Made by a program: the position numbers and the translations under genes. DNA of 64,000 nt from Candidatus Corynebacterium avicola (GTDB lineage: Bacteria > Actinomycetota > Actinomycetes > Mycobacteriales > Mycobacteriaceae), in NCBI GenBank assembly GCA_019114135.1, contig DXGC01000070.1, positions 1-64,000 on the forward strand, in the 5' to 3' direction. Position 1 is the stretch's first letter. The number at the start of each line of letters is the position of its first letter. The notes beneath the pieces are model-generated. The model made no database searches and was not told the origin of the DNA. It worked only from the letters and a program-made list of their open reading frames with translations. Below are positions 1 through 64,000 of this stretch, one piece after another.

Positions 1-2
1 CG

Positions 3-647
3 AAGAAGAAGGCTTCCACTGCGCAGGAAGACATGATGCAGAACCAGATGATGATGATGCAGAAGCTGATGCTCTGGGTCATGCCGGTGATGATGTTCGC
101 CGGTGGTTTCCTCTGGCAGGTCGGTCTGGCCATCTACATGGCTGCGAACACCTCCTGGATGTTCTGCCAGCAGATCCTGGTCTTCCGCAAGATGGACCGC
201 GAAGAGGAGGAGGAGAAGGAGGCGAAGCTCGCCGCCAAGCGCACCAGCGCGCCGAAGCCGGGCAAGAAGCCGAAGGGTGGCGCTGCCGCCGCCGGCACCG
301 CCGGTGCCGCCACTGCTGTCGCAGAGGGCTCCAAGGACGCTCAGGACGCCCCGGAGGCCCAGGAGGGTGCCGAGGGCGGCCAGGACGCCGCGAAAGCCTC
401 TGAAGGGGCTAACGCCGCTGCAGGATCCGGGGCTGGCCAGTCCCAGGGCTCTGGCTCCAAGCTCGACGAGGAACAGGCGACCAAGTACCGCTCCCAGGCC
501 GAGTCGATGAGTCCGGAGGCCCTCGACTCCGCGATCACCCGCCTGAAGGAAGTCATCGACAACCCGCCGTCGAAGAACCAGCGTAAGAAGCGCGGCCGGA
601 ACCTCGAGTTCCTCGCCATCCTGGAGGACGTCAAGTCCCAGTCGTAG
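3..647 (+). CDS. yidC: Membrane protein insertase YidC/OxaA, C-terminal part (truncated by window start)
   Basis: Frame is open from base 3. TM segment MLWVMPVMMFAGGFLWQVGLAIYMAANTSWMFCQQ is followed by a basic/Ala-rich tail. Directly upstream of rsmG-parAB. Confidence 0.85.
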   Translation, partial: KKKASTAQEDMMQNQMMMMQKLMLWVMPVMMFAGGFLWQVGLAIYMAANTSWMFCQQILVFRKMDREEEEEKEAKLAAKRTSAPKPGKKPKGGAAAAGTAGAATAVAEGSKDAQDAPEAQEGAEGGQDAAKASEGANAAAGSGAGQSQGSGSKLDEEQATKYRSQAESMSPEALDSAITRLKEVIDNPPSKNQRKKRGRNLEFLAILEDVKSQS

Positions 648-701
648 GGCTGACCCCTCTCCCGCGCTCCGGGTCTCCCGGAAGCGGCGCTCCCGCATCA
701 G

Positions 702-726
702 CGCCCCGACCAATCTGGTCGGGGCG
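702..726 (+). terminator. Hairpin between yidC and rsmG
   Basis: CGCCCCGACCA-atc-TGGTCGGGGCG perfect 11-bp inverted repeat followed by TTCT. Confidence 0.6.
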
Positions 727-756
727 TTCTGCTGTCTGGGGGCGTCCTGCTGTCTC

Positions 757-1437
757 GTGCAGGGGTGCCCTGCCGCTATGCTGGACGCCGTGAGTATCGA
801 CGACCTTCCTGAGACCCCCTCCATCGCCACCGAGGTCTTCGGTGACCGTGTGGCACTGGCTGAGTCCTACGCGGGCTGGCTCGCGGACGCCGGTGTCGTC
901 CGCGGACTGATCGGCCCGCGGGAGGTGCCCCGGTTGTGGGACCGGCACATCCTCAACAGCGCCGTACTCGGTGAGGTCATCGACGAGGGCTCCCGGGTGG
1001 TGGACGTCGGATCCGGTGCCGGCCTGCCGGGTATTCCCCTTGCCATAGCCCGGCCGGATCTGACCGTCCAGTTGGTCGAGCCTCTGCTGCGTCGGGTCAC
1101 CTTCCTCAATGAGGTCGTGGAGGACCTCGGGCTGAGCAATGTCGAGGTGTACCGCGGTCGCGCCGAGGAGAAGGAGATCGTCTCGACGGTCGGCGGCGCC
1201 GATGTGGTGACCTCGCGTGCCGTGGCTCCGGTCGGTCGTCTGATCAACTGGTCGCTGCCCTTGGCGCGTAAGGGTGGGGCCGTGAAGGCGCTCAAGGGCT
1301 CCTCCGTGTCGGAGGAGCTGGTCCGGGACCGCAACGACATCCGTAAGGCGGGTGGGTCCGACGGAGAGGTTCTCGAGGTCGGCGCCGGCGTGCTCTCGCA
1401 GCCGACGTTCGTGGCCGTTGTCGAACGTCGTCGCTGA
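757..1437 (+). CDS. rsmG: 16S rRNA (guanine-N7)-methyltransferase RsmG (GidB)
   Basis: RLWDRHILNSAVL and VVDVGSGAGLPGIPLAIARPDL motifs; position upstream of parA. Start could be the internal GTG/ATG near 781-790. Confidence 0.93.
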   Translation: MQGCPAAMLDAVSIDDLPETPSIATEVFGDRVALAESYAGWLADAGVVRGLIGPREVPRLWDRHILNSAVLGEVIDEGSRVVDVGSGAGLPGIPLAIARPDLTVQLVEPLLRRVTFLNEVVEDLGLSNVEVYRGRAEEKEIVSTVGGADVVTSRAVAPVGRLINWSLPLARKGGAVKALKGSSVSEELVRDRNDIRKAGGSDGEVLEVGAGVLSQPTFVAVVERRR

Positions 1438-1538
1438 ACCGGCAGTGGAACGGCACTGAACCGGCACCGGACCGGCGCCCGATTTTCCCCGAATTACAGT
1501 GCTGTTGTTCAACGGTGAGGATCACCGTCAAACGGGGT

Positions 1539-1552
1539 GTTTCACGTGAAAC
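1539..1552. promoter_or_regulatory. parS site
   Basis: GTTTCACGTGAAAC palindrome, upstream of parA. Confidence 0.9.
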
Positions 1553-1614
1553 CTCCGTTGTTCACACGGGGGAAGGCGACTACTGTTGTGTGAGTAGACG
1601 GGGACACCGTGGAT

Positions 1615-1628
1615 GTTTCACGTGAAAC
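1615..1628. promoter_or_regulatory. parS site
   Basis: GTTTCACGTGAAAC palindrome. Confidence 0.9.
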
Positions 1629-1761
1629 CTCTCCCCCGGCGGACGTCGGTTCCGGCGAAGCCGGAAAGGACTGAATGAGCCCCAGACGTCCTTTACATCC
1701 AGCATGTCCCCAACCCCTATCGCCCCATATGCCCCGGCAACACATTGTGCAAAGGTAGTTC

Positions 1762-2703
1762 ATGATTCCATCTGAGTGGGATGACACCCCCATCGCTGAT
1801 GCGGCCCGTCGGGCGGCCCGCATTCAGAACCCGGAGCGTCTCAGTCTCGAGCGGCCTTCGACGACCCGTATCCTCACGGTGGCGAACCAGAAGGGCGGTG
1901 TCGGGAAGACCACCTCGACCGTCAACCTGGCGTGGGCACTGGCACTGCACGGCATGAAGGTGCTTGTCGTCGACCTGGACCCGCAGGGCAACGCCTCCAC
2001 CGCCTGCGGTGCCGAGCACCGAATGGGCACCCCGTCCAGCTACGAGCTTCTCATCGGCGAGAAGAACCCGGACGAGGTCATTCAGGTCAGCGCCGAGAAC
2101 GAGAACCTCCACTGCATCCCGGCGACCATCGACCTCGCCGGTGCGGAGATCGAGCTCGTCTCCCTGGTCCGCCGTGAGTACCGCCTTCCGGACGCCCTGC
2201 GGAAGACCTTCCTGACAGAGGCCGGGTACGACTACGTCTTCATCGACTGCCCGCCCTCGCTCGGCCTTCTGACCATCAACGCGATGAACACCGCCACCGA
2301 GGTCATGATCCCCATCCAGTGCGAGTACTACGCGCTGGAGGGAGTCGGACAGCTGCTGAACAACATCAGCATGATCCGGGAACACCTCAACCCCAAACTG
2401 CACGTCTCGGCCGTCCTGCTGACCATGTACGACGCCCGGACGAAGCTTTCGGAGCAGGTCGCCGAAGAGGTGCGTACGCATTTCGGAAGCGCCGTTCTCG
2501 ACAACCAGATCCCCCGCAGCGTCAAGGTGTCCGAGGCCCCCGGCTACGGTAAGACCGTGCTGCAGTACGACCCCGGTTCACGTGGAGCCCTCGCCTACTT
2601 CGATGCTGCAGTGGAACTCGCAACGCGAGGCGATTACCTCCCATTGGAAGAGACCGGCCCCATCGGTGTCGCGCCTGAGCTTCACACCACGGAGAAGAAC
2701 TGA
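1762..2703 (+). CDS. parA: Chromosome partitioning ATPase ParA (Soj)
   Basis: Deviant Walker [42 protein letters not shown]. Confidence 0.96.
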
Positions 2704-3947
2704 TGACTGAAAAGAAGAAGCCGGCCGCTCCCCAGCTGCCCAATGCTGACACCCGTCGCGGCGGACTTGGCCGCGGACTCGGTGCACTGATCCCGACTGG
2801 CCCGTCGAAACCCCGTCTCGGTGCGGGCGCCGCAGACGTGATCCTCGGAACCGGGACCTCCTCCCCCGCCGCGGAAACATCGGACGGTGGGTCGGACTGG
2901 AAGTCCCCCAAGACTTCAGCGAAGAACGGCACCGCTGCTTCAGCGCCCACCAAGAAGCAGAGCGGTTCTGAGAAGACGTCGACTCCTTCGGCGTCGCCGG
3001 TATCGGGATCCGATGTTTCGGCCGCCGGGGACGACTCGGGCAACACACCGGACAAGCGTCACAGTGACGTTACTTCAGAGGGTGGCAGCAAGCCCACGAG
3101 TTCCGTCACTGAAGGTACCGAGACCGCCAATGAGTTCGGCGCGAGCTACCGAGAGATCCCGGTTGCCGACGTTCGCCGGAATGCGAAGAACCCGCGTGAG
3201 GTTTTCGAGGAGGAGCCCCTCAACGAGCTCGTCCACTCGATCAAGGAGTTCGGTCTCCTCCAGCCGATCGTGGTTCGCCCCCTCGAGGCGAACAGCTTCG
3301 AACTCATCATGGGTGAACGACGCCTTCGCGCGTCCAAGCTTGCCGGGCTCGAGGTCATTCCGGCCATCGTGCGGGAGACCGAGGACCAGGACATGCTGCG
3401 CGATGCTCTCCTGGAGAACATCCACCGCGTCCAGCTGAACCCCCTTGAAGAGGCGAGCGCCTACCAGCAGCTCCTCGACGAGTTCGACGTGACACAAGGA
3501 GAGCTGGCGAAGAGGCTGGGACGCTCCCGTCCGTTGATCACCAATATGCTGCGCCTGCTGCAGCTCCCCGTGAACGCGCAGCGCAAGGTCGCTGCCGGCG
3601 TCCTCAGCGCCGGCCACGCACGTGCCCTCCTCGGAGTGAAGACGGGTCAGGAGGACCAGGAGCGGCTCGCTGACCGGATCGTCGCTGAAGGCCTGAGCGT
3701 TCGCGCGACCGAGGAAGCGGTCGTCCTGCTCAACCGCGGCGACGGAGCGGAGAAGTCGCAGCGTAAGCGTGCGGTGCGTGAGCAGCCGGAGGCAGTCCAG
3801 CATTGGGCGACGTCTGCGGCGGACGCGCTGGATACCCGCGTGACCGTGCAGATGGGTGCCCGCAAGGGCAAGATCGTCGTCGAGTTCGGCGACCAGGACG
3901 ACTTCGAGCGCATCACAGATCTGCTGAAGCTCCCCCGCGAGGAGTAG
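2703..3947 (+). CDS. parB: Chromosome partitioning protein ParB
   Basis: [58 protein letters not shown]; overlaps the parA stop. Confidence 0.96.
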
Positions 3948-3953
3948 GTGGGT

Positions 3954-3967
3954 GTTTCACGTGAAAC
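3954..3967. promoter_or_regulatory. parS site
   Basis: GTTTCACGTGAAAC immediately after the parB stop. Confidence 0.9.
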
Positions 3968-3981
3968 CACGGGGTGTGGTG

Positions 3982-3995
3982 GTTTCACGTGAAAC
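3982..3995. promoter_or_regulatory. parS site
   Basis: GTTTCACGTGAAAC, 28 bp from the previous copy. Confidence 0.9.
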
Positions 3996-4076
3996 ATCAC
4001 TGAGCTGAACCACTCTGCAGAAAGTCGCACCACCCCTTTATATGTCCAGGTAGACTTACAGCGGACGACCGAAGGA

Positions 4077-4784
4077 GTGCCGGTGGAGATCAGGTACAGT
4101 GCACTTCGCCTCGATGGCGAAGCTCACGTGGAGGCCGAGGCAGGGCGGGACACGTTCTGGGAGCTGCCTCCGGGGGCGGAGTCTGCCGACCCGAAATTCG
4201 ACAAGCAGATGTGGATCAACACTGTCCTGTACCGGTGGGGCATCTGCGGCTACACCGCATTTGTCGGTACCGGTGACTTCGGCAGCGGTGAACGTGCTGC
4301 AGCCTCGGTCTTCTTCGCTCCCCCGACCTACTTCCCCGGCGCCGCCGTCATGCCCTCCGGGCCGGTCTCCGGTGACGCAATCCTGATCTCGAATGTCTTC
4401 GTGGATCAGCCCTACATGGGCCTGTACCTCGAGCACAGCCTGATCGACACCGTGGTGACCGAGGCTGAGCGACGTGGCATCGCCGCCGTGGAGGTCTACG
4501 GGCGCAATGACGCCGACACCCCGGTCGGGTCCTACTTCCCGGAGGGCTATCACGGTTGGGAGACTCGCCCGCACAGCGGCGACCTCGAGTCAGCTCCCGT
4601 GTTGTCCGCGGACATCCTGGAGCAGCAGGGCTTCGAGATTGTCGGCAAGCACCCCCGTTTCCCCCGGTACCGCAAGGACCTGAACAAGGGCTCCTCCCTG
4701 TTCAGTGACTTCGAGATCGACGCCCACGCTCTGTTGAACAATTCTGGACCTCTCAGCACGGTCCTCGGCGGTCGTTGGGCCTGA
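4077..4784 (+). CDS. GNAT-family N-acetyltransferase-like protein
   Basis: ISNVFVDQPYMGLYLEHSLIDTVVTEAERRGIAAVEVYGR resembles the GNAT core; conserved position after parB. Confidence 0.65.
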   Translation: MPVEIRYSALRLDGEAHVEAEAGRDTFWELPPGAESADPKFDKQMWINTVLYRWGICGYTAFVGTGDFGSGERAAASVFFAPPTYFPGAAVMPSGPVSGDAILISNVFVDQPYMGLYLEHSLIDTVVTEAERRGIAAVEVYGRNDADTPVGSYFPEGYHGWETRPHSGDLESAPVLSADILEQQGFEIVGKHPRFPRYRKDLNKGSSLFSDFEIDAHALLNNSGPLSTVLGGRWA

Positions 4785-4961
4785 CGGGCACGATCTCTCG
4801 GCGCCGGATCTCCGGTAGGGGCTCGTCGAGGCTCGCGGGCTCATGGACCGACTGACACCGACTGAAGGTCATGGGGGGCCTCAGAGGCCTCGGAGATCCC
4901 CGGGGAGGCGTTCTGGGGCGTCTGGGAGTGCCTGTAGGTCGCTCCGGTGTGCCCCGAAGTC

Positions 4962-5246
4962 CTATCGCTCGATGTAGATCGGCGGATCGGGAGGCGGAGC
5001 GACGGTGATTCCCCGGACGGTGCGCCTCTCCCCCAGGGCGAGGGCGCCCTCGAGCTCGTGGGAGGCGTCCGCCATGGAGATGAGTCTGTACCCGAGCGAC
5101 GTCTCGATCGCCATGGGATCGGTGACAGTCCCGTTCACGAAGTCATGAATGATGATCTGAGTGATGAGCCGGTCCCGCGCGGAGTCCAGCGAGATCCCCA
5201 GGCTCATGGACAGCCGCTCGGTGAGAGTGGTGAGAGTGGTGGTCAC
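4962..5246 (-). CDS. Small conserved hypothetical protein
   Basis: 94-aa ORF between the GNAT gene and cwlM in the intergenic slot; no recognised domain. Confidence 0.55.
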   Translation of the reverse strand: MTTTLTTLTERLSMSLGISLDSARDRLITQIIIHDFVNGTVTDPMAIETSLGYRLISMADASHELEGALALGERRTVRGITVAPPPDPPIYIER

Positions 5247-5309
5247 GGCGCAGCATCCTTTCCGGTGGGCTTTCCACCGGAGCCTACGCCGAATCCATCG
5301 AACAGGTGA

Positions 5310-6500
5310 TCAGGCCCCGGACTCCGCGGCCAACAGGTCGGCGAAGCGGTAGGTGCCGGTCGGAGCCGTGTCAGCGTCCAGCAGGTAGAGACGCTTCACC
5401 GCCACCACCAGGGATTCCGCGATCGTGTCGCGGCAGTCCGGGTTCGCCAGGACCGCCACATCATCCGGGTTCGTCAGATAACCGGCGACGAACTGCACCG
5501 CGGGCATCTGCGTCATCCGGAGGATGTCCCAGGTCCGCCGGTGGCTGTAGAGGTTGGTCAGCGAGGTACGCGCCGAGACCTCACGCTGGATGAAGTTCGA
5601 CAGTTTCTCGCCGGTCAGTGAGGAGCGTCCGAACTCCGAACCGAAGTAGAAGGAGGCGGCACCGTGCGCCCGCTCGTTCGGATAGGAGTCGGCTCGGAGC
5701 GAGATCATCAGGTCAGCGCCGAAGGCGTTCGCGATCGAGGCACGGTCCAGGTGGGAGGGGTTACCGGTGCGCGGACGCGAGATGATGGTCTCGATACCCG
5801 CGGCGATCATCCGTCCCTCGGTCCTGGTGGCCAGGTCCCAGAGGATCTCCTCCTCCGTGATCGGTCCGTAGGGGCCCTTGACGACCTGACCGTGGTCACC
5901 GTCGCCGAGGCCCGGGTCCAGCACGATGCGCTTGCCGGTCAGCTGCGGTCCAGCGGCACGGATGCGCTCCTTCTCGCGGATGGCCTGCGGGGAGCCGCCG
6001 GTGATCCGTCGGCCCAGGTAGCGCAGCGACCGCAGCGTGGAGGGGCCACAGATGCCGTCGACGGTGAGACCGTAGTTCAACTGGTAGGAACGCAGAGCTT
6101 GATGTGTCTCCTCGCCGAAGTGGCCGTCCACACGACTGGTGAAGAACCCGAGGTCGAGCAGGTGGACCTGCAGTGAGGCGACATCATCACCGACGAAGTA
6201 GCTGCCGGGGGCCTGCAACGACAGCACCCGTGCCCCGAGGGTGTAGGACGCCTCTCGCAGGGAGCGCAGCGTCCCGTCGGTGATGGTGCCGTTGGCGTCG
6301 ATCCCGCGCTTCTGCTGGAACGCGCGGATGGCGGTCTCCAGCGCGGGGTCGAAGTACTCGTCCTCCGCGGACCACTGCTGGGAACCGTCGCCGGCGGCGT
6401 CACCGTCGAAACCGTCGATGAAGCCGAGACGGGCGAGAGTGCTCCGCACCTCGGCCACGCGGGGGCTGCTGTCCCCTACCTGAAGTCTGAATCCGAACAT
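5310..6500 (-). CDS. cwlM: N-acetylmuramoyl-L-alanine amidase CwlM-like (peptidoglycan-binding repeats + Amidase_3)
   Basis: Two PG-binding repeats (VRSTLARLGFIDG..., LQVHLLDLGFFTSRVDGHFGEETHQALRSYQ), then IVLDPGLGDGDHGQVVKGP amidase domain. Confidence 0.9.
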   Translation of the reverse strand: MFGFRLQVGDSSPRVAEVRSTLARLGFIDGFDGDAAGDGSQQWSAEDEYFDPALETAIRAFQQKRGIDANGTITDGTLRSLREASYTLGARVLSLQAPGSYFVGDDVASLQVHLLDLGFFTSRVDGHFGEETHQALRSYQLNYGLTVDGICGPSTLRSLRYLGRRITGGSPQAIREKERIRAAGPQLTGKRIVLDPGLGDGDHGQVVKGPYGPITEEEILWDLATRTEGRMIAAGIETIISRPRTGNPSHLDRASIANAFGADLMISLRADSYPNERAHGAASFYFGSEFGRSSLTGEKLSNFIQREVSARTSLTNLYSHRRTWDILRMTQMPAVQFVAGYLTNPDDVAVLANPDCRDTIAESLVVAVKRLYLLDADTAPTGTYRFADLLAAESGA

Positions 6501-6518
6501 CGAAACCTCCAGACCCGT

Positions 6519-6872
6519 TTACGCGTCGAGTCCGTCGAGCACGGCCACGAGGTCCTCCTTGGACTGCCTCCCGTGCAGTTCCACGACCTTCTTACCGTCC
6601 TTGAAGACCATCAACGCGGGGATACTCATGACCTGGAACATGGCCGCGAGGCCTCGTTCCTCCTCGACGTTCACCTTGGCCACGGAGACCGTGTCGGCGT
6701 AGTCGGCCGCAATCTCGTTGATTGTCGGCTCCATCTGCAGGCATGGCTGACACCATCCCGCCCAGAAATCGACGAGCACGGGCTGCTCGGCGTCAATGAC
6801 ACTGGAACGGAAGGAGTCCTGCGTCACGGCGAGGGGTTGGTTCATTCGTGAATCTCCTGGGGTGATGGGCAC
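6519..6872 (-). CDS. trxA: Thioredoxin
   Basis: VLVDFWAGWCQPCLQMEP active site WCQPC; adjacent to trxB. Confidence 0.93.
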   Translation of the reverse strand: MPITPGDSRMNQPLAVTQDSFRSSVIDAEQPVLVDFWAGWCQPCLQMEPTINEIAADYADTVSVAKVNVEEERGLAAMFQVMSIPALMVFKDGKKVVELHGRQSKEDLVAVLDGLDA

Positions 6873-7147
6873 ACGTTTGAACCCGATCTTACCCGCATGG
6901 GTGTCGAACTACGTCCTCCGAACGGTCACGATCCCGACACAGTTACGTCACATTAACGTCAAGGTCAGGGGCGACCATATCGGTCGGACGCAGTGTGTTT
7001 CCGCTGCTCTCGCGTGTTGCTGAGCATCACGGACACGTCGCGACACACCATCTGCGACTCATTTCCGTAACACCGGACGGGCCGACCGCAGCGTGTCGAA
7101 AACTGACGGGAACCGGCGGGAACCGGCGGAACCGGCGAGGCCGTCCG

Positions 7148-8101
7148 CTACAGGGCGGCGAGGTAGGCCTCGGCGTCCAGCGCGGCGCGGCAGCCGGAAC
7201 CGGCGGCGGTGATCGCCTGCTGGTAGTGCGAGTCCACCAGGTCGCCGGCGGCGAAGACGCCGGGCACGGAGGTAGCGGTGGAGGGCTCGGCGACCTTGAC
7301 GTAGCCGTTGTCCTGCAGTTCGACCTGCCCCTCGAAGGCGGTTATGCGCGGGTCGTGGCCGATGGCGACGAACATGGCGTCCATCGGGACCTCACGGGTC
7401 TCGCCGGTGACGGTGTCCTTCAGCTTCAGCGCCTGGACGGTTCCCTCGCCGAGGACCTCCTCCACCGTGGCGTTCATGATCATGTCGATCTTCGGGTTGT
7501 TGCGGGCGCGTTCCTCCATGATCGCTGAGGCACGGAACTCGTCACGACGGTGGATGATGGTCACCTTGTCACCGAACTTGGTGAGGAAGTCGGCCTCCTC
7601 CATCGCGGAGTCGCCACCACCGACGACGGCGATCTGCTTCTCCTTGAAGAAGAAGCCGTCGCAGGTCGCGCATGAGGAGACGCCGTGTCCCAGCTTCTCC
7701 TCCTCGCCCGGCACACCGAGGTACCGCGGGGCGGCACCGGTGGCGAGCACCACGGTGCGGGCATGGAACTCCTCGTCGTCGGTGAAGACCTTCTTGATGT
7801 CACCCTCGAGCTCCACGCGCTCGACGTCCTCCATGCGCAGGTCGGCACCGAAGCGCTCGGCCTGGTTACGCATGTCGTCCATGAGGGACGGGCCCATGAT
7901 GGACTCCGGGAAGCCCGGGAAGTTCTCGACCTCGGTGGTCTGCATCAGCAGGCCGCCGAAATCCATGCCCTCGAAGACCAGCGGCTTGAGCTCGGCACGA
8001 GCGGCGTAGATGGCGGCGGTGTAGCCGGCGGGGCCGGAACCGATGATGATGACGTCGTGGACGGTGGGGGTGGAATCGCTCATGCAGATGATTCTAGCCA
8101 T
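7148..8101 (-). CDS. trxB: Thioredoxin-disulfide reductase
   Basis: [46 protein letters not shown]. Confidence 0.96.
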
Positions 8102-8199
8102 GTTGTCCAGCCCTCGGAGGCCCCGGTGGCAAGTCAGTCACCGGCCGGTCGAGAGTGAGACAGAACTCAGTGTCCAGGTGCTCCCGAACTACTCCCGGC

Positions 8200-8826
8200 C
8201 TACTCCTCTGCGAGCCGTTGCCGCAGGTGGGCGCGCGCCCGGGCCCGCCTCGACTTCACCGTCCCCACCGGGACCCCCAGGTGCTCGGCGGTGCGGTCCA
8301 GCGGCCAGTCGTGGACCTCGGTGTACATGAACACGTCCCGCAGGCCCGGATGCAGACTGTTCACTGCTTCGTCCAGGACGAGTCGCTGGACCGCGCGCCC
8401 GGCGTCCTCCGAGCGACGGCAGGTCAGCTCCGGGATCGGGACGTCCTCGTCGAGGGAACGGTGTGAGTCCTCGTTGCGTCGGGACGCCCGTCGGACATGG
8501 CTCAGTGCGGTGTTTCGCACGATGGTGCACAGCCAGGTCGCCGCCGAGCCGGCTCCCCGGAAGGTCGCGGCGGTGCGGTGGACCTTCAGCAGTGCGTCCT
8601 GCAGCAGGTCGGCGCGGTCGTCGTACGGGACGCCCGCCTGGCTCAGCGTCCAGTTCAACAGGACCCGGTGCCGGTCGACGAGCAACGCGAACGCCTCCCC
8701 GCACCCGGCATGGTGCCGGCGCAGCAGTTCTGCGTCCGACAGCACGGTCGGCCCGTTCGGCTTGCTCAATGCAATGGTCATGATCACGAATCCCCCAGAT
8801 TCTGTGTCTTCTCCCCTGCCCTCCAC
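8200..8826 (-). CDS. sigM: ECF RNA polymerase sigma factor (SigM-type)
   Basis: Sigma70 region 2 (YDDRADLLQDALLKVHRTAATFRG) and region 4 (DWPLDRTAEHLGVPVGTVKSRRARAR); next to trxB. Likely start at internal ATG about 8781. Confidence 0.88.
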   Translation of the reverse strand: MEGRGEDTESGGFVIMTIALSKPNGPTVLSDAELLRRHHAGCGEAFALLVDRHRVLLNWTLSQAGVPYDDRADLLQDALLKVHRTAATFRGAGSAATWLCTIVRNTALSHVRRASRRNEDSHRSLDEDVPIPELTCRRSEDAGRAVQRLVLDEAVNSLHPGLRDVFMYTEVHDWPLDRTAEHLGVPVGTVKSRRARARAHLRQRLAEE

Positions 8827-8959
8827 CGTCCCCGCGGTGAAGAACCCTCACAGCACGTGCGCTGTGTCCCCCTACTGTATCCCGGCCGACGACCTCGGTA
8901 AAGGTTTTGGTGAAAAACCTAGGTGCCCGTGCGCCGGGGCCGGGGACGGAGCGCGGCAC

Positions 8960-9256
8960 TCATGCGAGGGAGAGGAAGAGCTTCTCGAGTTCCTCCGCCT
9001 GAGGTGCGCCTTCGTCGTCGGGATTCTGCAGGCACTCCTTCAGGGAGGTGGAGATGACCAGGAAGCCGGCGCGATCGAGTGCCTTCGACACTGCTGCCAG
9101 CTGGTTCACCACCTGTCGGCAGTCGGCGTCGGCTTCCACGGCCTCGATCACTGCAGCCAACTGTCCCTGTGCGCGCTTGAGGCGGTTGGCGACCTTGCGC
9201 TTGGCTGCAGGGTCATGGCTGGGGGAGGCAGGGGCAGGGGTGTTTTCGCTCGTCAC
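8960..9256 (-). CDS. CsoR/FrmR-superfamily regulator, CstR-like (persulfide sensor)
   Basis: RKVANRLKRAQGQLAAVIEAVEADADCRQVVNQLAAVSKALDRAGFLVISTSLKECL. Two Cys present, but the CsoR Cu-ligand His is replaced (TSLKEC vs THLRHC in CsoR). Confidence 0.85.
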   Translation of the reverse strand: MTSENTPAPASPSHDPAAKRKVANRLKRAQGQLAAVIEAVEADADCRQVVNQLAAVSKALDRAGFLVISTSLKECLQNPDDEGAPQAEELEKLFLSLA

Positions 9257-9288
9257 GGCATCTCCAATCGGTTGAGGTTGACTTTCAG

Positions 9289-9306
9289 AATACCCTAAGG
9301 GGTATT
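9289..9306. promoter_or_regulatory. Candidate CstR/CsoR operator 1
   Basis: AATACCCTAAGGGGTATT inverted repeat between divergent regulator and operon. Confidence 0.75.
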
Positions 9307-9317
9307 GTGGCCCGAAG

Positions 9318-9332
9318 ATACCCCCGGGGTAT
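9318..9332. promoter_or_regulatory. Candidate CstR/CsoR operator 2
   Basis: ATACCCCCGGGGTAT palindrome. Confidence 0.75.
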
Positions 9333-9366
9333 TTACGAGTCTATCAACCGGAAGGAAAAACCTGAC

Positions 9367-9552
9367 ATGTGCCGACCTACCCCCTGCCGCGTCTGCGGCA
9401 AGACCACATGGGCTGGCTGCGGCCAGCATGTGGCGATGGTCCAAGCGAGCGTTCCAGCTGACCAGTGGTGCCCCGGCCAGCATTCCCAGGCCGAGATCCA
9501 GGCAGCGAAGTCACAGCGCGGAAGCCTTCTCGACCGCCTCTTCAAGCGCTGA
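9367..9552 (+). CDS. Small Cys-rich protein, putative zinc-binding
   Basis: MCRPTPCRVCGKTTWAGCGQHVAMVQASVPADQWCPGQH..., 61 aa; lies between operators and the persulfide dioxygenase gene. ATG at 9367 inside ORF 9307..9552. Confidence 0.75.
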   Translation: MCRPTPCRVCGKTTWAGCGQHVAMVQASVPADQWCPGQHSQAEIQAAKSQRGSLLDRLFKR

Positions 9553-9577
9553 CCAACCCCCGAAAGGATTCCCACCC

Positions 9578-10995
<1,418 letters not shown>

Positions 10996-11042
10996 CCCGT
11001 ACCGCAGTCTCCAGTCACTTTCCTCAGACACCAGGAGTCCAG

Positions 11043-11831
11043 GTGGAAGCCACCCTCATCATCGCGCTCGCGCTCGCCCTACTGGTCGGGGTATCGCTCG
11101 GGTTGCTCGGCGGCGGAGGATCTATCCTCACCGTGCCGATCCTGACCTACGTGCTCGGCATGCAACCGCAGGAGGCGATCGCCGCCTCGCTGTTCGTCGT
11201 CGGTGTCACCAGTACTGTCGGAATGCTCGGACATGCGAAGGCGGGACGGGTGCGCTGGAAGATCGGACTGATCTTCGGAGCTGCCGGCATGGCCGGGGCC
11301 TTCGCCGGCGGTGTGGTCGGCGGCTACATCCCGGGCGCGGTGCTCATGGTTCTCTTCGCCGCGATGATGATCGCGACGGCGACCGCGATGATCCGGGGTC
11401 GCACGAGGACTGCGGACGCGGACCGGGCTGCGCAGGACGGCCCGATGCCCCTCCCCCGCATCATTCTCGACGGTCTGCTGGTCGGTCTCGCCACGGGACT
11501 CGTGGGAGCAGGGGGCGGATTCCTGATCGTGCCTGCGCTCAACCTGCTCGGGGGCCTGCCCATGGTCGTCGCAGTCGCGACGTCTTTGTTGGTCATCGTG
11601 ATGAAGTCCGGGGCGGGCCTGGCGGGTCACCTGGTCTCGACCAGTCTCGACTGGCCGGTGCTTATCGCTTTCACCGGGACGGCTATCGTCGGGTCCTTCA
11701 TCGGGGTGCGTCTCGCCGCGCGTATCCCCGAACAGGAACTCCGACGGTGGTTCGGCTACTTCGTTCTACTCACCGGCGCCGTCGTGCTGGTGCTGGAAGT
11801 GCCGCCCATCATCGCCGAGATACTCGTCTGA
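11043..11831 (+). CDS. TauE/SafE-family sulfite/sulfonate exporter-like membrane protein
   Basis: GTG start 11043; LLVGVSLGLLGGGGSILTVPILTYVLGM and GLATGLVGAGGGFLIVPALNLLGGLPM repeats. Confidence 0.9.
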   Translation: MEATLIIALALALLVGVSLGLLGGGGSILTVPILTYVLGMQPQEAIAASLFVVGVTSTVGMLGHAKAGRVRWKIGLIFGAAGMAGAFAGGVVGGYIPGAVLMVLFAAMMIATATAMIRGRTRTADADRAAQDGPMPLPRIILDGLLVGLATGLVGAGGGFLIVPALNLLGGLPMVVAVATSLLVIVMKSGAGLAGHLVSTSLDWPVLIAFTGTAIVGSFIGVRLAARIPEQELRRWFGYFVLLTGAVVLVLEVPPIIAEILV

Positions 11832-11852
11832 CCAGCGTCCGATGGAGCCGGG

Positions 11853-14800
11853 CTACTCCTCCGCGCCCGTGCCCGCGTCCGCGGCGTCCGTGGCGTCCGT
11901 GGCATTCTCGGCGTCCGCGTTCTCCTGGATGCCGGTCACGGACGCCTCGCCGACGCTCGCGGCGTCCGGCATCGGCAGCTCGGTGATCCACAGCAGCACC
12001 CGGTCACCGGAGGCGACGTTCGACGCATCATCGCCGACGTCCTGCGACAGCGTCATGGTCTCCCCCGACGCGGTCTGGGCGTCCAGCAGTGCCGCCTGAT
12101 CCAGGGAGTTCAGGTCGCCACCGCGCGGGGCGAGCCGCATCTCGATCCGGGTTCCCTCGGTCAGGCCGTCCAGCTGCACCTCGGTCACCGTGGTGGTGTC
12201 CGGCAGTTGCAGCAGCAGACCGATGCCCGGCTTCAGCGACTCTGGTCCGTCCCCCAGCTGGGCGAAGTACTCGGCGGACTTCCAGGTGGTCCCGGTGTCA
12301 CCGTCGAGGATCAGCGGGGCTTCGTCCGGGTTGTCGAGGGTGCCGGTGCCGGCGTCCGCGGGGGCCCACTCGGCGGCCCACAGCGGGTCGATCTCCTCCG
12401 GGGTCTGGTTCGCCGGAGCCTCCGCGGAGGACGAGGCCCCTGCCCCACCACGGATCGAGTCGGTCGTCACCGGGGAGTCCCGACGGTCACCGCCGAAGAA
12501 GGCGACGGCCACCACGGCCAGCGCCACCACCAGGAAGATGCCGCCGATGGTGATACCGGCGGACAGGGCGGTGCGTCCCGCCTTCTCCGGGGCGGCACCG
12601 AAGCCCGCACGTTGCTCCGGGTTCGGAGCCACGTCCACCGTGGTCACCAGATCGGCGTCGAGGTCAGTGGTCGTCGCCTCACGCAGACGCTTCGCCAGGG
12701 TGTGGCCGTCGATGTCGCCGGCGTCGCCGCCGTTCTGGGTGTCCTCGGCGATGGCGCGCAGGCTCTCCGGCACCTCGGCCGGGTCCACCGAAGACAGCAG
12801 CAGGTCCAGGGACACGCGGATCGCATGAAGGTCCTGACGCGGCGTGCCGTTCGGCAGGACACCCGGGAAGGCCAGCACCGCGCGACCCTCCGAACTGATC
12901 CGCAGGCGGTTGCGGTGGTCGATGCCCAGCGAGCCGTCGATGTCGGCTGCGGCACCGGCGGCATCCGCCAGATCCGCCAGGGCGAATCCGGCGGCCAGCG
13001 GGTCGGGGCCGGAGTCGGCCACACGGGTCAGCGGGGCACCGTCGGTCCAGTCGGACACCACGACCACCAGCGTGCGGGCATCGCAGATCTCCCGGATGGC
13101 AGCCACGGCCGGGGAGTTCACGCGCGCCAGGGTGTCGGTGCGCTCCAGCAGCTCCCGGGCACTGGTCCGGGCGAGCTGCGGGTCCAGGATGGTCAGCGCG
13201 ACCAGGTCGCCGGACTCGTTGTCGCGGGCCTGCCAGAAGCGGGCGGTCGGTGAACCACCGTGGTCGGAGAGCAGGCGGAAGCGGCCGTGCAGGATCGGTG
13301 CGCCCGGCACCAGGCGAGGGCCGCGGACCTGGCCGGCGGACAGCGGCGGCATCGCACCACCGGCGAAGTCCTGGGCCATCGCGCCGGTCATTCCGTTCAT
13401 ACCGGAGATGCTGGTGAGGTCCATCTCGGTGATGCGGGCGCGACGCCCCGGACCGGTCTCGGTCTCCGCCTCGGCGGCGGCCGAGCGGGCGAAGAAGCGA
13501 CCCACACCCGGCAGACGAGCCAGGGAGGCGCCGATCATGCGGACCTCCGGCAGCTTGGTGAAGGACATCAGGAACATCACGATCGCCAGGAAGAGCACAC
13601 CGGTGATCAACAGACGGATCACGAATCCGGGCCGGAAACCGTCCGGGATGAAGAAGCGGTCGATGAGTGCGTCGATCCGCCACACCACGAGTGCCGAGAT
13701 GATCGAGGCGCCCAGTGCCCACAGCGAGGTCTTCGCCACGCTCTTCATGCCCAGGTGGCCCAGCGACCTCTTGAGCAGTCGGTGTCCGATGATCGCACCG
13801 GCCACGAAGCCCATACCGTTGGCCGCACCCAGGAGCACCACGACGAGCCGCGTTTCACTGGCGATAAATGGAGCGGCGGACGCCAGCGCCAGCTTGGTCA
13901 CCGTGATGCCGCCGATGATGAAGGTCGGCGTCCACACCTCCTCGCGGGCGTAGAACACACGGAGGTGCAGCAGCACCAGGGCATAGGGAATCAGGGTGAA
14001 TGCGGAGAAGCTGACCGTCCAGCCCAGGATGTTCGCGTCATCGAGGGAGAATTGCCCCAAGGCGAACAACGCCGGGGCGATCAGCGTGCCGAATGCGGTG
14101 AAGAAGGTGATGACCGGGACCAGGGCCAGCATTGTCAGCTTCGAGGCCATGGTGAGGTCCTTGACCACGGCCTTATCGTCGCCGTCGGCGGCGTTGCGCG
14201 ACAGACGCGGCATCACCGCGGTCAGCAGGGTCACACCGATCACGCCGTAGGGCACCTGCAGAAGCTGCCAGGCATTCATGTAGATCGTCGGGGCACCTGG
14301 GTCCGCCTCGCCGGCGATACGGTTGTTGACGAGCCAGCCGGCCTGGGAGATCAGCACGTAGACGACGATGGCCAGGGCCATGCCACCGAACTTCTTCAGT
14401 CGGTCGTCCAGCCCCCACAATGGGCGCAGATTGATGCCCGCCTTACGGAGGTACGGCACCATGATCGCTGCCTGCACCACCACACCCAGTGTGGTGCCCA
14501 GCCCCAGCAGCATGATCTTCGCATCGGTGATGGTCACCGAGTCATTCGGAGAAAGCTGCATGTCATCCGGAAGCAGGATGTACAGGCTCAAGACGAGCAG
14601 GGTCACACAGTTGTTGACCACCGGTGCCCAGGCACCCGGTTTGAAGACCCCCTTGGTGTTGAGGACCGCCATCATCACCGCGAACATCGCGTAGAACACG
14701 ATCTGTGGCAGTACCAGGTAGGCGAAGGCCGTGGCCATGCCCACGTTGACCTTGCTGTCGCCTCCCAGTGACAACTCGGTCAGGAGCGGTGCAGCGAGCA

Positions 14801-15473
14801 CCGCGATGACGGTGACCGTCATCATCAGGGTGAAGGTGATCGTCAACAGACGTCTGATGAACGCCTCACCGCGGTCGGGGTCCTCCTTCTCCGCACGCAC
14901 CAGCAGCGGCACCACCAGACTGGTCAGCACTGCGCCGAGTACCAGCTCGGTGATGAGGTTCGGCAGCGTGTTCGCCGTGTTGAACGCCGAGGCGACGTGC
15001 GTGCCGAGCGCCGCAGCAATGAATACGGTCCGTAGGAAGCCGGTGATACGGCTCAGCAAGGTGGCGATGGCCATTGAGCCGGTGGCGCCGACGACGTCCT
15101 TGTCGGACGCCTTGGTTACCGCTGAGCCCTCGTTGCCCTCCGTGCCTTCCGTGCCGTCAGCGCCGGACGCAGCGTCCGACCCCTCGGCACCGGCAGCGGC
15201 AGCGCCTGCAGCGCCTGCGCCGGCACCGGCGGTGACCAACGCAGCGTCCGGCCCCGTGGCGCGCAGCCGCGGGTTCGTCGCGGCGCGCTCGGCGGGAGAC
15301 TTGTCGAGGTGTGAGTAGTCCTCGCTACCGGCACTTCCGGTCCCCGTTCCGGCCTGCTGACCCGGGGCGGCCTTCTTCGGCGCCGGGACTTTCGCCGGTG
15401 GGGTGGATGCGCGGAAACGGCCGCGTTCACCGGATTGGCCGGATCCTTCGGAGGTCTCTTGAGAATCGTTCAC
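11853..15473 (-). CDS. murJ: MurJ (MviN) lipid II flippase with C-terminal pseudokinase-like and extracytoplasmic domains
   Basis: MviN core ATLLSRITGFLRTVFIAAALG...FNTANTLPNLITELVLGAVLTS, then a kinase-like region LHGRFRLLSDHGGSPTARFWQARDNESGDLVALTILD, a TM and a discoidin-like tail. Confidence 0.93.
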   Translation of the reverse strand: MNDSQETSEGSGQSGERGRFRASTPPAKVPAPKKAAPGQQAGTGTGSAGSEDYSHLDKSPAERAATNPRLRATGPDAALVTAGAGAGAAGAAAAGAEGSDAASGADGTEGTEGNEGSAVTKASDKDVVGATGSMAIATLLSRITGFLRTVFIAAALGTHVASAFNTANTLPNLITELVLGAVLTSLVVPLLVRAEKEDPDRGEAFIRRLLTITFTLMMTVTVIAVLAAPLLTELSLGGDSKVNVGMATAFAYLVLPQIVFYAMFAVMMAVLNTKGVFKPGAWAPVVNNCVTLLVLSLYILLPDDMQLSPNDSVTITDAKIMLLGLGTTLGVVVQAAIMVPYLRKAGINLRPLWGLDDRLKKFGGMALAIVVYVLISQAGWLVNNRIAGEADPGAPTIYMNAWQLLQVPYGVIGVTLLTAVMPRLSRNAADGDDKAVVKDLTMASKLTMLALVPVITFFTAFGTLIAPALFALGQFSLDDANILGWTVSFSAFTLIPYALVLLHLRVFYAREEVWTPTFIIGGITVTKLALASAAPFIASETRLVVVLLGAANGMGFVAGAIIGHRLLKRSLGHLGMKSVAKTSLWALGASIISALVVWRIDALIDRFFIPDGFRPGFVIRLLITGVLFLAIVMFLMSFTKLPEVRMIGASLARLPGVGRFFARSAAAEAETETGPGRRARITEMDLTSISGMNGMTGAMAQDFAGGAMPPLSAGQVRGPRLVPGAPILHGRFRLLSDHGGSPTARFWQARDNESGDLVALTILDPQLARTSARELLERTDTLARVNSPAVAAIREICDARTLVVVVSDWTDGAPLTRVADSGPDPLAAGFALADLADAAGAAADIDGSLGIDHRNRLRISSEGRAVLAFPGVLPNGTPRQDLHAIRVSLDLLLSSVDPAEVPESLRAIAEDTQNGGDAGDIDGHTLAKRLREATTTDLDADLVTTVDVAPNPEQRAGFGAAPEKAGRTALSAGITIGGIFLVVALAVVAVAFFGGDRRDSPVTTDSIRGGAGASSSAEAPANQTPEEIDPLWAAEWAPADAGTGTLDNPDEAPLILDGDTGTTWKSAEYFAQLGDGPESLKPGIGLLLQLPDTTTVTEVQLDGLTEGTRIEMRLAPRGGDLNSLDQAALLDAQTASGETMTLSQDVGDDASNVASGDRVLLWITELPMPDAASVGEASVTGIQENADAENATDATDAADAGTGAEE

Positions 15474-15480
15474 ATGACCA

Positions 15481-18015
15481 TCATTGTGTACGTCGCCGCT
15501 TTCCTGCCAACTGTCGACGGCGTTTCGTGACCCGTGACACGGCGAAAAGACCGAAGACGACCATCACACCGACCACCACACCGAGGGCGATCCCGCCCGG
15601 TCCGGAGGCCAGACGCACCGTCACCGGATCAGAGATCGGCTGGTCATCGGGGGTGTTCAGCACCATCGTCAGGTCGGTGTCCCGGCTGCCCGAACCGATC
15701 GTCGTGGTCATCTGCAGCGTCACACTGCCCTGTGCAGGAATCATCTGCACCCCGGGCGTGTCCAGGGTGACGTCGGCGTCCGCCTCGTAGTCGACACTGA
15801 CCCGCACCGGCAGCGGCAGCCCGTTGCGGGCGACCACGATCAGCGGGGCGCCGTCACTGGTGCGGGTGAAGACACTGCCCGGCGGCAGCAGCGACACCGA
15901 GGACCGCAGCTCCGCCTCCAGGTCGCGCACACGCTTCCGACGGTCCTCTGCGGCCCGGACGGTCTTCCGGTTCTCCGCCTCGGAGTGTCGACGGGTGGTG
16001 GACGCCGACCGCAGGACGTCGTAGAACATCGGGCGGGTGAAGATGTCCGGGGTCAGGGCGACATTCTCGTCCTGGACCATGATCCGGGTGAACTGGTGCA
16101 GGTCCCCGGAGAGGTTCCGGATGTCGTCACGCTCGGCGGCGTTGATCACCGCAGGGTCGTACTCGGGGGCGATCGTGTTGCCGGGCTCGGCCACACCGCG
16201 CAGCGCGGCGCCGAAGGACACCGGACGCGCCGAGCCATCCGACAGGTAGCCACCCAGTGCGGTGAGCCAGGTGGTGGCGTCCGTGCCGTCGACCGTCCAC
16301 TCCGCCGGCGGGACGGCGACCACGTTCGCCCCGGCGGCGGTGGTCCCGGCGCCGCGCAGCTCCATGTCCAGCACGCCGACGGCCGCGGCCATGCGCTCGG
16401 CGCCGGAGTCGTCCTCCAGGGTTCGGCGGTTGGCGGGGTCGCCGTAGGCGGCGGTGGTCGGGACGTCACCGGTCGCGGCCAGCGCGGTGCCGAGTTCCGC
16501 GGGGTAGTGCAGCGCGCGGGTGTCGCCGGGCAGCGTGACGATCCCGGCGGTGCTGCCCGGGTTGGCGACGTTCGACTGCACGGTGTTGTCCGCCACCAGC
16601 GTGGACAGCGGGGTCTCCCGGTCTGCCTCACCCAGTGCGTTCACCGTGGATTCCTCAAGGTAGCCGGACCCGGGGATGACGACGCCGTCGGCGGCATCGG
16701 TGTCGAGGACCTCCTCGATGATCTCGTTGCCGCGGGTGGACAGGTCGGTCAGCCCCTGGTCGCCGACGTCGGAGAGGACGTTCGGGTCGGCGTCGGCGAA
16801 GGGCAGCGGCACCACGCATTCGCCGTCAGTGATGGTCTTCAGTTCCTCGAGCCATTCGGACGCGTCCTCGGCACCGCTGCCGGGCTCCGAGGGGATGTCC
16901 TCGGACTTGTCGGTCCACCGGTCGCGCAGTCGGACGGGTTCCTCCACCGGGCTGGGGGCTTCGGTGGCCACGCGGTAGCCGTCGGTCATCCGGTTGACGG
17001 TCTCCAGCAGGTCCGGGTCGATGGCGATGCAGGTCGCCTCCTGCAGCTCGTCGCCTCCGGGGCGGGACAGGGCGTCGCGGTAGCTGCTCAGCAGGGTGGA
17101 GAGCCGGCCGCCGCTGGAGAGCTCCCCGGCGAGCGAGTCATCGGAGAGGTAGAGGGTGTTGGGGTCGGGTGCGTCGCCGACCTGGCCCGGGGTCGTGGTG
17201 GCCTTGGAGGACAGAGGCCACAGCACGGTGAGGCCGGAGGGGCGCTCAGAGTTGGTGCTGTCGGTGCTGTCTGTGTCTGCGCCGTCCTCTGTGTCTTCGC
17301 CGTCCTCTTCTTCGCTGTCTTCCCCGTCTGCCCCGTCGCGGACGGTGACCGTGGTCCGCGCCGCCGCCATGAAGGACGTCCCCTCCTCGCCGTGGTCGGC
17401 GTTGAGGTTCAGCATCACCGGGTACACCCCGGCCTCGGTCAGTCCCAGTCCGGACATGCTGCCGGAGCGCTCGTCGACCGGGACCGTCAGCTTGAAGTCA
17501 CGGTGCTCGTCCGGGGCCACCGAACCGTCCAGGTCCGTGAACTCGCCGACGACCGGGTACGACCCCTGGTTCGACATCATCGAGGTCGACACTCCCGAGG
17601 ACTCGTCCAGCGCGTCCTGACGCTGCGTCCGCAGCTGAAGGCCGTCCACCGCACGGTCCGAGGTGTTCTTGATCCGGACGGTCAGGTCCAGGGCGCCGTT
17701 CAGCCCCACCACGGCCGGCTGCTGCGAGATGATCTCCACCGAGACGCCGTTGTCCGGGTCCGCCGAGCGGGAGTCCGGGTTCGCCCAGGAGTCGTCAGCG
17801 GCGCCGGTGTCTCCCCCGCCGCCAGGATCTTCCTGGGAGAGGAGACCGGAACCGTCGACCGGTGCGTCCTGCGCGAACGTCACCGGCGTCAGCGACACCC
17901 CCAGCGCCGCCACCGCGGCGTAGACCACCGGGACCTTGAGATTAGAGACACTGGTGCCGTCGGAGCCACGGGAGCCACGCCAGCGCGGCAACCACCTGTG
18001 CACCGTCTGCTCCAT
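15481..18015 (-). CDS. DUF6049-type secreted/membrane-anchored protein
   Basis: N-terminal signal region, C-terminal TM (GIALGVVVGVMVVFGLFAVSRVTKRRRQ); conserved slot between murJ and NUDIX/pcnA. Confidence 0.75.
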   Translation of the reverse strand: MEQTVHRWLPRWRGSRGSDGTSVSNLKVPVVYAAVAALGVSLTPVTFAQDAPVDGSGLLSQEDPGGGGDTGAADDSWANPDSRSADPDNGVSVEIISQQPAVVGLNGALDLTVRIKNTSDRAVDGLQLRTQRQDALDESSGVSTSMMSNQGSYPVVGEFTDLDGSVAPDEHRDFKLTVPVDERSGSMSGLGLTEAGVYPVMLNLNADHGEEGTSFMAAARTTVTVRDGADGEDSEEEDGEDTEDGADTDSTDSTNSERPSGLTVLWPLSSKATTTPGQVGDAPDPNTLYLSDDSLAGELSSGGRLSTLLSSYRDALSRPGGDELQEATCIAIDPDLLETVNRMTDGYRVATEAPSPVEEPVRLRDRWTDKSEDIPSEPGSGAEDASEWLEELKTITDGECVVPLPFADADPNVLSDVGDQGLTDLSTRGNEIIEEVLDTDAADGVVIPGSGYLEESTVNALGEADRETPLSTLVADNTVQSNVANPGSTAGIVTLPGDTRALHYPAELGTALAATGDVPTTAAYGDPANRRTLEDDSGAERMAAAVGVLDMELRGAGTTAAGANVVAVPPAEWTVDGTDATTWLTALGGYLSDGSARPVSFGAALRGVAEPGNTIAPEYDPAVINAAERDDIRNLSGDLHQFTRIMVQDENVALTPDIFTRPMFYDVLRSASTTRRHSEAENRKTVRAAEDRRKRVRDLEAELRSSVSLLPPGSVFTRTSDGAPLIVVARNGLPLPVRVSVDYEADADVTLDTPGVQMIPAQGSVTLQMTTTIGSGSRDTDLTMVLNTPDDQPISDPVTVRLASGPGGIALGVVVGVMVVFGLFAVSRVTKRRRQLAGKRRRTQ

Positions 18016-18018
18016 TAC

Positions 18019-18666
18019 CTACCGCGGGGTACGCCGTCCGGCCTTCGCCTCTTTACGGGCGAGGTCGGGAAGTTGGTCATGGGCCTGACGGGCGAGCTTG
18101 CGCTCGTCGGCGTAGGCGAGCCGCTCGACCAGGTTGCTCACCGGGAGCCAGGCCACCTCGGTGACCTCCGGGTCCTCGTCGTTGAGGTCGCCGTCGACGT
18201 AGCGCAGCAGGTGGTGGTGCACCGTCTTGTGGATCCGGCGCCCCTCGGAGACGAACCAGTAGTCGATGGTGCCCAGGTCGCTGACGACCTCGCCGGAGAC
18301 ACCGGTCTCCTCCCACACCTCGCGCTCGGCGGTGGTGTGGCGGGACTCGTCCGGCTCGATGTGGCCCTTCGGGATGGACCACAGCAGCCGACCGCGACGG
18401 TCGAGCCGTCCGATCAGGGCGACGTACATCTTCGAGAGGTCCACGGAGCCGTCGCCACGCACCGACTCGGCCATGCCGGAGAGCACCAGGCCGCCGGCGC
18501 TGGTCTCCACCGAGGTGGGCAGTTCACTGTGGTCACGCTGGTGCACCGGACGCGCCGGGGAGCGGCGGTTGTCCTGCCGCTGCCGGTTACGCGAGGACCC
18601 GCGGGACTCGCCCCGGGAATCTCCCCGGGAGGTGTCCGCAGAGGTGCGGCGGCGACGTTGGTTCAT
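18019..18666 (-). CDS. NUDIX hydrolase
   Basis: IPKGHIEPDESRHTTAEREVWEETGVSGE Nudix box; ATG at 18666 chosen over the longer ORF, which overlaps pcnA. Confidence 0.9.
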   Translation of the reverse strand: MNQRRRRTSADTSRGDSRGESRGSSRNRQRQDNRRSPARPVHQRDHSELPTSVETSAGGLVLSGMAESVRGDGSVDLSKMYVALIGRLDRRGRLLWSIPKGHIEPDESRHTTAEREVWEETGVSGEVVSDLGTIDYWFVSEGRRIHKTVHHHLLRYVDGDLNDEDPEVTEVAWLPVSNLVERLAYADERKLARQAHDQLPDLARKEAKAGRRTPR

Positions 18667-18783
18667 GTGGGACAAGACTACTGCCTGAGACACCGTTTGT
18701 GGCAACGCAGCGCCTGGCGGTCGGCGCGGGGGTGGGGTGGCTGGTGGGGGACGGTGTCCGGGGCGGACTGTAGAATCCGGGGA

Positions 18784-20310
18784 GTGACAAGCAGTGACAG
18801 GACCGCCGCGCATATGCTCGCCACCGCCTGGGCGGCGGTGAAGGACGACGCCACCACCGACAGGACGCTCCGGAGCCTCGCCGGCGCCTTCGGTGCGGCC
18901 GGCTACCGCCTGTACCTCGTCGGCGGTTCCGTACGGGACGCACTGCTCGGTCGTCTGTCCCACGACCTCGACTTCACCACGGACGCGCGTCCGGAGGCGG
19001 TCAGTGCGATCCTCGATGAGATCGCCGAGACCGTGTGGGACACCGGCATCGACTTCGGCACCGTCTCCGCGATGTACCAGGGGGCGATCGTGGAGATCAC
19101 CACCTTCCGCGCCGACACCTACGACGGGGCGTCCCGGAACCCCGAGGTGACCTACGGTGACACCCTCGAGGGCGACCTGGTGCGCCGCGACTTCCGCTGC
19201 AACGCCCTGGCGCTGGAGCTGTCGGAGGATGGTGGCCACGAGCTGCGCGACCCGCTGAGCGGGCTGGACGACATCGTCGACCGGGTGCTGGACACCCCCG
19301 CCGCCCCGGAGCAGTCCTTCCACGACGATCCGCTGCGCATGCTGCGGGCCTGCCGTTTCGCCTCCCAGCTGGGCTTCGACGTGCAGCCGCGGGTGCGCGA
19401 GGCGATGGTCGACATGTCCGGGCAGATCCAGCGGATCACCGTGGAGCGCGTGGCCGCGGAGCTGAACAAGCTGATGCTCGGCAGTGAGCCGTGGACCGGC
19501 CTGGACCTGATGGTGGACACCGGGCTGGCCGACCACGTCCTGCCGGAGCTGCCCGCGCTGAAGCTCACGCAGGACGAGCACCGCCAGCACAAGGACGTCT
19601 ACGCCCACTCGCTGCAGGTGCTGCGCAATGCGACGGAGATCGAGGACAAGCTGCTCGGCGGGGCGGACGGCGCGCCCGACGGTGACGGGGAAGAGGTCTC
19701 GGCCGTGTCCGATGACGACCGCCTCGTCCTGCGGTGGGCCGCCCTGCTGCACGACATCGGCAAGCCCGACACCCGCGCCTTCACCGAGTCCGGCGCGGTG
19801 ACCTTCCACCACCACGAGGTCGTCGGCGCGCGGATGACCCGCAAGCGGCTGAAGGCGCTGAAGTTCCCCAAGCGTCAGATCGAGGACATCGGACAGCTGG
19901 TGTTCCTGCACATGCGCTTCCACGGCTACGGCGAGGGCGCGTGGACGGATTCGGCGGTGCGACGCTACGTCACCGACGCCGGGAACCTCCTCCCCCAGCT
20001 GCAGGTCATCGTGCGTGCGGACTGCACCACCCGTAACCGGCGCAAGGCCAACCGTCTGGCGCGTGCGGTGGAGGACCTCGACACCCGCATCGTGGAGCTC
20101 AAGGAGCAGGAGGACCTGGATGCGGTGCGTCCCGACCTCGACGGCAACGACATCATGACCATCCTCGACCTGCCGCCGGGACCGCAGGTCGGAAAGGCGT
20201 GGGCGTTCCTCAAGGAACTGCGGCTGGACCGCGGACCGATGGAGCGCGAGGAGGCCGTTGCCGAGCTCAAGGGCTGGTGGGCGGCTCAGAACGGTACCGA
20301 TAACCCATGA
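18784..20310 (+). CDS. pcnA: CCA-adding enzyme / poly(A) polymerase family tRNA nucleotidyltransferase with HD domain
   Basis: YLVGGSVRDALLGRLSHDLDFTTDARPE; LLHDIGKPDTRAF. GTG start at 18784 inside the over-long ORF 15985..20310. Confidence 0.93.
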   Translation: MTSSDRTAAHMLATAWAAVKDDATTDRTLRSLAGAFGAAGYRLYLVGGSVRDALLGRLSHDLDFTTDARPEAVSAILDEIAETVWDTGIDFGTVSAMYQGAIVEITTFRADTYDGASRNPEVTYGDTLEGDLVRRDFRCNALALELSEDGGHELRDPLSGLDDIVDRVLDTPAAPEQSFHDDPLRMLRACRFASQLGFDVQPRVREAMVDMSGQIQRITVERVAAELNKLMLGSEPWTGLDLMVDTGLADHVLPELPALKLTQDEHRQHKDVYAHSLQVLRNATEIEDKLLGGADGAPDGDGEEVSAVSDDDRLVLRWAALLHDIGKPDTRAFTESGAVTFHHHEVVGARMTRKRLKALKFPKRQIEDIGQLVFLHMRFHGYGEGAWTDSAVRRYVTDAGNLLPQLQVIVRADCTTRNRRKANRLARAVEDLDTRIVELKEQEDLDAVRPDLDGNDIMTILDLPPGPQVGKAWAFLKELRLDRGPMEREEAVAELKGWWAAQNGTDNP

Positions 20311-21068
20311 GCGGGGCCGCTGAGGTCCGCAAGGGCATCGGCGACTCCTGGACGGTGGCCCTCGGGCTGATCCCGCTGGGGCTGGCGTTCGGCCTGCTGA
20401 TGACCCAGATCGGGTTCGCCTGGTGGTGGACGCCGGTGTTCAGCTTCGTCATCTACGCCGGGTCCATGGAGTTCCTGGCGATCTCCCTGGTCACCGGTGG
20501 TGTCGCTCCCCTGTCGGCGTTGCTGTACGGCTTCCTGGTGAACTTCCGGCACATATTCTACGGGCTGAGCTACCCGGTGTCCGCGGTGCGTTCCCCGGTC
20601 GCGAAGGCCTACGGCATCTACTCGCTGACCGACGAGACCTACGCCATCCTGTCGTCGAAACGTGCCGCGGCGTGGACGCAACCACGGGTGATGGCGGTGC
20701 AGCTGTTCTGCCAGTCATCGTGGGTGGTCAGCGGTTCCATCGGGGCACTGGCCGGCTCCGGTCTGCCCTTCGAACTGGAGGGGCTCGACTTCGCGTTGAC
20801 CGCCCTGTTCGTGGTGCTCGCGATCGAGGCGATGGACGTCAGCCGCGACATCTGGCTGCCGGTCGTCGCCGCGGCCGCCGGGATGGCCGCCTTCCTGATC
20901 AGCGAGAGTGAGATGCTGCTGATCGGCCTGTCGGCCTACTTCGTGTACCTGGTGGGACGCTTCCTCTGGCAGCGTGCGCAGGAGTCCCAGGAACCGTCAG
21001 ACTCGCCGGGCTCACAGGGCTCGCAGGGCTCCCAGGACCCACAGGGTGAGGCAGGTGACCAGTCATGA
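20307..21068 (+). CDS. azlC: AzlC-family branched-chain amino acid exporter large subunit
   Basis: GLIPLGLAFGLLMTQIGFAWWWTPVFSFVIYAGSMEFLAISLV; pairs with the AzlD gene. Confidence 0.9.
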   Translation: MSGAAEVRKGIGDSWTVALGLIPLGLAFGLLMTQIGFAWWWTPVFSFVIYAGSMEFLAISLVTGGVAPLSALLYGFLVNFRHIFYGLSYPVSAVRSPVAKAYGIYSLTDETYAILSSKRAAAWTQPRVMAVQLFCQSSWVVSGSIGALAGSGLPFELEGLDFALTALFVVLAIEAMDVSRDIWLPVVAAAAGMAAFLISESEMLLIGLSAYFVYLVGRFLWQRAQESQEPSDSPGSQGSQGSQDPQGEAGDQS

Positions 21069-21409
21069 GCGCCGGTCTTCCTGAGGGCGTCGACCTGATC
21101 AACACCCTGCTGATCCTCGGCGGGGTCGGCGTGGTGACCGTGATCCTGCGCGCCCTCCCCTTTGCCGCGATGCGCTACTTCCGCGAGTCCGCGCTGGTCG
21201 CGTGGCTCGGCATCGCCATGCCGGTCGGAGTGATGACGGTGCTGGTGCTCTATACGCTGGTCGGTTCGTCCTCGAACCCCGGCGGTGTGGGCGCGGCCCT
21301 GATCGCGGTGCTGTTCACCGTGGCCCTGCACCTGTGGAGACGCTCGGCGACGCTGTCGATCCTGCTCGGCACCGTGGTCTACGTGGTGCTCGTCAACTGG
21401 GTGTTCTGA
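21065..21409 (+). CDS. azlD: AzlD-family branched-chain amino acid exporter small subunit
   Basis: GVGVVTVILRALPFAAMRYFRESALVAWLGIAMPVGVMTVLVLY; overlaps the azlC stop. Confidence 0.88.
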   Translation: MSAGLPEGVDLINTLLILGGVGVVTVILRALPFAAMRYFRESALVAWLGIAMPVGVMTVLVLYTLVGSSSNPGGVGAALIAVLFTVALHLWRRSATLSILLGTVVYVVLVNWVF

Positions 21410-21458
21410 GCGGCCCGGCGATGTGAGAGACCCGACCACGAAGGCGGGCTCCCGGGCA

Positions 21459-21528
21459 TGTCAGAAAGGTGGGGTGAATCGCTGCTCTCGGAACGGAAAT
21501 AGCAGCGGTCAGTCTCACGTTTACGACA
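21459..21528. repeat. 70-bp imperfect palindromic intergenic repeat, family A copy 1
   Basis: TGTCAGAAAGGTGGGGTGAATC...AGTCTCACGTTTACGACA; arms match family A copies at 22126 and 46628. Confidence 0.7.
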
Positions 21529-21635
21529 GGAGAGGGACAGGTCCCCGACTCTTCGCCCCGAAGCTCAGCCTCCGAGTTCTGTCGGCGGCGTAACCTGATA
21601 TACACAGAACTACCACGCAGACCGGAAGGCACGAC

Positions 21636-22094
21636 ATGGGCAAGAAGAAGGAGAAGAAGGACAAGAAGAACGAGAAGAAGCAGGCCAAGGCGCTTGGCGA
21701 GAGCAAGGGTCGGAACCTCGGGAAGATCGCGCTGGGCACCTTCCTCGCCGGCGCCGGCATCGGGCACATGACCGTCCTGCGCGATGAGTTCCAGGCGCAG
21801 GTCCCGAGCTGGTTCCCCGCCGACCCGGACCTCGTGGTCCTGGGCTCCGGGGTGGCCGAGATCGGTCTCGGTGTCTCCAACCTGGCTGCGTGGCGTCAGC
21901 CGGCCAGGTCACGGGTCGGGGCACTCACCGCTGCGTTCTTCGTGGTGATCTTCCCCGGCAACATCGCCCAGTACCTCGAGCGCAAGGACGGCTTCGGCCT
22001 GGACACCGACAACAAGCGGCTGATCCGCCTGTTCTTCCAGCCGCTGCTGGTCGCCGCCGCGCTGAGCACCGGGGAGACCCGCAAGAAGCGCTGA
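21636..22094 (+). CDS. DoxX-like small membrane protein
   Basis: Lys-rich N-terminus then LGTFLAGAGIGHMTVLRDEFQAQVPSWFP...FPGNIAQYLERKDGFGLDTDNKRLIRLFFQPLLVAAAL. Confidence 0.6.
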   Translation: MGKKKEKKDKKNEKKQAKALGESKGRNLGKIALGTFLAGAGIGHMTVLRDEFQAQVPSWFPADPDLVVLGSGVAEIGLGVSNLAAWRQPARSRVGALTAAFFVVIFPGNIAQYLERKDGFGLDTDNKRLIRLFFQPLLVAAALSTGETRKKR

Positions 22095-22125
22095 CCGCTC
22101 CCCCAGCCGCGCCGAACATTGCCCA

Positions 22126-22194
22126 TGTCAGAAAGGTGGGACCAATCGTCGTGATTTTTGCCGGATCACTACGCTTGGTCCCACCTATCTGACA
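22126..22194. repeat. 69-bp near-perfect inverted repeat, family A copy 2
   Basis: TGTCAGAAAGGTGGGACCAATCGTCGTGAT...ATCACTACGCTTGGTCCCACCTATCTGACA. Confidence 0.85.
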
Positions 22195-22270
22195 CCTGTC
22201 TTACGGGGAACAAGGTCGCAATGCCCCTCGTCTCCTGAAGGGATCTCCGGGGGTGTCCCCGGAGGTCCTT

Positions 22271-23275
22271 CTAGGAGGTGGCCTCCTCCAGCTGCGGCTG
22301 CAGCTCGTCGATGGCGTAGAGCATCGCGTCCGGGGTACCCAGCGAGAAGGCGCTGGTCAGGTCCTCGTCGGCGACGATGCCGCGGCCGTCCTTCACCGCG
22401 CCGATACGGTTCCAGCCGCTGGACTCCTCGAACTCCGTGGTCTCGCTGCCGATCGGGAAGCCGATGACCACGTCGGAGTCGGTGACGTCGATGTTCTCCT
22501 CGGACAGGTCGACGTAGAAGTTGTCGTCGGCCATGTCGGCCACCTCCTGGTTCTCCTGGAAGCCCAGGGCGGTGACCAGGTCCATCCGGGCGTCCCCGGC
22601 GACGTACGCGCCCCAGCCGTCACCGAACTGGGTGACCACGGAGGCAGTCTTGTCCGCCCAGCCCGGGTTGGCCTCCTTGGCCTCGTCGATCCGGCCGTTG
22701 ACCTCGCCGATGAGATCTTCACCGGACTCCGGCAGGCCGAGGGCCGTGGAGATCATCGAGACCTGGTCCTCCCAGGTGGTGGTGAAGCTCTCGGAGCCCT
22801 CCGGCACGGACACGGTGGTGGCGATGTCGGAGAGCGTCTCGTAGGTGTCCTCGTCGCCGGTGGAACGGACGTCGAGGATCAGGTCGGGGTCGAGTGCCGC
22901 GATCTTCTCGTACTCCACCTCTTCGGTGTCGAGGATCTCCGGGGACTTGTCGTAGGAGTCGTCGTTGAAGGGGCTGATGCCGTCGTTGTCCTCGCCGAAC
23001 CCGAGCCAGTCACTGGCGCCGACGGGCTGGACGCCCAGGTCGAGGGCGATTTCGGCGTCACCCCAGCCCAGTGCCACGACGCGCTGCGGGGCCTCGTCGA
23101 TGGTGATCTCGCCGAACTTGGTGTCGACGCTGGTCGGGAACTCCCCGTCCGACGTTGCGGCGGAGTCGGCGGAGCTTCCGCCGTCGCTGTCGTCGTCGGA
23201 GGAGCAGGCGGCCATCGAGACCGCGGTGGCAATGGCGGTGGCGGCTGCTGCCGCGCGAAGCAGGGTGCGTGTCAT
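22271..23275 (-). CDS. Iron-siderophore ABC transporter substrate-binding lipoprotein (FecB/FepB-like)
   Basis: Lipobox AVSMAACSS; EAPQRVVALGWGDAEIALDLGVQPVGASDW. Confidence 0.88.
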   Translation of the reverse strand: MTRTLLRAAAAATAIATAVSMAACSSDDDSDGGSSADSAATSDGEFPTSVDTKFGEITIDEAPQRVVALGWGDAEIALDLGVQPVGASDWLGFGEDNDGISPFNDDSYDKSPEILDTEEVEYEKIAALDPDLILDVRSTGDEDTYETLSDIATTVSVPEGSESFTTTWEDQVSMISTALGLPESGEDLIGEVNGRIDEAKEANPGWADKTASVVTQFGDGWGAYVAGDARMDLVTALGFQENQEVADMADDNFYVDLSEENIDVTDSDVVIGFPIGSETTEFEESSGWNRIGAVKDGRGIVADEDLTSAFSLGTPDAMLYAIDELQPQLEEATS

Positions 23276-23455
23276 GTAGGTGAGCCTACCGTGACCTGAC
23301 ACGGCAGCGACAGTGCTTTTGCAGTGGTCTCACAGAATTAACGCAGCGGGCGCACAGCGCGTGTAAGGCGCACCCGGTGCGTCCCGACTGAACACGGAAT
23401 GACACGGAAAGGCACGGAATGACCCGCGGCCGGAGCAGCACTAGACTCGTGCCCC

Positions 23456-24016
23456 ATGGGAACCCCACCGTTCATCACCGAACTGCGCGAGAGTATCGGA
23501 CACGCCCCGCTGTGGCTGCCGGGCGTCACCGCCATCGTCGTCCGGGACGTTGCCGAGGACGCCCCCGTCTTCGCTACGCCGGAGGTCCTGCTGGTCAAGC
23601 GCGCCGACTACGGCCGATGGACGCCGGTGTGCGGCATCATCGAGCCCGGTGAGGAGGTCACCACCGCCGCGGTGCGCGAGGTCGCCGAGGAGACCGGGCT
23701 GACCGTCGAGGTGGACGCCCTGATCGGCACCGGCGCCGTCGGCCCGGTCGTCTACCCCAACGGCGACGAGTGCAGCTTCATGGACACCACGGTGCGCTGC
23801 GTGGTCACCGGCGAGGAGTCCGAACCCTGGGTCAACGACGAGGAGTCCACCGAGGTCGGCTGGTTCCCCATGACCCAGCTCCCGCAGATGGACGCCCGGT
23901 TCCGCCTGGTCATCGCCGACGCCGTCGCCCAACTCAAACATCCCGCGGGTTTCCGGCCCCGGCTCGGGTACGTGAAGCGTTCCCGCCCGGTCTCCGGCGA
24001 CATCCGGGGCGTGTAG
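23456..24016 (+). CDS. NUDIX hydrolase
   Basis: PVCGIIEPGEEVTTAAVREVAEETGLTVEVDALIG Nudix box. Confidence 0.92.
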   Translation: MGTPPFITELRESIGHAPLWLPGVTAIVVRDVAEDAPVFATPEVLLVKRADYGRWTPVCGIIEPGEEVTTAAVREVAEETGLTVEVDALIGTGAVGPVVYPNGDECSFMDTTVRCVVTGEESEPWVNDEESTEVGWFPMTQLPQMDARFRLVIADAVAQLKHPAGFRPRLGYVKRSRPVSGDIRGV

Positions 24017-24045
24017 GGCCGGGAAGAGAAGGGGGCGACAGCACC

Positions 24046-25647
24046 GTGGACCGTCAGCGCGCCCTGCCCCGGGACGTCTCCGAGGCGCTCGACCGCATCC
24101 TCGACGGTGCGGTGGCCGATGATCTGGAGTCCGCCGTGCTGGACTTCAAGGAGGACCCGGCCCACACCCCCACCCGCAATCCTGAGCAGAAGGCTCACGA
24201 CATGCTGGTCAAGACGTCCTGCTGTTTCGCTAACGGTTCCGCAGGACGCGGTTTCATCGTCTTCGGCATCGCCGACCGGACCCCCGGGCCGGACGCCTTC
24301 AACGGCACAGACCGCGACCCCACCGAGATCGAGCACCTCATCTTCGCAGCGACCCGCCCGCACCTTACCGTCGACGCCTGGGCGGCGTACGCCCACGGTG
24401 CGCGCATCGTGGTGATCCGGGTGCCCGCCGGGTTGGCGGTGTACACCGGGGTGGATGAGGTCGTCCGGCACCGCGTCGGGGACGCCTGCCTGCCGCTGGA
24501 GGGGCCGGCCCGCTCCGCACTGGAGGAGGAACGCGGCAACCCGGACGCCACCGCCGCCGCCTCGGCGGTACCCGTGGCGTCCTACGATCCCGAGGCCCTG
24601 GCGGAAGGTCACCGCCTGTTGGACGCTGCACGACGCAACGGCACCATGCCGGCGCGCTACGGGGCGGCGCCGGACCTCGAGGGTGACGACGGGGACGGGT
24701 CGGCTGTCGGTGGGGGTTCTGAGGGTGGCACAGGTGGCACGGGTGGTACAGGAACTGGCCCTGACCAGCCGCGGAGTGACATCGACCTGCTGAAACAGCT
24801 GGACCTGTTCACCGACAACGGCGAACCGATGCTCGCCGCCGAGTTGCTCTTCCACCGTCGGGAGGACGACCGGGTCCTCGCCCGGCACCTCTACCGCGCC
24901 GGGTCGACCGATGCAGCGAACCCGCCGACCGAGACCGAACTGACCACCCCACTGGTGCTCGCCGCCGGGACCCTGCGGGCACTGGTGCGCGCCCACGCTG
25001 ACTCCGCGATCCCGGCGTCGGCGCAGGACGAGGCGCTGACCAATGCGCTGCTGCACCGCGACTGGACCCGTCCGGAGCCGGTGGTGGTCTACCAGTCCGC
25101 GCAGATGATGCGGGTCCACTCCCCCGGCGGTCTGCCCGGTGGGCGGACACCGGACCGCTTGCTGTCCGGGCCATCGCAACCCCGGAACCCGGCGCTGATG
25201 AATGCGATGCAGCTGCTGGGGCTGGACTCCTGGTCTTCGCGGGGTTTCGACCGGATGTGGCTGTCGATGCTCTCGGCCGGCTACGAGCCGCCGGTCGTGG
25301 ACGCCTCGGCGACCGCGGTGGACGTGACCCTCTTCGATGGGGCCCCGGACATGGAGTTCGTGGAGCTGCTCGCCGCGATCCGCGCCGAGTACGGGCGTGG
25401 GGTCACCCGTGACGCTGCGACGCTGGTGGTGCTGCGGCACCTCATGGCGAAGGGGACGGTGGACCTGGAGATGGCGGCGCTGCTGCAGCAGGCCTCCGAG
25501 CCGGACGCGCGCACCCTGATGACGTGGTTGGCGCAACGTGGACTGCTACAGCGCACTGCCCGACGGCGCGACGAGTGGAAGCTCTCTGAGCGGGTCGCGG
25601 CTCTGGTCCCCGGATTGGAGGCCGAGGTGGGGCAGGATGTGCTGTGA
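24046..25647 (+). CDS. AlbA_2/Schlafen-type ATP-binding protein (RecG-like C-terminal ATPase region)
   Basis: ESAVLDFKEDP...SCCFANGSAGRGFIVFGIADRTPGPDAFNG; HRVGDACLPL; DEALTNALLHRDW; MMRVHSPGGLPGG. GTG start at 24046. Confidence 0.75.
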   Translation: MDRQRALPRDVSEALDRILDGAVADDLESAVLDFKEDPAHTPTRNPEQKAHDMLVKTSCCFANGSAGRGFIVFGIADRTPGPDAFNGTDRDPTEIEHLIFAATRPHLTVDAWAAYAHGARIVVIRVPAGLAVYTGVDEVVRHRVGDACLPLEGPARSALEEERGNPDATAAASAVPVASYDPEALAEGHRLLDAARRNGTMPARYGAAPDLEGDDGDGSAVGGGSEGGTGGTGGTGTGPDQPRSDIDLLKQLDLFTDNGEPMLAAELLFHRREDDRVLARHLYRAGSTDAANPPTETELTTPLVLAAGTLRALVRAHADSAIPASAQDEALTNALLHRDWTRPEPVVVYQSAQMMRVHSPGGLPGGRTPDRLLSGPSQPRNPALMNAMQLLGLDSWSSRGFDRMWLSMLSAGYEPPVVDASATAVDVTLFDGAPDMEFVELLAAIRAEYGRGVTRDAATLVVLRHLMAKGTVDLEMAALLQQASEPDARTLMTWLAQRGLLQRTARRRDEWKLSERVAALVPGLEAEVGQDVL

Positions 25648-25765
25648 CCTTTGGCGGCTCTTGACCTCGGAGAACGTCTAGTCAATGGGGAATCCCCACT
25701 TGTGAAGACGGGATAGTCCCATCCGGGACGAGACCTGACGGAGATTCAGCAGCCCCGCCAGGCCG

Positions 25766-26530
25766 TCACTTCCGGGACACGGTCGTCCAGAGTCCGCTCT
25801 CCGCCTGCTGGTGGTGGGTGACTGCCAACCCCGCGGACTCGAGCTGGTCGTGGATCCAGTCCGGTGACAGTCGCAGCTTCGGGTAGCTGCTCTTGTGCAG
25901 GTGCCACCGGTCCCCGGTGCGCAGGTGGACCAGGTCGGTGACCATGACGGTGTCGGCATTGAGGTCTTCGAGGAAGCAGGTCATGATCCTGTCCCCGTCA
26001 CTGCGTACCGGGATGAAGCGGTCGTCACCATTATGCGGCTGTGTCAGGTCTCGGTAGGTCAGCACCAGCTTCCCGCCCGGTGTCAGTGAGGACGAGGCAC
26101 GCGTGAACAGGGAGGTCACCGCGTCATGGTCAGGCAGGTGGGGGACGGTGTCGCCCATGCACAGGATCACGTCGGCCTGTTCTCCGTCGAGGACATCCGG
26201 GAGTGCGTCCACGAGGTCGGCGTTGACCGCGTGAACCGCTTCACGGCCGCTGGCGTGGGTCATGAGCTCATCGAGCAACTGCGTGCTGGTGTCCACCCCG
26301 ATCGCCCGGTCGAACCCCAGATCGGCGAGAGCCAGGACCTGCGCCCCGGGACCGCACCCGAGGTCGACGGCGGTCCCTGCCGGAGAGTCCACGGTTGTGG
26401 CCTCCGGTGTGGCGCCGAGGTACCGCAGCCGGTCCGCTGACCCGGCGGCGGCCTTCTCCAGGTCACCGCCGATCATCCAGGTGTAGTGCTCTGCGAGCAG
26501 GTGATCGTAGTGGTCGGTGACCTGGGACAT
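25766..26530 (-). CDS. Class I SAM-dependent methyltransferase
   Basis: TAVDLGCGPGAQVLALADLGFDRAIGVDTS; ADVILCMGDTVPHL. Confidence 0.88.
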   Translation of the reverse strand: MSQVTDHYDHLLAEHYTWMIGGDLEKAAAGSADRLRYLGATPEATTVDSPAGTAVDLGCGPGAQVLALADLGFDRAIGVDTSTQLLDELMTHASGREAVHAVNADLVDALPDVLDGEQADVILCMGDTVPHLPDHDAVTSLFTRASSSLTPGGKLVLTYRDLTQPHNGDDRFIPVRSDGDRIMTCFLEDLNADTVMVTDLVHLRTGDRWHLHKSSYPKLRLSPDWIHDQLESAGLAVTHHQQAESGLWTTVSRK

Positions 26531-26625
26531 GGCTCCATCCTTCTACCGCGGACCTGCTCGGCGCAACCGAAGACAACGGGTCCTGTGCCCGTCACTGCCC
26601 CACCGCTGCCGTCGCCTATCTGCGT

Positions 26626-26725
26626 TGTCACTTTTAGCACCTGTCGCGGTGCGCCGTGGTCGATGAAAACATCTTGACCAGCGCGTATCAGTACGTGGGA
26701 ATCGAGGGAGGTGCTAAAAGTGACA
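26626..26725. repeat. 100-bp element with 17-bp perfect terminal inverted repeats (family C)
   Basis: TGTCACTTTTAGCACCT ... AGGTGCTAAAAGTGACA. Confidence 0.85.
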
Positions 26726-26756
26726 TGCGGCAGTGGGTAGGATCAGCCGTGGCGTC

Positions 26757-27746
26757 CTACCAGGTGTTCTCCGGCTCCACGGCGGCGTACTTCGCCGCGC
26801 GGCCGGAGCAGATCATCAGCTGGACCTGGTGGAAGATCATCAGCGGCACAATGATCAGGCCCGCTCCCCCACTGAACAGCACCGCCGCGATCGGCAGACC
26901 CGAGGCCAAGGACTTCTTCGTCCCGCAGAACTGGATCGCGACCTGGTCCTTGTAGTCGAAGCCGGCGCGTCGGGCGACGAAGGAGGTCAGCCACAGCATC
27001 GCGTACACGCCCACGACCGAGCCGATGACGATGCCCACAATCGCCACCCACGACACCGTGGACCAGACTCCCATGACGATGCCCTCGGAGAAAGCCACGT
27101 AGACCACCAGGCCGATGGAGATCTTGTCGACGTAGCTGGTCGGCTTCGCACCTGCCACGGTCTTCACTCCCGGCACATTGCGCAGGATCTGACCCAGGAC
27201 GAACGGCGCAAGCAACTGCAGGGCGATGTCGAGGAACACGGAGGTGTCCACGTGCAGACCACCGTCGCTGCCGCTCATCAGCAGCAGGACCAGCAGCGGG
27301 GTGGCGAAGACACCGATGAGGTTCGAGGCGGACGCGCTGACGATCGCGCCGGGGATGTTGCCCTTCGCGATCGAGGTGAAGGCCACCGAGGACTGCACCG
27401 TCGACGGGACCAGGCACAGGAAGAGGATGCCCTGGTAGAGCTCGTCGCCGATGGCGAACTTCAGTGGCGTCAGCGCCAGGCCGATCAGCGGGAAGGCGAC
27501 GAAGGTGAACGCCAGGATCAGCAGGTGGAGCCGCCAGTGCGTCAGGCCGTTGAGGGCCTCGCGGGTGGACAGGCGGGCGCCGTAGAGGAAGAACAATAGC
27601 GCGATGGCGATCTTCACGACCCAGTCCATCACCTCGGCGAAGCCGTCGCGGGCGGGGAAGATCAGCGCGACAATGACCGCCAGGACGATCAGCACGATCA
27701 GCAGATCGGGCCGGTATCCCAGGATGCGGTTAAAGAAGTTCCTCAT
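26757..27746 (-). CDS. Bile acid:sodium symporter (BASS/SBF)-family transporter
   Basis: LFFLYGARLSTREALNGLTHWRLHLLILAFTFVAFPLIGLAL; ILFLCLVPSTVQSSVAFTSIAKGN. Confidence 0.88.
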   Translation of the reverse strand: MRNFFNRILGYRPDLLIVLIVLAVIVALIFPARDGFAEVMDWVVKIAIALLFFLYGARLSTREALNGLTHWRLHLLILAFTFVAFPLIGLALTPLKFAIGDELYQGILFLCLVPSTVQSSVAFTSIAKGNIPGAIVSASASNLIGVFATPLLVLLLMSGSDGGLHVDTSVFLDIALQLLAPFVLGQILRNVPGVKTVAGAKPTSYVDKISIGLVVYVAFSEGIVMGVWSTVSWVAIVGIVIGSVVGVYAMLWLTSFVARRAGFDYKDQVAIQFCGTKKSLASGLPIAAVLFSGGAGLIIVPLMIFHQVQLMICSGRAAKYAAVEPENTW

Positions 27747-27830
27747 GGTGAGACACTATAATCCTCTGAACCTACGGCGATAATCCTGAGGGTTCCCAGT
27801 GACTGGTTGCCGACCGGTTGGCGGCTGGCT

Positions 27831-28784
27831 CTACAGAGCCCGGATCTCGTCGCGTCCTGCGTAGGGCCCTGCGGCACCCTGGGCGCGCACCGCGAGGCTG
27901 CCTGCCGCGGTCGCCACGCGTGCCGCCCCGGCCAGCGTCTCCCCCTCAGCCAAGGCGGTGGCCAGGGTGCCGCAAAAGGCATCGCCAGCTCCGGTGGTGT
28001 CCACGACCTCGGACTTCTCCACCGGGATGGAGTCGACCATGGTCCGCTCCCCCTCCGCGACCAGCAGCGCGCCCTGGGCGCCCAGAGTCACCACGGCGGA
28101 GACCGCCAGGCCGTCCTCCACGGCGGTCCCGAAGGCGTCGAGCAGTTCGTCCAGCAGGGTGTCCCGCGGCAGGCCGAGCACGTCGGCAGCCTCGGACTCG
28201 TTGACGATCAGCGGGTCGGCGGACGCCAGCAGTTCCCTGTCGCGGGTGGTCACCGGTGCAAGGTTCAGGACGAACCGCGCACCGAGTCGCCCGGCGAGCG
28301 CCGGCAGTGCGGCGGAGTGCTCCGGGGTCAGCTCGCCCTGGGCCAGCAGCACGGCCGCGGTGTCCGGGCCGGAGCCCGAGCCACCGAGCTCGTCCGGGTC
28401 GGTGACCTCGTTCGCCCCGGAGGTCACCACGATGATGTTCTCCCCCGCCGGGTCATTCATAATGAACGCCTGGCCGGTCGGGGCGTCGTCGGTGCGTCCC
28501 ACCGCCGCGACATCGACCCCGTACTCGGCGAGCTCGGCGAGGGCGGAGTCGCCGTCGCCGTCGGTGCCGACGGTGGCGTGGAACAGGACGTCCCCCGTGC
28601 CTGCGGCGTAGCGCGCCGCGGCGACCGCCTGGTTGGCGCCCTTACCGCCGAGGGCCTTGCCGTTCGGGGCGCCGATGATGGTCTCCCCGGCCGTCGGGAA
28701 CTGGTCGACGTGGACGAAGGTGTCGATGTTCACCGTGCCGCAGACGACGACGGAAGGGGAGCTGGGCCGGTCGCTTGAAGTCAT
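27831..28784 (-). CDS. rbsK: Ribokinase (PfkB family)
   Basis: GKALGGKGANQAVAAARYA; VDTTGAGDAFCGTLATALAEG. Confidence 0.92.
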   Translation of the reverse strand: MTSSDRPSSPSVVVCGTVNIDTFVHVDQFPTAGETIIGAPNGKALGGKGANQAVAAARYAAGTGDVLFHATVGTDGDGDSALAELAEYGVDVAAVGRTDDAPTGQAFIMNDPAGENIIVVTSGANEVTDPDELGGSGSGPDTAAVLLAQGELTPEHSAALPALAGRLGARFVLNLAPVTTRDRELLASADPLIVNESEAADVLGLPRDTLLDELLDAFGTAVEDGLAVSAVVTLGAQGALLVAEGERTMVDSIPVEKSEVVDTTGAGDAFCGTLATALAEGETLAGAARVATAAGSLAVRAQGAAGPYAGRDEIRAL

Positions 28785-28841
28785 GCTTCCAGGCTACTGG
28801 CCGGGCCGAGGATCGGTACCTAGTCCTTTCCTCGTCTTTCC

Positions 28842-29261
28842 CTAGTCCTTGGTCATGTTGAGGATGATGGTGGAGTCGGAGGGCACGACGGCGCCGGCAC
28901 CCGGTTCAACGGACGTGACCGTCCAGTTGTTGTACAGGACGGGCATGGCACGGCCCGGGTCGATCGAGGTCGGGCGAACGCCGGTGAAGCCCGCGTCGGA
29001 GAGCTGCTCGAATGCCAGCTGCCCGTTCATGCCCACCAGGTTGGAGGGGATCTCGAGGTCCTCGACCGGTGCTTCGGTCTCTTCGGCGGGCGCGGCGGCA
29101 ACCGCTTCCGTGTCCACCTCGGCGGCCTCAGCCTCGACCGTCTCAGTGACGGTCTGGACCACGGTGGCTGCCTCGTCGGACTCAGTGGACGTGGAGCAGG
29201 CGCCGAGGGCGAATGCGAGGGTTCCTGCGCCAACGATGGCCAGGGCAGAGCGGATTTTCAA
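28842..29261 (-). CDS. Secreted lipoprotein with PASTA-like C-terminus
   Basis: Lipobox ALGACST; IPSNLVGMNGQLAFEQLSDAGFTGVRP...VTSVEPGAGAVVPSDSTIILNMTKD. Confidence 0.75.
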   Translation of the reverse strand: MKIRSALAIVGAGTLAFALGACSTSTESDEAATVVQTVTETVEAEAAEVDTEAVAAAPAEETEAPVEDLEIPSNLVGMNGQLAFEQLSDAGFTGVRPTSIDPGRAMPVLYNNWTVTSVEPGAGAVVPSDSTIILNMTKD

Positions 29262-29572
29262 GGGTTTCTCCTGTCGTTGAAGTGACCGGAGAATCGTATG
29301 CCCCGAGGGGCATGAACAATGCTGATGTCACGACCGTTCGGCACCTCCCGTCCCTAAAACCCCAGATCATTGTCGCGAGGGGGCAGGAAAGGGGGTAACC
29401 AACAGCCGTTCAGGAACATGCGGAATGCGTATGTTTTTATCGTCCGCGGATGCCCATGAGATGCCCATGAGATGCCCAGCGCACAGAGGCACAGTGCGAA
29501 TCGTCGTCGCTAACCGTGTTCCGGAAGCGTACGTTGCGTCCTCTGTGTTTCGGTGCGCTGCGTACCGACGGA

Positions 29573-30043
29573 TCAGCAGACGTCGTTGGCGTAGTCCCGC
29601 ACCTTGACCGCGGCGTCGGCCGTGTCCGCGGCGTCCGAGATGCCGGAGAGGATGTTGCCGTTGTCGCTGTCGGACTCCTCTCCGTCAGCAGAGTCCCCGC
29701 CGTCCTCCGAGGCGCCGTCGCCGAGGGCCTCGTTCAGCGTCTCGGCCTCCTCCTGGATGTCCTCCGGGGCGGCGTCCGCGAGCTCCGGCCACATGCCCTT
29801 CAGCTCATCGAAGGCGTCCGAGAACTGGTTCACGCCGGAGTTCAGGTCACCCGAGCTCAGAGTGTCCATCGCGGTGTCGAAGGGCTGCTGGTTCTCCTCG
29901 ATGACCTCGCAGAACGCCTCGTCGCTGCGGGTCTCGCCGCAGGCGGTCAGCACCGGGACGGCCAGACCCACCGCCGCAACGAACACGGCGCTCTTCCGCA
30001 GCATCGGACGAACCGGGGAGGTCAGTGTGTTCTTCAGCGGCAT
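29573..30043 (-). CDS. Putative secreted lipoprotein, hypothetical
   Basis: Signal sequence with VLTACGETRSDEAFC; acidic low-complexity centre. Confidence 0.65.
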   Translation of the reverse strand: MPLKNTLTSPVRPMLRKSAVFVAAVGLAVPVLTACGETRSDEAFCEVIEENQQPFDTAMDTLSSGDLNSGVNQFSDAFDELKGMWPELADAAPEDIQEEAETLNEALGDGASEDGGDSADGEESDSDNGNILSGISDAADTADAAVKVRDYANDVC

Positions 30044-30079
30044 GTGGATGCTCCTTGTCGGGTTGAAGGCGGCTTCGGC

Positions 30080-30688
30080 TTATTCGCCGTCGCGGGACGC
30101 CATGGCACGCCGGGCGGCGTCCATGTTCAGTGCCGGTTCGCTGGCGTGAGCGTGGCCAGCGTCCCCACCGCCACCGCAGCCGCAGCCTTCGCCGCAGCCA
30201 CCGTCGGAGTCGGACGCAGCGTCCGACCCGGCGTCCGCACCACCGCTGGAGCAGCAGCCCGCCGCGGCGCGGGCCTGCTCGGCCTCCAGTGCCTTGGCGT
30301 GGTCGATCTTCGCCAGCGTCTGCGCCGCCAGGGCGGCGCCCATGCCGATCAGGAAGATCGCGCCGACGAAGAGCAGGCCCACGATGACCCACATGAAGCC
30401 ACCCTGCAGGCTGACCGCGCCAGCGGCGATCAGGGCGACGCCCGCACCGGTCCACGTCGGGCCGGCGATACGGTGCCCGGTGTCCCACATCTCACGGCTC
30501 TTGCGGGCCTCCGGAACACGCAGGCCGACCCACTTGTTGCCCGGCAGCTTGCCGGTCAGAGCAAGCACCCCCGTGACCAGCACAGCAACACCGAGGACGA
30601 ACAGCAGGACAGACAGAACGATCATGACCCCCAGTCTATTACAATCAGTACCCATGACTAATTCTCGGAACAGTTCAGGCGAGGCCAC
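30080..30688 (-). CDS. SdpI-family membrane protein with Cys/Gly-rich tail (start probably internal, about 30655 or 30625)
   Basis: [33 protein letters not shown]; tail [10 protein letters not shown]...[20 protein letters not shown]. Confidence 0.75.
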
Positions 30689-33536
30689 CTCCTACCGCTA
30701 CACCCCCGAACTCGCCGGCACACTCGAGAATCGCTGGCAGCAGTACTGGCGTGACAACGGCACCTTCAACGCGCCCAACCCCGTCGGCGATCTCGCCGCG
30801 GACGGCCAGGACCTGCCTGCCGACAAGCTGTTCGTGCAGGACATGTTCCCCTACCCCTCCGGCGCGGGCCTGCACGTCGGCCACCCGTTGGGCTACATCG
30901 CCACCGACGTCTTCGCCCGGTTCAACCGCATGCAGGGCCGCAACGTCCTGCACACCCTCGGCTACGACGCCTTCGGCCTGCCCGCCGAGCAGTACGCCGT
31001 ACAGACCGGCACCCACCCGCGCACCACCACCCAGGCCAACATCGACAACATGGAGCGCCAGCTGGGCCGCCTGGGCCTGGGCCACGACCGCCGGCGCGTC
31101 ATCGCCACCACCGACACCGACTTCTACCGCTGGACCCAGTGGATCTTCCTGCAGATCTACAACTCCTGGTTCGACGTCGAGCAGCAGAAGGCCCGCCAGA
31201 TCTCCGAGCTGGAGGCCAAGTTCGCCGCCGAGGGCGTCGACGGCACCAGGTGGGACGACCTGACCCCCAAGCAGCAGCAGGAGGCGCTGGACGCCCACCG
31301 CCTGGTCTACCGTTCCAACTCCACGGTCAACTGGTGCCCCGGCCTTGGCACCGTCCTGGCGAACGAGGAGGTCACCGCCGAAGGACGCTCCGACCGCGGC
31401 AACTACCCCGTCTTCCGCAAGCGCCTGTCGCAGTGGATGATGCGCATCACCGCGTACTCCGACCGCCTCATCGACGACCTGGAGGACCTGGACTGGCCGG
31501 ACAAGGTCAAGTCCATGCAGCGCAACTGGATCGGACGCTCCCGCGGCGCCGAGGTCGACTTCGTCACCGAGGTCGCCGGCCCGAAGACCGAGGCACGGAT
31601 CCGCGTGTTCACCACCCGCCCGGACACCCTGTTCGGTGCGTCCTACATGGTGCTCGCACCCGAGCACGAGTTGGTGGACGCCCTGGTCGCCTCCGCAGGC
31701 GGCGACTACGCGGAAGGCACCGATCCGCGCTGGACCTACGGCGAGGCCTCCCCGGAGGCCGCCGTGGCGTCCTACCGCACGGCGATCGCCGCGAAGTCGG
31801 ACCTGGAGCGTCAGGAGAACAAGGAGAAGACCGGTGTCTTCACCGGCGCCTACGCCACCAACCCGGTCAACGGCGACCGTGTCCCGGTGTTCATCGCCGA
31901 CTACGTGCTGACCGGCTACGGCACCGGTGCCATCATGGCCGTGCCTGCCCACGACGAGCGCGACCACGAGTTCGCCACCGTCTTCGGCCTGCCGATCAAG
32001 GAGGTCGTCTCCGGCGGGGACGACGTGCAGGACGCCGCCTACGCGGGTGACGGAGTTCTGGTGAACTCCGCCAACGATCGTGGCCTGGACCTCAACGGCA
32101 AGAACAAGGCTGACGCCATCGAGGCCACCATCGCCTGGCTCGCCGAGCAGGGCGCCGGCGAGGAGAAGATCCAGTACAAGCTGCGCGACTGGCTGTTCGC
32201 CCGCCAGCGCTACTGGGGTGAGCCCTTCCCCATCGTCTACGACGCCGACGGTGTCGCCCACGCCCTGCCCGAGTCGATGCTGCCCGTCGAGCTGCCCGAG
32301 GTCGAGGACTACAAGCCGGTCAGCTTCGACCCGGACGACTCCGACACCGAGCCGCAGCCGCCGCTGGCCAAGGCCAAGGATTGGGTCGAGGTGACCCTGG
32401 ACCTGGGAGACGGCGAGCAGACCTACTTCCGCGACACCAACGTCATGCCGCAGTGGGCCGGTTCGTCCTGGTACCAGCTGCGCTACATCGACCCCACCAA
32501 CTCCGATGCGCTGGTCGACATCGAGAACGAGCGCTACTGGACCGGTCCGCGCGAGGGTGTGCCCTCCGGCGGTGTCGACCTGTACGTCGGCGGTGTCGAG
32601 CACGCCGTGCTGCACCTGCTGTACAGCCGTTTCTGGCACAAGGTGCTCTTCGACCTGGGCCACGTCTCGTCCTACGAGCCGTACCACCGTCTCTACAACC
32701 AGGGCTACATCCAGGCCTACGCCTACACCGACTCCCGCGGCATCTACGTGCCCGCCGAGGAGGTCGAGGAGAAGGACGGCAAGTTCTACTACAACGGCGA
32801 GGAGGTGACCCAGGAGTACGGCAAGATGGGCAAGTCCCTGAAGAACTCCGTCTCCCCCGACGAGATCTGCGAGAACTACGGTGCCGACACGCTGCGCGTC
32901 TACGAGATGTCGATGGGCCCGCTGGAGACCTCCCGCCCGTGGGCGACGAAGGATGTCGTCGGTGCGCAGCGCTTCCTGCAGCGCGCCTGGCGCCTGGTCG
33001 TCAACGAGGAGGACGGCTCGCTGGTCGTCTCTGAGGCTGGAGCTGGTTCTGAACTGACCGACGATGACCAGCGTGCCCTGCACCGCACCGTCGCCGGCGT
33101 GCACGACGACTTCGCCAACCTGCGGGACAACACCGCTGTGGCCAAGCTCATCGAGTACGTCAACTACCTGACGAAGACCTACTCTTCCGCGGACTCGATC
33201 CCGCGCGATGCCGTCGAGCCGCTGGTGCTGATGCTGGCGCCGGTCGCCCCGCACATCGCCGAGGAGCTGTGGTCCCGCCTGGGCCACGAGCACTCCCTGG
33301 CGCACGAGGACTTCCCCACCTGGTCAGAGGAGTGGCTGGTGGATGACACCATCGAGCTGCCGGTGCAGGTCATGGGCAAGGTTCGTGGCCGGGTCACCGT
33401 CGCCGCCGACGCTGCCCGCGAGGACATCGAGGCCGCCGCCCTGGAGGAGCCGAACGTGGCCTCCCACATCGAGGGCAAGACGGTCGCGAAGATCATCGTG
33501 GTCCCCGGCAAGATGGTCAACATCGTCGCGAAGTAG
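30654..33536 (+). CDS. leuS: Leucyl-tRNA synthetase
   Basis: [32 protein letters not shown]. Confidence 0.97.
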
Positions 33537-33686
33537 GCGGCTGCGCTGTACTAGGTGCCGCTCGTCTCGTTCGGTACCCCTGCTCGCGTTTAGCTCTCCC
33601 CCTCGCCCCAGTCCACCTGCATTTCCTCAGGTCAGGGGTGAGGGGTTAAGTGCCATTCCCGCCCTTTCGCCTTGTCCCCCGGCTAC

Positions 33687-33780
33687 TGGCATCGCAAATG
33701 TACTGCTGGTCATCGTGAATGGCCGATAATCGGGGGAGATCCGGTCATCTACGATGACCAGACGAGCATTTGCGATGCCA
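33687..33780. repeat. 94-bp palindromic repeat, family B copy 1
   Basis: TGGCATCGCAAATG-tactg-CTGGTCATCGTGAATGGCCGAT ... ATCCGGTCATCTACGATGACCAG-acgag-CATTTGCGATGCCA. Confidence 0.85.
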
Positions 33781-33807
33781 CCCGGCCTCGGTGGCCGTCG
33801 TGATTTC

Positions 33808-34542
33808 TCAGCCCAGTGCCGTGAGATCCAGGGTCTCCGCGGTGTCGTTGAGCTCCACGGGCAGGGAGTTCTCCGTGACCTCGACCCCGTCACCGTTCCA
33901 GTGGAAGGTGGCGCTACCAGGCACGTTCTCGTTCGCTGCCGCAGGAGCATCGCTGTAGAAGGCGTAGTTCACCTGCACGGTCGCCTCGTCGATCCGCTCG
34001 ACCGACTCGATGGACCGGGCGAGGATCGGTGCGGGTTCGGTCACCATCTCCCCCTCGGCGAACAGCACCACGGTCGCCCGCGTGGCACCGGCCGTGCCTG
34101 CCGGCGCCATGCCCTCCTGGCCGTTGGCACCTGTCAGGGTGACCCAGTCCAGGGCCACGCAGGGATCCGGCTGCTCGTCGCCAGGGGTGTAGAAGTACCG
34201 ACCGTCGGTGTTGTCGTGGCTGGCGAACACCACGGGGATCGGGGTGTCGCCGGTCAGCGGGTTGTTTACCTCGGGCTCCCCGCAGGAGTCGTCGGTGCTG
34301 GTCGCGTCTGCGTCCCGGGCAGGATCGGATGCGTCCGACTCCCCTGCTGCTTCCGTGTCCTCGGCGCCCTCTCCCCCGGCTTTGGCGTCCGACGACGACT
34401 CCGTCTCCACGACGGTGCCGGTCACCTCGGTGTCGCCGTCGGAGTCCGACTCCCCCGAGCAGCCGACCAGCAGAGCGCCGACGCAGCCGAGCGCTGCCGC
34501 TGATGTGAGGAGGGGGCATCGACGGAAGGAGCGTGTCTTCAT
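33808..34542 (-). CDS. Secreted lipoprotein, hypothetical
   Basis: MKTRSFRRCPLLTSAAALGCVGALLVGCSGESDSDG lipobox; ATG at 34542. Confidence 0.7.
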   Translation of the reverse strand: MKTRSFRRCPLLTSAAALGCVGALLVGCSGESDSDGDTEVTGTVVETESSSDAKAGGEGAEDTEAAGESDASDPARDADATSTDDSCGEPEVNNPLTGDTPIPVVFASHDNTDGRYFYTPGDEQPDPCVALDWVTLTGANGQEGMAPAGTAGATRATVVLFAEGEMVTEPAPILARSIESVERIDEATVQVNYAFYSDAPAAANENVPGSATFHWNGDGVEVTENSLPVELNDTAETLDLTALG

Positions 34543-34720
34543 GGCACGAGGGTACTTCCTACGCCCTGGGGTCTCGGTGGCTAGTTGTCCAGTACCAGGT
34601 CGGGGACGATATGTGGATAAGTTATCCACTCGAAACTGGTCCCTTTCGGACGGGGCTGGCGTAGCGGTCCATCGACGTGGTTCACTAGCCGCATCATCGG
34701 GGGTACAGGGACGGGGAGAA

Positions 34721-35827
34721 GTGAGTGTGACGACCAGCGAAAACAGGGCTGTCAGCGATGGAGTTCTCCAATCTGCGGAACCGCCGACCCGTCCGACGGA
34801 CTGGTACCTGGCCGGGGTCGCGTCACGACGACGAAAACGGATCGCCCGGCACTTCCCTTCCCGGCGCCCGGCCTCACGTGCTGAGCTCGACGCCACCGGT
34901 CTGACCCGTGCTGCACGTGAGAGGGCCTACGTCTCTTCCGAGCACGGCATGTTCGTCCCGTTGGAACTGCTTCGTGACCAGGTGACGCCTTCGGGACGTC
35001 CACAGCGGAGGTTCGACGCAGTCACCCTCGTCCGCTCTCACGGTTTACGTCGCCCTGCGCACCTCCCCACTGGTTTCGGCGCCGGGGCCATGTTCGGCAT
35101 GCGCTACTTCTGCGACGATGAGCCGCTGGAGTTCTTGGTCCCGCGTGGAACCAGATCACCCGGGATCGGTCACCTGAGGTACCGCTCCACCCGTGGGTTA
35201 GACGAATACCGCGCAAGCGCGGTGCATCCGGATCCGCAGGTCCCGGGGCTTGCCGTGGCGGCCCCGGGGACAGCGTTCGGACATATGTTGCGGGCATTGC
35301 AGGACGATTCCCCTGATCGCGAAATGCGTTGGCGGGTCCCCGATCTGACTGCGGTGCACCCTACGCTCGATCAGGGATTCATTCGGTCGGTGCAGGTCTC
35401 TGATGCCTTTCACCAGGCACTTGGAGCGGCCGTGACCGGGGATCCGGGGCAACTGACGGGAGTCACGCTCGATCGAGCGGCCGCGGTGTTGGGAGCAACT
35501 GATGTCGGAGCCGAGTCTCCCCCTGAGACGCTGATGCGCCTGGTGTTGGCGGACCTGTCGCCCGGCATGCGCACTCAGATTCCGGTGTGGGAGGACGACG
35601 GCTCGCTGCTCACCGTCGTCGACATGGGATGGGAGGAACAGCGCCTGTTTCTCTTCTACGACGGGGCCCATCACCTGCAGCGCACCCAGCGTGACCATGA
35701 CTCGCGGGTGCTAACCGTGCTGCAGCGGGACCGTGGACGGGTACACCGGGTGACAGCGGGACAGTTGGCGACCGTTGATGCAGTCATGGAGCTGAGGGAG
35801 GCCGTGCGGCAAGGACTGGCATCGTAG
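34721..35827 (+). CDS. DUF559/Vsr-like endonuclease-fold protein
   Basis: GTG 34721 with upstream GGGGAGA. C-terminus SPPETLMRLVLADLSPGMRTQIPVWEDDGSLLTVVDMGWEEQRLFLFYDGAHHLQRTQRDHDSRVLTVLQRDRGRVHRVTA matches the DUF559 pattern. Confidence 0.7.
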   Translation: MSVTTSENRAVSDGVLQSAEPPTRPTDWYLAGVASRRRKRIARHFPSRRPASRAELDATGLTRAARERAYVSSEHGMFVPLELLRDQVTPSGRPQRRFDAVTLVRSHGLRRPAHLPTGFGAGAMFGMRYFCDDEPLEFLVPRGTRSPGIGHLRYRSTRGLDEYRASAVHPDPQVPGLAVAAPGTAFGHMLRALQDDSPDREMRWRVPDLTAVHPTLDQGFIRSVQVSDAFHQALGAAVTGDPGQLTGVTLDRAAAVLGATDVGAESPPETLMRLVLADLSPGMRTQIPVWEDDGSLLTVVDMGWEEQRLFLFYDGAHHLQRTQRDHDSRVLTVLQRDRGRVHRVTAGQLATVDAVMELREAVRQGLAS

Positions 35828-35910
35828 ATGGTCGGCTGGTCATCCCAAATGACCGGAAAACACCCCGGATCCGGCCATTCACGATGACCAGGAGTGCATT
35901 TGCAATGACA
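35817..35910. repeat. 94-bp palindromic repeat, family B copy 2, overlapping the 3' end of the preceding CDS
   Basis: TGGCATCGTAGATGGTCGGCTGGTCATCCCAAATGACCGGA ... TCCGGCCATTCACGATGACCAGGAGTGCATTTGCAATGACA. Confidence 0.8.
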
Positions 35911-36020
35911 CTCGTGGCCGCTCAGGCGGGCGGGATGCTCGGGCAGTCTCCATGGCCGTCCGCAGGTCTTCCTTTTGCGTCATCCCGGTGGGGCGTTCAC
36001 AACCTCCCCGGGAAGTACAG

Positions 36021-36356
36021 CTAGTCCAGCATCAGGCCGGGCAGCAGCGTGAAGCTGGTCAGCAGGAACACCGGGATCATCCACCACAGCAGTCCGATGA
36101 ACGGCTGCCACCGCTGGTACCGGCGCCACTTGTACAGCACCATGCCGATGGCGGTGCCCAGCCCGCCCAGTGCGACCACGATCGGGAGGATGTTGGTGAT
36201 CGCGTTGTCCCCCAGCGCGAAGTGCAGCACCACCCAGGTCGCGATGATCAGAATCGGGAACACGACACCGAGCTTGATCGCGAGCCGGTTGGAGTCACGG
36301 CGGTCGATGTCCTCGAGGTTCTCGAGCGGATCTGCAGGTTCAGGTGCGTTCGTCAT
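36021..36356 (-). CDS. Small membrane protein, hypothetical
   Basis: 111 aa with about three TM segments (LGVVFPILIIATWVVLHFAL, ITNILPIVVALGGLGTAIGMVLY, FIGLLWWMIPVFLLTSFTLL); ATG at 36356. Confidence 0.7.
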   Translation of the reverse strand: MTNAPEPADPLENLEDIDRRDSNRLAIKLGVVFPILIIATWVVLHFALGDNAITNILPIVVALGGLGTAIGMVLYKWRRYQRWQPFIGLLWWMIPVFLLTSFTLLPGLMLD

Positions 36357-36586
36357 GGTGCCTCTCAAGTCTAGTGCCGGTGCAGCCACGTTCCTATCCC
36401 GCGACCTTCCCGCACCCCATTGCCGGCCACCCCTCCCCTGGTGCCTCTTCAAACATGTAGCCGCACTGATGCAGCCGCGCAGACGTCGTCGCCAGTCCCA
36501 GGACATGGAAGAAAACACAAGAAAGACGTGGAGGCCGTGAGGGGCACTCCACGTCAGAGACGGATGATGTTGCTCTGCTGCTGCAC

Positions 36587-37648
36587 CTACACCGGGCTGA
36601 CCAGCACCGGTGCCGGCGAATGCGCCAGCAGTTGGTTGGTCGACGGTCCGATGAACACCCGGTTGAAGGAACCGAGCACCGAGGAACCGACGACCAGCAG
36701 TTCACCCTTCTTCCAGTGCACGTCGTCCATCGCGCCGGACCAGCCCTGGCCGGAGCCGACCTCCGTGGTCACCTCCAGCTCGGGACGCCGCTCCAGTGCG
36801 CGTTCCCTGCCCCGGTCCAGGATCTCGAGCGCCTGGTCCCGCCACCGGGCGTCCGCTTCCTCGGCGTCAGGGTACGGCGTCAGCGTGGGGTACATCGAGG
36901 CACCGGTCGGGCTGAAGGCCACCAGACGCAGCGGCACGCCCCACTTGTAGGCCATGTCCGTGGCCTTGCGCAGCGCCTGGTGGGACTGTTCATTGTCCAC
37001 GTAGGCACAGCTCACGCGGGTCACCCCGTGCTTGGACAAGGTGGCCTGGCGAGGCACGGTCACGACCGGCAAGGGTGAACAGTGCAGCAGCGCGTCCGCG
37101 GTCGACCCTGCACGGAACCGACCGACAGGACTGCCGTGTCCGCCGTATCGCGGACCGATCGCGATGATGTCGGCCTGGAACTCCTCCGCGGCCCTGATCA
37201 GCGCGGTGGTCTCCGAGTGGCTGTGCAGCAGCGTTTCGCTGGTGTCGATCATCTCGGCGGGCACCCCGGCGGCGGTGAGGGCGTCGCGGGCTGCGGCATG
37301 GCATGCCGAGGACTCGGCGGCCGCCCACTCCTGGAAGCGGGCCGCGCCGTCGGTGACGGTGGCCTTGCGGTCGACGTCCTCAGGCCAGACACGGGGGATC
37401 ACCGTGACCGGTTTGACCAGGATGTTCCCGGTCCGGGACAGCCAGGAGGCGAAGGCCGCCGTGTCCGCACCACTGTTCGGACGCGGGGCAGCGCCGGAGC
37501 CCTTCTTCTTGGTGTCCGGGGCGTCCGACTCACCGTCGGGACGCCACGCCAGCAGCACCCGCAACGGGCGGGTCTGGCGGGACGATTTGGAGTCAGACCC
37601 GGGGGACGTCGACACACGGCGACTTTTTTTCGCCGGTGAAGGCATCAC
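36587..37648 (-). CDS. Universal stress protein (UspA) family, tandem domain
   Basis: ETTALIRAAEEFQADIIAIGPRYGGHGSPVGRFRAGSTADALLHCSPLPVVTVPR; ELLVVGSSVLGSFNRVFIGPSTNQLLAHSPAPVLVSPV. Confidence 0.85.
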   Translation of the reverse strand: MMPSPAKKSRRVSTSPGSDSKSSRQTRPLRVLLAWRPDGESDAPDTKKKGSGAAPRPNSGADTAAFASWLSRTGNILVKPVTVIPRVWPEDVDRKATVTDGAARFQEWAAAESSACHAAARDALTAAGVPAEMIDTSETLLHSHSETTALIRAAEEFQADIIAIGPRYGGHGSPVGRFRAGSTADALLHCSPLPVVTVPRQATLSKHGVTRVSCAYVDNEQSHQALRKATDMAYKWGVPLRLVAFSPTGASMYPTLTPYPDAEEADARWRDQALEILDRGRERALERRPELEVTTEVGSGQGWSGAMDDVHWKKGELLVVGSSVLGSFNRVFIGPSTNQLLAHSPAPVLVSPV

Positions 37649-37650
37649 GC

Positions 37651-38103
37651 CTACTTCTCACCCATGCGGGCGTTGTCGAAGACGGCCATGCCGGCCTCCA
37701 GCGTCGGCAGGAACTCCTCGAGCTTCTCGAGCTGGTCGGAGTCGAGCGCGGAGAGGATCCCCGCCATCTGCTCGTCGCGCTCGTCACCGATGCGCTTGAG
37801 TTCGGTCTCGCCCAGCTCGGTGAGCCGGACGCGGACGCCACGGCGGTCGCTGACATCGCGCACACGGGAGACCAGGTCAAGGGACTCGAGGTGGTTGATG
37901 GCGTTGGACGCGGTGGGCATCCTGATCGACTCGAGCTCGGCGATCTGGCTGATGCGCAGCGGGCCGTGAGTACTCAGGTTCATCATGATGGAGAGCTGTG
38001 CGGTGCTGATCGTCGACTGCGTCGTCTGACGGAAGTACAGCAGGTACATCCGGGTGACAACGGGTCGCAGACGCTTCGCGACATCTGAAGGAGTTGCGGT
38101 CAT
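37651..38103 (-). CDS. MarR-family transcriptional regulator
   Basis: wHTH: HGPLRISQIAELESIRMPTASNAINHLESLDLVSRVRDVSDRRGVRVRLTELGE. Confidence 0.92.
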   Translation of the reverse strand: MTATPSDVAKRLRPVVTRMYLLYFRQTTQSTISTAQLSIMMNLSTHGPLRISQIAELESIRMPTASNAINHLESLDLVSRVRDVSDRRGVRVRLTELGETELKRIGDERDEQMAGILSALDSDQLEKLEEFLPTLEAGMAVFDNARMGEK

Positions 38104-38211
38104 GTCCACCAACCTACCGTCATTTGAGCCAGAAAGATATGTTGTCACCAGTGTATTGTGACAGAAACAACATTACAACCCCTTGACCAGCAAGTTTGTG
38201 AACGGCATTTA

Positions 38212-39330
38212 CTAGCCAGTGATGAACTTCTCAAGATCGGCGCGTCCCTTGTCGTCGGGGTTCTGGATGCGCGGGGACTTCATCAGGTACGTCGAGGCCG
38301 GGTCGACCGGACCGCCCAGGCCACGGTCCTTGGCGATCTTCGCGGCACGGACCGCGTCGATGATGATGCCGGCGGAGTTCGGCGAGTCCCACACCTCCAG
38401 TTTGTACTCCAGGCTGATCGGCACGTCACCGAAGGCGCGTCCCTCCAGCCGGATGAAGGCCCATTTGCGGTCGTCGAGCCACTGGACGTAGTCGGACGGT
38501 CCGATGTGGACGTTGCGGTCGTCGATCTTGCCGGACAGCGAACCGGTGAGGTTGGACGTCACGGCCTGGGTCTTGGAGACCTTCTTGGACTCCAGGCGGT
38601 CACGCTCGAGCATGTTCTTGAAGTCCATGTTGCCGCCGACGTTGAGCTGGTAGGTCCGGTCGACGGTCACGCCGCGCTCCTCGAAGAGCCTGGCCAGCAC
38701 GCGGTGGGTGATGGTGGCACCGACCTGGCTCTTGATGTCGTCGCCGACGATCGGCACGCCGGCGTCCTCGAACTTCTTCGCCCACTCGGGGTCGGAGGCG
38801 ATGAAGACGGGCAGGGCGTTGACGAAGGCCACACCGGCGTCGATGGCGCACTGGGCGTAGAACTTGTCGGCCTCTTCGGAGCCCACGGGCAGGTAGGACA
38901 CGAGCACGTCGGCGCCGGTCTCCTTGAGCAGGGCGACGATGTCCTCGGCGGAGGCGTCCGGCTCGGAGGACTCCTCGATGGTCTCCTTGTAGTACTTGCC
39001 GAGACCGTCTGCGGTGTGGCCACGGGTGACCTTCACGCCGAGCTCGGGCAGGTCGCAGATCTTGATGGTGCAGTTCTGGCCGGACTCGGTGGCCTCGGCG
39101 GCGTCCTTGCCGACCTTGTCGGCGTCGACGTCGATGGCGGCGACGAGCTCGATGTCGCGCACGTGGTAGTCACCGAAGCGGACGTGCATCAGGCCGGGGA
39201 CGGTGTCGTCGTCCGGCGTGTCCTTGTAGTACTCGAGTCCCTGCAGCAGGGAGGTCGCACAGTTGCCGAGGCCGACGATGGCCAGCTTGATGCTCTTGTC
39301 TGTGTTGCCTGTGTTCTCCGTGGAAGTCAT
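38212..39330 (-). CDS. ino1: Myo-inositol-1-phosphate synthase
   Basis: [64 protein letters not shown] at 39330. Confidence 0.95.
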
Positions 39331-39581
39331 GCCGTCGGACGTTAGCCCCGTCCATTCCGCGACACACCAGGTGAACGGGGTGTTTGGTGGACTTGACCGT
39401 TCAACTCCGGAACTTGACCGATTCACCATGTGCCCGTCTGTGGTGGTGTCGGTCACAGTGACCGGAAGGGCCCGTACATCGGCGACGCGGCGCAATCTGT
39501 GGTCCCTGTGACTGGTGTTATTGCTGTGACGTGTGTGGCCAACGAGACTATGAGCCGAGTCGGCGTTACACTGTGGGGACC

Positions 39582-40016
39582 ATGCGAGAGCCGACCAGGA
39601 TTTCCCACGACCTCGACCGACGTCGGACGCTGCGAGCGTTCCGCGCCGGCGAGTTGTCGCGGTCCGAGGTCTGTGACGCCGGCCGGTCCCTGCGGTCATC
39701 CGCGGAGGTGCTCGGTGTACGCAGTGAATCTCCCTGTCCGCTGTGTGACAGCTGTGAGGTGCGTGAAGTGGCATGGGTATATGGGTCCGCGATAGCGGAA
39801 AAGTCAGGGACGGCGCGTAGTCTTTCAGAGATCAGGGCCATCGTCGCTACCCTGTTCCCTGATGGTGACGTCCAGTCTGCTAAGGAACTGACCGTCCACA
39901 CCGTCGAGGTGTGTCTGCGGTGCGGATGGAACCACCTGCTCCGGGAGGACACCTACCGGGCAGGAGCGGAAAGCACTGAACAAGAAAGTCCAGCCACAGA
40001 GAGACCAGCAAGGTGA
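39582..40016 (+). CDS. DUF5318-family protein
   Basis: [29 protein letters not shown]...[29 protein letters not shown]; adjacent to ponA. Confidence 0.8.
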
Positions 40017-42196
40017 CTAACGACTCGACCACAACAACCGGCAGCACCAAGCGCCAGCGGACCCGGAAGCGCAAGCCCGTGTGGCGGCGCCTCGTCACGT
40101 CCGCCGTCGCCGTGCTCGCGGTGCTCGTCATCGTGCCACTGGTGGCGTTCTTCGCCGCGTACGTCGTCACGAAGGTGCCGGAGCCCGAGGAGCTGGTGAA
40201 CAACCAGATCTCGCAGATCTACGCCAACGACGGCAGCACCGAGCTGGCCCGGATCGTCCCGCCGGAGGGTAACCGTCAGAACGTCGACATCGACGACATC
40301 CCCGAGGACGTCCAGAACGCCGTGCTCGCCGCCGAGGACCGGGACTTCTACGACAACCCCGGCTTCTCGATCACCGGTTTCGGACGCGCCGCCATCGGCC
40401 AGCTCACCGGCAACGACGCCGGTGGTGGTTCCACGATCACCCAGCAGTACGTGAAGCAGGCCGTGGTCGGTGACGAGCGCAGCCTGGTCCGTAAGGGCAA
40501 GGAGCTGGTCGTCTCCGCCAAGATGGCCAACGAGTGGTCCAAGGAGGAGATCCTCGAGGCCTACCTCAACACCATCTACTTCGGACGCAACGCCTACGGC
40601 GTCTCCGCCGCGGCCCGCGCCTACTTCGGCAAGCCGGTCGAGGAGCTCACCGCTGCCGAGGGCGCGGTGCTCGCCTCCTCCATCCAGCGGCCCAGCCAGC
40701 TGGACCCGTGGACGAACCGTCCGGAGGCCGAGCAGCGTTGGAACTACGTCGCCGACGGCCTGGTGTCCATGGGCACGATCAGTCAGCAGGCCCGCGACGA
40801 GATGGTCTACCCCGAGGTCACCGACCCGGCACAGAACAACACCGGATCGGTCGCCGAGGGCACCAACGGGCTCATCAAGAGCCGTGTGCTCGACGAGCTC
40901 AACGCCAACGGCATTACCGAGGAGGCCGTCAACACCGGTGGTCTGAAGATCACCACCACCATCGACGCCGCCCACCAGCAGGCCATGGTCGACCAGATCC
41001 ACTCGGGACTGGAGGGCCAGGCAGACTCCGTGCGTTCCGCCGGTGTGGCCATCGACCCGAAGACCGGTGGCGTCCGCGCCTACTACGGTGGCGACGACCC
41101 GACGGGCCTGGACTGGGCGAACGCCGGCCTCCAGACCGGTTCGACCTTCAAGATCGTCACCATGGCCGCCGCGGTGGAGCAGGGCATCTCGTCCAGCACC
41201 GCCTACGACTCCTCCCCCGTCACCACGGGTGAGACCAACGTCCAGAACGTGGACGGCGAGTCCTGCGGCACCTGCTCCATGGCCGAGGCCCTGAAGCGTT
41301 CGCTGAACACCTCCTTCATCCGCGTCGCCCGTGACCTCGAGGGTGGTGCGCAGGACGTGGCCGACATGGCCCACCGCCTGGGCATGGCAGAGGAGATCCC
41401 CGGTATCGGCGAGACCCTGCGCGAGGACGGTGGCACCCCGTACGAGGGCATCACCCTGGGTCAGTACCAGTCCCGTCCGCAGGACATGGCCACCGCCCTG
41501 GCCACGCTGAGCAACCGTGGCGCCCTGGTCCCCACCCACTTCGTGTGGAAGGTGGAGACCAGCGAGGGTGAGTCGCTGATGGACAACACCGACATGGAGT
41601 CCACCCAGGTCATCCAGCCGGAGGTCGCCGACGAGGTGCTCTCCGCGATGGGCCCGATCGCCGAGTACTCCAACAACCACCAGCTGGCCGGCGGTCGCCC
41701 GAGCGCGGCGAAGACCGGTACCGCCCAGCTGGGCGACTCCGGGCAGAACAAGGACGCCTGGATGATCGGCTCGACCCCGCAGCTGGCCACCGCGATCTGG
41801 GTCGGTGACACCGCAGGCAACCCGCTCAGCGACATGCGCCGCGGCGGCTCGATGTACGGTTCCGGTACCCCGTCGGACATCTGGCAGGGCTTCATGGACA
41901 CGGCACTGGCCAACTACGAGGTCGAGCAGTTCGAGGCCGCCGACACGACCGCCAGCGCCGCCGGCGGCGGCGGTTCCACCGGCGGTGACTGGACCGGAGG
42001 CGGCGGTGAGACCGGCGGTGGCGCTGAGACCGGTGGTGACACCGGCGGCGGCGAGGCCGACACCGGTGGCGACACCGGCGGTGACACGGGCGGCGACACC
42101 GGCGGTGGCAACGAGGCACCGCCCGCAGCACCGAACAACGGCCGCGAGAACAACGACGTCGGCCAGATGATCGAGGACTTCCTCGGTAACTTCTAG
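40013..42196 (+). CDS. ponA: Bifunctional class A penicillin-binding protein
   Basis: Transglycosylase AVLAAEDRDFYDNPGFSITGFGRA...GGGSTITQQYVKQ; transpeptidase TGSTFK, AKTGT; Gly-rich tail. Confidence 0.95.
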   Translation: MTNDSTTTTGSTKRQRTRKRKPVWRRLVTSAVAVLAVLVIVPLVAFFAAYVVTKVPEPEELVNNQISQIYANDGSTELARIVPPEGNRQNVDIDDIPEDVQNAVLAAEDRDFYDNPGFSITGFGRAAIGQLTGNDAGGGSTITQQYVKQAVVGDERSLVRKGKELVVSAKMANEWSKEEILEAYLNTIYFGRNAYGVSAAARAYFGKPVEELTAAEGAVLASSIQRPSQLDPWTNRPEAEQRWNYVADGLVSMGTISQQARDEMVYPEVTDPAQNNTGSVAEGTNGLIKSRVLDELNANGITEEAVNTGGLKITTTIDAAHQQAMVDQIHSGLEGQADSVRSAGVAIDPKTGGVRAYYGGDDPTGLDWANAGLQTGSTFKIVTMAAAVEQGISSSTAYDSSPVTTGETNVQNVDGESCGTCSMAEALKRSLNTSFIRVARDLEGGAQDVADMAHRLGMAEEIPGIGETLREDGGTPYEGITLGQYQSRPQDMATALATLSNRGALVPTHFVWKVETSEGESLMDNTDMESTQVIQPEVADEVLSAMGPIAEYSNNHQLAGGRPSAAKTGTAQLGDSGQNKDAWMIGSTPQLATAIWVGDTAGNPLSDMRRGGSMYGSGTPSDIWQGFMDTALANYEVEQFEAADTTASAAGGGGSTGGDWTGGGGETGGGAETGGDTGGGEADTGGDTGGDTGGDTGGGNEAPPAAPNNGRENNDVGQMIEDFLGNF

Positions 42197-42236
42197 ACGG
42201 CCTCCGTAACCCCCCACGCTGCCCCGCGCAGCGACC

Positions 42237-42265
42237 ACGGCGCCGCACCCCCGGTGCGGCGCCGT
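42237..42265 (+). terminator. GC-rich hairpin downstream of ponA
   Basis: ACGGCGCCGCACC...GGTGCGGCGCCGT; no T-run. Confidence 0.55.
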
Positions 42266-42357
42266 CGGTGCGTCCTGACCCTTTAACGTGGACACTGTCC
42301 CGAACACCGTCCCGGACACCCTCCCGGACCCATATCCCAGAAAGTGGACCCACATCC

Positions 42358-42540
42358 ATGTCGAGTGCTGAGCTGCTGATCACGATGGGCAGCGTTTTCA
42401 TCGGATTCCTGCTGTTCGGGGCGTCTTTCGCCAGCTTCATGGCGAAGAGGCCGCCGAAGCAGGTCTGGTCCCTGTTCGTGGTGGCGATCATCTTCATCAC
42501 CCTCATCCCGCTCATCGTCGCGGTATTTTGGGCGACCTGA
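42358..42540 (+). CDS. Small two-TM membrane protein, hypothetical
   Basis: MSSAELLITMGSVFIGFLLFGASFASFMAKRPPKQVWSLFVVAIIFITLIPLIVAVFWAT. Confidence 0.6.
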   Translation: MSSAELLITMGSVFIGFLLFGASFASFMAKRPPKQVWSLFVVAIIFITLIPLIVAVFWAT

Positions 42541-42645
42541 TGTCCAGCGTGTATGCTGATCAGGTTGCTGACGCAACGAACCCTCCTGCCGTGCCCAACA
42601 GGGGTACGGCCGAAAAACACTAGACCACAGGAGGTGATGAGGTCC

Positions 42646-42936
42646 GTGCGTCAATACGAGATGATGATCATCATCGACCCGTCCCAGGATGAGCGCACCG
42701 TTGCCCCGTCGCTGGACAAGTTCCTCGAGACGGTTCGCAAGGATAACGGTACGGTTGAAAAGGTGGACATCTGGGGCAAGCGTCGCCTGGAGTACCCGAT
42801 CAACAAGCAGGACGAGGGCATCTACGCCGTCATCGACCTGAACTGCGAGTCGGCTACCGTCCAGGAGCTTGACCGTCTGCTGAACCTCAACGAGATCATC
42901 ATGCGCACCAAGGTGCTGCGCAAGGACGCCAAGTAG
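42646..42936 (+). CDS. rpsF: 30S ribosomal protein S6
   Basis: [26 protein letters not shown]; strong AGGAGGTGA SD 5' of GTG 42646. Confidence 0.96.
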
Positions 42937-43010
42937 CCCAACGGCACTTGCGGTCCTGATGGACAATCAGAACCAGCAACAGCACCAACGTCGAAACAGG
43001 AGTCACTGAC

Positions 43011-43604
43011 ATGGCACAGGGAGACACCCCGATCACCGTCGTCGGAAACCTCGTCGCCGATCCCGAGCTGCGGTACACGCCCAGCGGGTCCGCGGTCGCG
43101 AACTTCCGCGTGGCGTCGACGCCGCGACGGTACGACTCCCAGTCAGGCCAGTGGGTCGACGGCGAGGCACTGTTCCTCACCTGCAACGTGTGGCGCCAGG
43201 CTGCCGAGAACGTGGCGAACTCGCTCACCAAGGGTGACCGGGTGATCGTCAACGGACGGCTCCGCCAGCGCAGCTTCGAGACCCGCGAGGGCGAGAAGCG
43301 CACCGTCTTCGAGGTCGAGGCCGACGAGGTCGGCCCGTCCCTGAAGTACGCCACCTCCCAGGTCACCAAGACCCCCCGTCAGGGCGGCAACTTCGGTGGT
43401 AACCAGGGTGGTCAGCAGGGCAACCAGGGCGGCTTCGGCGGCCCGCAGGGTGGCCAGCAGGGCGGCTTCGGCGGCCCGGCCGGCAACCAGGGTGGACAGG
43501 GTAACCAGGGTGGCTTCGGTGGACGCAATGCGTCGGCCGACGACGACCCCTGGAACTCCGCACCGCAGTCCGGTTTCGACGGTGGCGACGAGCCGCCGTT
43601 CTGA
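43011..43604 (+). CDS. ssb: Single-stranded DNA-binding protein
   Basis: [30 protein letters not shown]; acidic C-terminal tip GDEPPF. Confidence 0.96.
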
Positions 43605-43663
43605 TGTCCTTCTAGATCTACGTTTTCCCCCAGATACACCATAACCATGAAAGGCAACGGATC

Positions 43664-44119
43664 ATGAAGCTGATCCTCACCGCCGCCGTCGACAACCTCG
43701 GTGTCCCCGGTGACATCGTCGAGGTCAAGGCCGGCTACGGACGCAACTTCCTGCTGCCGCGCGGCTACGCCATCCCCGCCACCCGTGGCGCGGAGAAGCA
43801 GGTGGAGAACATCCGCCGTGCACAGCAGGACAAGGTCATCCGCGACCTGGACCACGCTCGCGAGGTCAAGGCCGAGATCGATCACCTGAGCAACGTCACC
43901 GTCAACGTGCGTACCTCGGAGCAGGGCAAGCTGTTCGGCTCCGTCTCCGCCGAGGACGTCGCTGTCGCAGTCAAGGCCGCTGGCGGCCGCGAGCTGGACA
44001 AGCGCACCATCGTCCTCAACAAGGGTGACGTGAAGACTACCGGTTCCTACAACGTCGACATCAAGCTGCACCCGCAGGTTGTCGCGTCCCTGAACTTCAA
44101 GGTCGTCGCCGAGAAGTAG
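43664..44119 (+). CDS. rplI: 50S ribosomal protein L9
   Basis: MKLILTAAVDNLGVPGDIVEVKAGYGRNFLLPRGYAIPAT. Confidence 0.97.
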   Translation: MKLILTAAVDNLGVPGDIVEVKAGYGRNFLLPRGYAIPATRGAEKQVENIRRAQQDKVIRDLDHAREVKAEIDHLSNVTVNVRTSEQGKLFGSVSAEDVAVAVKAAGGRELDKRTIVLNKGDVKTTGSYNVDIKLHPQVVASLNFKVVAEK

Positions 44120-44373
44120 AGCCTTCCCGCGCTCTACTGTCCCGACACAGTCGAAAATGTCGCAGCACCGCCTCAGCGGGGCACCACTGCACCGAACCAT
44201 CACCGTGGACCAGACGGTCCATGCGTCGCCCGGCCTAGACACCCGGGCGCGGACGTCGGCATAGACACCCGACGGTTACCGGCAGCAGGTGGCGTTCACC
44301 GCGCGTGGGATCGCGACGACAGTCACTTCAACTGAGACAACAGCATCGGTGAGCCCCGGACGGGGCCCACCAC

Positions 44374-44421
44374 GTCCGCCCCCGGAGGAGTCGAACAGAC
44401 TCGTCCGGGGGCGGACTTTTT
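44374..44421 (+). terminator. Rho-independent terminator
   Basis: GTCCGCCCCCGGA...TCCGGGGGCGGAC followed by TTTTT. Confidence 0.85.
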
Positions 44422-44481
44422 GTGTGCAGAGGAGCGGTGGTCGGGTCGTGAAGTTGGTGTATGTGGGTCACCGAGGGGACG

Positions 44482-44895
44482 TTTTCCACACCTTGTCCAC
44501 ACTTTTCCACACCCAAGGTGGGGAGGTGTGGACAACTTGGGGAGATCCGTGCATAACATGCGCATAGTTCACCTTCTGGGCACATTCTGTTGACCTGCAA
44601 GTATGGCTGTGTCCCGCCGACTGACCTGTGGATATCGGCAGTTGTCCACCTTGTCATCGTGTAAATATATCCAACTGCGGACCTCTGACCTGCGTGTTTC
44701 TGAAAAGGCGCAGGTAGGGGAGGAGCTGTCCACAACTTGTGCACACAGCGAGCAGGAATGGAAGGTGAACATGCACACAAGGTCCACACATTGTCCACAA
44801 TCGATGTGGATAACCCGGAATCTCGGAGCGAAAATGGTGCTTCGTGAGCCGAAATCGGCCCCGTAAGCGGCATTGACTGAGGTCGATGTGGACAG
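44482..44895. promoter_or_regulatory. Cluster of DnaA-box-like 9-mers upstream of dnaB
   Basis: TTTTCCACA (44482, 44503), TTGTCCACA (44493, 44791), TGTGGACAA (44527), TGTGGATAT (44627), TTGTCCACC (44642), CTGTCCACA (44726), TTGTGCACA (44737), TGTGGATAA (44805), TGTGGACAG (44887). Confidence 0.7.
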
Positions 44896-45000
44896 CTGAT
44901 GTGCAGCCACGGCGACTTCCGTCAGGGGGACCGGTGCGGCGACCGGTGCGACGGCCTGCGGGGTCGTTTCCTGTCCGCCGCGGGTACTAAGATGACGGCC

Positions 45001-46557
45001 ATGAGTGCACAGGAGATGGGTAGCGCGGGATTCGGCGACGCCGAGGGGACGAGTGCGGTCCCGCTGCCGCCGGAGCCGGGCCCCTGGGACGACGAAGGTC
45101 CCTCGGGCAGCTTCGGCGACGATCCCGGCTTCGGGGGATCCGGGGGCGGTCGTGACGGTGGCAAGGGTCAGCGTCGCGGGAACTTCCAGCGTTCGGGACG
45201 CGGCGGCAATGATCCGGCCGACTTCGCCGAACCCCGCCAGATGCCCCAGAACACCGAGGCGGAGCAGGGCGTCCTCGGCGGCATGATGCTCAGCAAGGAC
45301 GCCATCGCCGACGTCGTCGAGCGGCTGCGTCCGGACGACTTCTACCGTCCCGCCCACCGCACGATCTACGAGACGATGCTGGAGCTCTACGGCGAGGGCA
45401 TGGAGGTCGACCCGGTCATCCTCGCCGGCCGACTCGACAACAACACCCTGCTCGACGTCATCGGCGGAGCCCCGTACCTGCACGAGCTGTCCTCGAAGGT
45501 GCCGACCGCGGCGAACGCCGGCTACTACGCCGACCTGGTCGCCGAGAAGGCCGTGCTGCGGCGCCTCGTCTCCGCCGGAACCAGGATCGTGCAGTTCGGC
45601 TACTCCGGGCTGGAGGGCCAGGAGCTGGAGAGCGTGGTCGACCGTGCCCAGCAGGAGATGTTCAACATCACCAACGAGTCCGCCAGCGAGGACTACATGG
45701 TGCTGCAGGACCTGCTCGAGTCCACCATGGACGAGCTGGACGCCCTGGAGAACGGCGTCGGTGAGGGAGAGGGCATCATGACCGGCTTCAGTGAGCTGGA
45801 CGAGATGACCAACGGCCTGCGCGGCGGCCAGATGGTCATCGTCGCCGCCCGACCCGGTGTCGGTAAGTCGACGCTGGCTCTGGACTTCATGCGTTCGGCG
45901 TCGGTGCAGCAGAACAAGGCTTCGGTGCTCTTCAGCCTGGAGATGAGCAAGTCCGAGGTGATGATGCGTGTCTTCTCCGCCGAAGCCGAGGTGCCGCTGT
46001 CGGTGATGCGCGGCGGCAAGATGAACGACTCCCAGTGGGACAAGCTGACCCGTCGTGTCACCGCGATCGAGAATGCGCCGATCTTCATCGACGACTCGCC
46101 CAACCTGACGATGACGGAGATCCGGGCGAAGGCGCGTCGACTGAAGCAGAAGCACGACCTGGGCCTGATCGTGGTCGACTACCTGCAGCTGATGAGCTCG
46201 GGCAAGAAGGTCGAGTCACGTCAGCAGGAGGTCTCGGAGTTCTCCCGTCAGCTCAAGCTGCTGGCCAAGGAGGTCGACGTGCCCCTGGTCGCCATCTCGC
46301 AGCTCAACCGTGGTGTGGAGTCCCGTGGCGACGACGCGCTGCCGAAGGTCTCCGACCTGCGTGAGTCCGGTTCGCTGGAGCAGGACGCCGACATCGTCCT
46401 GCTGATCAGCCGTCCGGACGCCCAGAACCGCGACCATGAGCGTGCCGGCGAGGCCGACCTGATCCTGGCGAAGCACCGTGGTGGCCCGATCGGCACCATC
46501 CAGGTCGCCCACCAGCTGCACTACTCGAAGTTCTCCGAGCTCAGCCGCGGGATCTAG
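45001..46557 (+). CDS. dnaB: Replicative DNA helicase DnaB (start may be 44992)
   Basis: PQNTEAEQGVLGGMMLSKDAI, AARPGVGKSTLALDFMR, GLIVVDYLQLMS. Confidence 0.96.
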   Translation: MSAQEMGSAGFGDAEGTSAVPLPPEPGPWDDEGPSGSFGDDPGFGGSGGGRDGGKGQRRGNFQRSGRGGNDPADFAEPRQMPQNTEAEQGVLGGMMLSKDAIADVVERLRPDDFYRPAHRTIYETMLELYGEGMEVDPVILAGRLDNNTLLDVIGGAPYLHELSSKVPTAANAGYYADLVAEKAVLRRLVSAGTRIVQFGYSGLEGQELESVVDRAQQEMFNITNESASEDYMVLQDLLESTMDELDALENGVGEGEGIMTGFSELDEMTNGLRGGQMVIVAARPGVGKSTLALDFMRSASVQQNKASVLFSLEMSKSEVMMRVFSAEAEVPLSVMRGGKMNDSQWDKLTRRVTAIENAPIFIDDSPNLTMTEIRAKARRLKQKHDLGLIVVDYLQLMSSGKKVESRQQEVSEFSRQLKLLAKEVDVPLVAISQLNRGVESRGDDALPKVSDLRESGSLEQDADIVLLISRPDAQNRDHERAGEADLILAKHRGGPIGTIQVAHQLHYSKFSELSRGI

Positions 46558-46627
46558 CCGCGTCCAGCGCGTCTCCCGCCCGACTTTGACCCGACTCCGA
46601 CCCGGCTCGGGGCCGATTCCGGCCAGG

Positions 46628-46696
46628 TGTCGGATAGGTGGGACAGAACACTGGGATCCGGCGGAAATCCCGACGATTCATCTCACCTGTTCGACA
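46628..46696. repeat. 69-bp palindromic intergenic repeat, family A copy 3 (inverted relative to copy 2)
   Basis: TGTCGGATAGGTGGGACAG...; reverse complement begins TGTCGAACAGGTGAGATGAATCGTCGGGATTTCCGCC, aligning to copy 2 TGTCAGAAAGGTGGGACCAATCGTCGTGATTTTTGCC. Confidence 0.8.
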
Positions 46697-46785
46697 CCCC
46701 GGGGGAGTACGTCGGTGGGGGATCGGCAGTGCGTGGTGTGGGTGTGGAATGGCGGGGGAGCGGGGCTCTGGGGGCTCTGGGTGGT

Positions 46786-47256
46786 TCAGTCCTCGAACTG
46801 CTCGAGGATGACGTCGAGCACCCTGCCGAGGTCCGCGGCCTGCTGCTCGTCCAGGCGGTCGAACAACAGTCGGCGCACCGAGTCCACATGCCCGGGGGCG
46901 GCCTGCTGGATCGTCGCCAGGCCGGTCTCGGTCAGCACGATGAAAGCCCCACGCCCGTCGGACTCACAGGCCTCACGGACGAGCAGGTCACGCTTGATCA
47001 TCCGGGAGATCTGGTGCGACAGCCGGGACCGGTCCCAGCTCAGGATGTCGGCCAGTGCGGCGATGCGCATCCGATGGTCCGGTGCCTCGGAGAGGTTCAC
47101 CAGAACCTCGTAGTCGGACATGGACAACCCGCTCTGTCGCTGGATGTCCCGGGCCAGCTCGGAGTCGATCCGCCGGGAGGCGAAGAGCCACTTGCGCCAC
47201 AGGCACTGCTCCTCGTCCGAGAGCCACCTGGGGGAGTTGTCCGTGCTGTTGATCAT
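46786..47256 (-). CDS. MarR-family transcriptional regulator
   Basis: LSMSDYEVLVNLSEAPDHRMRIAALADILSWDRSRLSHQISRMIKRDLLVREACESDGRGAFIVLTETG. Confidence 0.92.
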   Translation of the reverse strand: MINSTDNSPRWLSDEEQCLWRKWLFASRRIDSELARDIQRQSGLSMSDYEVLVNLSEAPDHRMRIAALADILSWDRSRLSHQISRMIKRDLLVREACESDGRGAFIVLTETGLATIQQAAPGHVDSVRRLLFDRLDEQQAADLGRVLDVILEQFED

Positions 47257-47281
47257 GCTTCCATTCAATCACACCGAGCAT

Positions 47282-47301
47282 TTGGTTGACACATCAACCA
47301 A
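47282..47301. promoter_or_regulatory. Candidate MarR operator
   Basis: TTGGTTGA-CACA-TCAACCAA perfect inverted repeat in the MarR/yceI divergent region. Confidence 0.65.
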
Positions 47302-47434
47302 CCGCTCGTAGGGTGGTGTTCATCGGACGGCAACCGACCGGACCTACCGTCGAGGTGGTGTCCGGACCGGGAATCGCCGTCCGGGGACAAAAGACACGAT
47401 CAACACCAATCCGCTTCCAAAGGAGCATCACCAC

Positions 47435-47980
47435 ATGAGCACCGTCAACGACTACGCCGGCAACTTCACCATCGATCCGTCCCACTCCGAGATCGGCTTC
47501 ACCGCCCGCCACGCCATGGTCACCAAGGTCCGTGGTTCCTTCAACGAGTTCTCCGGTACCGCCACCAGCGGCGAGAACCTGGCCGACGCCGCCATCTCCG
47601 TGACCATCGCTGCGTCCTCCATCGACACCCGCAACGCCGACCGCGACGGCCACGTCAAGAGCGAGGACTTCTTCGACGTCGAGAAGTTCCCGGAGATCAC
47701 CTTCACCTCCACCAGCGTCACCGCTGCCGGCGACGACGCCCTGGAGGTCACCGGTGACCTCACCATCAAGGACGTGACCAAGCAGGTCACCGTGCCCTTC
47801 GAGTTCGAGGGCGAGGTCGTTGACCCGTGGGGCAACACCCGCGTCGGTTTCTCCGGTTCCACCACCATCAACCGCACCGACTTCGGCCTGACCTGGAACG
47901 CTCCGCTGAAGACCGACGGCGTGCTCGTCTCCGAGAAGATCACCCTGAACTTCGACATCTCGGCCACCAAGGACGCATAA
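47435..47980 (+). CDS. YceI-family protein
   Basis: GNFTIDPSHSEIGFTARHAMVTKVRGSFNEFSG; VTGDLTIKDVTKQVTVPFEFEG. Confidence 0.95.
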   Translation: MSTVNDYAGNFTIDPSHSEIGFTARHAMVTKVRGSFNEFSGTATSGENLADAAISVTIAASSIDTRNADRDGHVKSEDFFDVEKFPEITFTSTSVTAAGDDALEVTGDLTIKDVTKQVTVPFEFEGEVVDPWGNTRVGFSGSTTINRTDFGLTWNAPLKTDGVLVSEKITLNFDISATKDA

Positions 47981-47999
47981 GTCCTCTAGCATCACGGGC

Positions 48000-48491
48000 A
48001 TGAAGCCCGACAAAACCACCACAACCCGGGGCGCCGGGGCACTCGTCTTCGCTGGCGGGGCCCTCGGCGCCTTTTTGCGCTGGGCCTTCACCGTGGACAC
48101 CGGGATCGAGGGCTCGCTGTGGCCCCTCCTGGTCGTCAACCTCACCGGCGCATTCGCCCTCGGCCTGATGGTCGGCTACCTGCCACTGGTCAGCGACACC
48201 ACCGGGTCCGGTAAGTCGGGACGCCGCGAACGCATCCGTCTGACCTTCGGCACCGGCCTGCTGGGAGGGTTCACCTCGTACTCGGCGATCGCCGCGGCGA
48301 CGGTGCAGGACGCCGGTGGTCCGCTCGGGCCGATCGTCTACCTGGTCGGCACCGTGGTGCTCGGGCTGCTGCTGGCCAAGGCAGGGCTGTGGTGCGGTGC
48401 GCGCATCACCGGGGAGCCTTATGGCCGCGACAACGCTGGCAGCGGCAACAGTGGCAACAGTAACGGCGCGACCGGGGAGGCAACGGTATGA
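48000..48491 (+). CDS. crcB: Fluoride exporter CrcB/Fluc, subunit 1
   Basis: GGALGAFLRWAFTVDTGIEGSLWPLLVVNLTGAFALGLMVGYL; GTGLLGGFTSYSAIAA. Confidence 0.88.
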   Translation: MKPDKTTTTRGAGALVFAGGALGAFLRWAFTVDTGIEGSLWPLLVVNLTGAFALGLMVGYLPLVSDTTGSGKSGRRERIRLTFGTGLLGGFTSYSAIAAATVQDAGGPLGPIVYLVGTVVLGLLLAKAGLWCGARITGEPYGRDNAGSGNSGNSNGATGEATV

Positions 48492-48865
48492 CCGGCGAGA
48501 TTTCACTGGTGGCGGCGCTGCTCGTCGCCTTCGGCGGCGGCTCAGGTGCATGGCTGCGCTGGCGGCTGGACCGCTTCATCAAGGACCACAGCAAGAGTGA
48601 CCTGCTGGTCAGTCTGCTGGTGATCAACACCCTGGGCTCTCTGGCGCTGGGTGTGCTCTTCGGTCTCACCGACAGCTGGTGGCTGGTCGCTCTCATCGGC
48701 ACCGGCCTGTGCGGTGGCTTCACCACCTTCTCCACGGCGTCGGTGGACGCCGTGGGTCTGTTCCAGCGCAAGCTCACCGTGGCCGCGGTGGTCTCGGTGG
48801 TAGCGATGGCGCTGCTGGCGGTCGCCGCCTTCGCCCTGGGACACGCAGCGGTGAGCTGGATCTAG
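48488..48865 (+). CDS. crcB: Fluoride exporter CrcB/Fluc, subunit 2
   Basis: FGGGSGAWLRWRLDRF; VINTLGSLALGVLFGL; IGTGLCGGFTTFSTASVDAVGL. Confidence 0.92.
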   Translation: MTGEISLVAALLVAFGGGSGAWLRWRLDRFIKDHSKSDLLVSLLVINTLGSLALGVLFGLTDSWWLVALIGTGLCGGFTTFSTASVDAVGLFQRKLTVAAVVSVVAMALLAVAAFALGHAAVSWI

Positions 48866-48883
48866 CTGGTAACCAGCAGGAGG

Positions 48884-49381
48884 CTAGCGGGGCTTCTTCG
48901 CGGAGACCCAGACGTCGATCTCGGCGGTGACCGGCTCCTCGCCGGCGTCGTCGAGCAGCTGGAGGTTCACGGTGACCAGCTGGCCGCCGGTCTCGCGGGT
49001 GATGGTGGAGAAGTCCGGCCAGTCGGCGGTGGCGGTGATGGTCAGTCCGCCGGTCGACTTGGTGGGGTAGTCGGCACGCATGCCACGGGGGAGCCACCGG
49101 TGGGTGGTGGGCACGGCAGCCTCACACAGTGCACCCATCGCGGCCTCTCCGCCGTTGAGCGCGGCGATGACGTGGAAGGTGCCGATGTGGTTCTGCACAC
49201 CCCACCACTTGCCGAGGCGCACCACGGAGCGCTCCGGGGTGACCTCACGAACCCGCGGGAAGACGGTGCGGAAGTACGGTGCCTTGACGGCATAGGCGAC
49301 CGAGAAAAGCCCACGTCCGAGGGTGCTCGTCCCGTCCTTGGTGACCTTTTTCCAGAGCTTGTACGTGCTAGTGCTAGTCAT
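48884..49381 (-). CDS. DUF4442-type hotdog-fold protein
   Basis: VRLGKWWGVQNHIGTFHVIAALNGGEAAMGALCEAAVPTTHRWLPRGMRADYPTKSTGGLTITA. Confidence 0.8.
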   Translation of the reverse strand: MTSTSTYKLWKKVTKDGTSTLGRGLFSVAYAVKAPYFRTVFPRVREVTPERSVVRLGKWWGVQNHIGTFHVIAALNGGEAAMGALCEAAVPTTHRWLPRGMRADYPTKSTGGLTITATADWPDFSTITRETGGQLVTVNLQLLDDAGEEPVTAEIDVWVSAKKPR

Positions 49382-49525
49382 AAATTCATAGGATAATGCA
49401 GCCGGACGACGGATACCGGCGAACGCCGGTACGCTGGACCGGGAATAGCGGAAGTCACCGGGGACGTTGAACCCCACGTAAGCCCGCACAACGAATATGC
49501 AGTATATGCAGAAGAGGTAGATCCC

Positions 49526-49891
49526 ATGGCCACCACGACGGTCACCACCGAGAACTTCCAGGACACCATCGAGGGCGAGGGCATCGTCCTCCTCGACTTC
49601 TGGGCCGACTGGTGCGGTCCGTGCAAGCGTTTCGCCCCGGTCTTCGAGAAGTCCTCCGAGGACAACCCGGAGATCACCTTCGGCAAGGTCGACACCGAGG
49701 CCAACCAGGACATCGCCGCAGCCCTGCAGATCCAGTCGATCCCCACCCTGATGGCCTTCCGCGACGGCATCCTGGTCTACCGGGACGCCGGCGTGATGAA
49801 CCCGAAGCAGCTCCGTGAGCTCATCGAGCAGGTCCAGGGCCTCGACATGGAGGACGTGCGCAAGCAGGTCGCCGAGCAGAACAACAGCTAG
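49526..49891 (+). CDS. trxA: Thioredoxin (second copy)
   Basis: IVLLDFWADWCGPCKRFAPVFEKSSEDNPEITFGKVDTEANQDIAAALQIQSIPTLMAFRDG. Confidence 0.96.
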   Translation: MATTTVTTENFQDTIEGEGIVLLDFWADWCGPCKRFAPVFEKSSEDNPEITFGKVDTEANQDIAAALQIQSIPTLMAFRDGILVYRDAGVMNPKQLRELIEQVQGLDMEDVRKQVAEQNNS

Positions 49892-50014
49892 GCGGGCCGT
49901 CTCGCCGCCCATGACGCGAGAAATGTGTTTATGCTGGGGAACTGACAGCACTGGCCGGACGACTCGACCGAGGCGTCCCGGGGCCATGATGACGGCGACT
50001 TAGGAGCACGCGAA

Positions 50015-50935
50015 ATGGCGAATCCCTTCTCCAAGGGCTGGAAGTACCTCATGCAGTCCCTCGACACCAAGATCGAAGAGAACGCGGATCCGAAGGTTCA
50101 GATCGACCAGGCGACGGAGGCTGCGAAGAAGCAGCACCGTGAGGTCACGGAGTCCGCCTCCCGCATCATCGGCAACCGGAACCAGCTGGAGATGAAGCTG
50201 AACCGGCTGGTCAAGGACCAGGAGAAGCTGCAGCAGAATGCGCGCACCGCACTGCAGCAGGCCGATGCCGCCACCGCCGCCGGCGACCAGGCCAAGGCCA
50301 CCGAGCTCACCAACACCGCCGAGGTGTTCGCCACCCAGCTGGTGACGGTCGAGCAGGAGCTCGAGAACACCAAGCAGATGCACGCCCAGGCGTCCGAGGC
50401 GGCGAACCAGGCACAGCAGCAGCAGAAGCAGTCCGAGATGCGCCTCAAGGACCAGATGGCGCAGATCGACCAGCTCAAGGCCCAGGTCGACCAGGCGAAG
50501 ATGCAGGAGAGCTCCGCCGAGGCCATGCAGTCCATGAAGGGCATCCAGGCCGACGACAACGTCCCGACGCTCGACGGCGTGCGCGACAAGATCGAGGCCC
50601 GCTACGCCAACGCCCTCGGCGCGCAGGAGCTCACCGAGAGCAGCGTGCAGGGCCGGATGGCTGAGATCGAGACCGCCGGGAACGACTTCGCCGCGACCTC
50701 CCGTCTGGACCAGATCCGTGCCGAGATGGCAGGCACCGCCGGAGCCGGTTCCAGCGAGTTGACCTCCGGCGATGCCGCCGGGGACGCCGCCGGTGAGATC
50801 GAGGCGGGGGAGGACGCAGCGGCCGACGTCGCCGCGGACGCTACCGCTGCCGAGGCCACCGCGGACGACGTTGCCACTGACGTGGCGGCCGAGCAGGACG
50901 GGGACGCCGACGACGAGCAGCCCACCTCCTCGTAG
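50015..50935 (+). CDS. pspA: PspA/IM30-family protein
   Basis: KYLMQSLDTKIEENADPKVQIDQATEAAKKQHREVTESASRIIGNRNQLEMKLNRL; long coiled coil; acidic/Ala-rich tail. Confidence 0.88.
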   Translation: MANPFSKGWKYLMQSLDTKIEENADPKVQIDQATEAAKKQHREVTESASRIIGNRNQLEMKLNRLVKDQEKLQQNARTALQQADAATAAGDQAKATELTNTAEVFATQLVTVEQELENTKQMHAQASEAANQAQQQQKQSEMRLKDQMAQIDQLKAQVDQAKMQESSAEAMQSMKGIQADDNVPTLDGVRDKIEARYANALGAQELTESSVQGRMAEIETAGNDFAATSRLDQIRAEMAGTAGAGSSELTSGDAAGDAAGEIEAGEDAAADVAADATAAEATADDVATDVAAEQDGDADDEQPTSS

Positions 50936-50947
50936 TCCGCGACGAGC

Positions 50948-50973
50948 AGTGGGCACCGGTACTGGTGCCCACT
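50948..50973 (+). terminator. Hairpin downstream of pspA
   Basis: AGTGGGCACC...GGTGCCCACT; no clear T-run. Confidence 0.45.
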
Positions 50974-51513
50974 CTCACGCTCCAACGCAGGAGTGTCATC
51001 CATCACACCTCTGCCGATTCCCACATCGCGATACCTGCAGGTCAGGGGTGGCGCAACGTGGCCAGGAATAAGGCGCAGGTGTGATAGATCAAGCCGCCTC
51101 GGCCGAAGCGTCCTATAAGTCTCTTCCAGGCAACGGTTGCGGCCCCCGTGATCCGCTCGTAGGATCATGTGGTTCGTGCCCGCCATCCTGGCGGACGCTG
51201 CTACCCGGTACGCGTCGTACACAGTGACCGGGACACCACAATCCGGCTGGCCACACTGCCTCACACAGAACGCCACCAGCAGGTGACGTCCTGACACCGC
51301 CGGCCCCGACAGGCCACTTCCGACAACGCACGCCCTCGATCTCTTCGGGGGCGTCAATGTCGTGGTCAGGGCATACGCAGCGTCCCGCCCGTCCCCGAGC
51401 ACGGGCACGACACCGCTGTGACGAGTGACTCGCCGTCGCAGCCCGAACCCCGACGTTCGCACCCGCCACCAGCGGGTAGGCCGCGTCGGCGCTGTACATG
51501 GGAGGACGACCCA

Positions 51514-53034
51514 ATGTCTCACGACCACGACGCTTCCGGCGGAGCACCCGCCGACCAGAACACGACCGAGGCCCCCGGCGCCGGAGTGAACGCCGGCCTG
51601 CTCATCGGCATCCTCGTCGCCGCAGCTTTCGTCGCGATCCTCAACGAGACCGCACTGTCGAACGCGCTGCCGTCGCTGATGACCGAGTTCAACGTCACCG
51701 AGAGCACCGCACAGTGGCTGACCACCATGTTCATGCTGACCATGGCGGTGGTGATCCCCACGACCGGTTACCTCATGGAACGGCTGACCCTGCGCACGAT
51801 CTACACGATCGCCCTCTCACTCTTCCTCGCCGGCAGCATCATCGCTGCCGCGGCACCGGCCTTCGCACTGCTGCTGATCGCCCGCGTCCTGCAGGCCGCC
51901 GGTACCGCGCTGATCATCCCGTTGCTGATGACCACCATCATGATCCTCATCCCGGTGGATCGACGTGGTTCGGTGTTTGGTCTGGTCACCATCGTCATGG
52001 CCGTCGGCCCCGCCGTCGGCCCGACCTTCGCGGGCCTGATCCTGGAGGTCTCCAGCTGGCGCTGGATCTTCCTCGTGATGATCCCGCTGGCACTGATCGC
52101 ACTGCTCATGGGTCTGTGGCAGATCCGCAACTACAACGAGCCGTCCAACCCGCCGTTCGACCTGGTGTCGGTGTTCCTCTCCGCCATCGGTTTCGGCGCG
52201 ACGATCTACGGTCTCTCCGGCCTCGGCGAGATCGCCGAGAGCTTCCCGGTGGTCGCGGTGATCTGCCTGGTCGTTGGCCTCGCCGTGCTCGTGGTGTTCT
52301 TCCGTCGCCAGGGTGCGCTGATGCGTGCCGAGGCTGCCGGCGACCACAAGGCTCCGCTGCTGAACACCACCCCGCTGAAGATCCGGGAGTTTTCCTGGTC
52401 GCTCGGCCTGATGCTGCTGAGCTTCGGTACGATGTTCGGCTTCATCATCATCATGCCGATCTTCGGCCAGACCGTCCTGGGGCTCTCCGAGCTGCAGACC
52501 GGCCTGGTGTCGCTGCCCGGTGGTCTGGTCATGGGTGCCGCGGGTCCGATCATCGGTCGTCTCTACGACCGGATGGGCACCCGACCGCTGATCATCCCCG
52601 GCGGTGCGCTGCTGATGGCGGCCATGGGCCTGTTGCTGTTGCTCGACGAGAACAAGACCTTCTGGTACCTCACCGGCGTGGCTGTCGTGCTGATGCTGGG
52701 CCTGTCCTGCCTGATGACCCCGCTGATGTCGAACGCCCTGGCCGCCGTGCCGGACACCATGTCCTCGCACGGCTCGGCGATCCTCAACACCCTGCAGCAG
52801 ATCGCCGGTGCCGCCGGTACCGCACTTTTCATCGCGGTGATGGGCTTCGGTTCCTCGAACTCCGGTGCCGCCGACCCCATCACGGCGCTGGTGGACGGTG
52901 TCCACGTCGCCTTCTACCTGGGTGCCGGCATCTCCGTGCTGGTGTTCGTGCTGGCCGTGGTGCTGCGCATCGACGCCCGTGACATCCCGAAGGAGCAGCG
53001 CGGCAGCGCCCCGCAGCGGGTCGACGCCGAGTAG
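51514..53034 (+). CDS. MFS multidrug transporter, DHA2 (EmrB/QacA) type
   Basis: AAFVAILNETALSNALPSLMTEFNVTESTAQWLTTMFMLTMAVVIPTTGYL; ATG at 51514. Confidence 0.92.
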   Translation: MSHDHDASGGAPADQNTTEAPGAGVNAGLLIGILVAAAFVAILNETALSNALPSLMTEFNVTESTAQWLTTMFMLTMAVVIPTTGYLMERLTLRTIYTIALSLFLAGSIIAAAAPAFALLLIARVLQAAGTALIIPLLMTTIMILIPVDRRGSVFGLVTIVMAVGPAVGPTFAGLILEVSSWRWIFLVMIPLALIALLMGLWQIRNYNEPSNPPFDLVSVFLSAIGFGATIYGLSGLGEIAESFPVVAVICLVVGLAVLVVFFRRQGALMRAEAAGDHKAPLLNTTPLKIREFSWSLGLMLLSFGTMFGFIIIMPIFGQTVLGLSELQTGLVSLPGGLVMGAAGPIIGRLYDRMGTRPLIIPGGALLMAAMGLLLLLDENKTFWYLTGVAVVLMLGLSCLMTPLMSNALAAVPDTMSSHGSAILNTLQQIAGAAGTALFIAVMGFGSSNSGAADPITALVDGVHVAFYLGAGISVLVFVLAVVLRIDARDIPKEQRGSAPQRVDAE

Positions 53035-53077
53035 ACGTTGCGTAGATACTACGCCGTTACTGCGTAGTATCAGTGGG

Positions 53078-53569
53078 GTGAATGGCGTGACCCCACCACC
53101 TGGCCTGTTCCCGTCGGACGACAACGAGTCGTCCGGCGGGTTCGGTGTAGGTGGGGATAGTTTGAGAGCTGCCGAGGAGAAGCGGTCCCGCCGGAACCGC
53201 AGGCTCCTGATCATCGTCGCGATCTTCGCCGTGGTTGTGGCGGTCGGCGTGGCCTTCTTCCGGTGGTACTCGGAGTCCTACGTGGTACGTCCCGGTGGAT
53301 TGGGGGAGAATGCCGCGCGGGCCGCGTGCGAGGACGCGGTGCGTATCGAGTCCGGGTACGGGGAGGACGCCGTCCTCGACCTCTGGGGTGCGACGATCGT
53401 TCCTGTCGACGGTGCTGATGGCGCCGACGAGACCGACCAGTGGCTGGTCGAGGGGCAGGTCTTCGCCGAGGAGATCCGCGGCGTGGACCCGGCCGACGGT
53501 TCCCGCACCGACGGCGAAGAGTTCAGCTGCACGGTGGGGGAGGATGACGCGGTCGTCACGATGCGCTGA
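53078..53569 (+). CDS. Single-TM hypothetical protein
   Basis: RRNRRLLIIVAIFAVVVAVGVAFFRWYSESYVVRPGG; GTG start at 53078. Confidence 0.65.
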   Translation: MNGVTPPPGLFPSDDNESSGGFGVGGDSLRAAEEKRSRRNRRLLIIVAIFAVVVAVGVAFFRWYSESYVVRPGGLGENAARAACEDAVRIESGYGEDAVLDLWGATIVPVDGADGADETDQWLVEGQVFAEEIRGVDPADGSRTDGEEFSCTVGEDDAVVTMR

Positions 53570-53582
53570 AGCATCCGTCCGG

Positions 53583-54716
53583 TCAGGCCGGGCAGTTTGC
53601 TGCCCGGGAGTTGAGCTCCGACGTGCATTCGCCGTCGAGAACAGCGACCCCGACATCCGTCGGGCCGACATCCGCCGGCTCATTTGTCACCGTTGCTGGC
53701 GTGACGGGGGTTCCGTCGCTCCACCTGCCCATGTAGGAAAGGTCCTCGTCGCAGTTCTGCCCCGTCAGTGAACAACTCTGGAGGGCGTCGCCGGTCCGGT
53801 AGATCCCGTAGTAGCGCAGTGCGTCCTCGGGATGGAGCATGGTGTTCGGTGTCATGTGGGAGGCATCGAGCTTGTGGACCGTCCCGTGCCCGTCGCCGTG
53901 GACGGTGATGTGCTTCTTCTGGTCGTCCGGGAGGGTGTAGGCGTTGAACATCTCGATGCCGACGCGGTTGTCCATGATCTGGTCGTTGTCGTATCCCTCG
54001 ACGACTACACGAGCGTGTTCAGGGAGTTCGATCGGACCGGTGCCGAGACCTGCCGTGAAGGCCGGGGCGAGCTGGAAGAGCCACATCGCCTCGGAGCCCC
54101 AGCCTCTCTCGTCAGCCTTCTGTGCCAGGTAGGGGACGGCTCCGCCGCCCATGGAGTGGCCCACGATGCCGAGTCGGTCGAAGTCTCCGCGGGGAGCCAG
54201 TGCTTCGGCACCACCGATGGTCTTGTCCAGTGTCTTTATGCTTCCCTCGAAGTCGTACGGGTTGGTGGCCCAGGTCGAGAACACCACGACGTTCCCCTGG
54301 CTCACGTAGTGGTCGATGAGGTCTTTGTGCAGGACGCTCTGACCGGCGATCTGGGCGTCGATCCCCGACATCAGGCCGTGGACCAGCACCACCGTGGGGC
54401 GCTTCGCGTCATTGCAGTGACCACCGGTCAGTGGGGTCTCCGCGGACCCTTCGGGGGAGTAGACGATGGTTTTCTGGGTCGGGTCGTCGGGGTTGACCGT
54501 GGTTGTCGAACTCGACCCGCAGGGGCCTGCCGATCCCGGTCCCTCCGACGGCTGCGCAGGCGGGTGGACGATCTGGCCACTGGACGAGGCCGGGGCGGCC
54601 GACGCCAGCGGTGCCACTGCAATGGCGAGAAGTGCAGCAAAAGCCGCACACAGGGCGGTGAAGAAGGGGATGCGGTGACCGGGCGATGCCGGGCGGTATA
54701 CCTCTTGAAGTGTCAT
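53583..54716 (-). CDS. Secreted alpha/beta hydrolase (lipase/esterase-like)
   Basis: Signal peptide FTALCAAFAALLAIAVAPLASAAPA; VVLVHGLMSG; nucleophile elbow GHSMGG. Confidence 0.88.
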   Translation of the reverse strand: MTLQEVYRPASPGHRIPFFTALCAAFAALLAIAVAPLASAAPASSSGQIVHPPAQPSEGPGSAGPCGSSSTTTVNPDDPTQKTIVYSPEGSAETPLTGGHCNDAKRPTVVLVHGLMSGIDAQIAGQSVLHKDLIDHYVSQGNVVVFSTWATNPYDFEGSIKTLDKTIGGAEALAPRGDFDRLGIVGHSMGGGAVPYLAQKADERGWGSEAMWLFQLAPAFTAGLGTGPIELPEHARVVVEGYDNDQIMDNRVGIEMFNAYTLPDDQKKHITVHGDGHGTVHKLDASHMTPNTMLHPEDALRYYGIYRTGDALQSCSLTGQNCDEDLSYMGRWSDGTPVTPATVTNEPADVGPTDVGVAVLDGECTSELNSRAANCPA

Positions 54717-54866
54717 GATGGGACGGAGTTCCTTTCAGGGAACGGGGGTGAGGGGTGTCAGCAACCCTATTGTTCTCAAGAGGAACATTAGATACCCCGT
54801 TCCGTCTGGCGGCACAGTTGACGGTTTACAGCGCTACCGGGGGTACCTAGCTGGCGAGAGGTCTGA

Positions 54867-55691
54867 TCAGCCAGGCAGGAAGCTCATGACATCCTCGACG
54901 AAACGCCGGGGCGCGTCACGGTGTACCCAGTGTCCGGCTCCGTCATAGGTCGTCACCTCGACCCCCAGGGCGGACATCCTGTCAGCATCCTCACCAGGGA
55001 CGGACCCGTGTTCACCGCGAATCAGCCGAGTGGGCGTTGGAAGACCACGCAGGTCTTCCCACAGTCTCTCCCGGTCGGGGTCGGGCAGAGGGAGGGCACG
55101 GTGTAAGCCGACGACGTCCGTCCTGCGCCTCCACCGACCGTCAGCCTGCTGTACCAGTCCGTAGCGGGGATGACCGGTCCCGGGTCTCCGGGACCCGACC
55201 GCGCTCTCGGCCTCGGTGTAGGTGGCGAAGGATTCCTGCGGGACCGGGCGGTTGCGGAGGGACTCCCGTTGATCCGGGGTGAAGTCCCGGGGAAGTGAGT
55301 CCACGAGGACGACCGGTCCGAACAGTCCGGGGTGCCGGGTCGCGAAGGAGACGGCGATGTATCCGCCGAGGGAATGCCCGATGACGGGGAGTGGTCCCTG
55401 GGAGTCCAGTCCGGTCTGTGCCATGAATTCCCGCAGGTCGTCGACGTAGGACCTGAGCGAGTAGTCGCTGTCGGGGCTCCAGGCGCTCTCGCCGTGACCG
55501 CGATGGTCAGGTGCGTGGACACTCCAGCGGTCGGCGAAGTCCGGGGCGGTGTGTCGCCAGGTTCCCCGGGCTGAGCTGTAGCCGCCGTGGAGCAGGAGAA
55601 GAGCAGGGTTGGACGGATCTCCCCACCGGAGGTGGTGGTGGCGACGCCCAGCGATCGTGGTCCACCCGTCCCGTCCTGCCGAGATCTCCAC
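54867..55691 (-). CDS. Alpha/beta hydrolase
   Basis: LLLLHGGYSSARGTWRHTAPDFADRWSVHAPDHRGHGES; VIGHSLGGYIA. GTG start 55691 assumed, close to the IclR stop. Confidence 0.88.
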   Translation of the reverse strand: MEISAGRDGWTTIAGRRHHHLRWGDPSNPALLLLHGGYSSARGTWRHTAPDFADRWSVHAPDHRGHGESAWSPDSDYSLRSYVDDLREFMAQTGLDSQGPLPVIGHSLGGYIAVSFATRHPGLFGPVVLVDSLPRDFTPDQRESLRNRPVPQESFATYTEAESAVGSRRPGTGHPRYGLVQQADGRWRRRTDVVGLHRALPLPDPDRERLWEDLRGLPTPTRLIRGEHGSVPGEDADRMSALGVEVTTYDGAGHWVHRDAPRRFVEDVMSFLPG

Positions 55692-55696
55692 GATGG

Positions 55697-56495
55697 TCAG
55701 GCGGTCTGCCGTTGTGTGGCGGCGGTCAGTGTCCGGGACGCTGCCTCCCCCACGGTGCGGAGGATGTACTCGACCTCGCGGGGACGGAAGGTCTCGGTGT
55801 GGCCCGAAATGGACAGCGAGGCGACCGGGCAACCGGATCCATCGGTCACGGGAACCGCGACGCAGCTCAGGTTGGTGAGGCACTCTCCCCGGTCGTAGGC
55901 GATCCCGGTACGTCGGATCTGCGCGAACTCCGCCCGGAGTTTGCTCTCCTCGGTGATCGTCGTGTCCGTCCACCTCTGACGGGGAACAGCGAGGGCCATC
56001 TCGAGTTCGCTGGAGTTCGACGCGACCAGGACCTTGCCCGCACCTGTGCAGTAGGTGGGCATCCGACCGCCGATTCGGCTCGGGGTCTCGAGTCGTGTCC
56101 GTCCTTCGAGCTTGTTGAGGTAGACCACCTGGGTGCCTTCCAGGACCCCCAACTGGACGGTCATGCCTGTCGCGGAGAACAGCTCGGTGAGAAACGGGGT
56201 CAGAAGGTTCCGTAGCCGGTCGTGGGTGGCCACGGTGCCCTGTGCGCCGAGGCCGCGGAGTGTCGTGCCGAAACGGTAGGCCGTGCCGACCCGTTCCACC
56301 ATCCCGTTCTCCTCGAGGTTCCCGAGGATCCGGTAGGCGGTCGACTTGCTGAGTCCCGAGCGGCGCGCGATCTCACTCACGCCGATTCCGTTGTTGGCAT
56401 CGCGTCGGAAAGCCCTGAGTACGGCGACGGCCTTGTCGACCGAGGTCATGTCCTTCGCGTTCGCGCACGTCTTGTCTGCAGTGGGAGTAGTCATG
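55697..56495 (-). CDS. IclR-family transcriptional regulator (ORF extends to 56560)
   Basis: VDKAVAVLRAFRRDANNGIGVSEIARRSGLSKSTAYRILGNLEENGMVERVG; C-terminal effector domain. Confidence 0.93.
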
Positions 56496-56635
56496 TCCCT
56501 GGTCCTCTTCTCTGGTGAGGTCTGTATGAAGTGGTGTTGTGTCGTCAGGGGACAGTTCACTTCATAGATGCAAACTTCGCCAGGGGATCGGTAGGGTGAA
56601 GTAGACCGACACGATCGACGGAAAGCGGGTCAAAA

Positions 56636-57214
56636 ATGAGTGCTACAGGTCACATTCTTGCCCGAAACATCAAACTTCACCGGCAACATCAGGACCTGTC
56701 GATGCAACAACTGGCGAATCTGTCTGGTGTATCAAAACAGACCATTATCGACGTCGAAGGGCAGCGGGGGAACCCCACCATCGACACGCTGGAGAGGGTT
56801 GCAGGGGCACTCGGAATGACGGTGCGGGCCCTCGTCTCCGATGTCGGGGCCGATGTCATGCACAAGTCCGGGGACGCGGCGAGGTGGCATGTCCAGAAAC
56901 AGTTGGACGTCCGTCGACTGGACTCCATCTACGGGTCGGGCTACGTGGTCAATTCACTCATCCGACTGGTGGCAGACCGTCACGGACGGAGTGCCTTCAC
57001 GGGGCCGCGCGGCATGTTGCGTCACTGCTTCGTCATTGAAGGTGAGGTGGAACTGGGTCCGGAGGGCCGGACGGTGGTCGCCGGCGTGGGGGATTTTGTC
57101 CGCTTCCCGGGGGAGGGGGCGCACATCATCGCCCCCGTCGCGAAGTCGTCCCTGGTCTTCGTGTGCTCGACGATGCCGCAACAGTCCTTGTCCGGGCTCG
57201 AGGACCCGTTCTGA
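56636..57214 (+). CDS. XRE-family HTH regulator with cupin domain
   Basis: ILARNIKLHRQHQDLSMQQLANLSGVSKQTIIDVEGQRGNPTIDTLERVAGALGM; cupin EGEVELGPEGRTVVAGVGDFVRFPGEGAHII. Confidence 0.92.
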   Translation: MSATGHILARNIKLHRQHQDLSMQQLANLSGVSKQTIIDVEGQRGNPTIDTLERVAGALGMTVRALVSDVGADVMHKSGDAARWHVQKQLDVRRLDSIYGSGYVVNSLIRLVADRHGRSAFTGPRGMLRHCFVIEGEVELGPEGRTVVAGVGDFVRFPGEGAHIIAPVAKSSLVFVCSTMPQQSLSGLEDPF

Positions 57215-57248
57215 TGCACGAGCAGTGACCGCAGTGTCCTCAGTGACC

Positions 57249-58217
57249 TCAGGGGAACTCGACGACGATCTTGCCCAGCGTGCCGGTGTCGAGCATCCGA
57301 CGGTAGCCGTCGGGGATGTCGTCGAAACCGATGGTCTCGACATTGGGGCGGGCACCGCCGGAGTCGATCGCCCTCAGCAGCGCGCCGAACTCGTCCCTGG
57401 TGCAACCGGTCGAGCCGATCACGCTGAGCTGCTGGTAGAAGATCCGCTCAAGCTCCGACGGGGGCATGCCGCCGCTGGTGGCACCTGCGATGACGATCTT
57501 GCCGCCGGGCCGCAGCGCCCGCAGCGAGTGCTTCCACGTGGCCTCACCGATCGTCTCGATCACGGCGTCCACCCGGTTCGGGACCCGCTCACCGGGTTCA
57601 AGGACGACGTCCGCACCGCACTGCGCCGCGAACTCCCGCTTCTCCGGGGTGCGGGCCGTCGCGTAGACCACCGCCCCGGCCTGTTTGGCCAGGGCGATCG
57701 CCGCACTGGCGACTCCACCGTTTCCTCCCTGGACCAGGACCCGCGAACCCGGCGTGACCTCGGCACGGGTGAACAGCATCCGGTAGGCGGTGCCCCAAGC
57801 CACCCCGAGGCAGGCAGCGGCAGCGAAGCTGATGGAGGACGGCTTCTCGACGACCATCTCGTCCGGGACGATGACGTAGTCGGCCAGGGTCCCGTTGATC
57901 GTCTCGGACATGAGTGACCGCTTCGGGTCCATCGTCGAGTCACCACCACCCCGGTTGGCGTCACCCATGACCGGGTAGATCACGACCTCACGTCCGTCAT
58001 CGGTGACGCCGGCCCCCTCACACCCCAGGATGATGGGGATGCGCTCCTTGGGATGACCCACCCCGCGCAGCGTCCAGATGTCGTGCGGGTTCAGCGATGC
58101 CGCTCGCAGACGGATGCGGGTCCAACCCTCCGGGGCCTCGGGGGTGTCCACCTCCTTGAGCTCGAGCCCTTCGAAGGGGTCATCGTAGTTCTGGGACGTT
58201 GCCACGGCGGCGCGCAT
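57249..58217 (-). CDS. Zinc-binding alcohol dehydrogenase / quinone oxidoreductase (MDR family)
   Basis: AASLNPHDIWTLRGVG, ILGCEGAGVTDDGREVV, VLVQGGNGGVASAAIALAKQAGAVVYATAR. Confidence 0.92.
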   Translation of the reverse strand: MRAAVATSQNYDDPFEGLELKEVDTPEAPEGWTRIRLRAASLNPHDIWTLRGVGHPKERIPIILGCEGAGVTDDGREVVIYPVMGDANRGGGDSTMDPKRSLMSETINGTLADYVIVPDEMVVEKPSSISFAAAACLGVAWGTAYRMLFTRAEVTPGSRVLVQGGNGGVASAAIALAKQAGAVVYATARTPEKREFAAQCGADVVLEPGERVPNRVDAVIETIGEATWKHSLRALRPGGKIVIAGATSGGMPPSELERIFYQQLSVIGSTGCTRDEFGALLRAIDSGGARPNVETIGFDDIPDGYRRMLDTGTLGKIVVEFP

Positions 58218-58287
58218 AGGTTCCTCCTGATCGGGTGGTCTGTGACGTGCCTCATTGTGGACGGGCTGATCGGGGCGCCACAGCCCC

Positions 58288-58308
58288 GTGTTCCGGACAC
58301 CGGAACAC
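58288..58308. promoter_or_regulatory. Candidate operator in the divergent MDR dehydrogenase/hydratase promoter
   Basis: GTGTTCCGG-ACA-CCGGAACAC perfect 9-bp-arm palindrome. Confidence 0.65.
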
Positions 58309-58349
58309 ACGGTGGAACCGTGCTGCACGGGTGCCAGAAGATTGTGTCC

Positions 58350-59156
58350 ATGAACACAACACCTTCCCTGGACATCGAGGAAGCGGCTCGCTCGCTGGCC
58401 CGCGCGGAAGCCGACGTGACCGGCATCGAACCGCTCACCACCACCTATCCCGGACTCACGGTCGAGGACGCCTACCGGATCCAGCGCGTGAACACGGAGG
58501 CCCGAACGGTCCGGGGGGAGCGGATCACCGGACGCAAGATCGGCCTGACCTCGCTCGCCATGCAGAAGCAGCTCGGCGTCGACCAGCCCGACTTCGGCGC
58601 GATCACCGACGCCCTCGAGGTGCCGGACGGGTCCTCCCTCGACCCTGAGCTGTTCGTGAAGTCGCGTCTGGAGCCGGAGTTCGCCGTCGAACTGGGGCGT
58701 GACCTCCCTGCCGAGCCGACCTACGAGGACGTGCGGGACGCAGTGAGTGCGGTGGGGCTCGCCTTCGAGGTGATCGACTCGCGCATCGCCGACTGGAAGA
58801 TCACCTTGCCCGACACCGTGGCCGACAACGCGTCCATGGCCCGGGTCGTCTGGGGGGAGTTCCGACCGGCGACCACTGACCTGCTGGAGGAACTCCCTGG
58901 GGCCGTGATCACCATGTTCCGTGACGACGAGCAGGTCGCACAGGGTGCCGGGTCCGCCGTTCTCGGGGATCCGATCCTCTCCGTCCACTGGCTCGCCCGC
59001 GCGCTCGGCGCACAGGGCGACACGCTCAAGGCCGGCGACAAGGTGCTCTCCGGCGCCGTCGACGCAGCCGTCGACTTCACCCCCGGTTCCCGGTGGCGGG
59101 CGGAGTGCCCCGGTTTCTCCACCGTGGAACTGAACTCCGCGACCGCCCGAGACTGA
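58350..59156 (+). CDS. 2-keto-4-pentenoate hydratase family (MhpD/BphE-like)
   Basis: GRKIGLTSLAMQKQLGVDQPDFGAITDALEV; EPEFAVELGRDLP; ADNASMARVVWG. Confidence 0.9.
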   Translation: MNTTPSLDIEEAARSLARAEADVTGIEPLTTTYPGLTVEDAYRIQRVNTEARTVRGERITGRKIGLTSLAMQKQLGVDQPDFGAITDALEVPDGSSLDPELFVKSRLEPEFAVELGRDLPAEPTYEDVRDAVSAVGLAFEVIDSRIADWKITLPDTVADNASMARVVWGEFRPATTDLLEELPGAVITMFRDDEQVAQGAGSAVLGDPILSVHWLARALGAQGDTLKAGDKVLSGAVDAAVDFTPGSRWRAECPGFSTVELNSATARD

Positions 59157-59184
59157 CCCGACCAGCCAGAGAGGTAGGTTTCCC

Positions 59185-60609
59185 ATGACCACCACAAGAA
59201 ACCCCAACGCCGGTGTCCCGGCCGAGCACGGTGAGCAGAGGAGCGTCAGCGATGCCCGGATCACCTGCGGAAACCTCAGCCGGCCCCCCGAGCTCACCCG
59301 CTACGTCGACGTGACCGGGATGGTGGACAAGCAGAGCGGCATGATCGACCGGGCGGTTTTCACCGACCAGGCGCTGTACCAGCAGGAGCTGGCTCGGGTG
59401 TTCGCCACCAGCTGGCTGTTCCTCGGTCATGTCGAGCAGGTCCGGAAGCCCGGTGACTTCTTCACCACCTACATGGGCGAGGATCCCGTGATCGTGACGA
59501 TGGACAAGAAGAAGCGGATCAGGTGTTTCCTCAACTCCTGCCGCCACCGTGGGGCACGGGTTCTGCGGGCCGACTACGGCAAGACCAAGAACTTCACCTG
59601 CACCTACCACGGCTGGGCCTACGACCTCGAGGGACGGCTGATCAACGCCCCGAATGCGGAGGCGTACCCGGACGGGGAACTGGACCCGGACCAGTGGGGT
59701 CTCGTCGAAGTCGCGCAGCTGGACACCGCCCTGGGACTGATCTTCGCGACCTGGAACCCCGAGGCACCGACGCTCGACGAGCAGCTCGGTGACATGAAGT
59801 GGTACATGGAGGCCTTCCTCGACCGCGATTCCGAGGGCACGACCATTGTCGGAGGCATCACCAAGTGGGTGCTCAAGGGCAACTGGAAGCTCGCCGCCGA
59901 GCAGTTCGCCACCGACTGGTACCACGTCAACATGTCGCATGCGTCCGCGCTGATGGTGCTGTCCCCGACGGGCAAAGGCCCGAAGGACAGCATCGCCGCG
60001 ACCCCGGGACGCCAGTACTCGGACGACATGGGCAACGGCACGGGCTTCCCGGTCCACCCCAAGAGTCGTTTCGACGCCCAGCCGGTCCACGAGTACTACG
60101 ACTACGACGCACTCAAGGAACGCCTCGGCGAAGCGCGCGTCCACGGACCGCTGACCACCGGCCACGCCACGGTGTTCCCGAACTTCTCCTACCTCCCGGT
60201 CAACGGAAGCGTCCGGGTCTGGCACCCCAAGGGTCCGGACGAGATGGAGGTCTGGTCCTGGACGGTCCTGGACAAGTCCATGCCGGAGGAGGTGCGCAAT
60301 GCGCAGCGTCTCTACAACCTCCGGACCTTCGGCCCCTCAGGCATCTTCGAGCAGGACGACGGCGAGAACTGGAGCGAGGTCCAGGCGATCTCGCACGGGT
60401 GGAGGACCAACACCGTCCCGTTGAACTACCAGATGGGACTGGGGTCGGAACGGGAGGACGGCGTCCACCGAGGTGAGACGAGCGAGCTGTACAGCGATTC
60501 CGCCGGCCGAAAGTTCTACCACCGCTGGGCGGAACTGATGAGTACCCCGGCATGGCACGAGAAGCAGGCTGCCGCCTCAGGCACCACAGGAACCACGGAA
60601 GGAAACTGA
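59185..60609 (+). CDS. Aromatic ring-hydroxylating dioxygenase, alpha (Rieske) subunit
   Basis: Rieske CRHRGARVLRADYGKTKNFTCTYHGWAYD; mononuclear Fe motif DWYHVNMSH. Confidence 0.95.
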   Translation: MTTTRNPNAGVPAEHGEQRSVSDARITCGNLSRPPELTRYVDVTGMVDKQSGMIDRAVFTDQALYQQELARVFATSWLFLGHVEQVRKPGDFFTTYMGEDPVIVTMDKKKRIRCFLNSCRHRGARVLRADYGKTKNFTCTYHGWAYDLEGRLINAPNAEAYPDGELDPDQWGLVEVAQLDTALGLIFATWNPEAPTLDEQLGDMKWYMEAFLDRDSEGTTIVGGITKWVLKGNWKLAAEQFATDWYHVNMSHASALMVLSPTGKGPKDSIAATPGRQYSDDMGNGTGFPVHPKSRFDAQPVHEYYDYDALKERLGEARVHGPLTTGHATVFPNFSYLPVNGSVRVWHPKGPDEMEVWSWTVLDKSMPEEVRNAQRLYNLRTFGPSGIFEQDDGENWSEVQAISHGWRTNTVPLNYQMGLGSEREDGVHRGETSELYSDSAGRKFYHRWAELMSTPAWHEKQAAASGTTGTTEGN

Positions 60610-60611
60610 TC

Positions 60612-60968
60612 ATGAGTGCCCCCATGACAGGAGAAGCCATCGTCGTCGCACAGGTCGGTGACGTCGACGAGGACGAAGGCATCGTCATCGACGCATCCGT
60701 GACCGGGACTGTCGGCGACATCGCCCTGTTCTTCGACGGCGAGGACTACTACGCACTCGACGACACCTGCACCCATGAGACCGCGTCCCTGGCGGACGGC
60801 TGGGTGGAGGACGGTTGTGTCGAATGTCCGCTGCACGCAGCGAAGTTCTGCCTCACCGACGGCACCGTGCAGTCCATGCCCGCGACAGAGGACGTCTACG
60901 CCCATGCCGTCGAGGTCGACGGTGACGACATCAAGGTCTTCCCGAACCCGGAGAGGCTGGCGAAGTGA
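60612..60968 (+). CDS. Rieske [2Fe-2S] ferredoxin component
   Basis: CTHETASLADGWVEDGCVECPLHAAKF. Confidence 0.94.
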   Translation: MSAPMTGEAIVVAQVGDVDEDEGIVIDASVTGTVGDIALFFDGEDYYALDDTCTHETASLADGWVEDGCVECPLHAAKFCLTDGTVQSMPATEDVYAHAVEVDGDDIKVFPNPERLAK

Positions 60969-60969
60969 C

Positions 60970-62187
60970 ATGACTGTGTCTTCTGTAGTTGTCATCGGGG
61001 CAGGGATCGCCGGCTTCAGCGCAGTGACCGAGCTCCGTCGCCTCGGGCACTCGGGTCCGGTGACCATCGTGGACAGTGAGCCGGGCAGCTACGACCGGCC
61101 CCCGCTGAGCAAGCGGCTGTTCGAGGACGATTTCACCCTGGACTCGGTCGCCTTCGCCACCGGGGAGCGGTTCGCGGAACTGGCGGTCGACACGAAATTC
61201 AACACGGCCGTGCGGTCCGTGGACCCCGCGACCCGGACCGTGGCACTGGACGACGGTTCCACCCTGGAGGCGGACGCCGTGGTCATCGCTACCGGTGGTA
61301 CAGCACGCACCTTGCCGATCCCCGGTGCCGACCTTGAGGAGGTCAGCGTCCTGCGGACCTACGAGGACGCAGAGCAGCTCCGCGGGAGAATCACCGAGGG
61401 ACGACGCGTCGCCGTCGTCGGCGCTGGCCTCATCGGGGCGGAGCTCGCGTCCTCCTTCCTCGAGGTCGGGGCGGACGTCACGCTGATCGACCCGGTGGAG
61501 GTCCCCCTCGTCCCCGCCGTCGGCGAGTTGCTGGCCACCGCCGTGCACGCCATGCACGGTGGGCGCGGGATCAGGGTCGTCACCGGCCTGACCGAGAGCT
61601 TCACGGCCGTCGAGGATGGCATCCGGGTGGATGTCCGTGACCACGAACCGGTGACCGTGGACCATGTCGTCGTCGGCGTCGGCATGGTCCCCGACACGAG
61701 CCTCGCCGAGCAGGCCGGTGTCGACTGCGACGACGGAATCCTGGTGGACGACAACTTCGCCACGTCCGTCCCCGGTATCTACGCCGCCGGGGACGTCGCC
61801 CGTCACCGTACGTCGGACGGACAGTTGGCCCGACGCGCGGAGCACTGGGAAGCGGCACAGTTCGCCGGTCAGGCGGTCGCCCACGCGATCCTGGGGCTGG
61901 AGGTTCCTGTCCAGGGGGCCGGGTGGTTCTGGTCCGACCGTCACGGTCACCACCTCGAGGCGGTGGGGCGGCTGTCCGGGGACGGCGAGGTCGTGGTCCG
62001 TGAGGGCGGGGAGTACCCGACGGTGTTCCTCGTCGACGACGGCGTCCTCGTGGGGGCCGCCGCAGTTGATGAACCGAAGACCATCCGGGCGGCCAGGGGA
62101 TTGATCGACAAGGGCATCCCGGTCACAGTTGGAGAGTTGTCGGACCCGTCCGTGCAGCTCAGGAAGCTGCTCAAGGTCAAGAAGTGA
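60970..62187 (+). CDS. Ferredoxin reductase component (FAD/NAD-dependent)
   Basis: VVVIGAGIAGFSAVTELRRLGHSGPVTIVDSE...YDRPPLSKRLF; VAVVGAGLIGAELASSF; GIYAAGDVARH. Confidence 0.94.
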   Translation: MTVSSVVVIGAGIAGFSAVTELRRLGHSGPVTIVDSEPGSYDRPPLSKRLFEDDFTLDSVAFATGERFAELAVDTKFNTAVRSVDPATRTVALDDGSTLEADAVVIATGGTARTLPIPGADLEEVSVLRTYEDAEQLRGRITEGRRVAVVGAGLIGAELASSFLEVGADVTLIDPVEVPLVPAVGELLATAVHAMHGGRGIRVVTGLTESFTAVEDGIRVDVRDHEPVTVDHVVVGVGMVPDTSLAEQAGVDCDDGILVDDNFATSVPGIYAAGDVARHRTSDGQLARRAEHWEAAQFAGQAVAHAILGLEVPVQGAGWFWSDRHGHHLEAVGRLSGDGEVVVREGGEYPTVFLVDDGVLVGAAAVDEPKTIRAARGLIDKGIPVTVGELSDPSVQLRKLLKVKK

Positions 62188-62203
62188 TGAAGCGAGGAGA
62201 ACC

Positions 62204-62818
62204 ATGAACGACAACACCGCCAGCGCCCCCCACCTGAACCCCAGAACCCTGAACGGTGCCACCAGCGAGAATGCGTCGATCCTCGAGGACGAGGTCGACG
62301 GCCGTCTCCTGTCGGACGCCCAGACCCACTTCGAGTTGAACCAGTTCTACTTCCTCGAGGCCGAGTTCCTCGACGACGGCCGATTCGCCGACTGGCTCGA
62401 CATGCTCGGTGATGAACTCCACTACTGGGCCCCCACCCGGACGAACCGGCTCCGACGGCAACAGGCGTTGTCGGTGTCCGCGCCGGGGGAGGCCGCCTAC
62501 TACGACGAGACCAAGGAGTCCCTGGCGTGGCGTATCCGCCGGTTCGACTCCGGTATGGCCTGGGCGGAGGATCCGCCGAGCCGTACCCGGCACCTGATCT
62601 CCAACATCACCGCCCGGGAACGGGAGGACGGCCTGCTGCAGGTCCGCAGTTCCTTCATCGTGTACCGCAACCGTCTGCAGACCGAGTACGACATCTACGC
62701 CGGCGGCCGCAACGACATCATCCGTCGCGGCGGGGAACACGGTTTCGAGGTGGTCAAACGCACCATCCTCTTCGAGCAGAACGTCCTGCTCATGAAGAAC
62801 ATCAGCACCTTCTTCTGA
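62204..62818 (+). CDS. Aromatic ring-hydroxylating dioxygenase, beta subunit
   Basis: FYFLEAEFLDDGRFADWLDMLGDELHYWAPTRTNRLR; RTRHLISNITARE; FILYRNRL-type SSFIVYRNRLQTEYDIYAGGRNDIIRR. Confidence 0.94.
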   Translation: MNDNTASAPHLNPRTLNGATSENASILEDEVDGRLLSDAQTHFELNQFYFLEAEFLDDGRFADWLDMLGDELHYWAPTRTNRLRRQQALSVSAPGEAAYYDETKESLAWRIRRFDSGMAWAEDPPSRTRHLISNITAREREDGLLQVRSSFIVYRNRLQTEYDIYAGGRNDIIRRGGEHGFEVVKRTILFEQNVLLMKNISTFF

Positions 62819-62848
62819 CCTGATCAACCGACGAAAGGACCACTGAAC

Positions 62849-63733
62849 ATGACTTCTGCAACCGATCCGGCAACCGCAACCCCGGAACTCACCACGACGA
62901 CCGTCGAGACCACCCTGGGCCCCATCAACGTCACCGAGACCGGCTCCGGCACCCCGCTCGTCCTCATGCACGGTGGAGGCCCCGGGGTGAGTGCCCTGGC
63001 CAACTACCTCGACAACCTGCCCGCGTTCGCGGACAACTACAGGGTCATACTCCCTGACCAGCCCGGATTCGGCGAAAGTTACCGGCCGACCGCGGCTGAC
63101 CTCGAGGAGCGTTCGATCACCGACATCACGGTGGACGCCATGTTCCAGGTGCTCGAAGCCCTCGGGGTGGAGGACTACCACCTCCTCGGGAACTCCCTGG
63201 GCGGCGCCGCCGCACTGGGCATGGCCATCGCACAGCCGGACCGGGTGAAGAAGCTCGTCCTCATGGCTCCCGGTGGCGGGTGGCTGCCCACCGTGGCCCC
63301 CACCCCCACGGAGGGCCAGAAGCAGATGTTCAAGTACTACAACGGTGAAGGCCCCACGCTGGCGAAGATGAAGCAGTTCGTGCGGGTGATGGTCGCCAAC
63401 GCGAAGAACTTCTCCGAGGAGGATCTGCAGAAACGCTACGAGGCCTCCCTGGACGAAAGCCACATCGAGTTCTATCACGCCTACAACGCCTCCTTCGCGA
63501 AGCGGGGCGGCATGGATCCGCTGTGGAAGGACCTGGGCCGCATCACCGCCGACACCCTCCTGCTGTGGGGACGGGACGACCGGACGATCACCCTCGACGG
63601 CGCCTCCACCATGCTCAAGCAGATCCGGAAGGTGCAGATGCACGTCTTCTCCGGGTGCGGTCACTGGGTGCAGGTCGAGCGGAAGAAACAGTTCGAGCTG
63701 CTCGTCAATGAATTCCTGGCAGGCGAGCTCTGA
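62849..63733 (+). CDS. Meta-cleavage product C-C hydrolase (MhpC/BphD/HsaD-like alpha/beta hydrolase)
   Basis: LVLMHGGGPGVSALANYLDNLPAFADNYRVILPDQPGFGES; LLGNSLGGAAALGMA; VFSGCGHWVQVERKKQF. Confidence 0.92.
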   Translation: MTSATDPATATPELTTTTVETTLGPINVTETGSGTPLVLMHGGGPGVSALANYLDNLPAFADNYRVILPDQPGFGESYRPTAADLEERSITDITVDAMFQVLEALGVEDYHLLGNSLGGAAALGMAIAQPDRVKKLVLMAPGGGWLPTVAPTPTEGQKQMFKYYNGEGPTLAKMKQFVRVMVANAKNFSEEDLQKRYEASLDESHIEFYHAYNASFAKRGGMDPLWKDLGRITADTLLLWGRDDRTITLDGASTMLKQIRKVQMHVFSGCGHWVQVERKKQFELLVNEFLAGEL

Positions 63734-64000
63734 TGGCTCCCACATCACCCGGCCGGCTCGACGGGGATGTTGCGTTCATCACCGGTGGAGGATCAGGCAT
63801 CGGACAGGCGGTGGCCCTCCGTTTCCTCGAGGAGGGTGCCGCCGGGGTCGCCGTCTTCGCCAGGAACGCCGACAAACTCCAGGTGACGGTGGACGCCGCT
63901 GCAGAACTCGGACCCGGGTACGCCGACCGGGTGCTCCCGGTGACGGGAGACGTCCGCAGCGTGGCCGACCTGAAGGACGCGGTGGCCGCGACCGTGGAGC
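63733..64000 (+). CDS. SDR-family dehydrogenase (possible cis-dihydrodiol dehydrogenase), truncated at window end
   Basis: Translation from ATG 63733: MAPTSPGRLDGDVAFITGGGSGIGQAVALRFLEEGAAGVAVFARN; TGATG overlap with the hydrolase. Confidence 0.85.
   Translation, partial: MAPTSPGRLDGDVAFITGGGSGIGQAVALRFLEEGAAGVAVFARNADKLQVTVDAAAELGPGYADRVLPVTGDVRSVADLKDAVAATVE

Follow-up and report, generated by a model that had tools for sequence, protein, structure and literature searches.

The window, i.e., the whole 64-kb stretch of DNA analyzed here, contains an rpsF-ssb-rplI unit followed on the same strand by dnaB. The encoded DnaB shares 94% identity with the protein from Candidatus Corynebacterium faecigallinarum and 86% with that from C. 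glyciniphilum, which assigns the window to a Corynebacterium of this group. Between the end of rplI (44119) and the start of dnaB (45001), eleven DnaA boxes with no more than one mismatch to TTRTCCACA are spread over 414 bp (44482-44895). Four of these match TTRTCCACA exactly (44493+, 44527-, 44791+ and 44805-) and seven carry one mismatch (44482+, 44503+, 44627-, 44642+, 44726+, 44737+ and 44887-). The terminator-like hairpin at 44401-44416 sets the array apart from the rplI transcript. The following features are present:

43664-44119, plus strand: rplI, ribosomal protein L9, the left neighbor (TIGR00158, 127 bits)
44401-44416, plus strand: terminator-like hairpin with a T-run, ending the rpsF-ssb-rplI unit
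44482-44511, plus strand: left half-array of three forward boxes at 44482 (TTTTCCACA), 44493 (TTGTCCACA) and 44503 (TTTTCCACA), spaced by 11 and 10 bp and incompletely conserved among relatives
44527-44535, minus strand: DnaA box TTGTCCACA, identical in each of the eight aligned species
44591-44598, plus strand: lone TGACCTGC half-site
44627-44635, minus strand: weak, non-conserved box ATATCCACA
44642-44650, plus strand: box E, TTGTCCACC; TTRTCCACS or a near variant is kept in much of the genus
44652-44676, plus strand: AT-rich stretch (around gtgtaaatatatccaa), apparently weaker than its oriC counterpart
44686-44717, no strand: palindrome TGACCTGC-N16-GCAGGTAG with a 24-bp period, putative site for a dimeric protein
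44726-44745, plus strand: boxes A (44726, CTGTCCACA) and B (44737, TTGTGCACA), 11 bp apart
44791-44799, plus strand: box C, TTGTCCACA, 54 bp after B
44805-44813, minus strand: box D, TTATCCACA, 14 bp from C and better conserved throughout the genus than any other box
44887-44895, minus strand: extra box CTGTCCACA, present in the closest relatives only
44988-44993, plus strand: -10-like TAAGAT, 7 bp before the dnaB ATG, with equivalents in relatives
45001-46557, plus strand: dnaB, replicative DNA helicase (TIGR00665, 501 bits)

When zero, up to one or up to two mismatches are allowed, positions 44441 to 44900 contain 4, 11 and 17 boxes, respectively, compared with means of 0.02, 0.42 and 3.4 and maxima of 1, 5 and 10 in 2000 dinucleotide-preserving shuffles of the array stretch. 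The original prediction had described about eleven 9-mers resembling DnaA boxes in some 410 bp and had placed exact boxes at 44493, 44527, 44791 and 44805. The cluster is real, and all four positions are correct. As the means and maxima of the shuffles lie far below the counts in the array, the prediction also withstands comparison with shuffled sequence, which it had named as a possible refutation. A cluster that arose by chance or through base composition is ruled out by these shuffles, and the conservation of the boxes described below speaks against it as well, so that we give this explanation virtually no credence. In the whole window, 20 boxes with at most one mismatch were detected. Nine of them lie outside the array, where the best 414-bp stretch holds two, and the densest spot is formed by the head-to-head adjacent boxes TGTGGATAAgTTATCCACT at 34612-34630. 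Statements about the genome as a whole are based on pattern searches of the 3.1-Mb draft, which yielded 41 exact matches to TTRTCCACA versus 10 for the reversed control pattern. Ten of the exact boxes are found at the dnaA/oriC locus on contig C97 and four in the array before dnaB, while elsewhere no more than two occur close together. The dnaB array is the largest cluster of exact boxes outside the dnaA locus.

The original prediction had proposed to look for conservation upstream of dnaB in other corynebacteria, and indeed 35 of the 38 Corynebacterium dnaB loci studied carry four to eleven boxes in the gap adjoining the gene (median over all 38 loci, seven). The usual order in the genus starts with at least one reverse box at the left, followed by forward box E (TTRTCCACS or similar) and the forward pair A and B, 11 bp apart. 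Forward box C follows about 53-54 bp after B, and reverse box D, which usually reads TGTGGATAA on the plus strand, another 14-15 bp after C. Individual species lack one or another of these elements. Over all loci, neighboring boxes on the same strand are exactly 11 bp apart in 47 pairs and those on opposite strands 14 or 15 bp apart in 20. When eight species close to that of the window were aligned, invariant columns made up 52% of the positions in boxes versus 12% outside them (Fisher p = 3e-14). The boxes at 44527, 44642, 44726, 44737 and 44805 form the conserved core; those at 44493 and 44791 are partly conserved, and those at 44482, 44503, 44627 and 44887 are local additions. The layout supplies exact boxes and spacings for mutation. 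Outside of Corynebacterium, the 500 bp preceding the conserved part of dnaB were inspected in 29 other members of the class Actinomycetes. In 27 of them, this segment contains one or more boxes (59 in total), compared with one of 58 control windows taken from within dnaB. Small DnaA-box sites ahead of dnaB are therefore common throughout the class. They comprise one to four boxes in the members sampled outside of Corynebacterium, whereas typical Corynebacterium species combine 7-11 ordered boxes with a palindrome. The corynebacterial array is an enlarged version of the class-wide site.

Downstream of the array, most relatives have -10-like elements of the form TAnnnT, often only a few bases before the dnaB start codon. 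Measured from where box D begins, they lie at a distance of 46-71 bp in many relatives and of 96-183 bp in others, and a stricter -10 pattern was found in 13 of 20 relatives. A scan of the region with the standard sigma-70 consensus did not reveal a promoter, and the -10 assignment rests on the matches to TAnnnT. The position of TAAGAT, 7 bp before the dnaB ATG, predicts a leaderless transcript. This places the array upstream of the predicted promoter, where activators are usually found.

A close parallel comes from mycobacteria. The five regions bound most strongly by M. tuberculosis DnaA in vitro are oriC, rpmH-dnaA, the region upstream of dnaB (Rv0057), Rv0010c-Rv0011c and Rv3843c-RVnc0040, and the homologues of the same five regions were recovered by DnaA ChIP-seq in vivo in M. 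smegmatis (PMC7738170). In the DnaA I282T mutant, binding upstream of dnaB is weakened and dnaB is uniquely under-expressed (PMC7738170). The mycobacterial site, which next to oriC and rpmH-dnaA is among the few regions that DnaA binds strongly, resembles the array in its position before dnaB and in its cluster of DnaA boxes, and the array is most likely its corynebacterial counterpart. DnaA binding was measured at the mycobacterial site and is inferred for the copy in the window. A more distant likeness is offered by Caulobacter crescentus, a member of a different phylum, where dnaB belongs to the DnaA regulon and has predicted boxes upstream (Hottes 2005, cited in PMC8203912); the comparison covers regulon membership and the presence of upstream boxes. 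Literature searches for corynebacterial DnaA binding or expression data and for Streptomyces box clusters returned nothing relevant.

Taken together, the region 44482-44895 quite probably serves as a regulatory array to which DnaA binds and through which dnaB transcription is controlled. The phased boxes, with neighbors 10-11 bp apart and the inward-facing pair C and D 14-15 bp apart, would be occupied by DnaA molecules that oligomerize upstream of a promoter with its -10 element directly next to the dnaB start codon. At high DnaA levels, this oligomer most likely activates dnaB, a sign of regulation that is adopted from the one mycobacterial mutant, and a second, dimeric protein probably occupies the palindrome within the array. 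If dnaB were activated when DnaA is abundant, helicase supply would follow initiator activity. According to a passage in PMC5720831, mycobacteria have no identified homologues of known helicase loaders and DnaA regulators, and the same probably holds for their relatives. That an ordered DnaA array is conserved ahead of the helicase gene suggests a class-wide coupling of helicase supply to the level of the initiator. Such a site is known in kind from mycobacteria, and what is new is the ordered corynebacterial layout with its embedded palindrome. The array as such is real, conserved and largely explained, and it probably controls dnaB; its layout in Corynebacterium is more elaborate than that in mycobacteria. 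The three readings put forward in the original prediction are thus borne out in part: conservation, the promoter-like element that closes the array and the mycobacterial binding and expression data (PMC7738170) lend good support to a DnaA-controlled dnaB region, while a second region for initiation finds no such backing.

Three Corynebacterium species have no boxes beside dnaB. In these, the array still adjoins rplI and is separated from dnaB by an insert (L163:2998-4923, L164:3492-5369 and L162:1693-3521). The inserts in L163 and L164 contain a gene resembling glycoside hydrolase 15 (GH15)/trehalase on the dnaB strand, while the open frames in the L162 insert gave no Pfam match. With the array about 2 kb away from dnaB, direct promoter control in these species needs co-transcription with the insert. 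An array that outlasts this separation either continues to drive the operon or has an independent function. The retention at rplI despite the insert is the main reason for keeping in consideration that the array mainly serves as a DnaA reservoir or as a nucleotide-control site of the datA/DARS type close to the origin, its adjacency to dnaB being secondary. In line with this, the number of boxes, eleven, matches that at the genome's own oriC (10 between dnaA and dnaN, plus 6 upstream of dnaA). In addition, the array is probably located near the origin (dnaA and dnaB are about 58 kb apart in the complete relative G015) and would thus be duplicated soon after initiation. However, even distant members of the class keep boxes before dnaB, which points to the gene, and the mycobacterial mutant ties binding to dnaB expression (PMC7738170). 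The dnaB array shares with E. coli datA, DARS1 and DARS2 that it is a box cluster outside oriC. The E. coli sites, however, are defined by their effect on the nucleotide state of DnaA and by their need for IHF or Fis, whereas the array is likened to them by its boxes and precedes a replication gene. All in all, we regard a main role in titration or nucleotide control as unlikely. Titration as a side effect is possible and indeed likely for any such array, but no specific sign of DnaA-ATP hydrolysis or exchange emerged.

A different protein of similar preference could be considered as the main binder of the boxes, since some Corynebacterium genomes have GTTRTCCAC pairs with an 18-bp spacing in the vicinity of comEA-like, comM-like and DUF4192 genes and a similar sequence may thus be used elsewhere too. 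On the other hand, the array shares not only the box sequence but also the 10-11 bp phasing with oriC of the same genome, and its mycobacterial equivalent is bound by DnaA (PMC7738170), making a principal binder other than DnaA very unlikely. The pairs with a spacing of exactly 18 bp were observed in 10 of 61 genomes, with none for the reversed control, at L003/L193 (C33), L006/L208 (C34) and L008/L211 (C72) as well as at L198, L201, L204, L209 and L212. Their neighbors encode comEA-like (HHH/SLBB), comM-like (Mg_chelatase/ChlI) and DUF4192 proteins, and they may represent a separate tandem operator of competence-type genes, not a DnaA site. When the other close box pairs of the genome were compared with the additional mycobacterial DnaA sites (crgA and Rv3843c regions), no match emerged; Pfam assigned the adjacent genes as comEA-like, comM-like, DUF4192-like and others.

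Could the array be a second, initiation-competent origin? Its number of boxes and their phasing are orisome-like and comparable to those of the resident oriC between dnaA and dnaN, and a short AT-rich stretch is present at about 44652-44676. As the original prediction had anticipated, dnaA and oriC lie outside the window; they reside on another contig, C97, and the array is not adjacent to dnaA or dnaN. The same genome has a standard oriC. Along the G015 chromosome, the cumulative GC skew is still falling at dnaB (357 kb), turns near dnaA (415 kb) and reaches its minimum at 439 kb, and the GC-skew profile of the window likewise shows no clear reversal at the array. The lowest GC content over 40 bp has a median of 0.375 in dnaB arrays versus 0.30 in oriC gaps, and a promoter-like element and a gene follow directly downstream of the array. 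The skew in G015 and the normal oriC in particular render a second origin, as envisaged among the readings of the original prediction, extremely improbable.

The control region of dnaB contains more than DnaA boxes. Once the boxes were masked, TGACCTGC stood out as the best-conserved 8-base word of the array, found in 12 of 20 relatives versus 0.3 expected. It builds a 32-bp palindrome, TGACCTGC-N16-GCAGGTCA, between boxes E and A, with a period of mostly 24 bp and of 21 or 14 bp in some groups (equivalents in L015, L018, L019, L036, L044-L047, L054-L057 and L062). Scores of at least 14/16 were reached in 21 of 32 loci compared with 0.5% of shuffles, an excess that is inflated because the motif was derived from 20 of these loci. 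Among the 12 named loci added later, 10 scored at least 14/16, though several of them are closely related to the first set. The half-site TGACCTG occurs 23 times before dnaB versus 1.7 expected and 14 times in 30 oriC gaps versus 2.7 expected; it is not universal in the latter and is also about two-fold in excess in coding sequence. Since it lies beyond the rplI terminator and at a good distance upstream of the predicted dnaB start, the palindrome is more likely a DNA site than an RNA element. A search of Rfam for the latter gave nothing credible, the single match to a miRNA family being far below the gathering score. The palindrome is probably bound by a second, dimeric protein.

One might speculate that the phased DnaA array around the 32-bp palindrome constitutes a two-protein element, in which a dimeric regulator with half-sites (TGACCTG) enriched at oriC co-regulates initiation and helicase supply; we advance this tentatively and see the odds as somewhat against it. 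With half-sites that are enriched at oriC too, the palindrome hints at a possible new replication regulator that could be recovered with the DNA as bait. A genome-wide regulon defined by the palindrome was rejected, as few exact copies exist elsewhere and their number in several genomes does not exceed that of the control. The copy with an AT-rich loop is the one at dnaB in several genomes, two intergenic copies elsewhere did not reveal a common theme, and a literature search for the motif gave no match. Another palindrome, TATGCGCATA, was noticed in the C. glyciniphilum/C. variabile group (L045-L050, L055), flanked by the left reverse box and box E. Counted from DnaB residue 78, it is located at about -553 to -586, and the window has only ATGCGCAT at the corresponding site (about 44558-44565).
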